NCBI RefSeq assembly: GCF_000196655.1
Contig: NC_014253.1
Span: forward strand, 1,567,423-1,631,422
Reading direction: 5' to 3'
Origin: Methanohalobium evestigatum Z-7303
GTDB taxonomy: Archaea; Halobacteriota; Methanosarcinia; Methanosarcinales; Methanosarcinaceae
DNA: 64,000 nucleotides
The translations under genes were made by a program, and so were the position numbers. Below the pieces are notes generated by a model. That model did not search any database, was not told where the DNA came from, and saw only the letters and a list, made by a program, of their open reading frames with translations. The stretch's first letter is position 1. The number at the start of each line of letters is the position of its first letter. This document shows, one piece after another, positions 1-64,000 of the stretch.

Positions 1-879
1 TGAGTTTTTCATGTTCTTGACATCTAGATCTCCCACAATTATAGTGTTTGATCTGGTATTCTCGGCCATTTTCCTGGATAATTTGTGCTGCCAATCTTTA
101 ATCTGATTATTTTTCTTTTTAGTCATCACTCGTATCGCATCATTTATCCTGAACCATCTGCGGCTGTATTTTTTGCAGTGGTCTCTCCTTGATTTTGCAT
201 GGTTTATCTTTTTGTCCCAATATTTGTCAAACCGTGGGTTTGTGATTTCAAGGATTTTTCCATCAGTGTTTACAGCAGTGATGGTTTTTGTAATACCTAT
301 ATCAATTGCTTGATATTTTTCGTTGTCTTTGTAATTCGTTTGTGGAAATGTTTCATAAACTACTGATACGAAGAAATCACCTTTGCCTTTGTATGGCTCG
401 GAATTGAAAATTTCGGTGTGTTTTACGTCATAATTTTCGAGTTCTTGTGGAATATCGAAAGAAAGAGGTCTATTATTATATTTATGGCTGAATGTTACTT
501 TTCCATTTTCTATTTTGAATCCACTCTGGTTATATGGAATAGTGAAAAAATACACGCTTTTCTTGAATCTAGGTGGTTTTGCATTCTTATCACCGTTTTT
601 TCTTAATCCAAAAAACGATTTGTAGTTTGCATCCAATTTTTGCAGTACACCCTGACAGGTCTTTGAATAAAGTGAATAAATAGATGGATATTGGTCTTTT
701 AATGATGGGAGATTGTCCTGTTGATGGCTATATTTTATACTTTTACGTTTATGCATCCATGCTTCTTTCCTTTCAGACAACGATAAGTTGTAAAGCAAGG
801 TGCATTGTTTTGATAAGCTCCAGAGTACATCCAATTGTTCATTGGTCGGTTTTATCTTATATTTCTTTGTCAGAAGCAC
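1..879 (-). CDS. tnpB: TnpB (IS200/IS605 OrfB, IS1341-type), C-terminus off the left edge
   Basis: The minus strand is open from a GTG at 879 to the window edge (293 residues, no stop). Reading: an N-terminal helical region, the RxxPRFK-like stretch 'KPPRFKK' near residue 95, then the RuvC-I motif 'AIDIGITKT' with its Asp near residue 200, and 'IIVGDLDVKNM' where RuvC-II normally carries Glu. The zinc ribbon and RuvC-III lie beyond the edge. TnpB is the RNA-guided nuclease of IS605-type elements; no tnpA is seen. The Gly at the usual Glu position is seen in many IS1341-type TnpBs and need not mean inactivity. The GTG start is the first start after an in-frame TAA at 885. It is a different subfamily from the copies near 19, 42 and 57 kb. 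Confidence 0.88.
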   Translation of the reverse strand, partial: MLLTKKYKIKPTNEQLDVLWSLSKQCTLLYNLSLSERKEAWMHKRKSIKYSHQQDNLPSLKDQYPSIYSLYSKTCQGVLQKLDANYKSFFGLRKNGDKNAKPPRFKKSVYFFTIPYNQSGFKIENGKVTFSHKYNNRPLSFDIPQELENYDVKHTEIFNSEPYKGKGDFFVSVVYETFPQTNYKDNEKYQAIDIGITKTITAVNTDGKILEITNPRFDKYWDKKINHAKSRRDHCKKYSRRWFRINDAIRVMTKKKNNQIKDWQHKLSRKMAENTRSNTIIVGDLDVKNMKNS

Positions 880-917
880 TTTTTACACCTTGATTACCTA
901 TATATCTAATATTAGAG

Positions 918-948
918 AGTTTTATCAGAATAGGATTTCTACAGAACC
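918..948 (-). repeat. Solo IS6-like terminal inverted repeat
   Basis: Read on the minus strand from 948, the sequence begins GGTTCTGTAGAAA-TCCTATT. It matches the left end of the MITE at 52073-52198 (GGTTCTGTAGAAA-CCCTATT) at 19 of the first 20 bases. No partner end or 8-bp duplication was found to its left, so this looks like a single orphan end. Confidence 0.6.
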
Positions 949-1151
949 ATCTATATTTCTTTTTGATATAAATGTAGACATAAATAGTTTTAAAGTTTTT
1001 CCTTTTAAATTTTAATTAAATAGACGTTTTTATCTACCCTTTTAGCTGTCAGAAATTACCTAATTTCTACTAATTGGTTACTATGCCGAACACTTATAGG
1101 AAGAGAAGGATTTACACCTTCATGTTAAATGATTTGTTATTGGATAACACA

Positions 1152-1261
1152 TTACTGTTCAGTTAATGGAACATATTAATTTACTTTAGATATTTACTAT
1201 TTCTAAGCATAACGATTTAGATTTGTAAATTATATTAAAGATTGTTTTAACTGAACAGTAA
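1152..1261. repeat. 110-bp element bounded by a 15-bp perfect inverted repeat (MITE-like)
   Basis: TTACTGTTCAGTTAA at 1152-1166 is repeated exactly as its reverse complement at 1247-1261. The interior is AT-rich and non-coding. No convincing target duplication flanks it. It may be a non-autonomous IS derivative or a regulatory cruciform upstream of the protease gene. Confidence 0.5.
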
Positions 1262-1365
1262 CAGACAACACACCATTATTAAATTGTTTATGGTGTTTAT
1301 GTCGATAACTTCAATTTGTGTCTACATAACCCTTAGATACATGTTCACAAAATTTGATACATGAA

Positions 1366-2661
1366 ATGAAAAATATAAAAAAGAAGATATTTTTTAGATG
1401 TCTTTTTTCATTTATAGTTGTTGCAATGTTTATCACACCCGTGTCAGCAGGTTGGAATGAAACAAATAAAGAAATTGAAAGCTTTTATAAGTTAAATCCT
1501 GACGAAAAAATAGTGAATGTTTTTAAAAAGATACATTTTACAAATTATGATTCTGATACAAAATACTGGCAGGGATATTACAGCCACCTGCACCATAAAA
1601 TACCGGAAAATGCTATAAATGTAGATATGTGGAACAGTAAAAATCAGAAAATAAAAATCCAGAATTCTTCACATAATGATTTTTATGTCTCTGATTTAAA
1701 CCAAAAAATATGGTATGGCCAAAGTTGTAATTTATACTTGGAATACGCTATACCAATAAACAAAAACACTGCTGATTTTAAATTATACGAAAATGCAGAC
1801 ATTATCAATGCGACCGTTATCGTACCTGATGATTATGAAACGTATATTGATAAATCCGAATATACTGTAAAACATTCCAGTAACATTGATATGTATAAAT
1901 TTAAAGGAATAAAGAATCAACTGGAATGTTCAATTGATGCTGTTAATCTTACAGATTATAAGGTATTAAATAAATCGGTAAGCCTTGGTAATAAAAATGT
2001 AGGATTAAAAATAAAATACTGGAAAGGTGAAAATCATTGGGCTAATGAAACAATGGATTTGGCAATAAAAGCACTCCCCATACTGGAAGAAAAATGGGGA
2101 TTTACCTATCCAAAAGACCACAATATCACTATAACCCAATCTACTGAAAATAAAACTTCGGGTTATGGCGGTATAAACAAAGGTGAAGATGGAATATTAC
2201 TTTTACATACTGCAGATAAATACATACTCATCCATGAACTGGCTCATTACTGGACACAAAAATGTGGTTTTGAATATATATGGATGGATGAAGGATATGC
2301 TGATTTATACACATACCTTGTTTTGAACCGTCTCGATTCAAATGATGCACTTGAGAGAAAAGAAGATTTTATCAAACAGTACAAATCCATGAAACAATCC
2401 AAAAACCTAAAATTATCTGAATGGTCGGTTCCTGATTCAATCGGTTCAGAAAACTTTGACCGGGTAGATTATGGATATAAAAAATCATTTGTTCTACTTT
2501 ACAATATATATAAAAAAATAGGAATTAATTCAATGAAACAAGCCAATCAGAGATTTTTAAATTCAGACAATATCGGAAACAAGGAATTTAAACATATTAT
2601 ACAAACTGTTTCTGATAAAAATTTGGAAAGCGAATGGAAATTACTCCATTCTAATGTCTGA
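1366..2661 (+). CDS. Secreted gluzincin (peptidase MA-like) metalloprotease
   Basis: A 431-residue protein starting with a classical Sec signal (MKNIKKKIFF, then a hydrophobic stretch ending near PVSAG). The zinc motif HELAH is at about residues 290-294 and a third ligand Glu sits in 'WMDEGYA' near residue 309, i.e. HExxH-x14-E. That is the gluzincin pattern of peptidase MA/M1-like enzymes, with a shorter spacer than the x18 of aminopeptidases. The N-terminal 250 residues look like beta-sandwich. I prefer ATG 1366 over an upstream in-frame TTG at 1354 because it begins the signal peptide cleanly. It probably acts on extracellular or envelope proteins; the substrate is unknown. Confidence 0.75.
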   Translation: MKNIKKKIFFRCLFSFIVVAMFITPVSAGWNETNKEIESFYKLNPDEKIVNVFKKIHFTNYDSDTKYWQGYYSHLHHKIPENAINVDMWNSKNQKIKIQNSSHNDFYVSDLNQKIWYGQSCNLYLEYAIPINKNTADFKLYENADIINATVIVPDDYETYIDKSEYTVKHSSNIDMYKFKGIKNQLECSIDAVNLTDYKVLNKSVSLGNKNVGLKIKYWKGENHWANETMDLAIKALPILEEKWGFTYPKDHNITITQSTENKTSGYGGINKGEDGILLLHTADKYILIHELAHYWTQKCGFEYIWMDEGYADLYTYLVLNRLDSNDALERKEDFIKQYKSMKQSKNLKLSEWSVPDSIGSENFDRVDYGYKKSFVLLYNIYKKIGINSMKQANQRFLNSDNIGNKEFKHIIQTVSDKNLESEWKLLHSNV

Positions 2662-2681
2662 TAATCAAATGGTTTAAATAA

Positions 2682-2924
2682 TTATTTTAATTCCAGACCC
2701 TTGGCAAGTTCCTGATATTCCTTCCCTTTATCAGTCGTCACAAAAATATTCTCTTGCTGTTTTATCAGTTCTTTTTGTTTCAACATATCCAGATACTTGT
2801 TGGTTATGTTAGAATTTAGGTTTGCTCCATATACTATTTCGGTTTTTTTTGCTCCATTTGATGCGATTTTTAAAATATCCAATGTAATGTCTATTCTACT
2901 TCTTCTAATGTTAACTACCCCCAT
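2682..2924 (-). CDS. Small winged-helix DNA-binding protein (HTH_45-like)
   Basis: About 80 residues. From 'RRSRIDIT' onward it matches the archaeal winged-helix family whose members begin M-K-R-R-S-x-I-E-I; the helices 'GAKKTEIVYGANLN' and 'NKYLDMLKQKELI' form the HTH and 'FVTTDKGKEYQ' the wing. It is a clear paralog of the gene at 8834. The ATG at 2924 is canonical, but homology begins at the ATT codon at 2909, which lies 8 nt after a GGGGG run, so a near-cognate start is possible. It lies just downstream of, and opposite to, the protease gene. Its promoter region carries an inverted repeat (2970-2983 with 2998-3009) that could be an operator. Confidence 0.7.
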   Translation of the reverse strand: MGVVNIRRSRIDITLDILKIASNGAKKTEIVYGANLNSNITNKYLDMLKQKELIKQQENIFVTTDKGKEYQELAKGLELK

Positions 2925-2969
2925 CAATATTAACTATACTTTTATAGAAGCTGATATCCTCTATGGATT

Positions 2970-3009
2970 GGTTAAGAGAAACAATATTTCATATTACTGT
3001 TTCTTAACC
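2970..3009. promoter_or_regulatory. Inverted repeat upstream of the winged-helix gene
   Basis: GGTTAAGAGAAACA (2970-2983) pairs with TGTTTCTTAACC (2998-3009) apart from a two-base bulge. It lies about 50 bp upstream of the start of the minus-strand winged-helix gene, where an autoregulatory operator would be expected. Function is inferred from position only. Confidence 0.35.
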
Positions 3010-3072
3010 CCCATACATAACTGAGTTATGATTGTATATAAAGATTTTTAATTATTATATTTTTAGTAGTGG

Positions 3073-3468
3073 TTACATATTATTATCGTTGTCAAGTTTA
3101 AGATCATTATAGGTAAAACCATACCAGAGTAAAAATGGGAATGCAGCTCTTCCTATAGCATAGATGTTGAACATTTCTCCCGCATAATCTAAAAAAGTAA
3201 ACTGCAGACCTATAATTACAAGGTTAAAAGCAAATATAGCTGCAGTTCCTATCCCCAAAAGCTTTACCATTTTGCGTTTATCAATCGGTGTAGCAAATAC
3301 AAGTGCAAAGAATGGTACAAGGTTTATAGGCAGATAAAAAGTAAAAAAATCCCTCGCATTTAGTGCATTATCAGGTGATGAAAGGTAGGATTGTATTGCA
3401 GGGATTCCCAGTATGAACATAATTGTCAAAAAAAGGAAGAATTTTCCTATAAATACCAGCAATCTCAT
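3073..3468 (-). CDS. Membrane protein coupled to the archaeosortase gene
   Basis: 131 residues with about four hydrophobic segments (near residues 5-25, 40-65, 70-95, 100-120). Its start overlaps the archaeosortase stop by 4 bp (ATGA), so the two are translationally coupled. I recognise no family. Coupling suggests it works with the sortase, for example in substrate handling or attachment of the cleaved protein, but nothing in its sequence proves this. Confidence 0.6.
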   Translation of the reverse strand: MRLLVFIGKFFLFLTIMFILGIPAIQSYLSSPDNALNARDFFTFYLPINLVPFFALVFATPIDKRKMVKLLGIGTAAIFAFNLVIIGLQFTFLDYAGEMFNIYAIGRAAFPFLLWYGFTYNDLKLDNDNNM

Positions 3469-4043
3469 CGTTTCACCACTTTTTCAATCCATAATAATGT
3501 AACAAGGACTATTATAAGTATAAGGGTCACCTGCCACAGGTAGTAATGGACATAATCAAATATAGCGGGATACCATACCCCCACAAAAGCAAGACATACA
3601 AGCCGAACCATGTTTATACTGAGTATCGCCGGTACTCCGAAAGCAATACCATATATCTTTTTGTCAAAAGTTGTTGAATAAGCAAGAACACATCCTGAAT
3701 ATACCAGAAGTTCATAAATTCCTGTACACTCATCTATAACTTTCAAAGATATTGTTTCCAGATGGATTACAGAACCAAACACACTATTTTGAATCCCAAA
3801 CATTCCAAGTATGGCTGAAAGACCATCTGCAGTTATATTTCGGAAAAATTCAAGGTCATCTTTAAATGTGATATACAATAATGTAAAAATCCCGATATAA
3901 AATATATATAATCCAGCAAATTTGAGGATACTTTTGTTATTTGTTATCTTGTCTGTAAGTTTTTGCTTAAAAGACGTTTCAGAAGCGATTTTTTTGTCCT
4001 TTATTGCACTCTTTTGATTTTTTTTTGCACGTTTTTTTGCCAT
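3465..4043 (-). CDS. Archaeosortase (exosortase family), probably ArtD type
   Basis: A polytopic membrane protein of about 192 residues with the exosortase/archaeosortase signature: Cys in 'DECTGIYELLVYSG', Arg in 'INMVRLV' and His in 'FDYVHYYLW', the Cys/Arg/His triad of this transpeptidase-like family. It should process C-terminally tagged surface proteins at the membrane. The gene immediately upstream (4142-5818) ends in VPALTP plus a hydrophobic helix plus KRRD, a VPxxxP-CTERM tail, which is the substrate class of archaeosortase D. ATG 4043 is preferred over GTG 4061: the intervening codons include the GGGGG Shine-Dalgarno run and the protein then begins MAKKRAKK. Confidence 0.82.
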   Translation of the reverse strand: MAKKRAKKNQKSAIKDKKIASETSFKQKLTDKITNNKSILKFAGLYIFYIGIFTLLYITFKDDLEFFRNITADGLSAILGMFGIQNSVFGSVIHLETISLKVIDECTGIYELLVYSGCVLAYSTTFDKKIYGIAFGVPAILSINMVRLVCLAFVGVWYPAIFDYVHYYLWQVTLILIIVLVTLLWIEKVVKR

Positions 4044-4141
4044 TTGCGACAAAACCCCCACTTAAATGGCAATATGTAAAATCTGGTATATTAATTTATG
4101 TCATCAATAAAGAAAAAAAGAAAGGTTGGTTGGAATTAATT

Positions 4142-5818
4142 TTAATCACGGCGCTTAAGACCTACAATTCCAATCAATCCAAGTGCACCTATAAGACCCA
4201 TTAAGCTTGTTGGTGTCAGGGCTGGTACACCATTTGGTGGTTTACAGTAGTAATGACTTGGGTCTGTGTCCTCTACAGATTCACCTGTTATAACACCAGT
4301 ACCGTTGGTTGTCGCTGTGTTTTCATAAGGATTGTCCTCTGTAAAGTTACAATCAGCAGTTCCTGTCATTTCATATACCCATGTTTCTCCGATGTTTAAT
4401 ATATCATCACCATCTCCTTTATCTACAATCGCAGTTTCTGGAAGGGTTCCTAATTTGTCATCGGTTACTTGAACATTTTGCAAATCATCAGACCCATTAT
4501 TATGAACTTCATAAGTCCAAGTTACTGTACTTTCGTTGGATACTTTTGGACCTGGACCTGTATCAGCATTTTCACCATTTGTGTACTTTTCGATATCAAT
4601 TCCTGGTGTAGGTTCTTGACATTTGTAATGACTTGGGTCTGTGTCATTAACTTCACCAAAAGGTGATATTGCATTAACTGTTCCAATGTTTTCATAGGTA
4701 TAAACGCTCCCTTCAGGACATTCTTCTACAGTTCCAGATGCTGTATATGTCCATGTTTCACCTGGTGAAAGTATATCATCATTTCCATCATCGCTTGTCT
4801 CATCAAGCACAGGTGTTACACCTTTATCATCTGTAACAGTAACATTGGCTAAATCAAATGGAACCGTTCCATTATTTGTCACTTCATATTTCCATTCGAC
4901 TGTTTGACCAGCACTGTTAAAGAACGGTACATCCGGATCAGCTGAATTATCTGCCTGTTGCCAATCTCCACCCATATCTTTTGTGAATTTCTCTATATCT
5001 ATCTGTGGGTTTGGAATTTCAAAGAATACTACACCTGAGTCTTCACCGACCTGCGGGTCACCGTTTGAACCTGCTCCAACCTGTATCGCAAGTTTTGAAC
5101 CTGGATTTACATCGTAAAATTTACTAAAGTTTTCAACTTTGATTTCATAAACTGATTTGGGTAGTGTATCATCTCCTATTTGACGGAAATTCTGATAGGA
5201 GAATTTTGCTGATACATTATCATAATCCAGTCCCACATCAGTATCTATTATATTCCAATCATTATCGCTTATCTGTATCAGAGAGTAGTCCTGATAATCA
5301 CCGTTTTTTACTTGATAAAATGCGATACTCCATGACTCTTGAGTGCTCAAACCGAATCCTGCTGGTCCAACATCTCCACCTGAATCTCCTGCTGACGACT
5401 CTGTAGTTACATCTCCATTACCATCATGGTCCCCAGGAATACCATAAACTTCTGTCATACCATACAAGGTATCCGTTGATTGATTATAATGCCCGTAAAC
5501 TTTGTATAAATCCGAACCACTAGAATTTCCATTCAAAGCCATTGACTCAGCATAACTAGACCCTGAATCATTCTTTGGGTCTACTGCATTATAATCTCCA
5601 GTATCCGCTTGAAGTGTACCCTGCATAATCTCTAATCTATCTCCCAGATTGTTTATATCATATTCTGAGGCAGCTGTAGCATTATTCGTTTGACCAAATG
5701 CCCAGTTTTCATCCCACTCCCCAGATGTTTTATTACCATCTACGGTTATTGCGGAAGCAGCAGAAATTGACATTAAAATTGCCATCAATCCTGCAAATAA
5801 TACCATTAATCTTTTCAT
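4142..5818 (-). CDS. Secreted surface protein with VPxxxP-CTERM sorting signal
   Basis: 558 residues. A signal peptide (MKRLMVLFAGLM to SAASA) is followed by an acidic N-terminal domain of about 250 residues, then two DUF11-like beta-sandwich repeats that each begin 'IDIEK.T' and end 'DTDPSHY.C'. The C-terminus is VPALTP, a hydrophobic helix and the basic end KRRD, the tripartite archaeosortase sorting signal. The archaeosortase gene lies 98 bp downstream in the same orientation, so this is probably its dedicated substrate. ATG 5818 is 9 nt after a GGGAG run; the ATG at 5827 touches that run directly. Many N-x-S/T sequons suggest glycosylation. Confidence 0.82.
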   Translation of the reverse strand: MKRLMVLFAGLMAILMSISAASAITVDGNKTSGEWDENWAFGQTNNATAASEYDINNLGDRLEIMQGTLQADTGDYNAVDPKNDSGSSYAESMALNGNSSGSDLYKVYGHYNQSTDTLYGMTEVYGIPGDHDGNGDVTTESSAGDSGGDVGPAGFGLSTQESWSIAFYQVKNGDYQDYSLIQISDNDWNIIDTDVGLDYDNVSAKFSYQNFRQIGDDTLPKSVYEIKVENFSKFYDVNPGSKLAIQVGAGSNGDPQVGEDSGVVFFEIPNPQIDIEKFTKDMGGDWQQADNSADPDVPFFNSAGQTVEWKYEVTNNGTVPFDLANVTVTDDKGVTPVLDETSDDGNDDILSPGETWTYTASGTVEECPEGSVYTYENIGTVNAISPFGEVNDTDPSHYKCQEPTPGIDIEKYTNGENADTGPGPKVSNESTVTWTYEVHNNGSDDLQNVQVTDDKLGTLPETAIVDKGDGDDILNIGETWVYEMTGTADCNFTEDNPYENTATTNGTGVITGESVEDTDPSHYYCKPPNGVPALTPTSLMGLIGALGLIGIVGLKRRD

Positions 5819-6023
5819 AATTTCCATCTCCCTTTATTTAGTTTTATACTATACCCCATAGTAGTTATTATGAGTCATTATAATGTACAATCTAAAATCA
5901 TATAATTGGCTACGAAACTTAGTTTAGAATTTGGATTTAGTAAATTAGTTAAAATCTGTTAAAAATTATAAATTAAATCAGAGATTAAATTTTGGTAGAA
6001 GAAAAATAGTGAATGAACCCGAT

Positions 6024-6743
6024 TTAAGGTTCACATGTTAGTTTATTTTCGGAATTTTTATATTGGGAAGACTTATCATAGGAAACATCGTCAAAATTAT
6101 TACTTTGTTTATTATCGGTTAACAACTTATCAACCAGTTGTACAGATTTAACATTGATTTTTGTCTTTTTACCCTTGTCTGATTTTTCCATACTCATATA
6201 GTCACTGATGCTGCGGCATACCCCTGTTTTTTTGTCTCCTGGTATATAATCATCAAGGAATACTACACATCCCTGATAACCGAGTTTCTCAACCACGTAA
6301 TCCAGTGCATATCCTACTCCGTAATAGCATCCTACACCAGGGAAGAAGTATTTGTACCCTTCTTCTCGTTTTTTTATCAACCAGGGAAAGAGGTTTGAAT
6401 CCTTGTCAATTATGAATACTCTGTCTTTTGTAAAACCGTGTTTTATAAGAACATCCACCATATTACCCAGTGTACACGGAACTTTGCATTTGTAACCGTC
6501 CAGTTTCAGGCATTTTTGATTTTTTCGCCCATTAATAGAATCAGAAACAGGACATTCATAATCGTCTTTTGGTTTTGCACAGTAAGGGAGAAATGCTATT
6601 GCTTTGTCTATCTCATCAACCATTTTGTTGAGATTCAAATCAGGAGGATACATGGCAGCATTTCTATCTTTAAACAACTGGTTGCCTTCACTCAATTTAC
6701 ATTTTCTCTCAACCAGTTTTTTGTTTATTGAATAGGGTATCAA
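6024..6743 (-). CDS. Cys-rich protein, DUF116-like
   Basis: 239 residues with Cys clustered at 'LPYCAKP', 'YECPVSD', 'KCLKLDGYKCKVPC' and 'GVGCYYGVGYALDY'. The Cys spacing and overall layout resemble DUF116, a family of methanogens and anaerobes suspected to bind a metal or FeS centre. The last 50 residues are polar and low-complexity. The start used is a TTG at 6743 with no convincing Shine-Dalgarno. It stands alone, with a 358-bp upstream gap that contains a hairpin (6912-6938). The family call is from memory of the motif pattern and is moderate at best. Confidence 0.5.
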   Translation of the reverse strand: MIPYSINKKLVERKCKLSEGNQLFKDRNAAMYPPDLNLNKMVDEIDKAIAFLPYCAKPKDDYECPVSDSINGRKNQKCLKLDGYKCKVPCTLGNMVDVLIKHGFTKDRVFIIDKDSNLFPWLIKKREEGYKYFFPGVGCYYGVGYALDYVVEKLGYQGCVVFLDDYIPGDKKTGVCRSISDYMSMEKSDKGKKTKINVKSVQLVDKLLTDNKQSNNFDDVSYDKSSQYKNSENKLTCEP

Positions 6744-6911
6744 TGCATATAATACCTCAAATGCATCTATCGTTTTCGTGTTCTTACCTCCAATACCGCT
6801 TTATTCGTTTTTGAACCAGACAATTAAATTATAAATTTACTTTTGATAAATATAATATTAATTATTATACTTATATTATAATAGTTTTATACAATTTGAA
6901 CAAATACTAAA

Positions 6912-6938
6912 ATATTGTGGAGGAGATTTCCACAATAT
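6912..6938. promoter_or_regulatory. Strong hairpin with a Shine-Dalgarno/anti-Shine-Dalgarno loop
   Basis: ATATTGTGG (6912-6920) pairs perfectly with CCACAATAT (6930-6938). The loop reads AGGAGATTT on plus and AAATCTCCT on minus. On the minus strand, as leader of the DUF116-like gene, the loop would expose CUCCU; on plus it would expose AGGAG. No open reading frame crosses it. Confidence 0.45.
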
Positions 6939-7079
6939 ACCTCTTTTATGTGTTCAGTAAATCAAATTACTATTATAATAGAGAGTTGAAGTAAAAACAC
7001 ATATAATAATAAGAAATACAGATTAGAAAAAATGTTACAGAAAGAAATATTTAAGATACCAATATCCAATTAAAATTAA

Positions 7080-7099
7080 ATGGGTCGAAATTGACCCAT
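7080..7099 (-). terminator. Intrinsic-like terminator of the surface-protein gene
   Basis: On the minus strand, just after the TAA at 7103, ATGGGTC pairs with GACCCAT over a short loop and is followed by TTTAATTTTAA. Confidence 0.6.
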
Positions 7100-7102
7100 C
7101 TG

Positions 7103-8599
7103 TTAATTTGTAGAATATCCGAATCCATGTAAAGTTCCATCTTCTTTTATAGTAACCCAATATCCATAGCACTTGCTCATTTTGTAATCATAATTAACAG
7201 TATCATATAGAGGTGTACCGTTTATATACGGACCTGTCACTGTTTCATATTTGTTTTTTATGGATGGATTGAGTGTGTCTGCTATGGTACGTCTGTCCTG
7301 CGTTCCAGTATAACCTACTGCATAGGTATTGCCCGCTTCAACTGCCATGCTGGCTGGAGGTGCTAATTTATCTGATGGTTTTAATCTTGATTCGGATATT
7401 ACCTGTACACCTTCGCAATCATCAGATACTACTACCTGATAAGCTCTGAGTGGTTCAAGTTCAGATGCTGGTTCCCACATTTCTGCACTTGCATTCCAGT
7501 AGGATACTGCTGTGTAGTTAACATCACTAAACACATGGTCTACTGAAGAATTATTCAGTGCATATGGTACAGATACCATGTTCCGAGCACCTGGATACAG
7601 CACAATCCCATCAGGGTGTACTACGTCAAGCTCTGTATCTCCACAAATCTGACATTGCTTAGTATCACCATCATTCAGAGTTCCATTGAATTTGCAGTTG
7701 TCTTTTGTGTATGGTTCAACAGTCATTGGTGCTTTTAGAGTATATTTGAACCTTGTAGATTTTTCAAGTTTGAATGTAATTTTATTTCCATTTAGAATTA
7801 CATTTGATTCCGGGATTGTTGAACCAACATATTTGAAATCGTCAGGTACAGTTTCAGTAATACTTGAATTTCTTACTCCTGTGACGTTAACAGTAGCATT
7901 GAACTCTTCATCAATTATAACTTCTTCCGGAAGATTTCGCTCTGCTGATGGTTCTCCTGATATTACTGAGAGATTGATATTAATCGTACTACCTGGACTT
8001 GCATTGTTAAGTTTTTCAAGACTTTTAGTATTTAGCTGTGTAGTTATATCACTGACATTAAATATAATACCTTCATAATTATCTTTGTTTAAAAGTTGGA
8101 TTTCATAATCTCCCTGTGTTTTTACAGTTGAGTTCCCGATTAAACTATTATTAAGTTTTGCTAATATATTGGTACCAGCTGGAGCTGGATTGCCATTAAT
8201 CTCCACATTACCTTTAACCGTAACTGGTGGTTGTTCAACTGAAAGATTCACATATACTGCCTTTGTAGGATCGGCATCATTAAGATTTGTGATTGTATCT
8301 GAATCTGGATTATACTCTATCCCTGCAACATTAAATGTTATACCAGTATAATCATCCATTTTAAGAAAGTGGAGTTCATATTCTCCTTCTTTTTCAATCG
8401 TTGATTTGGCGATTAATTCACCATCTAATTTTGCTGTTATCTGTGTCCCTTCAGGAGCCGGTTCATCGTTTATCTCTACATCACCCTTTACAATCAATGG
8501 TGGTTCTGGCGGCTGTTCAGCAGTAGCTGTAAATGACACCAATGATAACAGTATAATCAATTGTATAGCTATCACAGTTTTTATACAAATTTTTCTCAT
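7103..8599 (-). CDS. Secreted modular surface protein
   Basis: 498 residues. A signal peptide ends near 'FTATAEQ'. Two tandem modules of about 90 residues follow, each opening 'P.(I/V)(T)VKG(D/N)VEIN...PAP(E/A)GT' and containing 'AKL(D/N)' and 'Y.G I.FNV'. A DUF11-like segment then leads to a C-terminal domain of about 170 residues beginning 'VLYPGARNMVSVPYAL' and ending 'GYWVTIKEDGTLHGFGYS'. That C-terminal domain recurs in the 9986-11977 protein, and the N-terminal module recurs in the 9233-9913 protein. ATG 8599 is 7 nt after GGGGG and beats the ATG at 8605. There is no membrane anchor at the C-terminus, so it is probably shed or bound through protein contacts. Confidence 0.75.
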   Translation of the reverse strand: MRKICIKTVIAIQLIILLSLVSFTATAEQPPEPPLIVKGDVEINDEPAPEGTQITAKLDGELIAKSTIEKEGEYELHFLKMDDYTGITFNVAGIEYNPDSDTITNLNDADPTKAVYVNLSVEQPPVTVKGNVEINGNPAPAGTNILAKLNNSLIGNSTVKTQGDYEIQLLNKDNYEGIIFNVSDITTQLNTKSLEKLNNASPGSTININLSVISGEPSAERNLPEEVIIDEEFNATVNVTGVRNSSITETVPDDFKYVGSTIPESNVILNGNKITFKLEKSTRFKYTLKAPMTVEPYTKDNCKFNGTLNDGDTKQCQICGDTELDVVHPDGIVLYPGARNMVSVPYALNNSSVDHVFSDVNYTAVSYWNASAEMWEPASELEPLRAYQVVVSDDCEGVQVISESRLKPSDKLAPPASMAVEAGNTYAVGYTGTQDRRTIADTLNPSIKNKYETVTGPYINGTPLYDTVNYDYKMSKCYGYWVTIKEDGTLHGFGYSTN

Positions 8600-8833
8600 T
8601 GACATACCCCCATAAAAACTTTAAGGTTTTATCATCCCCTATTCAATTTTTTAAATTATTAATAAGGCTAAGAAATAATGTTAAGGATGTTAGATACGTA
8701 CAAACAATGAAAAACTTATATCTAACAAAAATAAAAAAGAGTTTGAAAGTTATAAAGTAGTTGGTAAACTGGTTAATAGTATAAGTAGTAAGAACAATAA
8801 TATATTTGGTTAATATAATTAGTATATACAGTG

Positions 8834-9094
8834 TTATAACTTCAAGTCTCTTGCTCGTTCCTGGAATTTTTTACCTTTTTCGGTTGTAACGTAAAGGTCG
8901 CCCTCTTTTTCAATCAGTCCCTTTTCTTCCAGCATGTCGAGATATTTGTTGATAATATCAAAATTGAGATTTGCACTGTATACAAGGTGTGTCTTTTTTG
9001 CTCCATCTATTGCAGCATTTAATATTTCCTCACTGATATCGATTCTACTTCTTCTTTTTATAGTACCACATCCCCTACTCTTTAAATATCCCAA
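8834..9094 (-). CDS. Small winged-helix DNA-binding protein, paralog of the 2682 gene
   Basis: 86 residues from a TTG at 9094. Homology to the paralog (and to the archaeal family) starts only at 'KRRSRIDIS', i.e. just after the ATA codon at 9061, which lies 10 nt downstream of AGGGG. Residues beyond match helix by helix: 'GAKKTHLVYSANLN', 'NKYLDMLEEKGLI', wing 'YVTTEKGKKF'. The extra 11 N-terminal residues share nothing with the paralog. It sits inside the surface-protein block, in the same orientation, and may regulate it; this is inference from position. Confidence 0.7.
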   Translation of the reverse strand: MGYLKSRGCGTIKRRSRIDISEEILNAAIDGAKKTHLVYSANLNFDIINKYLDMLEEKGLIEKEGDLYVTTEKGKKFQERARDLKL

Positions 9095-9232
9095 ACTCTT
9101 CTTTTAACTGGACATTCCTGCTAACTCCTGTTTAAAGTTCTTGAAACCATCATGTTTAGCCATTATAAGAGTTAAGTAGGGGAAATTCATCTTTTCAGTT
9201 TTTGATTAGGTTTTTATCCCCCCACTTTTCAA

Positions 9233-9913
9233 TTACTTCTTCATTTTATACCCTACTGCTGCAATAATACCAACTATTATAATGGCTCCTACTACCATCA
9301 GTGAAATATTTGATGTACCTTCAGGTTCTGGTGCTGTTGATTCCTGTGATTCAGCACCATCGTTTGTTCCTGTGCTTGCATCAGGATTGTTGTCGCCTGC
9401 AGTAGTTTCTCTTGTTTCTGAATCAGTTCCTGTGCCGGCAGTGTTATCATCATTTTGATTATCATTTGTGGTGCTGGATGATGTTCCCCCCATACTTCCA
9501 CCGCTCACAGATAATTCGGTGTCTTGGTTCTCAGTATTCTGGTCAGAACTTGATTGTGTTACAGAAAGATCCAGATATGTAGCTTTGGTTGGATCTGCAT
9601 TGTTAAGTTCATCTGCTATTTCTGAATCAGGCTGTGATTCTGTTCCATCGACTGTAAATGTTATACCGGTATAATCATCCTTTTTAAGAAGGTGAAGTTC
9701 ATATTCTTCCGGTTTTTCAACTGTTGATTTGGCGATTAATTCACCATCCAACTTTGCTGTTACCTGTGTCCCTTCTGGTGCAGGCTCATCATTTATCTCT
9801 ACATCACCCTTTACAATCAATGGTGGTTCTGGCGGCTGCTCGGCAGCAACTGTAAATGATACCAATGATAACAGCAATACTAATGCTATTGTTAATGATT
9901 TAATTATTTTCAA
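9233..9913 (-). CDS. Membrane-anchored surface protein with one shared module
   Basis: 226 residues: signal peptide (MKIIKSLTIALVLLL to TVAA), one module 'PPLIVKGDVEINDEPAPEGT' like those in the 7103 protein, a long Ser/Thr/Asn/Gly/Asp-rich stalk (about residues 115-195), and a C-terminal helix 'MVVGAIIIVGIIAAVGY' followed by KMKK. It is therefore probably a single-pass anchored protein with a glycosylated stalk. The TTG start at 9913 lies 6 nt after GGGGG. Its first 75 codons are nearly identical at the DNA level to the start of the 7103-8599 gene, so a recent duplication or gene conversion is likely. Confidence 0.72.
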   Translation of the reverse strand: MKIIKSLTIALVLLLSLVSFTVAAEQPPEPPLIVKGDVEINDEPAPEGTQVTAKLDGELIAKSTVEKPEEYELHLLKKDDYTGITFTVDGTESQPDSEIADELNNADPTKATYLDLSVTQSSSDQNTENQDTELSVSGGSMGGTSSSTTNDNQNDDNTAGTGTDSETRETTAGDNNPDASTGTNDGAESQESTAPEPEGTSNISLMVVGAIIIVGIIAAVGYKMKK

Positions 9914-9955
9914 TATTATCCCCCTTTCTTAATCTCCTTGGAAATAATAAAAAGA

Positions 9956-9971
9956 TGGGTTTTAGAACCCA
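9956..9971 (-). terminator. Intrinsic-like terminator
   Basis: On the minus strand after the stop at 9986, TGGGTT pairs with AACCCA and is followed by TCTTTTTATTATT. Confidence 0.6.
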
Positions 9972-9985
9972 CCATGCTTTTTTGT

Positions 9986-11977
9986 TTATTCCATTGAATA
10001 GCCGAATCCGTTCAATGTTCCATCTTCATTTACAGAGACCCAGTAACCGTAGTACTGGCTCATTTTCATGTCATAGTCGGTGGTACTGAATACAGGTGTT
10101 CCATTTAGATATGGTCCCTGTATAATACCATATTTACCTTCTATGGATGGATTAAGTGTATCGGCTATTGAACGGCAGTCCTGTGTTCCAGTGTAACCTA
10201 CGGCGTACCAGTTACCTGCTTCTACAGACATACTGGCAGGTGAAACAAGTTCTTCAGATGGTTCGAACTTGTCTTCTATAATCTGTGTACCTTCGTAGTC
10301 ACCTGGTATGAGTACTCGGTAGGCTTTGAGTGGTTCAAGTTCAGATACTTTTTCCCACATACCTGCACTTGCATTCCAGTGGGAAACTGCTGTGTAGTTG
10401 ACGTCACTGAACACATAATCTACTGAAGAGTTATCCAGTGCATAGGGCACAGACACCATGTTCTGCATGCCTGGATACAGTACCATTCCATCTGGATGCA
10501 TTACATCAAGTTTCATGTCTCCACCGACGGTTGCTGTGTCACTGTTGGATACAGTACCATCGAACATGTAGGTCTGTGATCCATCACACGGTCTAACATC
10601 CATTGGTGCCATCAGTGTGTACTCAAAGCTTGAGGTTTCACTGAGGTTGAATGTTACATTGCAGTCACCGGACATATCTACAGCTTCTGCTGGTAGACTT
10701 GTACTGACACATTCAAATCCTTCAGGTATCATTTCGGTAACAGTACCGTTCTGTGCTTCTTCAGATACATCGATGGATACAGTGAAATCACTACCGATGT
10801 CAGCCTTGTCTGGCAGGTCTCTGGTTGCTGACACATCTGTTTCACTAACTGTTGCGCTCATATCACCTTTAATCATTGTTTCTGATTGACCAGTGGTCAA
10901 GATATAGGTTCCATCGAAATTGTAGGTAGTTCCATCTGTGGCGCTATTTGGTACCTCTACATCATAAGTGTAGGTGGTACTGGATACCCCACTAAATTCT
11001 ACCCATTTTATATGACCTGCTTCTGCTGTATTACCTGTACCAGAATCTGTAAGCGTTAGTCCAGATGGAATCATTTCATCTATGATTATACGGTCATCAG
11101 GGTTGTTCACATTGAGTGTCACTGTTATGGTATCACCTGGTGACACTGTCTGTGATGACAAATCCCTGCTGACATTCATTGGTTCTTCTGCACCGTTACC
11201 GTTTGTGGTAACTGTTACCTGCTGTTCACCCATAATGGATGTTTCCGATGCTCCACTGGTCAAGATATAAGTTCCATCAAAGTTGTAAGTACCACTAGCA
11301 CTCATAGGAACCTCTATATCATAGGTTTTAGTTGTACTGGATACTTCACTAAATTCTACCCATTTAACATGACCTGTTTCTGAGGTGTTGCCATCAGTAT
11401 TAGTTATCGACCATCCAGACGGAAACATTTCATCTATGATTATACGGTCATCAGGGTTGTTTACATTAAGTGTCACTGTTATGGTATCACCTGGTGACAC
11501 TGTCTGTGATGACAAATCCCTGCTGACATTCATTGGTTCTTCTGCACCGTTACCGTTTGTGGTAACTGTTACCTGCTGTTCACCCATAATGGATGTTTCC
11601 GATGCTCCACTGGTCAAGATATAGGTTCCATCGAAATTGTAGGTAGTTCCATCCGTAGCGCTCATTGGTACCTCTACATCATAAGTGTAGGTGGTACTGG
11701 ATACCCCACTAAATTCTACCCATTTTATATGACCTGCTTCTGCTGTATTACCTGTACCAGAATCTGTAAGCGTTAATCCAGATGGAATCATTTCATCTAT
11801 GATTATACGATCATCAGGGTTGTTCACATTGAGTGTCACTGTTATGGTATCACCTGGTGACACTGTCTGTGATGACAAATCCCTGCTGACGTCTTGTGCA
11901 GCAGCAGCAGATGTCAAAGATATTGCCATTATTAGCAATAAAGCTGTAATTCCTATTATTTTTAACATCTTTTTCAC
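9986..11977 (-). CDS. Secreted surface protein with three near-identical tandem repeats
   Basis: 663 residues. A signal peptide (MKKMLKIIGITALLL to SAAAA) precedes three tandem beta-sandwich repeats of about 120 residues, each opening 'DVSRDLSSQTVSPGDTITV' (or N-V-S) and ending at 'V.VTTNGNGAEEP'. A fourth diverged DUF11-like domain and the C-terminal domain shared with the 7103 protein follow. Start: GTG 11977 lies 7 nt after AGGGGG. An upstream in-frame start at 12025 is rejected because it would translate through the terminator hairpin at 12001-12023. The repeats are almost identical in DNA, which suggests recent expansion or ongoing conversion. It is likely a major envelope protein, but the S-layer role is not shown. 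Confidence 0.78.
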   Translation of the reverse strand: MKKMLKIIGITALLLIMAISLTSAAAAQDVSRDLSSQTVSPGDTITVTLNVNNPDDRIIIDEMIPSGLTLTDSGTGNTAEAGHIKWVEFSGVSSTTYTYDVEVPMSATDGTTYNFDGTYILTSGASETSIMGEQQVTVTTNGNGAEEPMNVSRDLSSQTVSPGDTITVTLNVNNPDDRIIIDEMFPSGWSITNTDGNTSETGHVKWVEFSEVSSTTKTYDIEVPMSASGTYNFDGTYILTSGASETSIMGEQQVTVTTNGNGAEEPMNVSRDLSSQTVSPGDTITVTLNVNNPDDRIIIDEMIPSGLTLTDSGTGNTAEAGHIKWVEFSGVSSTTYTYDVEVPNSATDGTTYNFDGTYILTTGQSETMIKGDMSATVSETDVSATRDLPDKADIGSDFTVSIDVSEEAQNGTVTEMIPEGFECVSTSLPAEAVDMSGDCNVTFNLSETSSFEYTLMAPMDVRPCDGSQTYMFDGTVSNSDTATVGGDMKLDVMHPDGMVLYPGMQNMVSVPYALDNSSVDYVFSDVNYTAVSHWNASAGMWEKVSELEPLKAYRVLIPGDYEGTQIIEDKFEPSEELVSPASMSVEAGNWYAVGYTGTQDCRSIADTLNPSIEGKYGIIQGPYLNGTPVFSTTDYDMKMSQYYGYWVSVNEDGTLNGFGYSME
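11079..11900 (-). repeat. Intragenic tandem repeats, about 354 and 363 bp apart
   Basis: The phrase TCTATGATTATACG recurs at 11079, 11433 and 11796 (the last with one base changed), each followed by about 90 nearly unchanged bases. These encode the start of each beta-sandwich repeat of the surface protein. Long stretches of DNA identity mean copy number could vary between strains. Confidence 0.85.
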
Positions 11978-12000
11978 TTTTATACCCCCTAAATAGGAAA

Positions 12001-12023
12001 GTTGAGAGGTATCACCTCTCAAC
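12001..12023 (-). terminator. Perfect 10-bp terminator hairpin
   Basis: GTTGAGAGGT and ACCTCTCAAC pair perfectly around a 3-base loop, 14 bp beyond the stop of the 12037 gene, followed on the minus strand by TTTCCTATTT. It separates the two large surface-protein genes transcriptionally. Confidence 0.7.
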
Positions 12024-12036
12024 AAAGTTTATTTAT

Positions 12037-14280
12037 TTAAAGGTAACCTGTTCCTCCGAGATAGAAGTAATCTATTACTTCAGAGAGTTCACTGCCGCTG
12101 AGATTTCCTGCATAGAATGCATCAATTGCGCTGGAAAGTTCTCCTGCTGAAATTACTCCATTCTGGTCGGCATCAAACTGGTTGTACTCTGGTTCATCCA
12201 TTCCACCTTCACTTACCAAGTCTGGCGGGATGAACAGTCTGTCATCTCCGTGGGTTACGAAGTACTCGCTGGCTTCATTATAACCATCTGTGTCATGCAC
12301 ACTCTGCAGGTATATTCCATCAACACATGTCCATGTTCCACTGCAGTCTGCATCGAACCACATGATGTTGATATCATCAGTATTGTATTCAAGATCACCT
12401 ATAAGGTTCAGGAGGTCTCTATTGGAATCCTCAAGGGCTTCCCAATCTGCTTCGTCGTCTGCGAAGTAATTCAGCTCGTCATTAAGTTCTCTTGAATGTT
12501 CGTCAGCTACTTTTGTGTTGTTGGGATAGAAGTCCTCTTTAATTGCTACATCAGTAAGTCTGACGTCACCGATTGTTACTTCGCCACTTGCATCCATGTC
12601 GATGTATACATTATCCTCTGAATCAAACATTCCGTTATCGTTTCTGTCAGAGTATGCAAGGAGTTGGTCTATATCATATACTTCGGGATGTTCCAAGAGT
12701 GCATATGTCACATCTACATCGCAGGTGGTCACCTTTGTTCCACATTCTGGCCATGCTTCAACACCATGGAATGGGCTGTTTGGATCATTGTATGGCACAT
12801 AAAGTCTAAGGTCACCAACTGTTGTAAACAGGTTGTGTGCATAAGCATCGTTACCCAGTTCATTACTACCTTTGTTAACAAACTCTTCACCGACAGGCTG
12901 CTGGAAGTAGAGCTTGTCTGGGCATGTCCAGTCACCTGTTGCATCTGTATCAATGTATCCTACAGTTCCGACTGGTCCTGGTGCGTCACCTATTGATTTA
13001 AGTCCCCAGCCAGCATCAGCATCGTCTGTTACAGTATCTCCGGATGTTACAATAGACCATGCTTCACCTGCTTCACCTGCTGTCATATCACCAGAGTCGA
13101 ATACTGGTGAATCAGTGAGCCTTACATCGCCATCAGATACTTCACCGTTGTCATCCATGTCTATGTAGACAGGGTCTCCAAGTGAATATCCATCAGCTGT
13201 TTCTTCAAGGTCAGCGTATTTTATATCGATATCTGCTTGTGATGCTGGTATCAAATCATGACCGAGGTCTTTTTCATCACTGAATTTAACCTTGGTATTT
13301 GGCTCGTAAGTTGTTGAAACTGCTGTGAGTCTTACATCGCCTACTGAAACTTTTCCGTCATTATCCATATCCATGTATATTTCTCTACCTTCAGAGTACT
13401 CATAGTAGGAGAGAGTTGCATCTGACGGTGTTAATGCATAGGTTGCATCATGGTCTCCCTGAGCAACTTTGGTACCACATTCTGGAACACATTCTTCATC
13501 TGGTGGTATGTACAGTCTAACATCATTAATTGTAACTACGTCTTCAAACCACCAACTGTTTGTTGTATCCTTTATGTAGAGCTTGTCTTCACATGTCCAG
13601 TCTCCGCTATCGTCAGCATCGACCCATCCAAGAAGGTCTACTGCTTCTCCACTTCCAATTGTAGCAATGTCCATTCCATTGTCTTCGTCACCTGATTTAA
13701 CTACACTCCATGCTTCAAGTCCCCATTCTCCTGCATCATAGAGTTTTTCACCATATTCACCTTCAACTTTTTCAAGTGAATATACGTCTACAGGTGGTAC
13801 ATCTGTTAATCTAATATCTCCAGTTGTGATTGTGCTGTCGTTGTTTACATCAACATATACTGGGTCGTAGAGGTCATATTGACCGTTATCATTAATGTCC
13901 ATGTATTTGAATGGTTCATCTATAACTTCTACAACCCCATCATTAACGTCTCCATCACCAGAGCTTACTTTGGTGTTGGGGTCATAGTTGTCATGGTAAC
14001 CTGTAAGTCTAATATCACCATCTGAGATTACTCTTTCACCATTGTTGAAAGATTCGTCCATACTTACATAGTAATAACCTTGGTCTGAATAGACCACATC
14101 AGCTTCCTCATTCACATCGTTTAATGTGAACACCGTCTCATTATCACATTGTTCTACTGTTGTATTGCAGGGCTTTTCCCAGCAAACTTTTGCATCATCT
14201 GCAGCAGATGATAGTCCTGTAAATGCCAGGCATAACACAGCTGCTATCAAAAAAGCTTTTATTTTGAATCCCATATTCAC
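12037..14280 (-). CDS. Secreted protein with many dockerin/EF-hand-like calcium loops
   Basis: 747 residues, very acidic. After a signal peptide (ending near LSSAADD) it carries four long repeats, each with the blocks 'NTKV', 'DxDxDG.(V/I)..GD(V/I)RLT', 'DxD.SGDWTC.DKLY' and 'DVRLYIPP'. At least ten DxDxDG or DxNxD loops are present (for example DMDNDGKVSVGDVRLT), the pattern of type-I dockerin or EF-hand calcium sites. The C-terminus 'FDADQNGVISAGELSSAI' is a regular EF-hand-like pair. GTG 14280 or ATG 14274 both follow AGGAGGT. It is probably a calcium-stabilised extracellular protein; no cohesin partner is visible here, so cellulosome-like assembly is not implied. Confidence 0.75.
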   Translation of the reverse strand: MNMGFKIKAFLIAAVLCLAFTGLSSAADDAKVCWEKPCNTTVEQCDNETVFTLNDVNEEADVVYSDQGYYYVSMDESFNNGERVISDGDIRLTGYHDNYDPNTKVSSGDGDVNDGVVEVIDEPFKYMDINDNGQYDLYDPVYVDVNNDSTITTGDIRLTDVPPVDVYSLEKVEGEYGEKLYDAGEWGLEAWSVVKSGDEDNGMDIATIGSGEAVDLLGWVDADDSGDWTCEDKLYIKDTTNSWWFEDVVTINDVRLYIPPDEECVPECGTKVAQGDHDATYALTPSDATLSYYEYSEGREIYMDMDNDGKVSVGDVRLTAVSTTYEPNTKVKFSDEKDLGHDLIPASQADIDIKYADLEETADGYSLGDPVYIDMDDNGEVSDGDVRLTDSPVFDSGDMTAGEAGEAWSIVTSGDTVTDDADAGWGLKSIGDAPGPVGTVGYIDTDATGDWTCPDKLYFQQPVGEEFVNKGSNELGNDAYAHNLFTTVGDLRLYVPYNDPNSPFHGVEAWPECGTKVTTCDVDVTYALLEHPEVYDIDQLLAYSDRNDNGMFDSEDNVYIDMDASGEVTIGDVRLTDVAIKEDFYPNNTKVADEHSRELNDELNYFADDEADWEALEDSNRDLLNLIGDLEYNTDDINIMWFDADCSGTWTCVDGIYLQSVHDTDGYNEASEYFVTHGDDRLFIPPDLVSEGGMDEPEYNQFDADQNGVISAGELSSAIDAFYAGNLSGSELSEVIDYFYLGGTGYL

Positions 14281-14660
14281 TTTACCTCCTTGTTGTTAAA
14301 CTTCGGAATTTTTTATTAGACAGCATGGAGGATGGGATGTCCAGAACTCTTCCACAATAGATTCACAACAACCACAGCTGCTCCACAACTACGCTGTGAA
14401 GTGCTCTTGTTCTGGACTCCCACTCTACTATACCCCCATATTAACTGCATACGTATCTATACAATTCGAGAATATATATTCTTAAGAAAAACAAATTCAG
14501 AATACAGTTTTGAAAATAAGTTCAGAATTACTGTTCTAAAACCCTGTTACTTAAAAACGTTTCAGAACTTTGTTACATAAACCGGATTTTTAAAAAGTAG
14601 AGACCTTTGAGAAAATCAATAAATAACAAAAAACCATATTTTTAAATGTGAACTGGGGGA
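14281..14660. other. Divergent intergenic region, 380 bp
   Basis: Holds the promoters of the calcium-loop surface protein (minus) and the phosphoribosyltransferase pair (plus). It contains the nested hairpin at 14339-14417 and three TTCAGAA direct repeats between about 14491 and 14571. No gene is seen. Confidence 0.55.
14339..14417. promoter_or_regulatory. Nested inverted repeat in the leader of the calcium-loop protein
   Basis: GTCCAGAAC (14339-14347) pairs with GTTCTGGAC (14409-14417). Inside lies a second stem, CACAGC with GCTGTG, extended by TTCAC/GTGAA. The structure sits about 60 bp upstream of the minus-strand start, where it could fold in the 5' leader. Confidence 0.4.
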
Positions 14661-14666
14661 TTGATT

Positions 14667-15323
14667 TTGAGATTCAAAAATCGAGAATATGCAGGTAAAA
14701 AACTTGCCGATGAATTAACAGAATATGCAAACCGAAATGACGTCATCATACTGGCACTACCAAGGGGAGGTGTGCCTGTAGCCTATGAAGTAGCAAAAAA
14801 ACTGGAAGTTCCCATGGATGTATTTCTTGTCAGAAAACTGGGAGTTCCGGGTCAGGAAGAACTGGCAATGGGTGCAATCGCGTCAGGTGGAGTAGAAGTA
14901 TTGAACAAAGACATTGTACAATCACTGGGCATATCCAGAAACACCATAGATGAAGTTGCAGAAAAAGAATACAAAGAACTTGAGAGGAGAGAAAGATCAT
15001 ACCGTGGAGACCGTCCAAAACCCGGGATAGAGGGCAAACATGTAATACTCATAGATGACGGGCTGGCTACCGGTGCAAGTATGAGGTCTGCAGTAAAAGC
15101 AGTCCGTTCTTGGAATCCTGCTGAAGTCATAGTAGCAGTTCCTACATCTGCACCTGACACCTGCGAACTGTTTGAATATGAAGCAGACCGAATCATCTGT
15201 CTTTCAACTCCAGAACCGTTTTACGGTGTTGGTGCATGGTATGAAGATTTCTCACAGACTACCGATGAAGAAGTTAGTGACCTGCTAGAAAAAGCTGAAA
15301 ATTTAATCAAAGGTCAAGGTTGA
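14667..15323 (+). CDS. Phosphoribosyltransferase-family protein
   Basis: 218 residues. The PRPP-binding loop is '[17 protein letters not shown]' (near residues 125-141) and the N-terminal block '[15 protein letters not shown]' is typical of the stand-alone PRTases usually annotated as erythromycin-esterase- or hydrolase-linked. I place the start at TTG 14667, 7 nt after GGGGA; the TTG at 14661 is too close. It overlaps or abuts the hydrolase gene downstream, and in several bacteria these two domains are fused in one protein, so they probably act in one pathway. The base or nucleotide substrate is unknown. Confidence 0.8.
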
Positions 15324-15328
15324 TTAAT

Positions 15329-15985
15329 ATGAACACGGGGAGTGAGGATAAAACAGTACAGATTTCAGTAGATTCAGAACAGATAGAAGGCGATTTAACA
15401 ATACCAAATAACCCAGATGGGATTATAATATTTGCTCATGGGAGTGGAAGCAGTAGACACAGCCCCAGGAACAAATACGTAGCCCAGAATCTGCAGGATA
15501 ACGGATTTGCGACTCTTCTAATCGATTTATTGACACCGGATGAAGATGAAACCGATAGATTGACCGGTCGTCTACGATTTGATATCGATCTTTTATCACG
15601 ACGTCTTGTAACTGCTACCAACTGGGTTCTGAACAATCCCGAAACCAGCAATTTAAATATCGGATATTTCGGAGCCAGTACCGGTGCTGCAGCCGCACTC
15701 ATCGCAGCCGCCCAGCACCCCATGTATATTAATGCTGTAGTGTCCAGAGGAGGAAGACCCGATCTTGCAGAACATATTTTTGACAGGGTACAGGCACCTA
15801 CACTCCTTATTGTTGGAGGAAACGACCCAAAGGTTATAGAACTTAATAAATGGGCTATGGAAAGAATGAATGCAAAAAAGAAACTGGAAATTGTACCCGG
15901 TGCAACACATCTTTTTGAAGAACCCGGTAAACTGGAAGAAGTCTCCAGACTGGCAGGAGAATGGTTCAAACAGTATCTAAAATAA
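15329..15985 (+). CDS. Alpha/beta hydrolase (dienelactone-hydrolase-like)
   Basis: 218 residues. The oxyanion region 'IIIFAHGSGSSRHSP', nucleophile elbow 'GYFGASTGAAAAL' with Ser, 'LLIVGGNDPKV' with Asp and 'PGATHLF' with His give a complete catalytic triad. ATG 15329 is chosen over the TTG at 15320 that overlaps the PRTase stop. It is cotranscribed with the PRTase gene. Activity would be ester or related bond hydrolysis in the cytoplasm; no signal peptide is seen. Confidence 0.82.
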   Translation: MNTGSEDKTVQISVDSEQIEGDLTIPNNPDGIIIFAHGSGSSRHSPRNKYVAQNLQDNGFATLLIDLLTPDEDETDRLTGRLRFDIDLLSRRLVTATNWVLNNPETSNLNIGYFGASTGAAAALIAAAQHPMYINAVVSRGGRPDLAEHIFDRVQAPTLLIVGGNDPKVIELNKWAMERMNAKKKLEIVPGATHLFEEPGKLEEVSRLAGEWFKQYLK

Positions 15986-16473
15986 ATCTTGAAACGCAGA
16001 ATTTTCGTTGTCTAAATTTTATGGAATGTTGCGGATTTGCCCAAGATGTAGAGTACCATTTAAATAGACAACCCACAAAAAAAATTGAATAATTACTGTA
16101 TGGCACATCAACAAAGTTTCAGAAAATGGTTAGATTATAATGGATAGGTGAACGAACTAAAAATTATTATTCCTCTTTAATTAAATTTTTTAAAAATATA
16201 CTGTAAGTAATCCAAAAGAGTTGCGAAAAATATTACTTAAAAACTGGTCACAGCGGGATTAAAAACCTGTTTAATTATCTGGGAGAGGAAGACAAATATA
16301 AAAATCCTGAAAAATCAGCAGGCAAATTAACCAATCTTTAATAAATCGGCTTATAGAAACTTTAAATAAGTCTGTTTACATAGCTAAACACAACAGATAG
16401 TATTTAGCAGTTATAATGAATATCATTTTTTAATTTATAGAGAATTTCTGTAGAACTAAAATAGAATCATTTG
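15986..16473. other. Intergenic region, 488 bp, no gene recognised
   Basis: Short broken reading frames only. An imperfect inverted repeat pairs about 16008-16024 with 16056-16071 and could be the terminator of the hydrolase operon. The remainder may contain decayed insertion-sequence remnants, but I cannot identify any. Confidence 0.4.
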
Positions 16474-17361
16474 TTATTTTTTGAATTCTATGATTTCAAA
16501 CTGACAACAATCATCTCCATTGCCCATTGTTTTGATTGTTTGAACTTTACTATTATTAAATGCTTTTTTTGTAATTCTTTCAATAATTCCTTTAGTCAGA
16601 TTACATAAAACTGGGTTTAATTTAGCCTGTTGAACTCCCCATGGACAAACAGTTCCGTTAACCACAAACAAAACATCGTTTTTATCGGATTTATAGGTTT
16701 CAAAAGACCCACCAAGGTGACCCATAAGCTCACAGCAACCATATTCTATATTTTCAGGGTTTATTTTTTTAGAATCTAAACCATCATCATCACAGAATTG
16801 TCCAGATTTTTGATAGCAATTTGTAAAGAATATTTCTACTTTATCTAACATTTGTTGAATTAATATTCTCTTTTTATCAGGAGAGTGACTTTTCAATAAT
16901 AAGGGCATGATTTCTATAAATATGTCTCTGATTTGTTCTTTCTTGTACAATTCATCGTACTTAGCTATTAATTCATCATGTAACTTTTTAACCCTATTTA
17001 ATGATTTAATCCTTGCTTTAAGTACTTCGTAGTCAACCGGTTTTGAAATAAAATCATCTGCTCCTGCATTAAGTCCTTTGATAACATTCTCTCTATCCGA
17101 TAACGCAGTTACAAGAATAACTGGTATATAATTCAGATTTTCATCATTTTTTATATTTCCACATATCTCAAAACCATCAATATAAGGTGTCATAACGTCA
17201 AGCAAGATAACGTCTATATCATTAGATTTCAGTGTGTCAATTATATGTGATCCATCATAAGCTGGAAAGATATGATATCCTTCACCCAGATGTTCCTTCA
17301 AAAAAGTTATAGTATCAGGATTATCATCTACAACTAAAATATTAGATATGTTTTGTTTCAT
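16474..17361 (-). CDS. Response regulator with a Cys-rich V4R-like output domain
   Basis: 295 residues. Residues 1-125 form a receiver domain: acidic pair 'VVDDN', phospho-acceptor Asp in 'VILLDVMTP', Thr in 'VTALS' and Lys in 'ISKPVD'. A helical linker (about 125-165) follows. The C-terminal 130 residues contain 'CCELMGHLGGSF', 'NGTVCPWG', 'NPVLCNLTKGI' and the end 'GDDCCQFEI'. That end resembles V4R/4-vinyl-reductase-type sensory domains (compare 'CQGSGHNHCMY' at 56.07 kb). There is no DNA-binding HTH, so the output is probably ligand or metal binding or protein contact. No kinase gene is adjacent; two lie at 30-33 kb. Confidence 0.75.
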   Translation of the reverse strand: MKQNISNILVVDDNPDTITFLKEHLGEGYHIFPAYDGSHIIDTLKSNDIDVILLDVMTPYIDGFEICGNIKNDENLNYIPVILVTALSDRENVIKGLNAGADDFISKPVDYEVLKARIKSLNRVKKLHDELIAKYDELYKKEQIRDIFIEIMPLLLKSHSPDKKRILIQQMLDKVEIFFTNCYQKSGQFCDDDGLDSKKINPENIEYGCCELMGHLGGSFETYKSDKNDVLFVVNGTVCPWGVQQAKLNPVLCNLTKGIIERITKKAFNNSKVQTIKTMGNGDDCCQFEIIEFKK

Positions 17362-17486
17362 AATTTTAATATATCAATTTGTTTATATAAAATTTAACTC
17401 CATAAATTTTCATCCGCTGTGGAATTTGTAAAAAGTTCCTCATTGTGAACTTATATATTAGAAAGAGAGTAGTTAAAAGTGAAAAA

Positions 17487-17507
17487 GGAATGCCGATTAG
17501 ACATTCC
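17487..17507 (-). terminator. Terminator after the short TRAM gene
   Basis: On the minus strand GGAATG pairs with CATTCC a few bases after the TAA at 17511, followed by TTTTTCACTTTT. Confidence 0.55.
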
Positions 17508-17510
17508 ACT

Positions 17511-17642
17511 TTAAGGTACAAAAATAACAAAGCCACCAACTCTGGCAATTCCATCGCCTTTACTTGCAATATTCACAATTTTTACATCGTATTTTTCTCC
17601 AGACCGGACTGGAGCTGAGCCACCTCTATAAAAAATTTTCAC
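17511..17642 (-). CDS. Truncated TRAM-domain protein (43 residues)
   Basis: A GTG-started frame encodes 'GGSAPVRSGEKYDVKIVNI', then 'ASKGDGIARVGGFVIFVP' and TAA. This is the first half of an archaeal TRAM protein (the beta-barrel RNA-binding fold of methanogen RNA chaperones), which normally continues for another 20-30 residues after FVIFVPG. No continuation is found in any frame downstream; instead a terminator hairpin follows at once. It is most likely a deletion remnant, though the intact stop and terminator leave open a short functional form. Confidence 0.6.
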   Translation of the reverse strand: MKIFYRGGSAPVRSGEKYDVKIVNIASKGDGIARVGGFVIFVP

Positions 17643-17723
17643 ATCCTTGTATTAACGCTAGAAGACACAAACAGGATGGATTACATAACGGTCAAAATAG
17701 TATGTACAGTTAAAGTAACATCA

Positions 17724-18002
17724 TTAAATACCAATACGTTTAATCAAACAATAAAATAACCATTGAAATATTCTATACATGAGCCGTATTAGAAGTTTAA
17801 TATTATTCCACGAACATTCCATCAGATGTTCTCTAAATCCTCTTACAGAGCTCATAAGAGCTTTCTCACGTCTAATTTTGTACCAATTTGATGTATTTTC
17901 TGTATGAATTAAGAATTTTTCAATTGATAGAGGTGTTATCAATCCATAAAAGTAGTAATATGATGTGCTAATGAATTTGTGATTTAACCACTCTGTGCAA
18001 AT
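17724..18002 (-). pseudogene. Transposase C-terminal fragment (probable)
   Basis: An open minus frame reads 'CTEWLNHKFIS', 'SIEKFLIHTENTSNWYKIRR' and 'ALMSSVRGFREHLMECSWNN', with no normal start and a stop just upstream at 18005. The Trp/His/Arg-rich character and fragment state are like the C-terminus of an IS transposase, but I cannot name the family. Low confidence in the identity; good confidence that it is a fragment. Confidence 0.4.
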
Positions 18003-18049
18003 TTATGTAGGATTGAATTTCTAATACTTGACTGATTAATTTTATTTAG

Positions 18050-18223
18050 TTATTTCAATATTTCATTTATGATTAATATCATTATAGATATTAGAATTAA
18101 AAAAAATAATGTAAAAATTAGGTATTTACGAATAATATTATAATTTATATTTATATTAGTTGTCTTTATGTCTATGACCTTAGAGTTATTACCCAATTTG
18201 ATGTCTTTTGTCCCTGTATACTT
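18050..18223 (-). pseudogene. 3' part of the transglutaminase-like gene, beyond the TnpB insertion
   Basis: Reading on the minus strand from the right end of the TnpB element: 'YTGTKDIKLGNNSKVIDIKT' (end of an Ig-like beta domain), then 'YNIIRKYLIFTLFFLILISI' and a second hydrophobic stretch ending 'NEILK' and TAA. It has no start of its own. It completes the domain broken off at about 19535, so the two parts are one gene split by the insertion. Confidence 0.65.
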
Positions 18224-18230
18224 GTGAACT

Positions 18231-18330
18231 ACCACTTGGCTAAAGACCAAGTGGCTTCCTGTTTCATCCTTTTCCCTTATGGGAACAAGTCCACAGGCTC
18301 TACCCCTCATCCCGAAGGTGAATTGATGCC
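18231..18330 (-). ncRNA. Putative omega RNA (TnpB guide scaffold), copy 2
   Basis: The DNA from the 3' end of tnpB to the right end is strongly conserved with the copy at 56.1 kb: 'ACCTTCGGGATGAGGGGTAG', then AGCCTGTGGA and GAAACAGGAAGC, ending in a hairpin and TTCAC. In characterised TnpB systems this region is the omega RNA and the guide is the flanking DNA after the right end, here beginning AAGTATACAGGG. Expression is not shown. Confidence 0.6.
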
Positions 18331-19434
18331 TATTAGATTCTGTCTATCCAGTGCGAATTTTTTGATGTTAACTGATGCGTTGATGTCCCTATCATGTTCC
18401 GTTTTACAGTCAGGACATTCCCATTCTCTGTCTTTAAGTTCTAAATCCTGATGATAATATCCACATACATGACAGATTTTGCTTGATGGGTCGAATCGTC
18501 CTATCTTGATGATATTTTTACCATACCATTCTGCTTTATATTCCAATTTCTGAACAAAACTACTCCATGAAGCATCAGTTATATGCTGTGCCAGATTATG
18601 ATTTTTCAGCAATCCTTTTACATTCAAACATTCCAGTGCTACAGCTTGGTTCTCGCTTATCAACCTGGAACTTAATTTATGCTGGAAATCTTCTCTCTGA
18701 TTAGCAATTTTCTCATGATATTTTGCTATTTGATGTTTCAGTTTCCTGTAATTGTTAGAACCCTTTTGTTTTCTGCTGAGCCTTTTCTGTAATACCTTCA
18801 ATCTTTCAATTGAATTTTTCAGGTATCTGGGGTTGCCGATTTTTTCACCATCGGATGTTACAGCGAAATCCTTGATTCCTACATCGACTCCTATAGTATT
18901 AACTTCGTAGAATTTCTGTTTTTGTGGTAATTGTTTGTCGTCATCGACTAAAATACTGATATAATATTTTCCTGTCGGTGTTCTTTTTATAGTTGCAGTC
19001 CTTTGTTTACCATCAAAACTTCTATGAAGCCTGGTTTTTATCCAGCCGATTTTAGGTATGTATACTTTATTATTACCAAAATCGACTTTATACCATTGAG
19101 GAATAGGGAAAGATTGTACTGGGTTTTTCTTGGATTTAAACTTTGGAAAACCTGATTTTTCTCTGAAAAATTTGGTAAAAGCATTTTCCAGGTTAAGAGT
19201 AGCTCCCTGTAATGATTGAGAGTTAATTTCATTCAACCATTCATGATCTTGTTTTAATACCCTTATCTGTTTGTTCAATTCAAATCTTGATATTGCTTTA
19301 CCATCCTGCTCATAAGATTTGATTTTGTTCTCCAATGCCCAGTTGTATATGAACCTACAAGCTCCTATATGTTTTGCGATTAACTCCTGTTGTGTTTGAT
19401 TTGGATACATACGATACTTGTAAGCTTTTAACAT
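18307..19434 (-). CDS. tnpB: TnpB RNA-guided nuclease, apparently intact (copy 2)
   Basis: 375 residues from 'MLKAYKYRMYPNQTQQE'. All catalytic parts are present: Asp in 'TIGVDVGIKDF' (RuvC-I), Glu in 'VALECLNVKG' (RuvC-II), a zinc ribbon 'CHVCGYYH...CPDC', and Asp in 'HDRDINAS' (RuvC-III). ATG 19434 is preferred to the start at 19458 because the dead copy at 57.29 kb is homologous only from this Met. No tnpA lies in the window, so mobility would need TnpA in trans. Confidence 0.9.
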   Translation of the reverse strand: MLKAYKYRMYPNQTQQELIAKHIGACRFIYNWALENKIKSYEQDGKAISRFELNKQIRVLKQDHEWLNEINSQSLQGATLNLENAFTKFFREKSGFPKFKSKKNPVQSFPIPQWYKVDFGNNKVYIPKIGWIKTRLHRSFDGKQRTATIKRTPTGKYYISILVDDDKQLPQKQKFYEVNTIGVDVGIKDFAVTSDGEKIGNPRYLKNSIERLKVLQKRLSRKQKGSNNYRKLKHQIAKYHEKIANQREDFQHKLSSRLISENQAVALECLNVKGLLKNHNLAQHITDASWSSFVQKLEYKAEWYGKNIIKIGRFDPSSKICHVCGYYHQDLELKDREWECPDCKTEHDRDINASVNIKKFALDRQNLIGINSPSG

Positions 19435-19533
19435 ACCATAATTATTATGATTTAACATTATTTATATGTTAAGTTATATATTGGACGGTATTCAGCCCTG
19501 ATGCTGAAGACATCAGGGTTTTCTACCTTCCAT

Positions 19534-20478
19534 TATTATAAAGTCCTAATGCTTTTATATTATTTACTATGACTGTATAATTTGTATTATTATAAACACC
19601 CAAGTTTATATTGCAAAGACCTGATTCATTTGTTGAATAATCAATACCCTATCTAGAGTCCACTACAGTACATGAATAATTTTTGTAGTTTAATTTATAG
19701 TCGATAACTCAATATTTGTTGCTTATAATTATATCAAAAAACGACGAAATATATTACAAGTTAATAACAAATAATTTGTCCTCAACTATAATAGTAACTT
19801 TTGCATTTTCTACATTTTTTTCATCATTAATTGCTTTGACCGTTAAATTAGATGTATTTTTTACATAATCATTTGTTACATCTTCTATGTTGTACCTTTT
19901 TTGTTTAACACAGAAACATGTCCAAAATATGCACCCCATTCCGAGGTGAAATATGTCTTATTACTGTTAGGATAAGACAAGTTAAATCCAGAATCTGCAA
20001 TTTTCCATTTATTTTTTGATTTTACTTCATTTAATTTAACTTCTGACCAGCGATGGTCATTAATAATTGGTTCCTTTTCTTTTTGTGGTTTTATAAAACC
20101 GTTGATTTTTATTTTTCTGTAGTTCAAATTTGTCCTTTCTGCCATATCTTCAAATATTAATGCTCTTTCTTCGCAAGACCCTTTTTTCCAAAATAAAAAC
20201 CATATAGAATCATTTGATAAATAGCGTAAATGGATTTCCCAATCTTTATCAATTGTATCTGATTTTTTAATGAACTCTTTTTGTTCCCACTTTATGATGC
20301 TTTTTACTTTTTCAGAATCATTAGAGGATTTCTTTATTATGTCCTTGCTAGTTTCTTGCAAATCATGTTCAGTAATATAGAATATATGCAAAGATAGATA
20401 AATTAAAGGGCTTAATATTAGAAATATTAATAAGGAAATTATTATAGCTTTTTTACTACTCTTTTTAAATGATAACAT
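19534..20478 (-). pseudogene. Transglutaminase-like membrane protein, 5' part (frameshifted, TnpB-interrupted)
   Basis: Starts MLSFKKSSKKAIIISLLI with an N-terminal membrane helix. The transglutaminase core has Cys in 'KKGSCEERALIFEDMAERTN', His in 'INDHRWSEVKL' and Asp in 'WKIADSGFN'. The frame breaks in an A6 run near 19898-19903; the next frame continues 'YNIEDVTNDYVKNTSNLTVK', an Ig-like domain. Further frame breaks follow, then 'GIDYSTNESGLCNINLGVYN' and 'NTNYTVIVNNIKALGLYNN' up to the TnpB left end. The 3' end of the gene lies at 18050-18223. This is a peptidase/transamidase-like surface protein that is no longer functional unless a frameshift is programmed. Confidence 0.75.
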
Positions 20479-20601
20479 AATTCAGAATATTATTTTTCAT
20501 GGATTTTTAATAATCATACCTATATCTTTATTTATAAGTTCTATTATATTTTTTAAATCTGTTTCCTATAAATTTAATTCTTTAATGACTGAATGATAAG
20601 C

Positions 20602-21168
20602 ATGACTGAAAACCAACTGAAACTAATCATTATAACCGTTTGCTTACTTCTTATAAATCTATCAGGATGTATAGACACTGACAATGATAGTGCAGAATCA
20701 AATGATACAAACTTGGTCACGGTAACCAAGGTAGTTGATGGTGACACTATAGACATCCGTTATTCTAATGGCACTACTGAAAGAATAAGACTACTAGGCG
20801 TGGATACACCAGAAACACATACTGACAATGAACCAGAAGATTTCGAAGGTATAGACAATGCCAGTTATCTGCATGAATGGGGCTTAAAAGCAAGTGATTA
20901 CACGTCAGATATTCTAAAAGGCAATAAAGTAAGACTGGAATATGATGATATCTCAGACAGAAGAGGATACTATGGAAGGTTACTGGCTTATGTGTTTTTA
21001 CAAAATGATACCATGTACAATAGGATGTTAATCAAGAATGGATATGCTAGGGTGTATGATGAAGCTGAAATTGAATATATGGATGAGTTTTTGGAACTGG
21101 AACAAGAAGCTAAGGTAAAACAAATAGGTCTATGGAGTTATTACTTAAGTCACAGTTCTACTCACTGA
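20602..21168 (+). CDS. Staphylococcal-nuclease-like lipoprotein (thermonuclease family)
   Basis: 188 residues. A lipoprotein signal ends in 'LINLSGCID', with Cys as lipidation site. The SNase fold follows: 'VTVTKVVDGDTIDIRY', 'ERIRLLGVDTPETH' (catalytic Arg and Asp) and 'GRLLAYVF' plus 'NRMLIKNGYARVY'. It should cut extracellular DNA or RNA at the cell surface with calcium. ATG 20602 is preferred; an in-frame ATG lies 3 codons upstream. It stands alone on the plus strand. Confidence 0.85.
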   Translation: MTENQLKLIIITVCLLLINLSGCIDTDNDSAESNDTNLVTVTKVVDGDTIDIRYSNGTTERIRLLGVDTPETHTDNEPEDFEGIDNASYLHEWGLKASDYTSDILKGNKVRLEYDDISDRRGYYGRLLAYVFLQNDTMYNRMLIKNGYARVYDEAEIEYMDEFLELEQEAKVKQIGLWSYYLSHSSTH

Positions 21169-21237
21169 ACCTGTAATAAAGGCGTTGAAGTTTTTAACAG
21201 CTTTATAATATTTAACGCTGGAAAAATAACAGCATCA

Positions 21238-21252
21238 TTTATTATATATATT
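21238..21252 (+). promoter_or_regulatory. TATA box candidate for the G-loop RNA
   Basis: TTTATTATATATATT lies about 25-30 bp upstream of the predicted start of the structured region at about 21275, the normal archaeal spacing. A weaker TATA-like run on the opposite strand near 21490 means the direction is not settled. Confidence 0.4.
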
Positions 21253-21271
21253 TACAGTATCATAGTAAGAG

Positions 21272-21480
21272 ATTAGAAAGCAGAAGTAGAGAATGAGGGA
21301 TAGTTTCTACAACTGTTTGAAGTAGTGGACGAGCGTTTCAATGGTTGAGTGGGGGTTCAACCATCGGGGAGATGTGGTTTAAAGTAGTCAAAGTGGACTT
21401 GTCTGCCCAATCTGTGTGAACTTGGGGGAGTTTTCATAGATTGGGTAGCTACATCTATTTTGCAAATCCATACTCAATAA
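21272..21480 (+). ncRNA. Candidate structured RNA with G-rich hairpin loops
   Basis: No protein-coding frame. Hairpins in order: GTAGA/TCTAC at 21286-21310 with GAGGGA in the loop; ATGGTTGA/TCAACCAT at 21341-21364 with loop GTGGGGGT; and a 17-position stem, CCCAATCTGTGTGAACT with AGTTTTCATAGATTGGG at 21406-21445 (one mismatch, two G-U pairs), with loop TGGGGG. A U-rich run follows at 21500-21520. The repeated presentation of G-runs in loops looks like a design for binding a protein or C-rich RNA. I do not recognise it as SRP RNA, RNase P RNA or a known riboswitch. Confidence 0.55.
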
Positions 21481-21541
21481 TCTAATATATTCTATATACC
21501 TTTTCTGATCTTTTTCTTAGATTCCCTGAACAAGAATTAAA

Positions 21542-21578
21542 AAATCAGAGAGAACCGAAGAACTCTGCGGTCTGATTT
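21542..21578 (-). terminator. Terminator of the DUF1699 gene
   Basis: AAATCAGA (21542-21549) pairs with TCTGATTT (21571-21578). On the minus strand the hairpin lies 22 bp after the stop at 21600 and is followed by TTTTTTAATT. Confidence 0.6.
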
Positions 21579-21599
21579 CGGCAAATTCTGTGCAAGACT

Positions 21600-21995
21600 T
21601 TACTGTTTCATAAGAAATTTAACAAAATCAGGCTCTAAATTTGATTCTCGACTTATTTTATCAGCAATTTCTTCATCAGAGTAATCATCCTTTTTTAATT
21701 CATTAATTCTTTCATAAATTCCATTTGAAATCTCAGAATATTCATTGATATCTTTCCTGTGACCCCATACATCACCTTCGATAAGGTCTATACCTTGCAT
21801 ATCAAGAAACATTTTAGCAGATTGTGATAATGTTTTAAGGTATGAATTTGGTATATGGAATGCTTTTATGTCAGGGCATTTAGATACAATAGAAAATATA
21901 TCAGTATTGGATGGTCTAAACGCTAGATGGACAATTTCTTCATTTTCATTCAGATTATTAATATCATCTTTTGAACTTATTACTCGAATTCGCAT
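21600..21995 (-). CDS. DUF1699 family protein
   Basis: 131 residues. 'MRIRVISSKDDI', 'NEEIVHLAFRPSNTDIF' and 'MQGIDLIEGDVWGHRKDINE' match the DUF1699 family, which as far as I know is confined to methanogens. The C-terminal third ('KKDDYSDEEIADKISRESN') is helical and charged. Function is unknown. Own promoter and terminator suggest a single-gene unit. The neighbouring candidate RNA on the other strand is not obviously linked. Confidence 0.8.
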   Translation of the reverse strand: MRIRVISSKDDINNLNENEEIVHLAFRPSNTDIFSIVSKCPDIKAFHIPNSYLKTLSQSAKMFLDMQGIDLIEGDVWGHRKDINEYSEISNGIYERINELKKDDYSDEEIADKISRESNLEPDFVKFLMKQ

Positions 21996-22149
21996 ATATT
22001 ATCCCATACTATTATAATTTTAAAATGTATAATAATAAATTATTTATTAATTATTTAAAAATTGTGATTTTTTTAGTAACAAGATCATCAGGATATTAAT
22101 TTAACTAACTTTTTTTGATTGTCGTGTCCACCAGAAATGTACAAATAGT

Positions 22150-22171
22150 GTTTAAACATAGTTTAAACTAT
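22150..22171. promoter_or_regulatory. Tandem GTTTAAAC palindromes overlapping a start codon
   Basis: Two perfect palindromes GTTTAAAC lie at 22150-22157 and 22161-22168, 11 bp apart centre to centre (one helical turn). The second, extended to ATAGTTTAAACTAT, overlaps the ATG at 22170. This is a typical operator layout for autorepression by the downstream small DNA-binding-like protein. Confidence 0.5.
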
Positions 22172-22415
22172 GAATAATGGGGTCTTTGAAAGTAAAATTA
22201 CAAAATTGAGTGCTAGTAGAAACAGGGTATATCCTTCGATACGCTTACCGAAAGAATATGCTGATATTATCGGTAATAAAGCACAAATCTACCCGACATC
22301 CTATGATAGTAAACAGGCATTTTTAGTTGTAATAAATCATGAGAGTTTAAACTCTGAGTTTGAAGACGTGGTAGAAAACCGAATTAGAAACCTTGAAACC
22401 AAATCGGAGCACTAA
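22170..22415 (+). CDS. Small AbrB-like (swapped-hairpin) protein, probable
   Basis: 81 residues. 'ITKLSASRNRVYPSIRLPKE' and 'ADIIGNKAQIYPTSYDSKQA' have the pattern of archaeal AbrB/SpoVT-like domains (strand, R-x-Y-x-x-I-R-L-P-K, strand), usually DNA-binding antitoxin or regulator folds. No toxin partner is next to it. The two GTTTAAAC sites overlapping its start suggest autoregulation. Confidence 0.5.
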   Translation: MNNGVFESKITKLSASRNRVYPSIRLPKEYADIIGNKAQIYPTSYDSKQAFLVVINHESLNSEFEDVVENRIRNLETKSEH

Positions 22416-22470
22416 GAAACCACATATCTCAAGAAGAGCCAAAAAGGAATAATCATTCAAAAAACCAAAG

Positions 22471-22544
22471 TGGGCCCGCTGCGATTCGAACGCAGGATCC
22501 TCGCCGTGTAAAGGCGATGTCATAACCTACTAGACCACGGGCCC
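22471..22544 (-). tRNA. tRNA-Val (anticodon UAC)
   Basis: On the minus strand the 74-nt sequence folds as a cloverleaf: acceptor GGGCCCG/CGGGCCC, anticodon stem TCGCC/GGCGA with loop TTTACAC giving anticodon UAC, and T-arm GCGTTCGAATCGC. CCA is not encoded. Confidence 0.95.
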
Positions 22545-22652
22545 ATATCAGACATATTTAACGCATTCCCTAATGTTATTAGTCATATATAGTCTTTTTT
22601 GATAAACAACTCGCACGATTATTTTAAGAATAATAATGTAAATGGGTATTAT

Positions 22653-23288
22653 ATGCACTATGAGCCCGAGACAGATATAGATAATGAAACGGACGAATTC
22701 GAGTCCGAAATGATTGAAGAGTCTCTGAGCGAATACGCAAGCATCAAATCAATCATATCAGAGGCTCTCCCATTTGAGATTCTTGCAACATTTGGTGGTG
22801 TTGTAGCAGGTATTATACTCTCAGGCATGACAGAGCAACTGGAACTTGTACCCGGGTTGATAGTTATAGCTCCAGCAGTTCTGGGACTTAGAGGAAATAT
22901 ATCATGTACACTCGGGTCAAGACTTGGAAGCGCTGTGCATATGGGTTTGATTACACGGGTAGAAAGAAATCCGGAACTAATAAACAACATCGCGGGCTCC
23001 CTTACATTAAGTCTTATACTCACAATTATACTCGGGTTAATGGGGCATTATATAACACTTCTAATGGGACTTGATAGTGCTGGTGCTCTTATACTTACAT
23101 CAATTGCTGTTATAAGTGGTGTATCCTCTGGAATTATACTTTCAATAATTACTGTATTACTCGCACTTGGTATGTTTAGGTTCGGTTTTGACCCTGATAA
23201 TGTAGTTACACCTTCAATTGCAACTCTGGGGGATATAATATCCATGTTAATGCTGTTTTTAACTACCAAGTTGGTGATTGCAATATGA
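22653..23288 (+). CDS. MgtE-type divalent cation transporter domain protein (first half)
   Basis: About 211 residues. After a 35-residue acidic N-terminus come five hydrophobic segments with 'LVPGLIVIAPAVLGLRGNIS', 'LGSRLGSAVHMGL' and 'DPDNVVTPSIATLGDI', the MgtE/SLC41 pore-domain signatures. It lacks the N and CBS domains of bacterial MgtE. The next gene, overlapping by 4 bp, encodes the matching second half, so they probably form a heterodimeric Mg2+ or other divalent transporter. ATG 22653 is chosen over the TTG at 22599. Confidence 0.82.
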   Translation: MHYEPETDIDNETDEFESEMIEESLSEYASIKSIISEALPFEILATFGGVVAGIILSGMTEQLELVPGLIVIAPAVLGLRGNISCTLGSRLGSAVHMGLITRVERNPELINNIAGSLTLSLILTIILGLMGHYITLLMGLDSAGALILTSIAVISGVSSGIILSIITVLLALGMFRFGFDPDNVVTPSIATLGDIISMLMLFLTTKLVIAI

Positions 23289-23842
23289 GCTATTACACCA
23301 TCCCCGGAATAGTAAAAAGAAGCCTTCCGGTTCTTTTTGTTACCAGCATCATAGGTATTTTTTCCGGACAGATTCTTAATGCAAGGATAGAGAATCTAAT
23401 ATCACTACCCTCTTTGCTTGTACTCATACCCGCTCTCATAAAAGTTGGCGGAGATACTGGGAGTATGTTGGGTGCCCGTTTGTCTTCAGCATTCCATCTT
23501 GGTATGGGTGGAAACATACACAAAAATCCGGTTGTTAAAAATAGTCTGTTAGGCGCTCTGATAGTAGGAATTACAGCCTGCTTCATACTAAGTATTGTGG
23601 TATGGTCTGTTAGTAATTTGATGGGAATTGGGCTTGAATATATTACCTTTTTCAAAATCTGTATGATTGCAGGAATACTGGAATTGATAGCTGTCTATGC
23701 AATCACGGTATTAATAGCGTTTGCCTCACATCGATTCGGACTTGACCCGGATGATACTGTTATACCATTGATAGCAACACTTGGTGACCTTATAGGTGTT
23801 GCTGGTATATTCACAACCCTTTACCTGATAGGTCTTATTTAA
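23285..23842 (+). CDS. MgtE-type divalent cation transporter domain protein (second half)
   Basis: 185 residues and five hydrophobic segments. It repeats the same motifs as its partner: 'LPSLLVLIPALIKVGGDTGS', 'LGARLSSAFHLGMGG' and 'DPDDTVIPLIATLGDL'. Start overlaps the stop of the first half (ATGA). Two single-domain MgtE proteins followed by a PhoU/TrkA-C gene is a recurrent archaeal arrangement. Confidence 0.82.
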   Translation: MSYYTIPGIVKRSLPVLFVTSIIGIFSGQILNARIENLISLPSLLVLIPALIKVGGDTGSMLGARLSSAFHLGMGGNIHKNPVVKNSLLGALIVGITACFILSIVVWSVSNLMGIGLEYITFFKICMIAGILELIAVYAITVLIAFASHRFGLDPDDTVIPLIATLGDLIGVAGIFTTLYLIGLI

Positions 23843-23903
23843 TATATTAGCAAAAAGGTTTAAATTATTATATAAATAAAAACATCTAATACTGGTAGAC
23901 AAT

Positions 23904-25115
23904 ATGAAATCCAAAGAAGTAAAGTACACCCCGCGCAACCTCAAAGACACCTTAATAGAAATGAAGGACATTTCTGAATTAATGGTTGACCTTGCATATT
24001 CTGCCATGATATACGATGATGTAGATATTGCAGAGGAAGTGCTATATCTTGAAGAAAAAATGAATTTACTTGATTACCAAATGAAAATTACCGCCATGCT
24101 GAGCGCCCGCCGTATCGAAGAAGCTGAAGAAATGTCAGGAGTGCTTCAGGTAGCTGATTCATCAGAAACCATTGCAAATGCAGCAGGTGATATTGCAAAA
24201 ATCGTATTAAGGGATATGGGCATTCCGCTTGAACTTAAATACGCCCTTCGAGAAGCTGAAGAAACGGTAGTACGTGCCACTGTAAATGAAAAATCCAAAA
24301 TGGTAAACAATACTCTTGGAGATTTGGAACTTGATACAGAAACTGGAATGACAATAATTGCTTTACGCAGAAACCATAACTGGATATATGACCCTAACGA
24401 AAATACAAAGATAAAAGCAGGTGATGTGCTTTTTGCCAGAGGTCATGATGAAGGCATTCCTCTATTTGTAGGACTTGCGACTGGTAGAGAATATTCTCCA
24501 AAAAAAATTGATTATGAACCAAGTTTAAAAGGTCTAAAACAGGCAGTGGACATTATAGTAGATATGAAAAATATGGCAGAACTTTCAGTTGGATTATCCT
24601 ATTCTGCGATACTTTTTGATAATGAAGATATTGCCCATGAGGTCAAAATCCTTGAATCTGAAATGGATTCCATGAAATATGAACTCCAGCATTGGGTGCT
24701 TGAAACCGCAAAACATCTTAACGACCCCAGCCAGTTACGAGGACTCCTGCACCTTGCCAATGCATCAGAAACAATATCTGACGCAGGATATGGCATAGCA
24801 GATACTGTATTAAGAGACATTGAAACCCATCCGGTTATCACACTTGCTGTCAGAGGTTCTGATGAGGTAATAACAAAACTGGAAGTAGAAGACTGTTCAC
24901 CGATAGTCGGCAAGACTTTCAAGGATTTAAAACTTGAAACAGAGACCGGAGTACACATAATGGCTATGAAGCGCAACAACAGATGGGTATATTCACCAAG
25001 CGACAGAACTACTGTGCAGAGTGGTGATGTACTGATTGCCAGAGGTACTCATACAGGAGAAGATGCATTAATAGATGTCTGTAAATGTCCCGTCGAAGAA
25101 GAGGACAATTATTAA
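23904..25115 (+). CDS. PhoU/TrkA-C tandem regulator of the MgtE pair
   Basis: 403 residues made of two copies of PhoU-like helices plus a TrkA-C (RCK_C) domain: copy 1 about residues 10-200 ('DISELMVDLAYSAMIYDD', 'TGMTIIALRRNHNWIYDP', 'GDVLFARGHDEGI'), copy 2 about 210-400 ('MAELSVGLSYSAILFDNEDI', 'GVHIMAMKRNNRWVYSP', 'GDVLIARGTH'). No membrane segment. TrkA-C domains bind small ligands and gate transporters, so this is probably the cytoplasmic gate or sensor for the MgtE pair 61 bp upstream. Confidence 0.8.
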   Translation: MKSKEVKYTPRNLKDTLIEMKDISELMVDLAYSAMIYDDVDIAEEVLYLEEKMNLLDYQMKITAMLSARRIEEAEEMSGVLQVADSSETIANAAGDIAKIVLRDMGIPLELKYALREAEETVVRATVNEKSKMVNNTLGDLELDTETGMTIIALRRNHNWIYDPNENTKIKAGDVLFARGHDEGIPLFVGLATGREYSPKKIDYEPSLKGLKQAVDIIVDMKNMAELSVGLSYSAILFDNEDIAHEVKILESEMDSMKYELQHWVLETAKHLNDPSQLRGLLHLANASETISDAGYGIADTVLRDIETHPVITLAVRGSDEVITKLEVEDCSPIVGKTFKDLKLETETGVHIMAMKRNNRWVYSPSDRTTVQSGDVLIARGTHTGEDALIDVCKCPVEEEDNY

Positions 25116-25127
25116 AAGATAGGGGAC

Positions 25128-25841
25128 TTATTTGAATTTATCAAATGTCCCATCCTTTTTGCCCATATAGATTTCATCTATCATACCAGTAAATATCCCA
25201 TGCTCGACTATACCAGGTATAGCAGACAGCTCTGAAGCCAGATTATTTGGATTTTCAATTACATCAAAATCTGCATCAATTATGAGGTTACCATTATCTG
25301 TAATAACAGGACCATCTTTATGCACAGCCTGACGGATTTCTGGTTCTGCACCCATGTTCTGCATATTTTGCAGAACCAGATTTCTGGAATATGGAAGGAC
25401 CTCTACTGGTACAGAGTGGTTCAATTTATCGCTGAGCTTGGATTCATCAATTACCGCTATAAATTGTTTTGATGAACATGCCACCACTTTCTCTTTTGTA
25501 TGGGCAGCTCCTCCACCTTTGATTGCATTAAGTTCAAAATCCACCTGGTCGGCTCCATCTATATCAAGGTCAAGTTCTGGATGTTCAGATAGACTGGTAA
25601 GAGGTATCCCTGCATCGATTGCAAGCATTTCTGACTGGTAGGAAGTTACTACTGCCTGTACATCGAGTTCCTCTTCATTGATTCTTTTTCCAACTTCACT
25701 TATTGCATAGGCGGTAGTAGAACCTGTTCCGAGTCCTATTATCATTCCGTCTTCTACAAGACCTGCAGCTGCAACCCCTGCAGATTCCTTTCCTGAATCT
25801 GATGTTTTTTTATTTCTACCCTTCATCTTATCCGTATCCAA
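25128..25841 (-). CDS. rpiA: Ribose-5-phosphate isomerase A
   Basis: 237 residues. The signatures 'MIIGLGTGSTTAYAI' (phosphate loop), 'DIDGADQVDF', 'IKGGGAAHTKEK' (catalytic Glu/Lys region) and 'IIDADF' are those of RpiA. It interconverts ribose-5-phosphate and ribulose-5-phosphate, which supplies PRPP in methanogens. It is last in a minus-strand run rpiA-aspS-gatD-argH. ATG 25826 is an alternative start that would drop five residues; homologs usually begin close to 'SGKESAG'. Confidence 0.93.
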   Translation of the reverse strand: MDTDKMKGRNKKTSDSGKESAGVAAAGLVEDGMIIGLGTGSTTAYAISEVGKRINEEELDVQAVVTSYQSEMLAIDAGIPLTSLSEHPELDLDIDGADQVDFELNAIKGGGAAHTKEKVVACSSKQFIAVIDESKLSDKLNHSVPVEVLPYSRNLVLQNMQNMGAEPEIRQAVHKDGPVITDNGNLIIDADFDVIENPNNLASELSAIPGIVEHGIFTGMIDEIYMGKKDGTFDKFK

Positions 25842-25858
25842 AAAAATAAAAAGTAGAA

Positions 25859-27190
25859 TCAGGGTGATAATCTTCGTCTGTCTCTGGGGAACAGAACAAC
25901 TTCCCTGATATTTTCCAGACCAAGCATTGTCATTAACAAACGTTCACAACCGAGACCCCATCCTGCATGCGGGGGCATTCCATAACGGAAAGCATCCAGA
26001 TAAAAATCGAAACTATCAGGGTCAAGTCCCTGATTTTCTATCCTGTTTTTCAGCATATCATAATAATGGATTCTTTGAGCACCTGATGAAAGTTCCAGCC
26101 TTGTGTGCATCATATCAAATGTTTTACTTATTTCAGGGTTATCTTCATAAGGCATTGCATAGAACGGTTTTATCTCGGTCGGCCAGTCAATTATAAAGTA
26201 ATGATGTGCACCGGTTTCATTGTATACATGCTCTCCAAGTGTATGTTCAGAAAGTGTACTTAAATCATCACCCCATTCCAATTCTTCTTTACCATACTGG
26301 TTAATAATATCAATTGCTTCTGAATAGGTCAATCTCTTGAACGGGGTTTCTGGTACTTCAAGGTCAATCCCAAGATACTCAAGTTGCTGGGATGCATTTT
26401 CTTTTACCTGCGAATATGCATGAGCAATTGTATTTTCCAGTGTTTCCATAATATCAAAATGGTCTGAAAAACTGGATTCCATATCTATGGATGTTGCCTC
26501 ATTCAGATGTCTGCGGGTATCATGTTCCTCTGCCCTAAATATAGGACCGATTTCAAAAACCTTTTCCAGTCCACCCGACATCAATATCTGCTTGAAAAGC
26601 TGGGGGCTCTGGTTTAAAAATGCCTCTCTATCAAAATAGGTTATCGGGAAAAGTGATGTTCCACCTTCTGTAGCAGTTGCCACAACTTTTGGAGTGGTGG
26701 TCTCGATAAAACCTTCTCTTGTAAAGTTGTCCCGTACAGCCTTTAATACTTCATGACGGATTTTGAATATAGCACTGGTTCTTGGTTTCCGTAAATCCAC
26801 ATAACGTGAATCAAGACAGGTGTCCATTTCTGCTTCCACTTTACCGGTGGTATCCAGTGGGAGTGGAGTACAGGATTCATTGAGCACTGTTATATCATCG
26901 GGTAATACTTCATAACCGTTAGGTGCTTTTTCTTCAGGCTTTACAGTACCTGTAACAGATATTACCGATTCACGCATCAGTTTTTTAGCCTTGTTAAAGA
27001 AATCTGAATCTACTTTTTTCTTTACAAGGGTCACCTGTGCCATACCCTCACGGTCGCGAAGGACTACAAAACAGATACCTCCAAGGTCACGCACTTCATG
27101 TACCCAGCCAGCAAGAGTTACGCTTTTATCAGCCATCTCTTCCGGTTCTATATCTCTTGTATGGTGTGTTCTAAGTTTTTCCATTAACAT
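25859..27190 (-). CDS. aspS: Aspartyl-tRNA synthetase (archaeal type, probably non-discriminating)
   Basis: 443 residues, the archaeal length without the bacterial insertion domain. The OB-fold anticodon-binding domain ('[20 protein letters not shown]') is followed by class II motifs: motif 2 '[20 protein letters not shown]' and motif 3 '[16 protein letters not shown]'. It lies with gatD downstream, which suits an organism using tRNA-dependent amidation, so charging of both tRNA-Asp and tRNA-Asn is likely, although the amidase partner GatCAB is not in the window. Start ATG follows AAGGTGA. Confidence 0.95.
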
Positions 27191-27257
27191 ATATTCACCT
27201 TGATAAATTTGAAATTATGGAATTTAAATTACTTTCATAAATTTAATTGTCACTCTT

Positions 27258-28523
27258 TTAACATAGGCTTCTGGAAGTCATTTCATGTGAAATATTGGAT
27301 TTCAGCATTTCTATAGCTGTATCAAAATCATCTGTCTGTCCAAGTACCCACATTAATTTAACATGTGCAACTTCCGGAAGCATATCTTCAGCTTCAATAG
27401 CTCCAGCTTTTAGCATATCTCTTCCTGTATCATAAACTCTGTCACATACTCTTCCGTTCAAACATTGAGATGCCACAACTACCGGAATTCCAGAGTCCAC
27501 TGCTCTTTCAATTTCTGGTACCCAGTCTGTTGATACATGTCCCAGACCCGTTCCTTCCAGAACAATTCCTCTATAACCCGAATCAATATAATGCGAAAGA
27601 ACATCAGGGCTTGTTCCGGGTGTGAATTTTACAAGACCACAGCTTGGTTCTATCTGTTCTCTGACATTTAATTTTCTGGTGCCGCGTTTTGTGTAATCCG
27701 AAATTGTTTCTATTTTACGGTTAGAATAATCGACAAAACCAATAGGGTCCGAGTTTATGGATTTGAAAGCATCCCTTCTGGATGTATGCATCTTTCTTAC
27801 CTGTGTACCGCGGTGTATTTCACAGTAATCATCTGATGTTGTCCCGTGCATAACTGCAGTTACTTCAGCAATATCACTTGTTGCAACAGTTGCTGCACAT
27901 ATTGCATTCATTGCATTGTCACTGCTCGGTCTGTCCGCACTTCTTTGAGACCCTACAAACACTATCGGAACCGGTGTATCAATCATAAACGACAGTGCAG
28001 CTGCGGAATACATCATGGTATCAGTCCCATGTGCTATTATAATACCGTCTGCACCGTTTTCAATTTCTTTTGAAACCGTCTTTGCAAGTTCAGTCCAGTA
28101 TTCAGGTTTCATATTCTCGGACAGTACATTGTACACCACCTTCCCGGTGAACTCTGCGATTTCACTCAACTCAGGTATCGTCTCAAGTATGTCGTCTGCC
28201 GAAAATTGTGCAGTTACTGCTCCTGTTCTGTAATCGATTTTACTTGCAATCGTTCCCCCAGTTGAAAGTATAGATACTTTGGGGAGATCACTTTTTTGTT
28301 TTGTAGATGCGGATTCAGGTTTAAAAAATCGTGTTTTTTCTTCTGCTTCTTTCTTTTCCACAACCGTGATTTCAGCATTTTCAGGATGTATTCCAGCATT
28401 ATAGCCGCTGTCCATTTTCAGTACAATATGCTCCGTATTGCTGGGTCTTACAATACCCTCATATACAACATCGTTTTTTACTATCTGTACCCGGTCGCCC
28501 TGTTCTAAATCCATAACAATCAC
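27258..28523 (-). CDS. gatD: Glutamyl-tRNA(Gln) amidotransferase subunit D
   Basis: 421 residues. An N-terminal beta-barrel ('[20 protein letters not shown]') precedes an L-asparaginase-like domain with '[20 protein letters not shown]' and '[20 protein letters not shown]' carrying the catalytic Thr, Thr and Asp. GatD supplies ammonia for GatE in converting Glu-tRNA-Gln to Gln-tRNA-Gln, an archaeal hallmark. gatE is not in the window. GTG 28523 directly abuts argH; ATG 28514 is an alternative start. Confidence 0.95.
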
Positions 28524-30002
28524 TTATTTACTTTTAATACAGCCATCAACAAGCTCAAACAGATTATCAATGGAACTGCCTATATTACTGTTTACCTTTT
28601 CAAGCTTTTTTTCATCGTTTTCCAGTTTAGATTTACAGTTATTGATACATCTAAGCATTTCATCAGGTGCAGGTCCACCAATAACATCGCGTTTTTTAAT
28701 GTTTAAGACCGGATCAAGTGCTTCCTGAACCAGTCCCTCAGTTAATCCAATATCACTTAATTTTTTACCCAGTACATCCAGTGAAACATTATCTATTTTT
28801 TCAATTGTTGGTGTACCGGGTTCTTTGGCAATCGCACCTATTATCTGATGAGCCGTTCTAAACGGTATACCCGTCACCCTTACAAGTGTATCTGCAAGTT
28901 CGGTTGCAGTTGTAAAACCTTCTTTTGATCTTGAAAGCATTACCTCTGAATTTATATTCATATCCTCAAACATCCCTGACATAATTTTGACAGATGATGA
29001 GGTGATGTTTACAGTATTCACAATACTGGGATTTGCTTCCTGTAAATCCCGGTTATAGCTCATGGGCAACGCCTTGCATATTGATAAAAGAGATGTTAGC
29101 GAACCTATAGAAGACCCGGTTTTACCTCTAATAAGTTCAGCAGTATCAGGGTTCTTTTTTTGAGGCATGATTGATGATGTTGACGCGTATTTATCACCAA
29201 GTTCCACAAAGTTGAACTCAGGCGATGACCATATAATTATTTCTTCAGCCATTCTGCTAAGGTTTATCATAAGATTTGACAATACAGACGCCGATTCAAC
29301 CAAAAAATCACGGGTACTTACCGCATCCATAGAGTTTTCAATCAGACCATCAAACCCCAGTAATTCCTGTGTCCTTGTACGGTTGAGATTGAAACCTGTA
29401 GATGCAAAAGCTGCCGACCCAAGAGGGCACATATTTATCCTTTTAAAAGCATCAAACAAACGGTCAAAATCTCTGGATAATGATTCTGCATGGGCTACAA
29501 GATGATGAGCAAACGTTGTGGGCTGTGCATGCTGCAGGTGTGTAAAACCCGGCATTACAGTATCCACATTATAAGAAGCGATTTTGAGCAATACTGTGCG
29601 AAGGTTTACCAGTTCAGACATTATCCCTGTTATTTCATCTCTTAGATATATACGGAGACAGGTTGCTATTTCATCATTGCGTGAACGACCAGAATGCATC
29701 TTTCCACCGATGTCTTCACCTACCATGTCAATCAATTTTGATTCAAGCGATATATGGATGTCCTCATAATCATGGCTCAAACTTTCGATACCATCTTCTT
29801 TTATTTTTAAAAGCGCTTCAAGTATACGGGTGCATTCTTCCTCATGGATGATTTCCTGTTCTTCCAGCATTATTGTATGTGCCATATCCACAAGGATATC
29901 AGCCTGAAATATCCACCTGTCTGTTTCCATAGACGATATGTATTTGAGAACTTCATCGTCAGGAATTTCGGAAAGTCTGCCTCTTCGCAAAATATCGCTC
30001 AT
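28524..30002 (-). CDS. argH: Argininosuccinate lyase
   Basis: 492 residues, full length. The fumarase-superfamily signature 'STSSIMPQKKNPDTAELIRG' contains the flexible catalytic Ser loop. Also 'GKMHSGRSRNDEIATCLRIY' and 'PGFTHLQHAQPTTFAHHL' for substrate binding and the catalytic His. It makes arginine plus fumarate from argininosuccinate. It is first in the minus-strand run that continues into gatD without a gap, so they are probably cotranscribed. Confidence 0.96.
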   Translation of the reverse strand: MSDILRRGRLSEIPDDEVLKYISSMETDRWIFQADILVDMAHTIMLEEQEIIHEEECTRILEALLKIKEDGIESLSHDYEDIHISLESKLIDMVGEDIGGKMHSGRSRNDEIATCLRIYLRDEITGIMSELVNLRTVLLKIASYNVDTVMPGFTHLQHAQPTTFAHHLVAHAESLSRDFDRLFDAFKRINMCPLGSAAFASTGFNLNRTRTQELLGFDGLIENSMDAVSTRDFLVESASVLSNLMINLSRMAEEIIIWSSPEFNFVELGDKYASTSSIMPQKKNPDTAELIRGKTGSSIGSLTSLLSICKALPMSYNRDLQEANPSIVNTVNITSSSVKIMSGMFEDMNINSEVMLSRSKEGFTTATELADTLVRVTGIPFRTAHQIIGAIAKEPGTPTIEKIDNVSLDVLGKKLSDIGLTEGLVQEALDPVLNIKKRDVIGGPAPDEMLRCINNCKSKLENDEKKLEKVNSNIGSSIDNLFELVDGCIKSK

Positions 30003-30156
30003 TAATATACCTCATTGGTTCTATTTTTGAATGAAAATATAAAGTAAAATGATACATATCGTTTAAAAAGGATTTGATATTAACCGACTGGGTTATCACA
30101 TTATAACATATAAAAATTGAGATGATTACTGTAATAAAAGTAATAAAATAAGATTT

Positions 30157-32421
30157 TCAGCTCTCGGTTTCAGGAAGTTTTACATGGACAGTAGTTCCTT
30201 TTCCTTCTATACTGTCTATCCAGATATTACCATAGTGAGCATCTACTATAAGTTTACATATATAAAGCCCAAGTCCTGTTCCTCCATATTTGCGTCTGAT
30301 GGATGAATCAATCTGGTAGAAACGCTGGAAAAGATAGGGAATAAGGTCTTCAGGAATCCCTACACCGGTATCAGTTACTTTTATATGGATATGTTCATCC
30401 TCTTCAAATGCTTCCACTGTTATTTCACCACCAGAAGATGTGAATTTTGTTGCATTATCAAGGAGATTTGTCAGCATATCGGTTAATTTAGCTTTATCAC
30501 CATTTATCTGTGGAATGTTTTCTGATACATTTTTGTTCAAAATTAGACCTTTTTTATTAATTTCAAAATTGGTGTCTTCTATCGCATCGTCTATTACTTT
30601 TGATATCTGAACAGGTTCAAATGAATACTCGATTTTACCCGCCTGACTCATACTCATATAAATAAGAGAATCTACAAGTCTTCTAAGACGTTCAGAATTT
30701 CGTACTATAGTATTCATTGTCTTTTTCTGTTCATCATTGAGCTTTCCAAGTGTCTCTTCATAAATGATATTACTGTAACCTTTAATAGATGTCAATGGTG
30801 TTTTTAATTCATGACTTACATTGGATAAAAATTCGTCTTTCATCTTATCAAGGGATTTAAGTTCTTCGTTGGCTTTGGCAAGTTCATTTGCATATTCATT
30901 GAGTTTTCTTTCAGCACGTTTTCGTTCGGTAATATCTCTGGCAAGTGCAAGTATAGCAGTTTTGCCTTCATATTCTATAATTCTGCTGCTCAACTCTACA
31001 GGAATACTTGAGCCGTTTTTGGTTATTTGTACCGTTTCAAAAATTCCGTGTCCTTTTTTCTGGATAGTATTCAAGCGGTTTTTCATATTGTCTGCATAAA
31101 AAGGTGATATCAAGTCCATTGATTTTATATTTGTCAATTCGTCTTTACTGTAACCCAGTCTCTGACTTGCTAACTGATTTACTTCAAGTATATTGCCTTT
31201 CAAATCGTGTATAAAAATAGCATCATTGGCGTTCTCAAAAAGGCTTCTGAATTTTTTCTCAGATTCTTTTAAAGCTTCTTCTGCCTGTTTGCGTTCTGTA
31301 ATATCCTCAACAATACCGACTCCACCCTGTATTGTTCCTTCTTCTGAAATGATTGGGCTAAAATCCACTTTCAGAGGAACTGTTTTGTTACTTGTTGGTG
31401 ACCGATAATAACCCTCATAATGTCCCGTTTTTTTCTGAAACACCTGATATAGAGCCTTTTTCATATCTTCATCTTCCAGAGATTTTGGCATATCAAAACC
31501 TATTAATTCATCTCTGGTTAAATCAAGAATTTTTAACATGTTCTCATTGCCACTTGTTACTACACCGTTCTCATCAAAATCAAATATACCAAGTGGTGAA
31601 TTTTCAAATATCAATCTGTATTTTCTTTCAGATTTTCGTAAAGCTTCTTCTGCCTTCTTTCTTTCAGTTACATCAATAATTATACCCTGATAATAAGCAG
31701 GAACTCCATTATATTTCCGACCGAGCATGGAACGTTCAGTTACCCATCGTGCTTCACCAGATTTGGTCAATATCCTATACTCTTTGGTAAAATAAGTATA
31801 TCCACCAATTTCAACCTGTGAAACCGCATCACGAACTTTTTGTAAATCATCTGGATGTACAATATCACCAAAAATAAGCCGACCTGAAGTGAAATCTTCC
31901 GAAGTATAACCGAACTGGATTATATTGTCCGAAACAAATTCTACTGGCCAGTCTTTTTCAGCCCTCCATAAAAACGCGATGACCGGGCTGCTTTTATATA
32001 TGGATTCCAACTTGTTTTCAGCTTCCCATTCATCACGCTGGGTTTTTTTGCTGAGCTTTTGTTCGGTTATATCTTCAATGATACATGCCATACCATTGTA
32101 ATTAGAATCAGTATCGCTTATTGGCACAAGCCTGCCGCTTTGATAAGTTATATTACCCTTTTTATTTCTTAGAGGTATAGACTTAAAGTGTTCTGGCTGA
32201 AGTGTATTTTTCACACGCAAAAATAGTTCTCTAAAATGTACATCATTTCCAATTGTTCTTTCAGGCATATAAGACATAAGATATTTTCCGATAACATCCT
32301 CTTTTGAAATACCGGTTATATCAGCCATATTTTGGCTAAAATAGATGAATTTGTCAAATTTGTCAACAACCCAGATACCCTGACTGATATTTTCAAGTAT
32401 TTGTTCATAGAATTCATTCAC
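30157..32421 (-). CDS. Four-PAS sensor histidine kinase
   Basis: 754 residues, no membrane segment. Four PAS domains lie near residues 5-115, 145-255, 265-375 and 385-495, each closing on a 'DITE(Q/R)K' helix. HisKA has its phosphorylated His in 'NVSHELKTPLTS'; the HATPase domain has N-box 'LLDNATKF', G1 'DTGVGIPEDL' and G2 'KYGGTGLGLYICK'. It should autophosphorylate in response to a cytoplasmic signal. No cognate regulator is adjacent; the nearest receiver protein is at 16.5 kb. GTG start 9 nt after GGGG. Confidence 0.92.
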   Translation of the reverse strand: MNEFYEQILENISQGIWVVDKFDKFIYFSQNMADITGISKEDVIGKYLMSYMPERTIGNDVHFRELFLRVKNTLQPEHFKSIPLRNKKGNITYQSGRLVPISDTDSNYNGMACIIEDITEQKLSKKTQRDEWEAENKLESIYKSSPVIAFLWRAEKDWPVEFVSDNIIQFGYTSEDFTSGRLIFGDIVHPDDLQKVRDAVSQVEIGGYTYFTKEYRILTKSGEARWVTERSMLGRKYNGVPAYYQGIIIDVTERKKAEEALRKSERKYRLIFENSPLGIFDFDENGVVTSGNENMLKILDLTRDELIGFDMPKSLEDEDMKKALYQVFQKKTGHYEGYYRSPTSNKTVPLKVDFSPIISEEGTIQGGVGIVEDITERKQAEEALKESEKKFRSLFENANDAIFIHDLKGNILEVNQLASQRLGYSKDELTNIKSMDLISPFYADNMKNRLNTIQKKGHGIFETVQITKNGSSIPVELSSRIIEYEGKTAILALARDITERKRAERKLNEYANELAKANEELKSLDKMKDEFLSNVSHELKTPLTSIKGYSNIIYEETLGKLNDEQKKTMNTIVRNSERLRRLVDSLIYMSMSQAGKIEYSFEPVQISKVIDDAIEDTNFEINKKGLILNKNVSENIPQINGDKAKLTDMLTNLLDNATKFTSSGGEITVEAFEEDEHIHIKVTDTGVGIPEDLIPYLFQRFYQIDSSIRRKYGGTGLGLYICKLIVDAHYGNIWIDSIEGKGTTVHVKLPETES

Positions 32422-32532
32422 ATTAAACTACCCCGAAAATACAACAATATTTAGTTATCTGCTCAAATACTATTAATTACTATTTGTGTTGTTATTATTT
32501 ACTTTTTGCCAACAAAAAAGCAGATTATAAAT

Positions 32533-33621
32533 TCAGGGTTTTTTCAGAGTTACCCAGAATATATTTCCTATACCTTCAGGATTATCATATACCCCCACTT
32601 TACCACCATGTAATTCTATTACCCTTTTAACAATTGCAAGACCAAGACCAAGACCTTTTATATCACTTTTATCAGCACGTTCAAAACGCTCAAACAATCT
32701 GGACTTGTCTTTTTTGTCTACCCCCTCCCCAGAATCTGCAAAATTAATTTTCCAAAAATCTTTTTCATCCTGTATAGCAATTGTGACCCGACTGTTTTCC
32801 GGACTATATTTTATAGCATTGGATAAAAGGTTATAAAACACATCTTCGATGATGTCATTGACAAGGGCTGGATAACTTCCATGTGTTCTGGTTTCTACTT
32901 TTATACCCTTTTCATCTATCTGGTCTTTGAGGTCATCGACCACATTACTGATTATAGGAGATATGTCGATATTATTTAGTTCAAGTCTTTCAGTTAATTC
33001 CAGTCTTGACAATTTGGATGCTGATTCAATGACATTTATCAATTTTTCGTTGTGGTGTTTAATTTTTTTAAGTATTTTTATCTTGTTGCTGTCATTTTCT
33101 ATATCAAGTAACACCTGAGTAAAACCGTTGACAAGCCCTGCAGGATTCAAAAGGTCATGGCGGATTATATCTGTAAATAAATCCTTATATTCAATTGATT
33201 TTTCAAGTTCCTGAGTGTACTTTTGCTGGTTATGTAACTTTTCTTCAAGCTGGGTGATATCAACAAAACTAAGTATCTGATAGTTTAAACCGTTCCTTGT
33301 AATAGACGATGACGTCATAAATACAGGTAAATTATCTCCGTCAATAGTTCTTATTTTACATTCAAGTTCATTATTTTTGTCGATTAAACAGCCAGCATTT
33401 TCAGGAAACACAATAAATTCTGAAACAGGATTGCCAACCACTGACTGTTTAGTATATCCTGTTTTATCTACAGCATATATATTTGTATCAACAACAACAT
33501 GTGTTTCCTTATCAACAACAAAAATACCATTTTGTTGGGCTTCAAATATTGCTTTTAAATACGAGTAATCATTTTCAACTGAATCTGGGATGTTTACCCC
33601 TTTATTATATTCGGATAACAA
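32533..33621 (-). CDS. PAS sensor histidine kinase
   Basis: About 362 residues. One PAS domain ('QQNGIFVVDKETHVVVDTN') and a coiled linker lead to a diverged HisKA with His in 'DIIRHDLLNPAGLVNGF' and a HATPase domain ('LLSNAIKYSPEN', 'DSGEGVDKKD', 'GLGLGLAIVKRV'). The TTG at 33621 lies 6 nt after AAGGGGG; the longer frame from ATG 33648 would translate through that Shine-Dalgarno. It is the same orientation as the four-PAS kinase 111 bp downstream, so they may form one signalling unit. Confidence 0.9.
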   Translation of the reverse strand: MLSEYNKGVNIPDSVENDYSYLKAIFEAQQNGIFVVDKETHVVVDTNIYAVDKTGYTKQSVVGNPVSEFIVFPENAGCLIDKNNELECKIRTIDGDNLPVFMTSSSITRNGLNYQILSFVDITQLEEKLHNQQKYTQELEKSIEYKDLFTDIIRHDLLNPAGLVNGFTQVLLDIENDSNKIKILKKIKHHNEKLINVIESASKLSRLELTERLELNNIDISPIISNVVDDLKDQIDEKGIKVETRTHGSYPALVNDIIEDVFYNLLSNAIKYSPENSRVTIAIQDEKDFWKINFADSGEGVDKKDKSRLFERFERADKSDIKGLGLGLAIVKRVIELHGGKVGVYDNPEGIGNIFWVTLKKP

Positions 33622-33648
33622 TATATACCCCCTTAATTGTTTAAACAT

Positions 33649-33993
33649 CCAGCTAAAAGCTTTCTGTATTATCTATTACTAATACAGTCTATAACTACAA
33701 CAAACCCCTACCATGATTTACTATATATAATTTAGTTACTGACTTTGATAAATTATAATCAGATAGTAACAATATTAAAAACTGTTGTTAATTACTAATA
33801 TTACTTTTGAAACTAAGATACAAAACTTTTATATATGAATTTATTTTGAAACTGCAATTTTTTATAAAAATATAAATTACCAAAATTTAAGTGGTAGAAA
33901 AATGTTTACAGCAGGTTATTGTTGACTGATACTTCTATCCATGATTTTTAAATAGCAGTATTATATAGGTCATATAAATTAAAAGGGATAAAA
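33649..33993. other. Divergent intergenic region between a kinase gene and dapL
   Basis: AT-rich, no gene. CTGTATT/AATACAG (33664-33687) forms an inverted repeat just upstream of the kinase gene. TATA-like stretches near 33830 and 33960 may serve dapL. Confidence 0.5.
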
Positions 33994-35166
33994 ATGACAG
34001 GTGAAGAAATGTACGCAGATAGAATAAACTCACTCCCCCCATACCTGTTTGCAGCGATAGATGAAGCAAAGGCAGAAGTGATGAACAAAGGTGTAGATGT
34101 TATAGACCTTGGTGTAGGAGACCCTGACCAGCCAACACCACAACACATTATAGATTCCATGTCAGAAGCCATCTACAATCCCAATTATCACAGATACCCG
34201 TCATACAACGGCATGTATGATTTTAGAAATGCTGCTGCTGATTGGTGCAAAGAGAATAGAGGGTTTGAAGTAGACCCTGATACCCAGACCCTGACAATGA
34301 TAGGTCTGAAAGAAGGTATAGCCCACAGTCCACTTGCATTTATTAATCCGGGTGATACAGCACTTGTACCAAACCCTGCATATCCAGTTTACAAGATAGG
34401 AACACTTTTTGCTGGAGGGGAAGCCTACACCATGCCGTTGCTTGAAGAAAACGGATTTTTACCAGACCTTGATGCGATACCAAAGGAAGTCTGTGACAGA
34501 ACCAAAATGATGTTTTTGAATTATCCGAACAACCCCACAGGTGCTGTTGCTGATCACAAGTTCTTTGAAGAAGTGGTTGATTTTGCAAGAGACAACGATA
34601 TTGTTGTTGTTCATGATAATGCCTATTCAGACATCGTATTTGACGGATACGAATCCCCAAGTTTCCTGAATGTTGACGGAGCAATGGATGTTGGTGTTGA
34701 ACTGTATTCACTTTCCAAGACCTATAATATGACCGGATGGCGTATTGCTTTTGCAGTAGGAAACAGCGATATTATAAAGGGAATTGGAAAAGTCAAATCC
34801 AATGTCGATTCAGGTGCTTTTGAAGCTGTCCAGAAAGCAGGTGTAACGGCACTCACCTCATCACAGCAGTGTGTTTCAGATATGAACAAAATCTACAAGG
34901 ACAGACGTGATGCACTGCTTAAAGGTCTCAATAAACTCGGACTTGATGTAAAACCACAGAAAGCTACATTCTATACATGGGCTCCTGTCCCAGAAGGATA
35001 CAATTCTATAGAATTCTCCAAACTCCTGCTTGAGGATGCCGGAATTGTTGCTACACCCGGTGTGGGTTTCGGAGACTATGGAGACGGCTACATCAGATTT
35101 GCACTGACACAGACCGTCGAGCGTATCAATCAGGCAGTTGCAAGGATGGAAGAACTGGAACTTTAA
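33994..35166 (+). CDS. dapL: LL-diaminopimelate aminotransferase
   Basis: 390 residues, class I PLP aminotransferase. '[20 protein letters not shown]' and '[16 protein letters not shown]' are DapL signatures; the PLP-binding Lys is in '[20 protein letters not shown]', with '[11 protein letters not shown]' and the phosphate-binding Arg in 'IRFALTQT'. DapL converts tetrahydrodipicolinate directly to LL-DAP for lysine synthesis; lysA at 49.7 kb completes the pathway. Monocistronic, closed by the terminator at 35175. Confidence 0.93.
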
Positions 35167-35174
35167 GACTATAA

Positions 35175-35195
35175 CTACACCCTTTTTGGGTGTAG
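35175..35195. terminator. Shared terminator between dapL and aroC
   Basis: CTACACCC pairs with GGGTGTAG around a TTTTT loop, 9 bp after the dapL stop, followed by ATTAAAATCTTTTTC. It may also serve the convergent aroC gene. Confidence 0.7.
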
Positions 35196-35215
35196 ATTAA
35201 AATCTTTTTCTTTTA

Positions 35216-36310
35216 TCACATTAATGAATCAGGGTCTATATATCCACTCCTAATCATGTGCTCTGCTATAACCAGTGCTACCATAGATTCGGCAACAGGA
35301 ACCATTCTTGGTGGTATCGTAGGGTCGTGACGACCTTTAACAGATATTTCAGTTTCTGTCATCGTGGATAAATCAACCGTTTTCTGTATTTTTGAAATGG
35401 AAGGTGTCGGTTTCACAGATGCACGGCAGATTATCGGCATACCAGTAGATAAACCTCCAATTATTCCTCCAGCATTGTTGGTTTCTGTACTTACTTCCCC
35501 ATTTTCAATAACAAATGAATCATTCATTTCACTTCCATACATCTTTGAACTTTCAAAACCTGAACCAAATTCAACTCCTTTGACCGCTCCGATACTCATA
35601 ATAGCTTTTGAAAGGTCGGCATCAAGTTTGTCAAATACAGGCTCACCGATTCCTGCTGGGATTCCTTTTACTACTATCTCAACAATACCACCGATGCTGT
35701 CACCCATATCGCGTGCATGTTCCGCCTTTTCACGCATCTTTTCAGCAGCGTCAAGGTCTGCACATCTTAAAGGTGTCTTTTCTAAATTGTTCAGTATCTT
35801 ATCAAACTCCAGTTTTTTTGCTTTAATACCTCCAAGTTCTAGTACATGTGCCACAATTTTGATTCCATAAGTCTCCATCAGGGCTTTTGCAATTGCTCCT
35901 GCTGCAACACGTCCTACTGTTTCCCTTGCAGAAGAACGCCCTCCTCCTCTATAATCCCGGATTCCGTATTTTTTCAGGTAGAAATAATCTGCATGACCGG
36001 GTCGCGGGAGGTTTTTGAGGTGTTCATAGGAACTGGAATTGGCATTTTTGTTCCATACAAGCATTGATATAGGTGTACCAGTACTTTTGTTGTCAAATAC
36101 ACCCGATAATATCTCCACCTCATCGGTTTCTTTTCGAGGGGTAGATACACTGCTCTGTCCCGGACGCCTTCTTTTTAGTTCATTTTCCACAAGTTCCTTA
36201 TTGATTTCCAGCCCCGCCGGAACTCCATCAACGACTACTCCTACTGCACGACCATGAGATTCACCCCATGTTGTTATTTTGAAAAATTGCCCAAATGTAT
36301 TACCTGTCAT
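35216..36310 (-). CDS. aroC: Chorismate synthase
   Basis: 364 residues. '[20 protein letters not shown]' carries the first signature, with '[20 protein letters not shown]' and '[20 protein letters not shown]' as the second, and '[17 protein letters not shown]' near the C-terminus. It converts EPSP to chorismate using reduced FMN. Convergent with dapL; upstream gap to the CDF transporter gene is only 26 bp, so they may be cotranscribed. Confidence 0.97.
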
Positions 36311-36336
36311 GTTTTTAAAACTACCCTGATTTTCAA

Positions 36337-37209
36337 TTATTTAGATTCCCTTTTTGCTGGTTCAATATGAATAGTAACATCTTTTACACCCGGATATTTA
36401 TTTTTAAGGTCTCTTTCCACATCATGTGCCACACTATGTGCATTATCTATACGCATATCAGGTCGCACCTTTATATGTAAATCTATATGGATTGCATCAT
36501 TAGTCCCTCTGCTTCGGATTTTATGGCACTCTTTGATACCTGACACCGATTTTACCAGTGTACAAATTTCTTCCTCATCAATCTGGGCTGTATCAAGCAA
36601 AGTATCAGCATTCTGGCGTATAATTGAATAGCCTGCACGGAATATAATTACTGCTATTATAAGCGAAATTATCGGGTCAATAATAGGGTAACCAAGTTCT
36701 ATCGCAACCAAACCCACAATCACAGATAATGAAAGGAAAATATCACTTTTTGTATGCATTGAATCCGCAATTAAAACCTCACTGTTTAATTCATCTCCTT
36801 GTTTGCGTTCATATCTGGTTACAAGGAAATTGATGATCATTGTCAAAATCATAATTGCAAAACTTATGGATGTTACATCAGGACTTACATCGGCTCTGAA
36901 TCTTCCGATTGCGTTGCTGATTATTTCAAACCCTATCAATATTAAAAAGAAAGATATTATTATGGCACTGAGTGTTTCATATTTGCGATATCCGTAAGGA
37001 TGTTGTTTATCAGGGGGTCTGGAAGCTATCTGAATACCGACAAGTCCGGTTATATTAGAGATGCCATCTATAAGTGAATGATAACCATCAGATTCCATAC
37101 TTAGTGTGTTTGTAATCCTTCCATAGATGATCTTGGCAAGAGCTACAACAACATTTAGTATAAGAATTTGCAGGAGGACAATACGGACTTTTCTAAAGCG
37201 GTTATTCAA
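36337..37209 (-). CDS. Cation diffusion facilitator (CDF) family transporter
   Basis: 290 residues with about six membrane helices. The metal site in helix 2 is '[20 protein letters not shown]' and in helix 5 '[17 protein letters not shown]' (D/H-xxx-D pairs). The C-terminal cytoplasmic ferredoxin-like domain is '[20 protein letters not shown]'. Exports Zn2+, Fe2+ or a similar divalent metal. DxxHS-like Y-H-S at the first site does not settle the metal. Confidence 0.92.
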
Positions 37210-37349
37210 TAGTATCCCCTGATTACAGATGTTTTTACACTGTTATAAAATATACGATAATATATTATATATTCTACTAATTTTCAGATTAAAATATAAT
37301 ATAGTTAATTTAAAAAATTATTATAACTATTTTAAAATTGGTGATTTGT

Positions 37350-38069
37350 ATGGTAAAAAAATCGTATATATACCCGATTCTAATTCTTACAGTAATCCTT
37401 GCCACATCAGTTAGTGGTTGTCTTGAAACACCTGAAGCTACCCCTGCAGAAGCCAGTGAATCAGCACTATCAGAATATGGATGGGAGAAAACCGGTAGTG
37501 TAGATTATCAAAGTTATGAACAATCAGTAGCTGATTACAATGTATCCGTAAACACAGCAATAACGACATATCAGGATAAACTGCTATCAAACCAGATATC
37601 AGGACAGATACAGAACCTACAAATAAACCAGAATATAGATTTAGAAACCAATTTTGGTGCAGGTATTCTGGGGTCGAGATTGGTCACCATCAACCTGACT
37701 TTGCCCTCAGGAATTGAACTGCCTGATACTGTTATATCCACAATAGTTGATACCCAAATAGAAAAACTGGCAAAACAGGCAAATATCGAAAATTTTGACA
37801 AAAAAGGAAGTGAAGAAATAAACATAAGTGATGGGTCAACTGCAAATGCAGACTATTATGTTGGCTCTATACCTGCAAACGGGTTTTCAATTGATGTAAG
37901 AGGAGTTATTGCTTCCTGGTCAACTTCTGATTCCACAATTATAACTGTTGGAGCTGTTCCCGACGGAGATATTGAATTAAACATTAAAGGAGAAAATGTT
38001 AAACTAATAACAATCAACGGTGAAAAAGAAATGGAAGAAGTTAAAGCACTGATTAAATCTATAAATTAA
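37350..38069 (+). CDS. Lipoprotein of unknown function
   Basis: 239 residues. 'MVKKSYIYPILIL' to 'TSVSGCLE' is a lipoprotein signal with lipidated Cys near residue 22. The mature protein has alternating strands and ends 'MEEVKALIKSIN'. It resembles DUF6517-type archaeal lipoproteins in plan, but I am not sure. ATG 37350 is chosen because the 4-residue extension to 37338 adds nothing to the signal. Confidence 0.6.
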   Translation: MVKKSYIYPILILTVILATSVSGCLETPEATPAEASESALSEYGWEKTGSVDYQSYEQSVADYNVSVNTAITTYQDKLLSNQISGQIQNLQINQNIDLETNFGAGILGSRLVTINLTLPSGIELPDTVISTIVDTQIEKLAKQANIENFDKKGSEEINISDGSTANADYYVGSIPANGFSIDVRGVIASWSTSDSTIITVGAVPDGDIELNIKGENVKLITINGEKEMEEVKALIKSIN

Positions 38070-38118
38070 AAGAACATAAATAGATTCGTTATTACTTAAA
38101 AATATATGAGAACTATAT

Positions 38119-38886
38119 ATGGTAAAAATAGCAATCACCGGCAAAGGAGGGGTTGGGAAAACAACCCTTGCAGGCACTCTTGCACGATTACTGGCACAGG
38201 ACGATTATCAAGTTCTTGCTATCGATGCTGATTCTGATATGAACCTTGCATCCGCTATTGGAATAGAGAAACCACCTGCACCGCTTACCGAATATAAGGA
38301 TTTAATAAGAGAACGTGCAGGTGAGACAGGTGGAGCCTTCAAATTAAATCCAAAAGTCGATGATGTGGTTGAAAAATATGGAGTTGTCGGACCCGATGGA
38401 GTAAACATGCTTGTCATGGGCACAATTGAGCAGGGTGGTAGTGGATGTATGTGTCCAGCATCTGCCTTTTTACGTGCATTTTTAAGGCATGTTGTTTTAA
38501 AGGAAAAAAGTGCTGTAATAATGGACATGGAAGCCGGTATAGAGCATCTGGGCAGAGGCACAACCAGAGGTATAGACCTAATGGTCATTGTTGTAGAACC
38601 GGGTATGCGTTCTGTTGAAACCGCTTCACGTATAAAGGAACTGGCAGATGAACTGGAGATCAAACACCTTGCTGCAGTTGTTAATAAAAGCTCTTCAGCC
38701 GATGTAAAGCCACATCTTGAAAAACTTGGAATATCGGTTTTGGGAGAAATTCCCTATGACCCAGATATAGTACGTGCAGATTTTGAAAACACCACAATTC
38801 TGGATATAGGTTCCAGTTCAGTGGATTCAATCAGAGATATCAAAAATCGGATGATAGACATGGTTCAAAATATAGAAAATGAATGA
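38119..38886 (+). CDS. cooC: CooC-like CO dehydrogenase maturation ATPase
   Basis: 255 residues. A deviant Walker A 'ITGKGGVGKTTLAG', 'LAIDADSDMNLASAIG' (switch I/Walker A') and the CxC motif in 'GGSGCMCPASAFLRAFL' identify CooC, which inserts nickel into the CODH C-cluster. 'VIMDMEAGIEHLGRGT' is the Walker B. Methanosarcinaceae need it for the CODH/ACS complex; none of those subunits is in the window. Convergent with, and 0 bp from, the small gene at 38887. Confidence 0.9.
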   Translation: MVKIAITGKGGVGKTTLAGTLARLLAQDDYQVLAIDADSDMNLASAIGIEKPPAPLTEYKDLIRERAGETGGAFKLNPKVDDVVEKYGVVGPDGVNMLVMGTIEQGGSGCMCPASAFLRAFLRHVVLKEKSAVIMDMEAGIEHLGRGTTRGIDLMVIVVEPGMRSVETASRIKELADELEIKHLAAVVNKSSSADVKPHLEKLGISVLGEIPYDPDIVRADFENTTILDIGSSSVDSIRDIKNRMIDMVQNIENE

Positions 38887-39081
38887 TTAATCACTATCAT
38901 CAAAAGATTTATTTTTTGTTTTTAAGGATAATGGACCTTTTATTCTTGCATGTTCGTTGCCAAGACTTCTTCGATAATCAGAGCGTATCTGCTGTTTGAA
39001 TTGCTGGATCATTAACTCATCAAGTTCATCTTCTGTTAAATCCTGAGCTTTTTTATGTTTTATTTTATCGTTTCTTTCCAT
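38887..39081 (-). CDS. Small conserved-looking charged protein
   Basis: 64 residues, highly charged: 'KAQDLTEDELDELMIQQF' and 'QQIRSDYRRSLGNEHARI' are helical. It starts 1 bp after the NIF3-like gene and so is probably cotranscribed with it. No family recognised. Its stop abuts the stop of cooC. Confidence 0.55.
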   Translation of the reverse strand: MERNDKIKHKKAQDLTEDELDELMIQQFKQQIRSDYRRSLGNEHARIKGPLSLKTKNKSFDDSD

Positions 39082-39082
39082 G

Positions 39083-39823
39083 TTAGATTACGCTGATAAA
39101 CGGGTTGTGGTCTATAAACTCTACATCCAGTTTAAGCATTTCTTCAAGGCGTTCACACAGTTTTTCCATGGCTGGGTTTTCAGTGGCATAATGTGTTGCA
39201 TCAATCAGAGAGATATCCCCCCTGTTGCGTATTACATCATGTTTCAGTTCACTTGAAACAAAAGCATCAACTCCGTTTTCATGGGCTATATCCAGATACT
39301 GAGATTTGAAACCACTACCTCCAAACACCATGACTTTTTCCACTGTTTTGTTATCTCCCACATATTGGACATGGGTATCAAGACATCTGGACACATGCCC
39401 TGCAAATGTACCAGTTGAACAGGGAGATATGTATCCGATTCTTCCAATTTCCAGTTCCTCTATATTTGTCAATCCCAAGCGGTCTGCAAGGATATCATTT
39501 ACACCTCCCGGTACTTTATCATAATTGGTATGCATACTGTAAAGAGATATTTCATTATCAAGAGCTACTTTCAATTTATCTGAAAAAGGTTTTGCAATCT
39601 TTGTTACAGGCTCAAATATAAGGGTGTGATGGGTTATAAGTAAATCCGCACCGATATCAGCCGCACGTTTTAATACATAGTCGGTTGGATCCAGTGATAC
39701 CGCTATTTTATCTATATCATTATCCAGATTAATTATATCTCCTATTCTTCCTGCATCAAATTCTTCTGCATATTCAGGCGGTGCAACTGTTTCAAGTACT
39801 GGAATAATATCTGAAAATTTCAT
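39083..39823 (-). CDS. NIF3/YbgI-like dinuclear metal protein
   Basis: 246 residues. 'LLITHHTLIFEPVTKI' gives the two adjacent metal-binding His, 'YSMHTNYDKVPGGVND' a third, and 'DAFVSSELKHDVIRNRG' plus 'DATHYATENPAMEKL' the C-terminal His/Glu ligands. This is the NIF3 family (dinuclear metal-binding hexamers of uncertain function, often annotated as GTP cyclohydrolase I type 2). First gene of a two-gene unit with the small protein at 38887. Confidence 0.9.
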   Translation of the reverse strand: MKFSDIIPVLETVAPPEYAEEFDAGRIGDIINLDNDIDKIAVSLDPTDYVLKRAADIGADLLITHHTLIFEPVTKIAKPFSDKLKVALDNEISLYSMHTNYDKVPGGVNDILADRLGLTNIEELEIGRIGYISPCSTGTFAGHVSRCLDTHVQYVGDNKTVEKVMVFGGSGFKSQYLDIAHENGVDAFVSSELKHDVIRNRGDISLIDATHYATENPAMEKLCERLEEMLKLDVEFIDHNPFISVI

Positions 39824-39877
39824 ATACTATACACATTGATATAAAAATATCAAATTATCGGATTTTTACTTAGTAAA

Positions 39878-40066
39878 TCACCAGCATATTTTTACACCGT
39901 TTCTTTTAGTTTTTATAACCGCCAAATCATCCTTTAAAGTCAAATAGCCGCAGTTCCGGCAGCTATAGACGTTTTTCAACCCAAGAATCCGGTGTTCAAG
40001 CTGCTGTTTACAAAAATAGCACAATATAATGCTGTCATTTACAGATTCGATAATTACCCACTCCAA
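39878..40066 (-). CDS. Zinc-ribbon microprotein
   Basis: Up to 62 residues: 'ILCYFCKQQLEHRILG' and 'VYSCRNCGYLTLKDDL' give a C-x2-C...C-x2-C zinc ribbon. The listed TTG start has no Shine-Dalgarno; an in-frame ATT at 40054 is 6 nt after TTGGAG, so the protein may be 58 residues. It is the last of four minus-strand microgenes. The layout C-x2-C-K-x-Q-L matches the 42-residue protein at 40376, so the two are paralogs. Confidence 0.65.
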   Translation of the reverse strand: MEWVIIESVNDSIILCYFCKQQLEHRILGLKNVYSCRNCGYLTLKDDLAVIKTKRNGVKICW

Positions 40067-40133
40067 CTATTACTGGACTATAACATTACATATCCAACAC
40101 TACAATTAAAAAATTTAATATCAAAATGCTGAC

Positions 40134-40370
40134 TTAATGTCCCACGTTCAAATAGTTGGGCTGACAGCTGTCCCAGTCCTGAAGTAGTGATTTGCTGCTT
40201 TCCAGATTGTAGACATTTGATTTTGGCATATTATTATTTTCCTGATTATCTGATTCACACCATTTGAGATACTCACATTTACCTAATTGGTTGTAAATTA
40301 TACATTCCCTGCAATATCGTTGCTTATTATATCTGGAATATCCCAGTTTTTCTATTTTACACATATACAT
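40134..40370 (-). CDS. Small Cys-rich protein
   Basis: 78 residues from ATG 40370, which follows AAGGGG; the run overlaps the stop of the upstream zinc-ribbon gene (TTATAAGGGGTATG), so translation is coupled. Cys occur at 'MYMCKIEKL', 'RYCRECIIYNQLGKCEYLKWC' split as C-x2-C and C-x6-C, plus one near the C-terminus. The remainder is polar. No family known. The upstream extension to 40433 is out of frame with the real upstream gene and is rejected. Confidence 0.55.
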   Translation of the reverse strand: MYMCKIEKLGYSRYNKQRYCRECIIYNQLGKCEYLKWCESDNQENNNMPKSNVYNLESSKSLLQDWDSCQPNYLNVGH

Positions 40371-40375
40371 ACCCC

Positions 40376-40504
40376 TTATAATCTGGATAAACGTGGATCT
40401 ACTGAAGTCAATCCTCCACAATTTCGGCAACAATAGGAACCAACCACTTGTTTTTTAAGTTGAATTTTACATATTATACAAATTTGTTCAATCTGATTAT
40501 ACAT
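40376..40504 (-). CDS. 42-residue zinc-ribbon microprotein
   Basis: ATG 40504 to TAA 40376 encodes 'MYNQIEQICIICKIQLKK', then 'YCCRNCGGLTSVDPRLSRL'. C-x2-C-K-x-Q-L and C-C-x2-C-G match the paralog at 39878. It lies 19 bp after the 49-residue gene and 5 bp before the 78-residue gene. Such single zinc-ribbon microproteins are known in Methanosarcina as a class, with roles mostly unknown. Confidence 0.6.
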   Translation of the reverse strand: MYNQIEQICIICKIQLKKQVVGSYCCRNCGGLTSVDPRLSRL

Positions 40505-40523
40505 TAAAATCCCTTAAAACTGG

Positions 40524-40673
40524 TTATTTAGCCTGCAGTCCACCGACCATAAACTGATATAGTTCAAGTTCTTCTGAATTTATAATTTCAGTGAAACCAC
40601 TGTTGTTAATGATTGTTTTTCTGGATTTATTACCTGTATATTTACAGGTTGCTTTGTTTTGTTTAATATCCAT
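40524..40673 (-). CDS. 49-residue microprotein
   Basis: ATG 40673 lies after AAGGAGATAAAAAAT, a good Shine-Dalgarno. The protein starts MDIKQNKATCKYTGNK and ends 'YQFMVGGLQAK', with one Cys. A longer frame to 40718 has no ribosome site. It is the first gene of the microprotein run. No family recognised. Confidence 0.5.
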   Translation of the reverse strand: MDIKQNKATCKYTGNKSRKTIINNSGFTEIINSEELELYQFMVGGLQAK

Positions 40674-40867
40674 ATTTTTTATCTCCTTTTCTTGAATGAC
40701 AACCACTCCCCAACCCACTATATTTTCATCTCTTTTATATCTATTAATTCTCAGAACGATATATATAGATTATGAATTTAGAATATATTCATCTATATAA
40801 AATATATAGCCTAAAAAAGTTAATTTTAAAAACTAATTTGTCATATTTTATATGGGGAGTTAAATAG

Positions 40868-41527
40868 ATGCGGATACCAAAACACATAGGAGTTATCCCT
40901 GATGGGAACAGGAGATGGGCTCTAAAAAGAGGCTTATCTAAAGAAAAAGGATATGATTATGGAGTCGATCCAGGCATCGAATTAATACGCCTCTGCAAAA
41001 AAATGGGTGTAGAAGAATTAACCTTCTATGGATTTACAATGGACAATACCAAAAGAACATCTGAACAAACTAAAGCTTTCACCAATGCATGTATACAAGC
41101 AGCAAACGGTGCTATCAATGAAGGGTCACAGTTTCTGGTAGTTGGAGATACTGAATCCCCCATGTTCCCTGAAAAATTGATACCATACACCAGCAGAAAA
41201 ACTTTTGGAGACGGAAATATAAAAGTCAACCTGTTGGTAAATTACGGATGGCAGTGGGATTTAAAAGGACTAAAAAATCTGGATAACAAAAATAAATCTA
41301 CAAATAATAAAAAAAATATAATGTATTTGATTAACTCAAAAGAAATATCCAGAATTGATCTTATTATTCGATGGGGCGGTAGAAGGCGTTTGAGTGGATT
41401 TTTACCTGTGCAATCGGTATATTCGGATTTTTATGTTGTAGACAATTACTGGCCAGATTTTAAACCCAAACATCTTAACGATGCTATTGATTGGTATGAT
41501 AAACAGGATATTACACTTGGCGGCTGA
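40868..41527 (+). CDS. Cis-prenyltransferase (undecaprenyl diphosphate synthase family)
   Basis: 219 residues. 'IPKHIGVIPDGNRRWALKRG' holds the catalytic Asp and the phosphate-binding Gly/Arg; 'VEELTFYGFTMDNTKR' and 'LIIRWGGRRRLSGFLPVQS' match the family, though canonical enzymes have R-T-G-G-x-x-R-x-S-N-F. It condenses isoprenyl diphosphates, for glycosyl-carrier or other prenyl lipids. The R-W-G-G-R-R-R-L-S-G form recalls the unusual second cis-prenyltransferase of Methanosarcina. ATG follows GGGGAG. Its TGA stop is also the first triplet of the TnpB right end, so the C-terminus might be altered by the insertion. Confidence 0.85.
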   Translation: MRIPKHIGVIPDGNRRWALKRGLSKEKGYDYGVDPGIELIRLCKKMGVEELTFYGFTMDNTKRTSEQTKAFTNACIQAANGAINEGSQFLVVGDTESPMFPEKLIPYTSRKTFGDGNIKVNLLVNYGWQWDLKGLKNLDNKNKSTNNKKNIMYLINSKEISRIDLIIRWGGRRRLSGFLPVQSVYSDFYVVDNYWPDFKPKHLNDAIDWYDKQDITLGG

Positions 41528-41690
41528 CTACTCTCCCACGACTAAAGTCATGAAGTTCTTTTGAGAGCCTCAACCTTTAATGAGGTTGAGCATTTTCTGG
41601 TTCATGGACGGTACTTGCGAACTGATGCTGGGACCAGTCGTAGAGGTACCATCTCCACAGCCATTAATTCCCGCGAGCCTCACGGTATGC
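41528..41690 (-). ncRNA. Putative omega RNA region of TnpB copy 3
   Basis: Between the tnpB stop and the right end lie several stems, including CCTCAACC/GGTTGAGC-type pairing near 41569-41590 and the terminal CATGACTTTAGTCGTG hairpin. By analogy this is the guide-RNA scaffold; the adjoining guide would be antisense to the 3' end of the prenyltransferase gene. Confidence 0.45.
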
Positions 41691-42916
41691 TATTTTGAGT
41701 TATAATACGATGATTTCGTCAGGATGTTGACCGCAGCATTGAAGTCTCTATCGATTTCTAATCCACAAATACTGCAGTAGAACGTTCTGTCTTCCAATCT
41801 TAGTTTCTTTTTCTTTTTAGTACCACAATGAGAACAGACCTGAGAAGTGTAGTTGGGATTCACCTTATCTACAATCTTGCCTCTCTCAGCAGCTTTATAG
41901 GTTACGTGCTGAACCAGTTTATTCCAGCCTACATCAGATATTGATTTAGCCAATTTGTTATTTTTTACAAGGTTTCTTATTTTCAGGTTTTCAAATACAA
42001 TCAGGTCGTATTTATCCACCAACAATTTGCTCAGGCAATGCGAGAAATGGTTTCTTGCAGCAGCAACCTTTCTGTGAATTCTGTTCACTTTCTGTTTCTG
42101 CTTTTTATAGTTGTTTGATTTGAATTCCATTCTCGACAATTTCCGTTGTTCTTTAGCAAGCCTTTTATCGGCTTTCTTGAGGATTTTAGGTGGTTCGACA
42201 AAATCACCGTCTGGTTGTTATGAAAGATTTAAGTCCAAGGTCGATACCAACAGCGTTTGTAGGTGTAGAAGGTGTAGGATTTTCCGGTAGTTCAACAGTT
42301 AGATAGGCAAACCACTTTTTACCCTCTTTCTTGAGAGTACATGTCTTCAGTTCGCCTTCTGGGAATTTATCGATATCAATCTTGATGGGTTTCGATTTAT
42401 GTGTTATCTTGGATAGATATAACTTATCTTCTTTGAGCCACCATCCATTACCATGCTGTTTGTATCTGAAACTACTGAAATCTTCTCTGCTCTTGAAATT
42501 GGGATGGGCTTTAGGGAGGATTCCATCGTATTTGATGAATCCTGAAGAATTGTTTCCACATGGGACATCTTTTCTCTTGACGAACATCCCTTTTTTAGGT
42601 TTGGTTTTTTCAGTCTACCTTTTTTTAAATCATTAAAAAACTTGTCATAAGCAAAACACAATCGCTGGAATACATCCAGTCTTACCGATGAATGTATCGG
42701 ATAATCCAGATTTTTCAGGTGTTTTTCCAGGTCTGACCTTTTTACAGATAGACCGGATCTTTCGTATAAATCGACCTGAAGTGACAGAAGATGGTTCCAG
42801 ATTGACCTGCAAGATTCCAGAGTCTCATCCAGTTTCCTCTCCTGTTCAGGAGTTGGACGTATCTTGAATCTTAGATTCCTACAGTTCTGACCTTCTTTAC
42901 GAACCATCGCCTCCAC
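41690..42916 (-). pseudogene. tnpB: tnpB, two frameshifts (copy 3)
   Basis: Three overlapping frames together give one TnpB: 'NLRFKIRPTPEQERKLDETL' at the start, RuvC-I 'AVGIDLGLKSFITT', RuvC-II 'DLIVFENLKIRNL', zinc ribbon 'CSHCGTKK...CSICG' and RuvC-III 'EIDRDFNAAVNIL'. Frame changes occur near 42590 (in an A-rich run) and near 42204. All three catalytic acids remain, but no intact protein can be made. Confidence 0.85.
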
Positions 42917-43230
42917 CCTTTAACTTGGTACTGATTATACGTTTTTAAACTATATAATTTTTACCTGATGTTAGCGATTATCCCATAAAATCTATAGTTG
43001 ATCAGACATCAGCGGGGAATGATTCATCTCTATTTAAACGGAATTTACTCATAGACTTTCTCTACCCCTGCGCCCCATTTCTCGTAAACTATTTTTTAAT
43101 ATAATTTATATATAAGGCCTATAAAAAATAAAATATATAATGAGTGATAAATAATTAAAACATATTTAAGAGATTATAATATAAAATTTAAAATTTTAAT
43201 TGGTTAAAAGAAAATATACGAGATGTCAGT
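42917..43230. other. Intergenic region, left end of TnpB copy 3 and promoter
   Basis: Contains the CTGATGT/ACATCAG repeat of the TnpB left end and an AT-rich promoter with TATAATTTATATATA-like sequence near 43100 for the surface-protein pair. No gene is seen. Confidence 0.5.
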
Positions 43231-44820
43231 ATGGCAAAAAAAACGATATTTATACTTCTAATTCTTATATTTGGTTTCTGTTCATCAGTCACCGCATACA
43301 ACCTTGGTGATGTTGAATGGGTGAATGAAAAAACAAACACAATCCATTGGGGAGATTCAACAAACTACAATGATTATGTGATAACAGTAAAGGATTTTGA
43401 TTATAAAGAAAGCGGAAAAAAATACGTATCCATCGAAATTACAAAAAATGGTGAAAGAAAAAAACTGGGAGCACTTACAGTTGGAGAGTCTCTAAGCTAT
43501 CGCGATAAAAGTGGAGGAGATGATGTCCGGGTCTATATAAAAGAAATAAAAACTAATGTCGATGACTGGACAGGTAATATGGAAGACCCTACAGCAAAAA
43601 TCCAGATACAAAAAAGAGGTCTCCCAGATTTGAAAATACATATTAATACAGAAAAAGATACCTATGACCCCAAAAAGTCCTCCAATCCTTCTAAAATAGT
43701 TGCTGACCTAAAAGTTGAAAATAAAGGTGATGCCGAAATTAACGATGTGAACTTGAACATTGATACCGGCGGGCTTGAACTTGTAGAAGGGGAACTTAAC
43801 CATGAAATCGAATCAATTAAAAAAGGTAAAACATCACAAACTTTTACTGTAAAACTGGATGTTCCCCTTCTGTGGGATAAAAAATCCTTTGACATTTCTG
43901 CTGATGCCAGTGGTTATGATATAAACAACGACAATTTCGATGATACCGAATCAAAATCAATCACCATCAAGAAAAAATGGAATTTGATTGTTACAAAAAC
44001 AGTAACTGAAGAAATTTACATGACAGACACCGCTTATGTGCTTGTAAATGTAAGAAATGGCGGTCTCTGTGAACTGAATAATATAAACGTAAACAACCCT
44101 GTTACCGATAAACTGGAACTTGAAAACAACATCACCAGTAACAAAACAATTTCACTTGAACCAGATGAAACTACCAAAAAATTGTATAGTTACTCATTGC
44201 AACCTTTAGAGCCCGGTAAATATAGACTACCCGATGCATCTGCAAGTTTCAAAGCACCCAATTCGAAAAAATATGATACTACATCAGACAAACCCCAGAT
44301 TAAAATTAATGGTCCTTACCTCGTGTTCAATAAAAAAGTAAATTCCACAAGTATAGTTCCCGGTGGACATGCAAAAATCACCATCGAGATAAAAAACACT
44401 GGTAACAAAAATACCCATGTAAACGTTTCTGACACAGATTTACCATCAAATGTTGAATTTGTTGAAGGATCAAAACATTTTAAAGACGTGGTTAAGTCCG
44501 GTAATTCTAAGAGTTTTAGTTATACTGTTAAATTTAATAATGAAGGTAATGTGAAATTGCCTGCTGCAACATTGACATTTATAGATATGGAAGGATACAG
44601 CGGAAAGAAAACTTCCAACCGTCCAGAAATTTGGGTAAATACATCAGCAAATACTGAAAAACAGACAGATAATCCAGACAATTCTGATGGTAGTACCTCT
44701 GGCACAACCAACCAGAACAAAGATGGGTCAAAACCGGTTAAACAACCTGGATTCACAGGTTTGCTGGCTATTGCAGTTTTTACATGTGTTTATTATATTT
44801 ACAGAAAACAAAGTAAATAA
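43231..44820 (+). CDS. Secreted beta-sandwich surface protein with PGF-CTERM tail
   Basis: 529 residues. Signal peptide (MAKKTIFILLILIF to VTAYN), an N-terminal domain ('NTIHWGDSTNYNDYVITVKD'), then three DUF11/CARDB-like domains with 'VENKGDAEINDVNL', 'VRNGGLCELNNINV' and 'IKNTGNKNTHVNVSD'. A Thr/Ser/Asn linker leads to 'QPGFTGLLAIAVFTCVYYI' and RKQSK, a PGF-CTERM sorting signal for archaeosortase A. ArtA itself is not in the window. The next gene is a paralog sharing the N-terminal and later domains. Confidence 0.78.
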   Translation: MAKKTIFILLILIFGFCSSVTAYNLGDVEWVNEKTNTIHWGDSTNYNDYVITVKDFDYKESGKKYVSIEITKNGERKKLGALTVGESLSYRDKSGGDDVRVYIKEIKTNVDDWTGNMEDPTAKIQIQKRGLPDLKIHINTEKDTYDPKKSSNPSKIVADLKVENKGDAEINDVNLNIDTGGLELVEGELNHEIESIKKGKTSQTFTVKLDVPLLWDKKSFDISADASGYDINNDNFDDTESKSITIKKKWNLIVTKTVTEEIYMTDTAYVLVNVRNGGLCELNNINVNNPVTDKLELENNITSNKTISLEPDETTKKLYSYSLQPLEPGKYRLPDASASFKAPNSKKYDTTSDKPQIKINGPYLVFNKKVNSTSIVPGGHAKITIEIKNTGNKNTHVNVSDTDLPSNVEFVEGSKHFKDVVKSGNSKSFSYTVKFNNEGNVKLPAATLTFIDMEGYSGKKTSNRPEIWVNTSANTEKQTDNPDNSDGSTSGTTNQNKDGSKPVKQPGFTGLLAIAVFTCVYYIYRKQSK

Positions 44821-44837
44821 AAACGAAGGATGATTGT

Positions 44838-46235
44838 ATGAATTATTATAGGTTGCAACCGATAATATTGTTATTAATAGCATCAATAGCCTTTATAGGT
44901 GTAGCTTGTGCAGATGATGGAAACACGACAAATGAAACTAATGTGAGTGAATGGACTCATAAAGGCAATTATACACTCTATTGGGGAGACACCATAAAAG
45001 TTAGTGGATATGATATCGAAGTTGAAGATTTTTCCAAAGCTTCTGAATTCAGCGATATAAAACATGTAGTCGTATCAGTCAAAAACAGCACTACTTCCTG
45101 GAGGTCTATACTTTCTGTAAACAATACAACTATCCAGCCCAATGTGGATTATAACAATAATACCGCTTCTGAAGTTTTCAATGGGTCGCTGAAAATAAAT
45201 TCTTTTGAAATTGTGAACAACGAAAGCGTTTCAACTCCTTATACAAATATAGGAGTATATAAAGCAAAAGACCCAGAGGAATTAAAAACTTTCAGAAAGA
45301 TAAACAAAACATGGATTAACACCACACTTGAAGTTAAAAAATGGGGAGGACAGGATGTATATATCAATGAACGTGCACGTATAACGTTACAGATTGAAAA
45401 TTTAAAAGATATTGATTTTGAAAATATAAAAATAAACGAAAGTTTGCCAGAGCATTTTGTTGTAGACCCTGATAAAGATGTAAATATTTCCATGGATCTG
45501 GACGGGAAAAGCACTAAACAATTCAGCTACCATATCAAATCTCTTAAAGCCGGTGAATTCAAACTACCGCCTACCCATATAGCCCTTACTCATCTGGGCA
45601 TAACCTACCATAAAAACATAACAGAATACGAACCGATACATAACAATACTACTAAACCTTCATGGATAACTGTTCATGGTCCAAAACTTAACATTACAAA
45701 AACAATCGATGCCCCCAAAGATTTAAAAGTTGATGATGTAGTAAATATAACAGTAGATGTTCAGAACACAGGCGACCGTTCAGCAACGGTTAATATTGAA
45801 GACCGATTACCAGCAAAAGCAGAACTTATTGAGGGTAATATTAAAGACAGCCTGATTTTACATCCTTCACAGAAACGCATTTTAGATTATTCAATAAAGA
45901 TGAAAGATAAGGGTAATGTGATAGTCCCTGCAGCAAGTGCAGAATTTGTAGACCAAAAAAGATACAGTGACACAGTACGGACTGAAAGGTTTATGTTAAA
46001 TGTTGGAGATGTGCCTGTACAAGAATCAGATGAACTCAAAAATATCGGTGGAAAAACTGAGAATAATACTAAAAATACATCTAACAGCAATATAAAGGAA
46101 CAGAACCAGACTGAAAAAGGAATATTTGAAAAGGTAAAATCACTTCCAAACAGTGCATATGATCAAATGAAATCAATGGTTGACAGAATAAACGGAATTA
46201 TAAGTTCTTTTATATCAGACATACAGGATTTTTAA
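44838..46235 (+). CDS. Secreted beta-sandwich surface protein, paralog of the preceding gene
   Basis: 465 residues. Signal peptide ends near 'GVACADD'. The N-terminal domain 'YTLYWGDTIKVSGYDIEVED' parallels 'IHWGDSTNYNDYVITVKD' of the neighbour, and 'VQNTGDRSATVNIEDRLPAK' parallels its last domain. Instead of a PGF-CTERM tail it ends in an amphipathic helix 'GIISSFISDIQDF', so it is probably not anchored in the same way. Many N-x-T sequons. Cotranscribed (17-bp gap) and followed 6 bp later by engB. Confidence 0.72.
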   Translation: MNYYRLQPIILLLIASIAFIGVACADDGNTTNETNVSEWTHKGNYTLYWGDTIKVSGYDIEVEDFSKASEFSDIKHVVVSVKNSTTSWRSILSVNNTTIQPNVDYNNNTASEVFNGSLKINSFEIVNNESVSTPYTNIGVYKAKDPEELKTFRKINKTWINTTLEVKKWGGQDVYINERARITLQIENLKDIDFENIKINESLPEHFVVDPDKDVNISMDLDGKSTKQFSYHIKSLKAGEFKLPPTHIALTHLGITYHKNITEYEPIHNNTTKPSWITVHGPKLNITKTIDAPKDLKVDDVVNITVDVQNTGDRSATVNIEDRLPAKAELIEGNIKDSLILHPSQKRILDYSIKMKDKGNVIVPAASAEFVDQKRYSDTVRTERFMLNVGDVPVQESDELKNIGGKTENNTKNTSNSNIKEQNQTEKGIFEKVKSLPNSAYDQMKSMVDRINGIISSFISDIQDF

Positions 46236-46241
46236 ACCATC

Positions 46242-46871
46242 ATGAAAAAAGGGAAAAAAGATAATTTTGAAAATATTAATCTGGAAATTGTTTTTGCAGG
46301 CAGATCAAATGTAGGTAAATCTTCATTCATCCGTGAGCTTACCGGTAAAAAGGTTAAAGTAGGCAAACGTCCGGGTGTTACATTAAAACCGTACAACATC
46401 TGCTATTCTGATATGCTGGTTACCGATATGCCCGGATTTGGATTTATGAGCGGGGTCAAAGACCGGAAGAAAGATATTGTCCACGACAAAATTGTCCGCT
46501 ATTTTGAAAATAATGCCAAAAGGATTAAAGTTGCTGTGCTTATCATAGATGGTCCAGCATTTATAGATATAGCTGATAGATGGAACGCAAGAGACGAGAT
46601 ACCTATTGACATTGAAATGTTTGAATTTTTAAATGAACTGAATATCGACACCATTGTTGCTGTAAACAAAATTGATAAAATAAAATCCAAAGACTATGAA
46701 CAGATAATGAATGGAATTGTCGAAAGGCTCGGTATGAGTCCTCCATGGAAACAATGGATAGATATTATCGCTCCTGTTAGTGTGAAAAAGGGTGATATAC
46801 AATCAGCAAGGGAACTTATTAAAAACCGTTTGCATGAGGCAAAACGCGATGACCTTCTAAAATACATATAA
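46242..46871 (+). CDS. engB: EngB-type GTP-binding protein
   Basis: 209 residues. G1 'FAGRSNVGKSSFIREL', G2 Thr in 'RPGVTLKPY', G3 'TDMPGFGFMSG', G4 'VAVNKIDKI' and G5 'APVSVKK' are all present. TRAFAC GTPase of the EngB/YihA family, linked to ribosome assembly. Directly downstream of the surface-protein pair. Confidence 0.93.
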   Translation: MKKGKKDNFENINLEIVFAGRSNVGKSSFIRELTGKKVKVGKRPGVTLKPYNICYSDMLVTDMPGFGFMSGVKDRKKDIVHDKIVRYFENNAKRIKVAVLIIDGPAFIDIADRWNARDEIPIDIEMFEFLNELNIDTIVAVNKIDKIKSKDYEQIMNGIVERLGMSPPWKQWIDIIAPVSVKKGDIQSARELIKNRLHEAKRDDLLKYI

Positions 46872-46883
46872 TTTAATTATATT

Positions 46884-47501
46884 TCAACGTACATGGAAGT
46901 CCGCACCCATATTATCGGCAATACGCTTACATTTTTCAATATCGATTTCTGTAAAACCCACTACTGTCATTCTGGTACGCATACCCAAATTTACGGCTTT
47001 TTTTGTAAAATCAAGCATTGACTGATAAGCATTTTTATATCTGGGCTGGCAAAGTCTATTGTATATATCCTCGGATTCGGCATTAAGGCTTACTGAAATC
47101 GCATCAAGACCTGCATCTTTCAATTCTTTAACCACATCCCTGTTAGGATATAGCAATTGTGCATGTCCATTTGTATCCAATCTTACATAGGCACCATGAC
47201 CTTTAAGCCACCGGATTAGAGATAGCATATCATCCAGACGGACAGTAGGTTCTCCAAAACCTGTGAAAACTATTTCTCGATATTTTAAGAAGTTATTTTT
47301 TTCAAGTGCCTGCTTAATTTCCTCAACTGATGGCTCATATAAAAGACGCAGGTTGTATCCGTAAACTCCATCCGAAAGGTCTCGTACACAGAACACACAC
47401 CTTGCAGTACATCGGTTTGTGATATTCAAATACAGGTTTCCGTGTGCTGTATAACAGATTGTCCCCGGTTTAGAGGTATTACTGTAAGAATTGGCTGACA
47501 T
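46884..47501 (-). CDS. Radical SAM protein (TatD-associated type)
   Basis: About 205 residues. 'NITNRCTARCVFCVRDL' holds the C-x3-C-x2-C cluster motif; 'VFTGFGEPTVRLDDML' is the GxGEPT SAM site. The short length and 'DAISVSLNAESEDIYNRLCQ' match the small TatD-family-associated radical SAM group. ATG 47501 (MSANSYSN) lies 2 bp from the stop of the GGCT-like gene; an in-frame start at 47528 would overlap that gene. Substrate unknown. Confidence 0.85.
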   Translation of the reverse strand: MSANSYSNTSKPGTICYTAHGNLYLNITNRCTARCVFCVRDLSDGVYGYNLRLLYEPSVEEIKQALEKNNFLKYREIVFTGFGEPTVRLDDMLSLIRWLKGHGAYVRLDTNGHAQLLYPNRDVVKELKDAGLDAISVSLNAESEDIYNRLCQPRYKNAYQSMLDFTKKAVNLGMRTRMTVVGFTEIDIEKCKRIADNMGADFHVR

Positions 47502-47502
47502 A

Positions 47503-47850
47503 TTAGCACTGCCAATTTCCGCTTTCAACTATTTCATACTTGTTATCAAAAGCGTCTGGTATCTGTACAAGGAAATACATATACGCAATTATATTATTAT
47601 CAAGCCGGACTTCGTCCCTACAGAACCACACACCTTCAAACTCATCTATCGATACAAGTGTATTGAAATCCACATCATAAACCTCTCCATAAATCTTTGA
47701 AGTGTTACCCTCCACCACTCCCGGAAAAATACCAAAGTCAAGCATTGTGTATTTGTCAATTGTAGAAGCAGAAGATATAAAATCAGCATCATTTAAAAGA
47801 TTAGAATTCACACATCCAGATTTTAATGTTCCATAAACAAATACATACAT
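47503..47850 (-). CDS. Gamma-glutamylcyclotransferase-like (AIG2/GGCT) protein
   Basis: 115 residues. 'MYVFVYGTLKSGCVNSNLL' is the family's YGTL phosphate/substrate loop and 'LVSIDEFEGV' carries the catalytic Glu. Forms 5-oxoproline from gamma-glutamyl compounds in known members; the archaeal substrate is not established. Middle gene of a tight minus-strand run with the geranylgeranyl reductase and radical SAM genes. Confidence 0.85.
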   Translation of the reverse strand: MYVFVYGTLKSGCVNSNLLNDADFISSASTIDKYTMLDFGIFPGVVEGNTSKIYGEVYDVDFNTLVSIDEFEGVWFCRDEVRLDNNIIAYMYFLVQIPDAFDNKYEIVESGNWQC

Positions 47851-47852
47851 AA

Positions 47853-49043
47853 TTACGTAAACCCCAGATTCATTTTTAAAAGTGTTTTTTTTACAACATC
47901 AGGTAACTGACCACACTGGATGGCTTTCATATGTTCCGGTGATGTATACCTAATAGCTCTTGACATCATATAATCAGAACGCATAAGTCTGTCCATGAGT
48001 TTTCTTATGTACACTGCAGTCCTTATTTCCATGCCCATCTGAGCCTTCCAGCGTTTTTCATATTCATCAAGCTCACATTTACCATCTATGGATTCAGAAG
48101 CAGTTTCACCTGCAACTTTTCCAGCAACCATCGCAGTAGGAATTCCACCACCGTTGGTTGCTATTATATGTCCTGCTGCATCTCCTGCGATAAGAGTATT
48201 GTCAGACACCGTGTATTTAGGAGCTCCACCCACTGGAACTATACCTGAAACTACTGAAACCACTGAACCCTTCTTTAATTTTTCACTTGCTATCGGATGC
48301 TCATACATAAATTTGTTAAGATAATCCCTTGCACACATGCCTTTTTCAAATAAAGTTTCTCTAATACCAACTCCTATATTTGCTGTATCACCACCCTGGG
48401 ATATTATCCATGCGTATCCACCGGGTACATAATCCTTACCAAAATACATCTCAACAGCATCCCTGTCCACATCAACACCGCTTAGTTCGTATTCAAAAGC
48501 GGTACCTACTGACATCGGGTCGTATTCACGAGACAAACCTTTGCTCTTTGCAACGGTTGAATTTGGACCATCTGCACCAATGATTACATCTGCATCAGTT
48601 GTAAAACTGCCAAAAACACCCTCAAGTTCTAGTGTTGATCCATTAATTTCTGTTACTGTTGTTCCCGGCATAACCTGTACATCGGATTTTGCAGCTTCTT
48701 TTGCAAGATATTTATCAAAACGCCGTCTATCTATTGCATCTGCTGTAACATCAAATTGTTTTGAACAGCCATCAGGTGCTATAAAACGCTGGCAACTTGT
48801 TGTAGTATGGATACATTCCGAAGGATACTCTTCAAGAGTGTAGGGTAATTCAGCATTTGGAACCAGTTCTCTCAATGTTTCATAATGAGGTAAAAATCCA
48901 CCACATTGTAAAGGTGTGCCTATATCTTTTTTCCTGTCTATTAAAAGAACTGATTTGCCATTTCTGGCTGCATAATTGGCTGCTGTTGACCCTGCTGGTC
49001 CGGCACCCACAACAACTATGTCATATGATTTTTCAGGTATCAT
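47853..49043 (-). CDS. Geranylgeranyl reductase family flavoprotein
   Basis: 396 residues. The FAD-binding 'YDIVVVGAGPAGSTAANYAA' (GxGxxG), 'IIGADGPNSTVAKS' (GADG motif) and 'LIAGDAAGHIIATNGGGIPT' are the hallmarks of the family that saturates the isoprenoid chains of archaeal lipids or quinones. 'LQCGGFLP' includes the conserved Cys. It is at the head of the run leading to the GGCT and radical SAM genes. Which prenyl substrate it reduces cannot be told; it might be methanophenazine- or phospholipid-related. Confidence 0.9.
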   Translation of the reverse strand: MIPEKSYDIVVVGAGPAGSTAANYAARNGKSVLLIDRKKDIGTPLQCGGFLPHYETLRELVPNAELPYTLEEYPSECIHTTTSCQRFIAPDGCSKQFDVTADAIDRRRFDKYLAKEAAKSDVQVMPGTTVTEINGSTLELEGVFGSFTTDADVIIGADGPNSTVAKSKGLSREYDPMSVGTAFEYELSGVDVDRDAVEMYFGKDYVPGGYAWIISQGGDTANIGVGIRETLFEKGMCARDYLNKFMYEHPIASEKLKKGSVVSVVSGIVPVGGAPKYTVSDNTLIAGDAAGHIIATNGGGIPTAMVAGKVAGETASESIDGKCELDEYEKRWKAQMGMEIRTAVYIRKLMDRLMRSDYMMSRAIRYTSPEHMKAIQCGQLPDVVKKTLLKMNLGFT

Positions 49044-49185
49044 GGAACTCGAAATTTTATTGTTAATCTATCTTATAAATGTCTACTTGTATTTTAATGG
49101 TTTTATAAAAAACAGAGTTTCCGAAATTATAAATCCGGTTAATATAAACACCGAATTAGGGATTAAGTAACGCGGGGGTTATAGT

Positions 49186-49575
49186 ATAGATTTAACAAAT
49201 AAAGACAAATTACGGATAGCAAATCTTTGTCTTTCGCAGTTTCTTCCGGATGACAGTACAAATACTGATTTACAGATTACAAACTTGCTTGAATATGAAT
49301 TTACAGACAGTAAACGGGTTGAATTCAGAGAACAAACGATAAAAAGGAATAAAAACACCAGATTAAACAGAAAAACACACTCTGAAAAACATCATGTTAC
49401 AATGAATATGGTTGCTGAAAAAGATGGAAACATGCTTAAAGTCATATGTGATTTTCTTGTTGTTGAAGGAAAGCGCACAGTAGAAGTGATAATAAGCGGA
49501 TACTACAGAACGGATTTGGTGAAAAACAAATTCCAGTTACGCAATATTAATTTTTATCCAATCTGGAAAAACTAA
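49186..49575 (+). CDS. Hypothetical protein with a probable near-cognate start
   Basis: The frame is open from 49171. The first standard start, TTG 49285, gives 96 residues and no Shine-Dalgarno. Upstream, in frame, ATA 49186 lies 7 nt after GGGGG and gives 129 residues, including 'LRIANLCLSQFLPDDSTN' of clearly protein-like composition. The rest reads 'LEYEFTDSKRVEFREQT', 'KVICDFLVVEGKRTVEVIIS' and ends 'INFYPIWKN'. No family recognised; soluble, no signal peptide. Confidence 0.5.
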   Translation: MDLTNKDKLRIANLCLSQFLPDDSTNTDLQITNLLEYEFTDSKRVEFREQTIKRNKNTRLNRKTHSEKHHVTMNMVAEKDGNMLKVICDFLVVEGKRTVEVIISGYYRTDLVKNKFQLRNINFYPIWKN

Positions 49576-49587
49576 AACACTTCCAAT

Positions 49588-49617
49588 AAACTATTTTTCC
49601 TGAAAAACCAATAGTTT
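49588..49617 (+). terminator. Hairpin after the 49186 gene
   Basis: AAACTATT (49588-49595) pairs with AATAGTTT (49610-49617), 13 bp after the TAA. A TTTT run lies within the loop and after 'GGCATTTTAATT'. Confidence 0.4.
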
Positions 49618-49719
49618 CTGGCATTTTAATTCTACAATTTAATTTATAGTAAAACTAATATTATTAAAATTGCATTAAGACCGTAGGTTATTGAATGATA
49701 ATAAAATGAGGTATAAAAT

Positions 49720-51000
49720 ATGTTTACAATAAAAAACCATCTGGAAATAGAAAACAGTCGACTTACCATAGGTGGTGTTGACACTTCAAACCTTGTTAAT
49801 GAATACGGCTCACCGATTTATGTTACAAACGAACAGAGAATAAGAGATAATTTCAGAAGATACAAAAAAGCTTTCCCTGATGCAGACCTATTTTATGCAG
49901 CCAAAGCCAATGGCAATCTTACCATCCTCAAAATACTGGCTGAAGAAGGTGCAGGTGCAGATGTTTTTTCTGATGGCGAACTTTATACAGCCCTGCTTGC
50001 CGGAATTCCTCGTGATAAAATACTTTTTAATGGTAACTCCAAATCAGACAGAGAATTATTGATGGCAGTCCAGACCGGTGTACGGGTGTCTGTTGATTCC
50101 TTTGATGAATTGAACACACTTTCATCAATTGCAAAGAATGAGGGCAAAGTTGTTGACATTGCATTTAGGGTTAACCCTGATGTTTCCCCAAAAACCCACC
50201 CTAAGATATCTACAGGTCTTAAAACATCCAAATTTGGAATACCTCATGATGAGGTTGTAAGTGCATACAAACAGGCTCTTGATAAACCCGGTGTAAATCC
50301 AGTAGGAATCCATTGTCACATCGGCTCCCAGATACTTGAAGTGGAACCTTTTGTCGAAACTGTAAACAAAATGATGGACCTTGTAGAGCAGATATCAAGG
50401 CTGGGTGTAGAGTTTGAATTTGTGGATATTGGCTCGGGTCTTGGAATACCCTATGAGAAAAACATAGAAGTACCTACACCAAATGACCTTGCAGATTCTA
50501 TAGTCCCTATTTTCAATGAAAGGTGCAAAGCAGAAGGAATAAACCCAAAACTTGTTCTTGAGCCCGGACGTTATCTGGTTGGAGACTCTGCTATACTGCT
50601 CACCAGTGTAAATACTATGAAAAATGCTGCGAAAAAATTTGTTGGTATTGATGCCGGATTTAACACCATGATAAGACCCGTGATGTATGATGCATACCAC
50701 CACGCAGTAGTAGCCAACAAGGCAGATAAAAACGCAGAAGATACATATACTATAGTTGGACCTATATGTGAAACTGGAGACATCATGGCAACTGACCGTG
50801 AATTACCAGAAATAGAGAAAGGAGATGTGATTGCATTTCTGGATGTAGGTGGCTACGGATTTTCAATGAGTTCTCAGTATAATGGCAGACCAAGATGTGC
50901 AGAGCTACTTGTTAACAAGGGTGATGTTGATATTATAAGAAAAGCCGAAACCTACGCAGACCTGCTTGCCAATCAGGAAGTTCCACCAAGATTCTTGTAA
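49720..51000 (+). CDS. lysA: Diaminopimelate decarboxylase
   Basis: 426 residues, fold type III PLP enzyme. PLP-binding Lys in 'DLFYAAKANGNLTILKIL', 'GIHCHIGSQILE' and 'FVDIGSGLGIPYEK' for phosphate binding, 'EPGRYLVGDSAILLTSV', and the substrate Cys region 'VGPICETGDIMATDRELP'. Last step of lysine synthesis, completing the pathway of dapL at 34 kb. Own promoter; followed by the FKBP gene. Confidence 0.96.
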   Translation: MFTIKNHLEIENSRLTIGGVDTSNLVNEYGSPIYVTNEQRIRDNFRRYKKAFPDADLFYAAKANGNLTILKILAEEGAGADVFSDGELYTALLAGIPRDKILFNGNSKSDRELLMAVQTGVRVSVDSFDELNTLSSIAKNEGKVVDIAFRVNPDVSPKTHPKISTGLKTSKFGIPHDEVVSAYKQALDKPGVNPVGIHCHIGSQILEVEPFVETVNKMMDLVEQISRLGVEFEFVDIGSGLGIPYEKNIEVPTPNDLADSIVPIFNERCKAEGINPKLVLEPGRYLVGDSAILLTSVNTMKNAAKKFVGIDAGFNTMIRPVMYDAYHHAVVANKADKNAEDTYTIVGPICETGDIMATDRELPEIEKGDVIAFLDVGGYGFSMSSQYNGRPRCAELLVNKGDVDIIRKAETYADLLANQEVPPRFL

Positions 51001-51098
51001 ATCTTTAGCGGGAATTATTCCAAAAAGTTATTAAATGCATATGTATATTGCAGAGAAGATAGATTTTATAAATATAATAATAACCAATATTAACCGAG

Positions 51099-51836
51099 TT
51101 GATTAATTTGACAATACAGGAAGGAGACTTCATAAAACTATCATATAACGGAAAACTTGAAGACGGCATCGTGTTTGACACCACTGATGAAAACGTTGCA
51201 AAAGAAAACGGTATATACAATGAACAGGGAATGTACGGCGGAGACGTTGTTGTAGCCGGTGCAGGTCACACAATAAAAGGACTGGATGAAGAATTGATTG
51301 GAAAAGAAGAAGGTGACTCCGGCACAATAGAAATTCCGCCCGAAAAAGCATTTGGAGAACATGATCCCAAACTTGTAGAATCCCATTCGATAACAAAATT
51401 CCAAGACCGTAAAGCATATCCAGGGATGGAAGTACAGATTGATAACAGAAAAGGTGTTGTTTCAAGGGTTATCGGTCGTAGGGTTCGTGTCGATTTCAAC
51501 CATCCTCTGGCTGGAAAAACTGTCACCTATGATTATTCCATAGATAAAAAGATAGAAGACGATGATGAAAAACTGCAGGGTCTTCTTGCACTCTACACAG
51601 GAATGCCAGAAATGGATGCAAAAATAGAAAACAATACTGCTATAATCAATATCCCCAACGAGCTTACTTTCAACCAGAGATGGTTAATGGTCAAAGGCAG
51701 AATTGCGAGCGAACTGATGCAACATCTTGGCATCGAAGAAGTTCAGTACGTGGAAAAATATCCTCCTGAATCCAGCAAAACCGAAGAATCCGAATCTGAA
51801 GAAACAATGGAAGAAACTGAATCCAGCGGAGAATAA
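51099..51836 (+). CDS. FKBP-type peptidyl-prolyl isomerase (archaeal long type)
   Basis: 245 residues. The FKBP core 'IKLSYNGKLEDGIVFDTTDE' and 'IEIPPEKAFGEHDP' has a SlyD-like IF insert ('HSITKFQDRKAYPGMEVQID') followed by 'DFNHPLAGKTVTYD'. A C-terminal extension of about 90 residues includes 'NELTFNQRWLMVKGRIASEL' and an acidic tail. Assists protein folding. The start is uncertain between TTG 51099 and TTG 51108. Confidence 0.9.
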   Translation: MINLTIQEGDFIKLSYNGKLEDGIVFDTTDENVAKENGIYNEQGMYGGDVVVAGAGHTIKGLDEELIGKEEGDSGTIEIPPEKAFGEHDPKLVESHSITKFQDRKAYPGMEVQIDNRKGVVSRVIGRRVRVDFNHPLAGKTVTYDYSIDKKIEDDDEKLQGLLALYTGMPEMDAKIENNTAIINIPNELTFNQRWLMVKGRIASELMQHLGIEEVQYVEKYPPESSKTEESESEETMEETESSGE

Positions 51837-51931
51837 ATTCTCTGCTGATTTATTTTATTAGTTTCTCTTACAATACCAGTTTTAATCAAAACCCTTTTAT
51901 GATATAAACTGTCATTTACATCCGCAAATAA

Positions 51932-52020
51932 GCCGAGGTGGCAGAGTGGACGAAAGCGCCGGTCTTGAGAATCGGTGGTGCTGACGCACCTCGGGAGTTC
52001 GAATCTCCCCCTCGGCGCCA
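51932..52020 (+). tRNA. tRNA-Ser (anticodon UGA), CCA encoded
   Basis: Acceptor GCCGAGG/CCTCGGC, anticodon stem-loop with TTGA giving UGA, a long variable arm (GTGGTGCTGACGCACCT) and T-arm GGGAGTTCGAATCTCCC. Discriminator G at 52017 and CCA at 52018-52020. The long extra arm confirms serine. Confidence 0.95.
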
Positions 52021-52072
52021 TTATTATTCTTTTTCTGCTTACATCAAAAAATAATAGCAATCATTATTACTT

Positions 52073-52198
52073 GGTTCTGTAGAAACCCTATTGAAATCGG
52101 CACTAATAGCTAAAGTTCAAGAACAATAACCAATATCCAAAACACACATCTGAAAATATTATCAAAGACATTTGGATATAAAGCATTTCTACAAAGCC
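52073..52198. mobile_element. 126-bp MITE with IS6-like ends and 8-bp target duplication
   Basis: Ends: GGTTCTGTAGAAA (52073) and, on the other strand, GGCTTTGTAGAAA (52198), 11 of 13 identical. Both flanks carry TATTACTT (52065-52072 and 52199-52206), a perfect 8-bp duplication. The GG-start, TGT-AAA core and 8-bp duplication fit the IS6 family. There is no transposase. It lies between tRNA-Ser and mch. Confidence 0.8.
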
Positions 52199-52284
52199 TA
52201 TTACTTATCCTTTAAAAAAAAATCGGCAATTATATATTCTCCTCTACCTAATTCCAATGAAAACAAATTGGAAAAGGTGATAAT

Positions 52285-53253
52285 GTGATAAGCGTTAACG
52301 AGAAAGGACTGTATATAATCGATGAAATGCTTGACTGGGAAGAAGAGTTAAAAATAGAATCCAAAGAACTTGAAAATGGTGCTACTATCATTGACTGTGG
52401 TGTCAATGTAGAGGGCGGATACGATGCAGGCATGTATTTATCAAGGCTCTGCGTTGCTGACCTTGCAGAATTGACATACACAAAATTCGACCTTGATGGT
52501 GTCACTGTACCTGCGATACAGGTAGCCACTGACCAGCCAAATATTGCATGTATGGCATCCCAATACGCAGGATGGATGATTTCTGTCGGCGATTATTTCG
52601 GTATGGGTTCAGGTCCTGCAAGAGCACTCGGACTCAAACCAAAGAGCCTCTATGAAGAAATCGGATACAAAGACGATATTGAAGTAGCTGTTCTTGTACT
52701 GGAATCAAGCACACTACCTGATGAAGAGGTAGTTGAATATATAGCAAAACACTGCGGTGTTGAAACCGATAATGTCTACATTGCTGTAGCACCAACCTCA
52801 TCTATAGCAGGTTCTGTCCAGGTATCTGCACGTGTGGTCGAAACAGGTATCCACAAACTTGAATCCGTAGGATTCGACATAAACAAAATAAAAAGCGGTT
52901 TCGGTGTTGCACCCATTGCTCCTGTGGTTGGTGGAGACACAAAATGCATGGGGTCAACAAACGACTGCGTTATTTACTGCGGAGAAACATATTATACCGT
53001 TAAATACGGCAGTGACAATGTAGAAGAATTTGAGGATTTTGTAAAGAAAACACCATCTGCAAACTCCAGAGATTATGGTAAACCGTTCTACGATACATTC
53101 AAGGAAGCAAACTTTGACTTTTACAAGATAGATGCAAATATGTTTGCTCCTGCTAAAATCACTGTCAATGACCTGACCAACAAGAAGACTGTGACAAGTG
53201 GACGAATAAATCCAGGTATACTTCTGGATTCCTTTGGCGTCAAAAATCTCTAA
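52285..53253 (+). CDS. mch: Methenyltetrahydromethanopterin cyclohydrolase
   Basis: 322 residues, full length. 'GKLYIID'-like start, '[20 protein letters not shown]', '[20 protein letters not shown]' and '[20 protein letters not shown]' are characteristic of Mch. Hydrolyses methenyl-H4MPT (or H4SPT) to formyl-H4MPT in the C1 branch of methanogenesis. GTG 52285 follows AGGTGATAAT. DUF2124 follows, an arrangement common in methanogens. Confidence 0.96.
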
Positions 53254-53301
53254 CTGTTAGTTGAAAATAGCTAACAGGTTGTCTGTAATCTTTATCCAGA
53301 T

Positions 53302-53327
53302 TGTACAACCTCCTTACTGGTTGTACA
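53302..53327 (+). terminator. Strong mch terminator
   Basis: TGTACAACC pairs perfectly with GGTTGTACA around TCCTTACT and is followed by TTTTTTATT. A second small hairpin CTGTTAG/CTAACAG lies just upstream (53254-53277). It rules out the longer start at 53301 for the next gene. Confidence 0.75.
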
Positions 53328-53348
53328 TTTTTTATTAAGGGGGATTAT

Positions 53349-53822
53349 ATGGAAGTTTTAAAAACCAGCGAAGGTATAGGTGGCCAACTTACAGGGTTCA
53401 GGGAATTAGTTAAAAATTCGAACAGTATCACATTTATCGGTTCACCGGGTTTCTGCACACCTTTTGCAGAACTGTTTGCATTCGTTATCAGGGAATCGGG
53501 AAAAGAAATGGCGTTTATACCCAGTTTAAAATATGAAAATGCAAAATCCTTAATATCTACTGAGGACGGTATACAACTTGGTGATAAAACAGACCCAAGT
53601 GCGGATACTGTAGTATTACTGGGCGGGCTTGCAATGCCGAAAATGGGTATTGACCCCGCAGATATTAATGAAATAATAACAAAACTACAGCAAAATTCTG
53701 AAAACAAAATGATAATTGGTATATGTTTCCAATCGATTTTCCAGGAACAAGAATGGGATAGTTATATAGATTTTGATTACATCATTGATTCAGACCTGAC
53801 AAACAGCACAATAAAATTATAA
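53349..53822 (+). CDS. DUF2124 family protein
   Basis: 157 residues from ATG 53349, 7 nt after AAGGGGG. 'ITFIGSPGFCTPFAELFAFV' and 'DTVVLLGGLAMPKMGIDPAD' plus 'MIIGICFQSIFQEQEWDSYI' match the methanogen family DUF2124, often next to mch. Function unknown. The longer start at 53301 would run through the mch terminator. Confidence 0.82.
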   Translation: MEVLKTSEGIGGQLTGFRELVKNSNSITFIGSPGFCTPFAELFAFVIRESGKEMAFIPSLKYENAKSLISTEDGIQLGDKTDPSADTVVLLGGLAMPKMGIDPADINEIITKLQQNSENKMIIGICFQSIFQEQEWDSYIDFDYIIDSDLTNSTIKL

Positions 53823-53889
53823 CAGCAAATCAGTTATAACAACAAAACCATTGTATTTTATACAATAAATCTACTTATCAGTGATACAT

Positions 53890-54255
53890 ATGGAAAAAAA
53901 CACAAAAGATGAAATACGAGAAGTGAAAGGGTTTCTCCCAAAAGCGATTAAATTCGCAGATGAAATAAACGAAGATTTTGCAGAAGGTATAGCAGAATTC
54001 TATCAGGCAATCTGGGATGAAAGGGAAAACGGATTGTCCATGAAAGAAAAGCATATACTTGTATTTACAGTTGCCTGTGCCTCCAACAACGTGGAAAGTG
54101 CATCAAAAATACTTGAAAGGCTCAAAAAATTCGGGGCAACCCGTACCGAAATCTACGATGCTATGATGATGGCTGCTTGGACTGGCGGAATACAGAATTT
54201 TACAAACGTAAGCAGTGAATTAGTTGATAAAATCAACAAACTGGGTTTTGAATAA
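53890..54255 (+). CDS. Carboxymuconolactone decarboxylase/AhpD-family protein
   Basis: 121 residues. 'WDERENGLSMKEKHILVFTV', then 'ACASNNVESASKILERLKKF', and 'EIYDAMMMAAWTGGIQNF' fit the all-helical CMD fold. The peroxidase C-x2-C is absent (only one Cys, followed by A-S-N-N), so it is not AhpD-like in chemistry. Substrate unknown. Confidence 0.8.
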   Translation: MEKNTKDEIREVKGFLPKAIKFADEINEDFAEGIAEFYQAIWDERENGLSMKEKHILVFTVACASNNVESASKILERLKKFGATRTEIYDAMMMAAWTGGIQNFTNVSSELVDKINKLGFE

Positions 54256-54272
54256 AACCAGTACCATTTTTT

Positions 54273-55301
54273 TTATTTGGGTTTGTATACATACGCATCG
54301 ACTACTACATGATAAACCCCGGGTGAATATTTTTTAATCGTGTGATGTCCACAGATTTGTGCTGTTTTTCCAAATTCAGAGGCAACATTTTTTATCCTTG
54401 AAACTGGTCTTTCATAAAGACGGTTTTCAGGGACTGTTTCATGATAATGAAGCATACCACCAGACTCTTTGAGCGCTTTTATTCCGTATTTCAAATAATA
54501 GTGTGTTGTTCTGACATAACCCATCAAAACTCGGTCTGCTGTATTCTCTGGTGTATATAGACTGCAATCACCACAAACAGGAATTACCGTATCATCGACA
54601 CGGTTTAGATTTATGTTTTCCTGTAAATACTTAAAGGATATCGGATTTATCTCAATAGAAATGAGTTTTGTGCGTTTAGAATGCACTGCCATAGGTATGG
54701 AAAAATACCCAATACCTGAAAACATGTCCACAACCAGTTCATCTTCTCCAAGTTTGCTCATCCGCTGGCGCTCATCCAGATTCCCTTTTGAATACATTAT
54801 GTCTGCTACATCCAGTTTGAAGTAACACTGGTTTTCTTTGTGTATGGTTTCAGTTTCATTTCCAATAATAAGTTTTCTTTTGGGTCTTCTAAACTGTCCC
54901 TCTATACCAAAATCTTCTACTACCGACCTACACTTAGGATACATTTCAAGAAGTGTATAGGCAATTGTTTTTTTTCTGTGTTCAAGTTCTTCAGGTATTC
55001 TCACAATAATTACATCACCCAGAACCTGCCACCCTGTTGGAAGATATTGAAGTTCAGCTTTTGGGATATATCCGCTGAGCTTTTCTTTTAGTGAACTGGT
55101 TACTGGTTTATAATACTCCGGTTCATCCTGTTCAATAATTTTATAACCGTCCACATCATCATTAACCGGAATTTCGAGGTATTTGTCAGGATATTTTTTG
55201 CTTCTTTTGATTTTCCTAGTTCTGTCAAGTAAATTTTTTTCAGAAAGGTAACAACGGACAGTTTCGACTTTTTCTTTTGGTATAAGGATTGCTTTGTTCA
55301 T
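54273..55301 (-). CDS. tRNA wyosine-pathway Trm5/Taw2 family transferase, probably Taw2
   Basis: 342 residues. The N-terminal domain is followed by a Rossmann SAM domain: motif I 'LVVDMFSGIGYFSIPMAVHS', 'LISIEINPISFKYLQENINL' and 'DRVLMGYVRTTHYYLKYGIK'. Trm5 has an N-x-P motif at that last place; 'GYVRTTHYYLKYG' and 'GMLHYHETVP' fit Taw2, which transfers the aminocarboxypropyl group of SAM to 4-demethylwyosine in tRNA-Phe. The distinction from Trm5 is by motif only. Confidence 0.78.
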   Translation of the reverse strand: MNKAILIPKEKVETVRCYLSEKNLLDRTRKIKRSKKYPDKYLEIPVNDDVDGYKIIEQDEPEYYKPVTSSLKEKLSGYIPKAELQYLPTGWQVLGDVIIVRIPEELEHRKKTIAYTLLEMYPKCRSVVEDFGIEGQFRRPKRKLIIGNETETIHKENQCYFKLDVADIMYSKGNLDERQRMSKLGEDELVVDMFSGIGYFSIPMAVHSKRTKLISIEINPISFKYLQENINLNRVDDTVIPVCGDCSLYTPENTADRVLMGYVRTTHYYLKYGIKALKESGGMLHYHETVPENRLYERPVSRIKNVASEFGKTAQICGHHTIKKYSPGVYHVVVDAYVYKPK

Positions 55302-55361
55302 AAATACCTCATTCGAACAATTGCGAACTTTTATATAGAGTGTAAATTATTTATTATTACG

Positions 55362-56099
55362 ATGATTTATGGGAATCGTACAACTCTTTTTTCAAACGGA
55401 AACGGATTTGTTGCATTAAATACCCCGGTAAAAATTAAAGTTTTGGAATTACTCGAATCAGGTCCAAAATCTTTTGATGAAATCGTTAGGTATACAAATA
55501 AAGCAAAATCTACGATATCTGTACATCTCAACGACCTGAGGCAGTACAATCTTATAAAAGAAACATCCGATGATAATGATAAACGCAAAAAAGCCTATCA
55601 TCTAAACTGCCAACTTATTGCATATTCTTAGCAACCACTGGCCAAACACTATCATAATGTCTTACAGGTTTTTGGGTCTGCATTACCTGATGACCGCCGG
55701 TTTTTAAAACACGTATTTCAGGCTTTAAGGTTTGGATTTGAGTCGCATGGTATCGATTATGAACCTGTCATTAAAAACATTGGTAAAGACATAGGAACAA
55801 ATCTGTCCGATAATTTTGAATCGAACAGTTTAAAAGATTTGCTTGATGAAATTGCGGTATTCTGGAGTAAAAACGGACTGGGTGAAATCAATATAAACAA
55901 TATTAACCCGCTTGAGATTGTTATTAATAACTGTTTTGAATGTTGTTCTGTGCCACCTGTTGATAAAAAACTATGTTCTTTCAGTGCGGGTCTATTGGAA
56001 GGTATAATTACCGGCAATACAGGAATAGGGGGCACTATAAAAGAAACTGAATGTCAGGGCAGTGGTCATAATCACTGCATGTACAAAATGATAAAGTGA
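55362..56099 (+). CDS. ArsR-type HTH plus V4R-domain regulator with in-frame amber codon
   Basis: A 245-codon frame with one TAG at codon 90 (55629-55631). Residues 1-89 are a winged helix ('VKIKVLELLESGPKSFDEIV', 'TISVHLNDLRQYNLIKETSD'). After the TAG the same frame continues 'QPLAKHYHNVLQVFGSALPD', then 'GGTIKETECQGSGHNHCMYK', the C-terminal V4R motif. The two halves are clearly one protein of a methanogen regulator family. No intact gene in the window uses TAG as stop, so it may be read as pyrrolysine; a nonsense mutation is the alternative. Its TGA lies at the right end of TnpB copy 4. Confidence 0.7.
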
Positions 56100-56215
56100 A
56101 TTACTCCTCCCTTTTGGGAGGAGCTTCCTGTTTCATAGTTTGTTCTAACGAACACAACTCCACAGGCTCTACCCCTCATCCCGAAGGTGAAATTAGATTC
56201 TGTCTATCCAGTGCG
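56098..56215 (-). ncRNA. Putative omega RNA, copy 4
   Basis: Conserved with copy 2 from 'ACCTTCGGGATGAGGGGTAG' through GAAACAGGAAGC, with a different but equally well paired terminal hairpin. The scaffold may outlive its dead tnpB and be used by the copy-2 protein. The adjoining guide would be antisense to the 3' end of the V4R gene. Confidence 0.5.
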
Positions 56216-57293
56216 AATTTTTTAATATTAACTGATGCGTTGATGTCTCTATCATGTTCCGTTTTGCAGTCAGGACATTCCCATTCCCTGTCTTTAAGTT
56301 CCAAATCCTAATGATAATATCCACATACATGACAGATTTTGCTTGATGGATCGAATCGTCCTATCTTGATGATATTTTTACCATACCATTCTGCTTTATA
56401 TTCCAATTTCTGTACAAAACTACTCCATGAAGAATCGGTTATATGTTGTGCAAGATTATGATTTTTCAGCAGTCCTTTTACATTCAAACATTCCAGTGCT
56501 ACAGCTTGGTTCTCGCTTATCAACCTGGAACTTAACTTATGCTGGAAATCTTCTCTCTGACTGCTTATTTTTTCATGGTACTTGGCTATCTGATGTTTCA
56601 GTTTCCTGTAATTATTAGAACCTTTCTTTTTTCTGCTGAGCCTTTTCTGTAATACCTTTAATCTTTCAATCGAATTTTTCAGGTATCTGGGGTTGCCGAT
56701 TTTTTCACCGTCGGATGTGACAGCGAAATCTTTGATTCCTACATCGACTCCTATAGTATTATTTTGGTCGAATTTATATTTTTGTGGTAATTGTTTGTCG
56801 TCATCGACTAAAATACTGATATAATATTTCCCGTCGGTGTTCTTTTTATAGTCGCAATCCTTTGTTTACCATCAAACCTTCTATGCAGCCTTGTCTTTAT
56901 CCAGCCGATTTTAGGTATGTATACTTTATTATTCTCAAAATCGACTTTATACCATTGAGGAATAGGGAAAGATTGAACAGGGTTTTTCTTGGATTTAAAC
57001 TTTGGAAAACCTGATTTTTCTCTGAAAAACTTGGTGAAAGCATTTTCAAGATTAAGAGTGGCTCCCTGTAATGATTGTGAGTTAATCTCTTTCAACCATT
57101 CATAATCATCTTTTAATACCCTTATTCGTTTGTTCAATTCAAATCTTGATATAGCTTTACCATCCTATTCATAAGATTTGATTTTGTTCTCCAGAGCCCA
57201 GTTGTATATGAACCTACAAGCTCCTATATGTTTTGCTATTAACTCCTGTTGTGTTTGATTTGGATACATACGGTACTTGTAGGCTTTTAACAT
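56162..57293 (-). pseudogene. tnpB: tnpB (copy 4), two ambers and a frameshift
   Basis: Homologous to copy 2 throughout. Lesions: CAG to TAG at 57165-57167 ('KSYE*DGKAIS'), a 1-base deletion near 56828-56833 after 'RTPTG', and CAG to TAG at 56308-56310 ('CGYYH*DLELKD'). The deletion makes it inactive even if TAG is decoded. Confidence 0.9.
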
Positions 57294-57421
57294 ATTACAG
57301 TAATTATTATTTGTCATTATTATATGTTATGTTAAATGTGGTTCAAGAGTGTATATCGCATTCATCTTCCAGCTTCGCAGGGAGTCTTCTGCGATATTTG
57401 GGATAAAAACCGATATTAAAA

Positions 57422-58111
57422 TTATCCATTACCTACAACCACACCAAGGTCAGATATTAAAAGTTTACCTATTTCTGCAACTATTCCCGGACCATCTGTA
57501 TCCTCACGACATACTATTGCATGTTCCATCACACCCAGACGTTCAACCCCGTATATATCCTTGCCGTGCCCTTTCTTTTTAATAGCTGATTTTAATTCCG
57601 AACGGGTTGCTGAATTTGCTATAACTCTATCTGTACTGGATTTTTTCCAGTCCCACCATAGGTCGATTTGTTTTTTTGTAAAGCGTGCTTTTGGATTTTC
57701 TGAATTATCTGTAACATCAACTGATACCGGTAGATAAGGAATAATCCCGAATCTGGATGCAATCTGTTCTACATTACCTGTACCGAGAGGTTTCAAATGG
57801 CTTTGTGGAATTGATAATTCTACACCTACATTAACTAGTATCCTTTCAGATTTAATTGACTGGATGTATCCCCTGTATTCTTTACCGGGTTCAACTTCAT
57901 CCACAGGAGTATTGTATTTACTTACAAGATAATTTGCAGAAAATTCCTCATCTTCACCGGAAAGATCCACCTGAACCCAACCTTCCAGAGTAGCGGATAC
58001 ATCTACGGATACCTCCAGTTCTTTAAGGTCATTATAAATCATATCTTTTATAGAATGAATCGCACGCTCAGTATTTCTGTATATGTGAAGAAGTAGTATT
58101 ACAGACCTCAT
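57422..58111 (-). CDS. DUF2110 family protein
   Basis: 229 residues. 'MRSVILLLHIYRNTERAIHS' opens the family; 'VEPGKEYRGYIQSIKSERI' looks like an S1-type beta barrel and 'RFTKKQIDLWWDWKKSSTDR' is helical. DUF2110 is archaeal and of unknown function, perhaps nucleic-acid binding. Usually next to a wHTH gene, as here (11 bp away). Confidence 0.8.
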   Translation of the reverse strand: MRSVILLLHIYRNTERAIHSIKDMIYNDLKELEVSVDVSATLEGWVQVDLSGEDEEFSANYLVSKYNTPVDEVEPGKEYRGYIQSIKSERILVNVGVELSIPQSHLKPLGTGNVEQIASRFGIIPYLPVSVDVTDNSENPKARFTKKQIDLWWDWKKSSTDRVIANSATRSELKSAIKKKGHGKDIYGVERLGVMEHAIVCREDTDGPGIVAEIGKLLISDLGVVVGNG

Positions 58112-58122
58112 GGCTAATCCTT

Positions 58123-58725
58123 TTATTGACCTTGATTGATAATATTATCCAGACGCTGTCTTGTATCATTTAATGTTATAATTGCTATATCATCTACCGG
58201 ATTCTGAGATGATTCTATCTGGTCTTCAAGTTTTTTAATATCCCTTTTAAAGGGTCCCAATTTGCGAGCTATAGCATCACTATCTTCATTATTATTGGAT
58301 AATTCTTCATAAATATTTTCTATTTTCAAACGCAGGTTTACTACTTTGCTGTTTATGGATTGAACTTTCTGACTCTCAGATTCTTCACTGGATTGTGATT
58401 CACTATTTTGAAAAGTACTTGAAATGTTGTTAGCTGGACTATTTTCTTCAGTTTCATTTTCAAGTTTAAGGATTAAATTTTTCAGGGCGTTTACAACATC
58501 CATTCCTCTGTCTGTAAGTTCAACATATTTAACACGTCCATCCATCTTAAACTGTACGAGTCCACAATCTTCCATTTTGGACAGGATTTTGGTTGTATGA
58601 GCAAAAGTAGAATTAATCTCCTTTGTTATTACAGATGCATAGGTTCTTTCAAATGACCATATCGCAAGCAAAGCAAGTGTTGGTTTTTCCTGTAAGAACA
58701 GATTTTCTGCATGTTTTTCAGCCAT
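58123..58725 (-). CDS. Winged-helix transcriptional regulator with coiled-coil tail
   Basis: 200 residues. An N-terminal MarR-like winged helix ('LALLAIWSFERTYASVITKE', 'TKILSKMEDCGLVQFKMDGR', 'VKYVELTDRGMDVVNALK') is followed by a Ser/Asn/Glu linker and a coiled coil ('INSKVVNLRLKIENIYEELS'). Probably a dimeric DNA-binding regulator cotranscribed with DUF2110. Confidence 0.78.
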   Translation of the reverse strand: MAEKHAENLFLQEKPTLALLAIWSFERTYASVITKEINSTFAHTTKILSKMEDCGLVQFKMDGRVKYVELTDRGMDVVNALKNLILKLENETEENSPANNISSTFQNSESQSSEESESQKVQSINSKVVNLRLKIENIYEELSNNNEDSDAIARKLGPFKRDIKKLEDQIESSQNPVDDIAIITLNDTRQRLDNIINQGQ

Positions 58726-58802
58726 AATGCACTCCTGAATAATCTTAAAAATTGTACTTAACGTATCTATTATATAATTTATTATATATTATTTTCTATA
58801 CC

Positions 58803-59972
58803 TTATCTGGAAAACGATGAATGTACAATATCATTGATAACATCGATTCCGGCATCGGTTTTAAAAGATGTACCACTAAAATGTGTTCTTGAGGCACTAT
58901 AACCGTTTGCTATGAGTAAATCAATCAACCTGTTCATGGACACTGCAGAAACACCCTGACGTTTACAGATAAGGTGCAAATCATAATAAGTAGGATATTC
59001 AAGCTCGTCCCTGCAAAGTGTAATTATTTTTCTGGTGTTTTCTCTTTTATTTAACTGATGGTTATCAATTTCCTGTAATATTTCGTTGCAGAAGTCGGTT
59101 TCATGAAGAGAACCAAGCCACAAAGGTCCCCCAATACTGGTCTTGTTTCCGCATAAAGGACAGTTATTATCTATACTGACAGCGAGTCCATATACAGTTT
59201 TCCTGAAACCGCACTTATCACAGTGGGATATAAAACCCATGTATTTCAGGGCATCATCAGCCCTTTTAGCCCCCTTTTTAACATGTAGATATGTACGTAC
59301 ATAATGCCGGGTTGCATGTGACAAAATCGGTATCATCGCTTTATCATATTTTGCAAATTCCCTTGCCACCTTCCCAAGAAGTATTCGTACACCCATCTCC
59401 CTGTGGTATTCATTGTTAAGGGGTACTGCTGAATATTTTCTGATTCCTGATTTTAAGTGTGCTCCACATAAAGGCGCTGTATCTGTAGCTGTTATTTCGA
59501 GTAAATGTCTGGTAGAATAAATTGCAGATTCCAGATATGGTATAGGTGTCCCAAAGGGGTCAAGGTCTACTATATCATATCTGTTTTCGAATAATAGTAC
59601 ATTGGCATTTTTGGAAAAAACAGTTGTCAGGTCTAAAACATCGTTTAGCTCTGCGTTTTTTAAAATTAATTTATATGCTTCCTCATTCCAATCGTTTAAT
59701 GTAGTGTCTAAACCTGTCTCATTTGATACCCTGATTCCCCGGGCACCAGATGCAGCAAGTGCGTCTGCATATTTTACATCAGAAGGAGCTAATCCATACT
59801 TTGCAGACAATCTTTGTGCAAAAACAGCATTTGCAACTACTGTAATATCTCTGTTCAATTCCATTTCAGGGTTATAAAAAACAGATGCAGAAGATGGAGG
59901 AAACGATGCATCCTGTGGTGGTTCGGGAATCCATATTTTTGTCAACCCTTCTGTGACAGTCTTATAACTCAT
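58803..59972 (-). CDS. trm1: tRNA (guanine-26) dimethyltransferase
   Basis: 389 residues. 'PSSASVFYNPEMELNRDITV' is the conserved Trm1 N-terminus; 'ALAASGARGIRVSNETGLDT' is SAM motif I, 'DIVDLDPFGTPIPYLESAIY' the DPFG motif, and 'CDKCGFRKTV...CPLCG' a zinc site. It makes m2,2G26 in tRNA. Confidence 0.95.
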   Translation of the reverse strand: MSYKTVTEGLTKIWIPEPPQDASFPPSSASVFYNPEMELNRDITVVANAVFAQRLSAKYGLAPSDVKYADALAASGARGIRVSNETGLDTTLNDWNEEAYKLILKNAELNDVLDLTTVFSKNANVLLFENRYDIVDLDPFGTPIPYLESAIYSTRHLLEITATDTAPLCGAHLKSGIRKYSAVPLNNEYHREMGVRILLGKVAREFAKYDKAMIPILSHATRHYVRTYLHVKKGAKRADDALKYMGFISHCDKCGFRKTVYGLAVSIDNNCPLCGNKTSIGGPLWLGSLHETDFCNEILQEIDNHQLNKRENTRKIITLCRDELEYPTYYDLHLICKRQGVSAVSMNRLIDLLIANGYSASRTHFSGTSFKTDAGIDVINDIVHSSFSR

Positions 59973-59995
59973 CTGAAATTAATCAATATCAGGTC

Positions 59996-60484
59996 TTATT
60001 TTACTGTAATGGTTCCGCTCATCCTCTGTGAAAATGGTCTAACACTGAAATTGTACGTACCTGTTTCATTGAAAGTGTATTTGAACGTTTGTCTGTAAAC
60101 TATAGTGGTGTTTTCCCAAAGTCTATCTTCACTTACAAGTGTAAACGGTCTTTTCGGATCATTCTGGAAATTTTGCCAGACCACAGTGTCACCTTTGTTA
60201 ATTTCAACTTCTGAAGGCAATGACGCATAATTCTGTAATCTTATCAATACAGATTCTGGATCTTTAACCGGTGTCTCATTTGCAGTTTCATTGACATCAG
60301 GTGTCACATTAACATCTGTATCATTATCTTCAGGAGGAGTCATGTTGTTTTTTGAATTATTATCAACCGGTGTCGTACCCCCATCTGTTTCATTATCATC
60401 CGGAACAACTTCTCCATTTTCCACACATCCTGCAAATATAAGAGGTATTAAAACCAATATAATAACAATAATTTTAGGCTTCAT
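59996..60484 (-). CDS. Cupredoxin-like lipoprotein lacking copper ligands
   Basis: 162 residues. Lipobox 'PLIFAGCVE', then an Asp/Asn/Thr/Pro linker of about 55 residues, then a plastocyanin-like domain: 'EVEINKGDTVVWQNFQNDPK', 'RPFTLVSEDRLWENT', 'TFKYTFNETGTYNFSVRPFS'. In blue copper proteins the positions hold H-T and C-x-x-H-x-x-M; here they are P-F-T and V-R-P-F-S-Q-R-M, so the two His and the Cys are gone. It is a fold without its usual electron-transfer site. Confidence 0.8.
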   Translation of the reverse strand: MKPKIIVIILVLIPLIFAGCVENGEVVPDDNETDGGTTPVDNNSKNNMTPPEDNDTDVNVTPDVNETANETPVKDPESVLIRLQNYASLPSEVEINKGDTVVWQNFQNDPKRPFTLVSEDRLWENTTIVYRQTFKYTFNETGTYNFSVRPFSQRMSGTITVK

Positions 60485-60537
60485 GTTTACTCCAAAATAT
60501 TAATGATTTTGAAAATTAATAACTTTATTGATTAAGT

Positions 60538-61584
60538 TCAAGTATTTTTCTCCAGTACAGGAATATCACCGTTATATTCAGCCGCCGTCAGAATTTGTAC
60601 CTCTCTTTTCTTAGCAGCTTCCCATACACTGGATGTATGCTCTTTGTAAGATGAATCACGCAGAAGATGGTGGTCATATATCATTATATCAAGGTCGCAG
60701 TTTTTAATTATATCCACCGCATTATCTACACTGCGCTTTAAATCTGTATTACTTAACATATATCCAAGAAGATATGTTGCTGGTCCATCAAGTATTAATA
60801 TATCTGGATTTTCGTTGATTATCCACTGTGCATAGTCCTCTATAATCGGTCCCTGTAAATCCGAAGTATAGAGCAACTTGGTATCACGGTATTCCACAAT
60901 CGTAGATATTAGCCATCCTGTCTTTGAGTATTCTACACCATGAAATAGCGGCTCGCTGAACCTTACTTTGGTATCACCTTTCTGAAAACCGCTACCGTCT
61001 GCAAAATTGACAGCATCAGATTTTACATTTATCCAGTTTGTCTTAGACCATTGACTACTTAATTTTGAAAACCATTTACTACCTTTTAAAATAAAATCCT
61101 CATTTGCCTGCTGATCTCTATAATTTTTGTTTTTTAAGGTTTCAAGTTCATCGAAGGGGTCTTTGAAACTGGTTTTTTTAGGTTTGGTATACTGTATCTG
61201 GTATTTTTCGATTTTACCCAGCCATTTCAGAAACTTTCTTGCACGTTCCCATTGTGAATAATTAATCCATTGATTGGGGTCTTTTACCCAGAGGTTTTTG
61301 CCTTGATAGAGATACCTGGAATTATCATCAACCATTAGATGGTCGTAGTGATAGTGGCTTATAACAACATGTTCTGCATATTTTGAAGCTTTCATAACAC
61401 TTTCTTTTGCCTGGTTAAGATAATCCGATTTAGCAAACTCCGAAATCGGAAAAGTTTTGTGCATTATTGCAGCACCTGGATCGATTATTAAACTCGTATC
61501 TGGTGTTGTTACCAGTGTACAGGTAGATTTTGCCCCCATTGAATCAAACCATACCGGTATAAATTTTATATAACTATTATACAT
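60538..61584 (-). CDS. Metallo-beta-lactamase-fold protein (UPF0282-like)
   Basis: 348 residues. 'HVVISHYHYDHLM' carries the H-x-H-x-D-H motif, 'EPLFHGVEYSKTGW' the next His, 'KLLYTSDLQGPIIEDYAQWI' the bridging Asp and 'IMIYDHHLLRD' the last His. Length and 'CTLVTTPDTSLIIDPGAAIM' fit the archaeal UPF0282 family. Substrate unknown. Confidence 0.85.
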   Translation of the reverse strand: MYNSYIKFIPVWFDSMGAKSTCTLVTTPDTSLIIDPGAAIMHKTFPISEFAKSDYLNQAKESVMKASKYAEHVVISHYHYDHLMVDDNSRYLYQGKNLWVKDPNQWINYSQWERARKFLKWLGKIEKYQIQYTKPKKTSFKDPFDELETLKNKNYRDQQANEDFILKGSKWFSKLSSQWSKTNWINVKSDAVNFADGSGFQKGDTKVRFSEPLFHGVEYSKTGWLISTIVEYRDTKLLYTSDLQGPIIEDYAQWIINENPDILILDGPATYLLGYMLSNTDLKRSVDNAVDIIKNCDLDIMIYDHHLLRDSSYKEHTSSVWEAAKKREVQILTAAEYNGDIPVLEKNT

Positions 61585-61597
61585 AAGTTATCCCTGT

Positions 61598-62830
61598 TTA
61601 GAATGTAAAACCTGATACCCGCAGATAAACAGCCCATATTACAAGTGCAACAAACCCCACCATCACAAGTAAAACATAAGTATACTTGGATATATCAAAC
61701 AACTGCTTTGTACCTGAAAGATTAATAAGGATATTTTTGTTCAATGTACTGATAATACTTGCTATTACAGCGGTTTCTGCTGCTGTTGTAAAAGATATAC
61801 CTCCGTTAACAGCAAGTGTGGTTACAGAAACAGTTACCGCCGCACTGCTGACAAGACCACCGATAGCAGTTGCATAAATTCCTGTTGCTCCTGCAATATC
61901 ATTTGCAAATTTGGCTACTATTAACAGTATTGTAAACCCTGCACCGAATTTAAAAGCCGGACCCAGTGCAAACGGTGAACTTAATTCTAAATGTTCATCC
62001 ACGGATTTGATATTCTTTCTTTTTGATAACGTTGTAAATGAAGATACACCAATTATAGCAAGATGGGGCGGCAGCATTAACAATGCAGTCCTTCCGCTTG
62101 GGTCAACTATAACCGCTATTATTATGTTTCTTACAAGCATTGCTGTATTGGATAGCAGAATACCTATATAGCTAACATCTAATAAAGCAGGTTTATGCTT
62201 TGCTATTGAAGCAAATGCTCCAGCTGAAGCTTCACTATTGACAAATCCGCTTAAAATACCCGAATAATAAACACCTCCATGAGTTCCAAATTTTTTCAGA
62301 AATACATAACTGATAAAACTGATTGCTGACACGAGTACAACTATTAAAATTGCAGATTTCAGATTCAATACACCAAAAACAGGCTGGTCGGGTACAAGTG
62401 GATACAAGATAAATGCCACTGCCAGAAAATGAACAGCACTTAAAATGTCGTCCTCTGAAAGATTTTCCGCGAAAGAGTGAAGCGGTTTTTTCTCAATAAG
62501 TAAAAATGTAATTACTACCGCACCAACTATTGCAAAAAGAAAGTATCCTTTGGCAACCAGTATTCCAAGTATATATGTACTAAAAAGTGCTATCGGACTG
62601 GTTAAACCGTAATGGTTGAAAATGATGTTTTTTGCATAGGCCAAAAAGATACATAACAGTGCAAAAAAAGCAGTTGTAATAAGCAAAAATTCCAAACCGA
62701 CAATCTCTGCTACATATATTGAGAGCATACCTGTTATACTGGTTATAGCAAATGTACGTACACCTGCAAATACCTCACGGTATTTCCTTCGATGTTCGCG
62801 TTCGATTCCCACAAGGATTCCTATTAACAA
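61598..62830 (-). CDS. MgtC/DUF4010 membrane protein
   Basis: 410 residues from TTG 62830, about twelve membrane segments. 'LIGILVGIEREHRRKYREVF' and 'AGVRTFAITSITGMLSIYV' are the MgtC/SapB signature; the second half, with 'GILSGFVNSEASAGAFASI', is DUF4010. The TTG cuts into the first helix. In frame upstream, 'DFLQKLLLSL' continues the helix to ACG 62899, 9 nt after AGGAGGT, with no ATG, GTG or TTG in between, so the real start may be that ACG. Confidence 0.82.
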   Translation of the reverse strand: MLIGILVGIEREHRRKYREVFAGVRTFAITSITGMLSIYVAEIVGLEFLLITTAFFALLCIFLAYAKNIIFNHYGLTSPIALFSTYILGILVAKGYFLFAIVGAVVITFLLIEKKPLHSFAENLSEDDILSAVHFLAVAFILYPLVPDQPVFGVLNLKSAILIVVLVSAISFISYVFLKKFGTHGGVYYSGILSGFVNSEASAGAFASIAKHKPALLDVSYIGILLSNTAMLVRNIIIAVIVDPSGRTALLMLPPHLAIIGVSSFTTLSKRKNIKSVDEHLELSSPFALGPAFKFGAGFTILLIVAKFANDIAGATGIYATAIGGLVSSAAVTVSVTTLAVNGGISFTTAAETAVIASIISTLNKNILINLSGTKQLFDISKYTYVLLVMVGFVALVIWAVYLRVSGFTF

Positions 62831-62927
62831 CGAAAGTAAAAGTTTCTGGAGAAAATCCAGTAACTGTGGGTCGATAGCAAACTCCTGTATCCATTCCGTA
62901 GTAAATTTACCTCCTGATTGTGCATAC

Positions 62928-63575
62928 TTATGCCTTTATAATCTGAACATCTATTTTTGGGGTGGTTTTTTTGTTTATATTAATTAATGCACCATAACCA
63001 TCAGAAGCCATGCCGGGATTTACTATAACTGACTTTCCGTGTTCCATTACACCCCTTGCTTCATGGATATGACCGCAAACAACAAGATCCACTTTGTCCA
63101 TGAATTTTATAATTGATTTGCAACCTACATTTCCTGCAGAAACTTCATCCAGTGTGCAATATGGAGGTGCATGTGTAAGTAATACTGTGATATTACCAGA
63201 TTCTTCTGCACTGTTTACCAGATTTTCCAGGTGCTTTTCAATTTCTTCTTCTTCGAGTTCAAAGGGTGTATTAAATGGTGTAGGATTTGAACCTCCAAAA
63301 CCGATGAAAGTTACATCATCTCTGGTTACAGTGGTATTGTGAAGATTCACATCCAGCCTGTCAAGTACATCAGGAAGAGATACGGGGTCACAGTTACCGG
63401 GTACTGCCAGAACCGGTGCTTCAAACATGCCAACCAATTCTTCAGCCTTTTCATCAGGTCCAAAATTTGTAAGGTCTCCAGCAATCAATATAAGGTCTAT
63501 ATCCCCAGATTTTTGCAAAAGTGGTTCTATTTTTGAATAATTCCCATGAGGGTCAGTAATTGCAAGTATTCTCAT
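62928..63575 (-). CDS. Metallophosphoesterase
   Basis: 215 residues from ATG 63575. 'ILAITDPHGNYSKIEPLL' (D-x-H), 'LILIAGDLTNFG' (GDxx), 'VPGNCDP' (GNxD), 'LLTHAPPYCT' (H) and 'VVCGHIHEARG' (GHxH) are the five MPE motifs. YfcE/MJ0936-like phosphodiesterase with Mn or similar metals. An upstream start at 63608 lacks support. Confidence 0.9.
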   Translation of the reverse strand: MRILAITDPHGNYSKIEPLLQKSGDIDLILIAGDLTNFGPDEKAEELVGMFEAPVLAVPGNCDPVSLPDVLDRLDVNLHNTTVTRDDVTFIGFGGSNPTPFNTPFELEEEEIEKHLENLVNSAEESGNITVLLTHAPPYCTLDEVSAGNVGCKSIIKFMDKVDLVVCGHIHEARGVMEHGKSVIVNPGMASDGYGALININKKTTPKIDVQIIKA

Positions 63576-63663
63576 AATTCCACACTCTTTATTTTTGGCA
63601 CACTCCAAACAGTTAGAAGCACTTAAAGGTATATTTGCAGTTATGCAGCCATATTATATAATT

Positions 63664-64000
63664 TCAGGGTTTGTATACAACAATTGTAACGTTATCTGTG
63701 GTTGTTTCAAGAGATTTTTTATACAGGTATTTAACGATTTCAGAAGGTTTTTGATAGGCTACACTTTCAACCAGCACAGATTTACCAACATGGTCATGTA
63801 ACCCGTCACTGCTTAATACAAGTATTTCTTCTTCATCAATCTCTGTTTCATACGCATCAACATCAAATTGGTTTCCCATTGAGTGGGTTACAATATGGCT
63901 CATCGGATGATATCTGGCAGTTTCCTCATCTATCATACCCCTATCAAGGAGTCTCTGCACCATTGAATGGTCTTTTGTTCTGAATTTTATACCAGTTCCT
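63664..64000 (-). CDS. PP2C-family protein phosphatase, C-terminal part
   Basis: Open to the right edge. Reads 'GTGIKFRTKDHSMVQRLLDR', then 'MSHIVTHSMGNQFDVDAYET', 'LVLSSDGLHDHVGKSVLVES' and 'ETTTDNVTIVVYKP'. The SDGL and DN-V-T motifs with their metal-binding Asp are the PP2C C-terminal half. Dephosphorylates Ser/Thr; the partner kinase is not seen. Confidence 0.88.
   Translation of the reverse strand, partial: GTGIKFRTKDHSMVQRLLDRGMIDEETARYHPMSHIVTHSMGNQFDVDAYETEIDEEEILVLSSDGLHDHVGKSVLVESVAYQKPSEIVKYLYKKSLETTTDNVTIVVYKP

Follow-up and report, generated by a model that had tools for sequence, protein, structure and literature searches.

In Listeria monocytogenes, LhrC1-5 are several near-identical RNA copies governed by one regulator (PMC4132741). 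Their motifs are C-rich (UCCC) and bind G-rich Shine-Dalgarno (SD) sequences, whereas the multicopy RNA of Methanohalobium considered below holds the G-rich side. The two are otherwise alike in being multicopy under a common regulator, in repeating a short motif in loops or single strands and in the logic of SD pairing; this is a likeness of design, and a sequence relation is not expected. The same paper (PMC4132741) covers CsrB and RsmZ, which resemble the Methanohalobium RNAs in having several copies and G-containing loop motifs; a repeated motif and the logic of a decoy may be common to both. However, CsrB and RsmZ titrate CsrA/RsmA at GGA motifs, whereas the Methanohalobium motif is GAGUGGGG and the partner proposed is RNA. 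Among the Methanosarcinaceae, Methanosarcina mazei has two sRNAs, sRNA154 (through its loop 2) and sRNA41, by which ribosome-binding sites are masked (PMC5867862), as is proposed below for a set of RNAs with C-rich loops. The word 'sponge' does not occur in that review.

No paper on a comparable family of sRNAs in Methanohalobium was found in the literature searched. To our knowledge, only a few single RNAs are known in archaeal sRNA regulation. The 6C RNA of actinobacteria forms hairpins with C-rich loops and in this respect resembles the C-loop set, but its lineage differs and no Rfam family matched the searched regions except an adjacent HEARO RNA.

In this study, a 64,000-nucleotide stretch of Methanohalobium evestigatum Z-7303 (the window) was analyzed together with its source genome (G000; 2,406,232 bases in two contigs) and the other Methanohalobium genome searched, a metagenome-assembled genome (G001). 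An initial annotation had described a gene-free gap with successive hairpins exposing runs of G, and had suggested a CsrB-like decoy, pairing to C-rich targets or mimicry of ribosome sites.

Structure of the window locus

The gap lies between the end of an SNase ORF at 21168 and a DUF1699 ORF, and no ORF of at least 50 amino acids was found in it. The following features were assigned in window coordinates.

21183-21199, no strand assigned: palindromic upstream element, consensus CGTTRAAAATTTYAACG, with two mismatches in this copy; conserved in the alignment
21230-21254, plus strand: conserved core promoter CAGCATCATTTATTATATATATTTA, with TATA about 25 nt ahead of the predicted start (copy alignment, pattern search)
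21272-21515, plus strand: copy W of the G-loop RNA family, a predicted sRNA (covariance model, 177.7 bits, E = 2.3e-47)
within 21278-21318, plus strand: arms of hairpin H1, with GAGGGA in the loop at 21295-21300 (fold, covariation)
21322-21336, plus strand: conserved unpaired linker AGTAGTGGACGAGCG (family alignments)
21341-21364, plus strand: hairpin H2, ATGGTTGA-GTGGGGGT-TCAACCAT (covariation, alignment)
21365-21389, plus strand: semi-conserved unpaired stretch CGGGGAGATGTGGTTTAAAGTAGTC (alignments; also collinear with hairpins A1 and A2, described below)
21403-21448, plus strand: hairpin H3, 14 bp (21403-21416 with 21435-21448) and an inner stem (fold, covariation)
21600-21995, minus strand: DUF1699 ORF, convergent neighbour of copy W

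All three hairpins of the initial annotation are present. The RNA of 21265-21480 folds at -69.1 kcal/mol (z = -4.78), and none of 200 shuffles was equally stable. H2 consists of a perfect 8 bp stem (21341-21348 with 21357-21364) around the loop GTGGGGGT, and the 8-mer GAGTGGGG lies at 21347-21354 within it. The last hairpin had been given a 17-position stem; H3 has 14 bp continued by an inner stem, with GGGGG at 21424-21428 in its apical loop. Copy W has four unpaired runs of at least three G. The TATA box claimed upstream corresponds to a TATA-like stretch at 21240-21254, about 25 nt ahead of 21272. The 3' end was placed from a T-rich stretch at 21501-21518 and from the similarity between copies, which stops near 21523.

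Against Rfam 15, the sole match in the window at or above the gathering score was a tRNA. Two sub-threshold matches in 21150-21600 at E <= 5 were read as chance, and a search of 11 loci with related RNAs gave a single match, HEARO, in the region adjoining one of them (L137). The DUF1699 ORF is probably outside the RNA unit because it lies near only four copies. As a partner of type I/III toxin-antitoxin kind it was dropped, being matched, among the loci inspected, at L012, L022, L013 and the window only; by eye, a DUF1699 start is also near the family's weak cousin L081. A small ORF inside the RNA was rejected as well, since by eye reading frames are not kept between copies.

A multicopy family restricted to Methanohalobium

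A DNA search with 21100-21560 in 40 genomes gave 12 places in G000 and 14 in G001; the 38 other relatives yielded one 33-nt match in total. A covariance model built from nine copies was then run on 111 Methanosarcinaceae genomes. It recovered ten strong copies in G000 and eight in G001 (18 full-length copies overall), one weak cousin in each genome (39.8 and 39.5 bits, respectively) and a hairpin termed A1 (16.7 and 15.5 bits). The structured RNA had no copies in the other 109 genomes searched, so that the search of other Methanosarcinaceae proposed in the initial annotation extended the family to a second Methanohalobium genome and no further. The model also gave weak hits in eight further genomes (E from 0.0094 to 0.365); these show no GAGTGGGG loop, look accidental and were set aside. 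A single match in a contig of a chicken-gut bacterium (L087) was likewise taken as chance, and viral contigs gave no matches to the exact family pattern.

Covariation was counted over 20 sequences aligned to the model (the 18 copies and two cousins), after 5 of 25 model matches, on the opposite strand or weak, had been removed by a stricter cut-off. Over 35 pairs, 92.9% of cells are paired; this and the following counts lean towards the structure, to which the alignment was fitted. Changes on both sides affect 14 pairs (shuffled mean 6.3, reached in 0 of 500 shuffles) and 33 cells (shuffled mean 9.0), and sliding the partner columns by one to three positions lowers pairing to 35-42%. H1 contributes 12 pairs, of which five vary on both sides, with pairing in 90.0% of cells; H3 contributes 14 pairs, of which seven do so, with pairing in 93.9%. 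Sequence comparison confirms the structured RNA with exposed G-runs that had been suspected. The absence of stem conservation in related genomes had been named as the observation that would speak against it; because the stems covary within Methanohalobium, this objection falls away.

The three hairpin loops carry G-runs of differing motifs, and the H2 loop alone is invariant: GAGUGGGG and its GAGTGGGG are kept in 18 of 18 full-length copies. The G-runs of H1 or the linker are missing in L014, L024, L015, L016, L025, L017 and L029, in which those of H2 and H3 are kept. The cousins (L081, L078) have AAGTGGGG and AAGTGGG.

Seven RNA loci of G000 (L011, L014, L015, L016, L017, L018 and the cousin L081) fall in long syntenic alignments with G001. 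At L009, L012 and L013 the G001 match is local only or one G001 partner is shared, and copy W and L010 have no syntenic G001 alignment over 400 bases. Several copies lie within segmental duplications with SNase or DUF1699 flanks. Contig ends of G001 (L026, L027, L028, L023) break inside family copies having an identical 5' tract, which suggests gene conversion between G001 copies. The genes flanking the copies have unrelated functions and varied orientations, and a cis-regulatory leader or riboswitch was rejected for this reason. Several homologous, independently promoted and structured intergenic copies were found, as in a multicopy family of trans-acting sRNAs. On these comparisons, it is nearly certain that the RNA belongs to a multicopy structured family special to Methanohalobium among the 111 Methanosarcinaceae genomes.

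A shared promoter and palindrome

A promoter is common to all copies. The whole promoter pattern has 11 sites in G000 and nine in G001 (reversed control, 0), every one of which precedes a family member or an RNA of a second type, represented by L018. Further upstream, the palindrome, with a second half-site TTTAACGC at about 21212-21219, is a probable operator or upstream activating site. When up to two mismatches were allowed, G000 had 11 distinct sites, ten of them ahead of genes for G-loop RNAs, namely eight of the ten family (R1) copies, the L018-type RNA and an L153-type RNA; the remaining site is inside an ABC-transporter-like ORF, and two of the ten R1 copies have no palindrome at this cut-off. 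In G001, eight of nine sites are at G-loop RNA genes. With both strands counted, there are 18 matches in G000 and 15 in G001, against six and five for the reversed pattern. The L018- and L153-type RNAs are structurally unrelated to the family yet have the same palindrome and GAGUGGG, an association that was no part of the design of the palindrome search. The family structure, the genus restriction and the common control are all well supported by these sequence patterns. The initial annotation is corrected in two respects: among the 111 Methanosarcinaceae genomes the family is limited to Methanohalobium, and the window locus holds just one of some dozen copies under common control.

One more candidate for a G-loop RNA, L238 (G000:1187232 region), has a GAGGGA-loop hairpin, a GGGG-rich linker and a AATGGGGAGG-loop hairpin followed by T5; it has no palindrome within two mismatches.

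Complementary hairpins with C-rich loops

G000 has 43 sites of GAGTGGGG and G001 has 47, against six and ten, respectively, for the 8-mer reversed; 11 of the 43 are R1 or L018-type RNAs. Ten of the remaining 32 lie within perfect stems of at least 8 bp (inverted arms, loops up to 70 nt), compared with 161 of 3000 random window positions. Among these ten, L139 is coding and probably due to chance, four share a stem, and L106 and L108 were left aside from the candidate set. At least eight hairpins of G000, all intergenic and unlinked, have loops that contain the H2 loop's reverse complement, as follows.

G000, 1555430: candidate C-loop hairpin A1
G000, 661866: candidate C-loop hairpin A2
G000, 1384017: candidate C-loop hairpin A3
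G000, 1087674: candidate C-loop hairpin L141
G000, 773561: candidate C-loop hairpin L137
G000, 2084030: candidate C-loop hairpin L150
Plasmid contig C2, 24244 and 26387: two candidate C-loop hairpins, the one at 24244 with one imperfect stem pair and hence outside the stem-enclosed ten

Read on one strand, the eight loops are ACCCC(C)ACUC, mostly followed by AACC, and so correspond in reverse complement to the loop and left arm of H2. For about 70 nt, the family's conserved unpaired segments run collinear with A1 and A2; for A3 and L141, the match is to the L018-type RNA. The longest perfect complements between a G-loop and a C-loop RNA are 19 nt (L018 with L141) and 14 nt (L018 with A3), and many family pairs have 10-12 nt, the shuffled maximum being 13 in 3840 comparisons. 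Because the C-loop loci were found through a motif search, eight complementary nucleotides are given by construction; 10-nt matches are not rare (at least 10 nt in 138 of 3840 shuffles), and A1, A2, A3 and L141 are not independent since all four have a common stem. Duplexes of the R1 RNA with the A1 C strand range from -70.8 to -101.9 kcal/mol, against shuffled means of about -43 to -55.

Of the eight, A1, A2, A3, L150 and L137 have counterparts in G001, those of the last two being L177 and L192; the motif of L192 has a C-to-T change. G001 has one more hairpin, L168, and no ortholog of L141. A 12-mer, GGTTGAGTGGGG, with eight sites in each Methanohalobium genome and one or two in 14 other genomes of the 111, was dropped, six of the sites elsewhere having been inspected and most lying in ORFs. 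Near one C-loop candidate, L137:2448-2717 is a HEARO RNA (RF02033, 93.4 bits), a transposon-associated RNA.

The strand of these hairpins that is transcribed was addressed by several comparisons. In the plasmid pair, the 80 nt upstream are identical at 62 of 89 positions on the C strand and 45 of 92 on the G strand, random pairs having a median identity of 0.49 and never exceeding 0.61. A U-G wobble on the C strand of the pl1 stem corresponds to a C-A mismatch on the G strand. By eye, U-tracts are seen in loops on the C strand, and TATA-like stretches, which are common in an A+T-rich genome, precede all eight hairpins on this strand by about 30-38 nt, that of A1 lying around G000:1555507 on the minus strand. 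A2 and A3 directly follow ORF stops on the G strand, and their upstream conservation is higher on that strand, which is coding there; both sides are conserved at A1 and L150. Of 13 loci, folding z-scores pointed to the C strand at eight and to the G strand at five. The answers are mixed: promoter conservation supports transcription of the C-rich strand clearly for only one pair, the plasmid hairpins.

Shine-Dalgarno sites and pairing strength

Many genes had been said to use five-G SD runs. GGGGG is found just upstream of the start in 7 of 52 non-overlapping window ORFs of at least 120 amino acids, a count obtained with starts chosen in a way that favours SD pairing. The 16S tail is canonical (GGATCACCTCCT), and an altered anti-SD sequence was rejected. 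By a strict rule, GAGTGGGG precedes ORFs at 2 of 22 fetched G000 sites (L138, L142), with L104 and L145 as possible further cases; GGGGTATAG precedes ORFs at 6 of 30 fetched loci. These SD-like sites before some genes lend support to mimicry of ribosome sites. C-loop oligonucleotides paired most strongly with positions -20 to +3 of the window ORFs, whose starts are biased to SD (means of -6.4 to -7.6), and less so with -63 to -40 (-2.2 to -3.2) and with coding sequence (-4.2 to -5.3). C-rich loops pair with any G-rich SD, which counts against the model.

At L222, L223, L235 and L236, GGGGTATAG lies at SD distance before ORFs with signal-peptide-like starts; their products are perhaps surface proteins.

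Proposed mechanism and alternatives

The C-rich strand of the complementary hairpins would, we infer, be transcribed into C-loop sRNAs that cover G-rich SD sites. Joint induction of the G-loop RNAs would run through the palindrome, and they would meet the C-loop sRNAs by loop-loop contact at GAGUGGGG-CCCCACUC, followed by invasion of the H2 left arm, and titration of the C-loop sRNAs would free the ribosome sites. A G-loop RNA may in this way be both a ribosome-site mimic and an RNA sponge, with CsrB-like logic and RNA in place of protein as the partner. That the co-regulated G-loop sRNAs are ribosome-site mimics titrating C-loop anti-SD sRNAs is the best reading, though one that we consider evenly balanced between right and wrong. 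The complementary hairpins lend some support to the pairing with C-rich targets that had been suggested; that such complements meet in the cell is inferred. The wider picture is more tentative, and we lean somewhat against it as a whole: a two-sided RNA circuit in which about a dozen G-loop RNAs of three unrelated types under one operator face at least eight C-loop RNAs, two of them plasmid-borne, would form an archaeal sponge network with RNA in the place of the CsrA/CsrB protein and with loops of four and five G matching loops of four and five C.

Next after the RNA-RNA mechanism, although unlikely in our estimation, is a CsrB-like decoy whose GAGUGGGG-type loops bind an RNA-binding protein, the 'C-loop' hairpins then being further G-strand sites in independent RNAs or 3' UTRs. 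The invariance of the loop while the stems vary, the several G-run loops in each molecule, the position of A2 and A3 behind ORF stops and the additional G-loop RNA L238 all suit such a decoy. It is opposed by the C-strand promoter conservation in the plasmid pair together with the wobble, and by the 19-nt and 14-nt perfect complements, which exceed a short protein site, although shared ancestry could also yield these if the G strand is functional. The multicopy co-regulated design and the exposed, conserved, seed-like loops would also suit conventional trans-acting sRNAs directed at C-rich segments of mRNAs; this appears improbable, as the GAGTGGGG and CCCCACTC sites outside the RNAs are mostly within ORFs on either strand with no visible pattern, and no target was identified.

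A high K+ concentration is expected in an extreme halophile and would favour a G-quadruplex joining the loops, the RNA then acting as a scaffold or stress RNA. Copy W has four unpaired G-runs, but with those of H1 or the linker gone in the seven copies named above and only H2 and H3 keeping theirs, we give a quadruplex very little credence. Least credible of all is a repeat, selfish or inert, that has multiplied through duplication or transposition. The segmental duplications and the identical tract common to two G001 copies would agree with it. Five loci (W, L009, L010, L012, L013) have no clear one-to-one syntenic partner in G001. Against such a repeat, the stems covary, the promoter is dedicated, seven RNA loci are syntenic, and no transposon ends were noticed, short of a systematic search.

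A ten-copy genus-specific family, a shared probable operator and complementary hairpins together suggest a global circuit of post-transcriptional control, open to test, in a methanogen from extremely saline habitats. Expression of the C-loop strand would make this a sponge network that substitutes RNA for a protein regulator; if that strand is silent, the conserved G-rich loop points to an unknown archaeal RNA-binding protein.

Other features of the window and loci

Three further features were noted. A long hairpin candidate on the minus strand (14259-14628), with GGGGGTATAGTAGAGTGGGA at its base, is upstream of an ORF with AAGGAGG. A tRNA-Val on the minus strand (22470-22544), perhaps a fragment, was identified by ARAGORN only and is below the Rfam gathering score. 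ORFs at 18307-19458 (minus strand) and at L013:526-1530 resemble TnpB of IS200/IS605-type elements.

Follow-up and report, generated by a model that had tools for sequence, protein, structure and literature searches.

An in-frame TAG codon in msvR of Methanohalobium evestigatum, most likely decoded as pyrrolysine within a full-length redox regulator

The frame at 55362-56099 (plus strand) of the window, by which we mean the whole 64,000-nucleotide stretch of Methanohalobium evestigatum Z-7303 DNA analysed here, is identified by its sequence as msvR, encoding a redox-responsive repressor with an ArsR-type HTH and a V4R domain. It is a single frame of 245 codons whose sole interruption is a TAG at codon 90. 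We consider it highly probable that this TAG serves as a sense codon, that a full-length MsvR carrying pyrrolysine (Pyl) is made and acts as a redox autorepressor, and that the substitution is near-neutral; on comparative grounds, Pyl is the most likely identity of residue 90. The first-pass annotation, made from the letters of the DNA, had already put forward Pyl decoding of this TAG, and the proposal is now well supported by the pyl genes of the host, the same TAG in a sister species, purifying selection downstream and the near absence of TAG terminators.

The model that we favor starts from a Gln codon, most simply CAG, that would have become TAG before the two Methanohalobium species split. 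The UAG would be decoded as Pyl by the organism's own PylRS and tRNA-Pyl, and it would be tolerated because in this genome TAG is hardly ever used to terminate genes any longer and functions as a sense codon. The product would be a full-length MsvR of 245 residues in which Pyl sits where the HTH joins the linker helix. In its reduced form the protein would bind a TTCG-N8-CGAA box that precedes msvR and repress its own promoter, and oxidation of the V4R cysteines would release it from the operator; this redox behavior and operator use are extrapolated from the characterised Methanosarcina acetivorans protein. Most ribosomes would be expected to pass the UAG, and some may stop there, yielding an 89-residue HTH protein.

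An open frame of this kind around a TAG is rare. The two strands of the window together contain 1300 TAG trinucleotides, of which only codon 90 of msvR is preceded by at least 89 and followed by at least 155 open codons, and none of 22379 TAGs in shuffled sequence had comparable flanks, so that the layout is not a product of chance. With the TAG read as a residue, Pfam detects HTH_5 (residues 22-66, 42.7 bits) followed by V4R (185-239, 40.8 bits) in one frame, the order expected of MsvR, which bears out the earlier description of an otherwise intact HTH-plus-V4R regulator with an in-frame TAG at codon 90. The readthrough protein scores 261.8 bits over residues 10-242 with the NCBIfam MsvR equivalog (NF053755), whose cut-off of 220 bits we used as the threshold for membership; the parts before and after the TAG score 99 and 151 bits, each below it. 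The three V4R cysteines of MsvR are found as C205, C231 and C239, and the gene is single-copy, with no other match in the genome. The predicted structure (mean pLDDT 84, 69-72 near residue 90) places residue 90 immediately before the helix that follows the HTH. A Foldseek search with this model returned, at modest TM-scores, the V4R-type folds of MJ1460 and of the PoxR and MopR sensor domains, while a sequence search of solved structures gave no match. The features are collected in Table 1.

Table 1. Features of the msvR region, in positions of the window.
Feature	Positions	Strand	Basis or remark
MsvR-binding box TTCG-N8-CGAA, likely autoregulatory operator	55312..55327	.	Pattern search; boxes of relatives
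MsvR N-terminal part, codons 1-89, ArsR-type winged helix	55362..55628	+	Pfam HTH_5; 99 bits alone
TAG codon 90, inferred pyrrolysine	55629..55631	+	Gln in 25/28 relatives; in the model just before helix 91-106
MsvR C-terminal part, codons 91-245, linker helices and V4R with C205/C231/C239	55632..56096	+	Pfam V4R; dN/dS 0.156
msvR stop TGA, provided by insertion	56097..56099	+	Sister has MINRY, then TAA
IS200/IS605-type TnpB element (context, outside the mechanism)	56096..57409	-	Empty site in sister; TNB domain
DUF2110 (COG4044) gene, conserved msvR neighbor (context, outside the mechanism)	57422..58111	-	Pfam

A second Methanohalobium species, available as a MAG, bears the identical TAG in an msvR whose protein is 95% identical. 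As the two assemblies are independent, a sequencing error could be rejected. Beyond the TAG the two genes show 18 differences, a small two-species comparison, which give a dS of 0.124, a dN of 0.019 and a dN/dS of 0.156 (0.323 before the TAG). They fall 4/3/11 on codon positions 1/2/3, and 7 of the 18 are non-synonymous against 79% expected without selection (p = 2e-4, simple binomial). No frameshift separates the two species after the TAG. Relatives show no variation at 12 post-TAG residues, and every one of these, C205 included, is kept, as are C231 and C239. The ratio of post-TAG to pre-TAG identity to relatives is 0.73, within the 0.77 ± 0.10 of intact relatives, which argues against relaxed evolution of the second half. 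Taken together, purifying selection, the unbroken frame, the kept residues and the normal divergence argue that the second half is synthesised within the full protein. Coding constraint past the TAG is what would be expected of a Pyl protein, and the loss of constraint expected behind the stop of a pseudogene was not seen. Conservation of the TAG by itself is weak evidence and not in itself a sign of selection for Pyl, since at a dS of about 0.11 an unconstrained codon often stays unchanged.

The first-pass annotation had proposed aligning homologs at codon 90 and had named decay in close relatives as an observation that would speak against its reading. At this position 25 of 28 relatives have Gln (CAG or CAA), two have Glu and one has Asp, the sister has TAG, and TAG was found in no other genus among the 28; decay did not appear in the sister, where the part after the TAG is free of frameshifts and under purifying selection. 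The prevalence of Gln makes a change from CAG to TAG the simplest origin. The mix of Gln, Glu and Asp, together with similar TAGs in unrelated genes, indicates that the replacement of Gln by Pyl is probably near-neutral and without a special regulatory role. A near-neutral origin of Pyl codons was proposed earlier (PMC3639795), in a paper whose main text does not name the msvR case. No stable PYLIS-like RNA structure was found after the TAG (z +0.95); such structure is thought to be unnecessary for Pyl decoding (PMC9499178). Other irregular msvR genes were also encountered. One from another member of the Methanosarcinaceae (L025:1540-2235, minus strand) has an early TAA, is without the last two conserved cysteines and is likely a true nonsense case, and in two relatives (L024 and L027) a TAG lies beside the end of msvR (codon 247) with another stop directly behind it.

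The genome (2,406,232 bases in two contigs, one of 2,242,317) encodes the PylRS, tRNA-Pyl(CUA) and PylBCD expected of a host that makes a Pyl protein. The pylTSBCD set, for which the earlier reading had called, was found in full: pylS, tRNA-Pyl (anticodon CTA), pylB, pylC and pylD are all present, with pylTS and pylBCD at two separate loci, an arrangement reported for M. evestigatum (PMC9499178; also PMC3941956).

Stop-codon use was estimated in 0.49 Mb, about a fifth of the genome, comprising 20 stretches, the window and the pyl regions; genes were called with a simple home-made Markov gene caller, and the counts are approximate. Of 433 called genes, 296 end in TAA and 119 in TGA (415 together), and 18 frames involve TAG. 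By our reading, 2-3 of the 18 look TAG-terminated with another stop close behind, and the rest are made up of frames with a TAG before the true start, transposon genes and several real in-frame TAGs. TAG is thus almost unused as a terminator (at most 2-3 of 433 with the home-made caller), as expected of a Pyl code. The earlier remark that none of about 60 genes ends in TAG is very nearly right at this scale, and fails for one gene in the window, at 19876-20391 (minus strand), where the frame reaches a TAG with a TAA two codons on, so that the TAG may serve as a terminator secured by a second stop.

In-frame TAGs in unrelated conserved genes, also expected of a Pyl code, were found in mtmB (codon 202), which served as positive control, and in three further genes: a gene that we take to be DUF1464-like (L054:10163-11152, minus strand; codon 258), for whose protein Pfam gave no match, and two with the respective Pfam domains, a PyrK-like oxidoreductase gene (L067:18847-19545, plus strand; codon 175) and a CbiO-like ATPase gene (L068:3631-4545, minus strand; codon 76). 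The sister has CAG, CAG and GAG at these three sites, which suggests that TAG is a sense codon drifting in and out at tolerant positions. Constraint continues after the TAG in all three, although only a small number of differences could be counted. Additional in-frame Pyl candidates are a SAM methyltransferase gene (L061:14668-15312, plus strand; codon 40) and a gene for an unnamed protein (L050:13782-14612, plus strand; codon 189). A TrkH-like gene (L060:5480-6229, minus strand) with a TAG at codon 59 has an apparent later frameshift and may be a pseudogene. Contig C1 of the sister MAG (L069) departs from the remainder of the genome in having four genes with an apparent TAG terminator, and it may be of foreign origin or a contamination.

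The MsvR operator motif was defined as TTCG-N7-9-CGAA (PMC3729527), and a box of this form, expected upstream of an msvR gene, is present here as TTCGAACAATTGCGAA. It lies 50 bases ahead of the start codon and is immediately followed by a TATA-like TTTATATA. The sister has its box at -50 as well, and most relatives have theirs at -47 to -57. As the pattern alone is expected by chance about once per window, position and conservation bear the weight, and they point to the box as the likely autoregulatory operator of msvR.

Other readings of the TAG were weighed against Pyl decoding. TAG is a canonical stop and the 3' end of msvR is occupied by an insertion sequence, and both facts could speak for a nonsense mutation with the second half left as a decaying pseudogene; the first-pass annotation had linked such a mutation to TnpB. 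We regard this as very unlikely, as the TAG occurs in two species with purifying selection and no frameshift beyond it, the second half evolves no faster than in intact relatives, and the sister lacks the insertion. The TnpB element sits between ATGATAAA and CCGATATTAA, which are directly joined in the sister; because of a run of A, the exact junction can be placed in more than one way. Judged from this comparison, the element inserted after the species split, later than the origin of the TAG, and its effect on MsvR is confined to the final residues, which are MIK in place of the MINRY (then TAA) seen in the sister. Since the TAG is present in the sister, where the element is missing, the element is not the cause of the TAG, and it was rejected both in that role and as a mark of decay; the dN/dS and the shared TAG largely refute nonsense decay of msvR. 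The tnpB gene is itself broken (56176-56523, minus strand), with a TNB domain in its 3' part according to Pfam, and this zinc-ribbon domain contains an in-frame TAG of its own (56308-56310). That each half of msvR matches its own domain separately would also fit two proteins, one a short HTH protein and the other a V4R protein translated from an internal start. This is extremely unlikely: the first in-frame ATG, GTG or TTG after the TAG is the TTG at 55839, 70 codons on, from which conserved residues of the second half would be lost, and intact relatives have one fused gene. The sister has a GTG 13 codons past the TAG, the counterpart of which is absent in the window.

One could also invoke readthrough by near-cognate or suppressor decoding in place of Pyl. 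We consider this highly improbable, as the cognate tRNA-Pyl(CUA) and all the Pyl genes are present and are known to be required by mtmB, which has an in-frame TAG itself. A different role for Pyl would be a regulatory switch, where Pyl supply sets the ratio of the truncated 89-residue HTH protein to full-length MsvR and so links redox control to methylamine metabolism. Pyl at the junction would then be functional, and growth on methylamines would determine whether the full-length sensor or a sensor-less DNA-binding form prevails. In its favor, the TAG falls precisely where the DNA-binding part meets the sensor part, two species have kept it, and whether a UAG is read or terminates is believed to be decided by Pyl-tRNA and release factor competing for it (PMC9499178). 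We nevertheless think a switch, and with it a functional Pyl at the junction, improbable: the downstream RNA structure is absent, other genera lack the TAG, comparable TAGs in several unrelated genes fit drift, and the known input of MsvR is redox. The methylamine sensing through Pyl supply that had been suggested earlier finds no support; the known input of MsvR is redox state through the V4R cysteines, and the TAG looks near-neutral.

MsvR, Pyl decoding in the Methanosarcinaceae and near-neutral Pyl codons are all already known; what appears to be new is msvR as a well-supported case of an in-frame Pyl codon, one that rests on comparative evidence and not on an open frame alone. With it, a single-copy regulator joins the short list of apparent Pyl genes outside methylamine metabolism, and the view of TAG as an ordinary sense codon in Methanohalobium gains support. 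If annotation takes TAG as a stop, msvR would appear as a pseudogene or as a gene for nothing more than an HTH, and the other genes with in-frame TAGs would be misread as well. If the switch were true, a genetically encoded amino acid would control a transcription factor through its supply.

MsvR has been characterised in M. acetivorans (MA1458) and Methanothermobacter thermautotrophicus, with the same domain order and length as here. The V4R cysteine spacing is identical (C205/C231/C239 here, C206/C232/C240 in M. acetivorans), and the two msvR genes share the operator motif upstream and a COG4044/DUF2110 neighbor downstream, which is MA1457 in M. acetivorans (PMC3729527). Unlike in the characterised proteins, residue 90 is here encoded by TAG and the last three residues are altered by the insertion. 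A TetR-family regulator of M. acetivorans is annotated with an in-frame UAG and, like msvR, has a lone TAG. As with the known near-neutral Pyl codons, relatives of msvR have an ordinary codon at the site and there is no special RNA element; in contrast to them, the msvR TAG occurs in both Methanohalobium species and belongs to a redox regulator present in one copy. An archaeal 'Pyl code' with TAG as a consistent sense codon genome-wide was reportedly described by Kivenson et al. (Science, 2025), and Methanohalobium resembles it both in the near absence of TAG as a terminator and in the in-frame TAGs of several unrelated genes.
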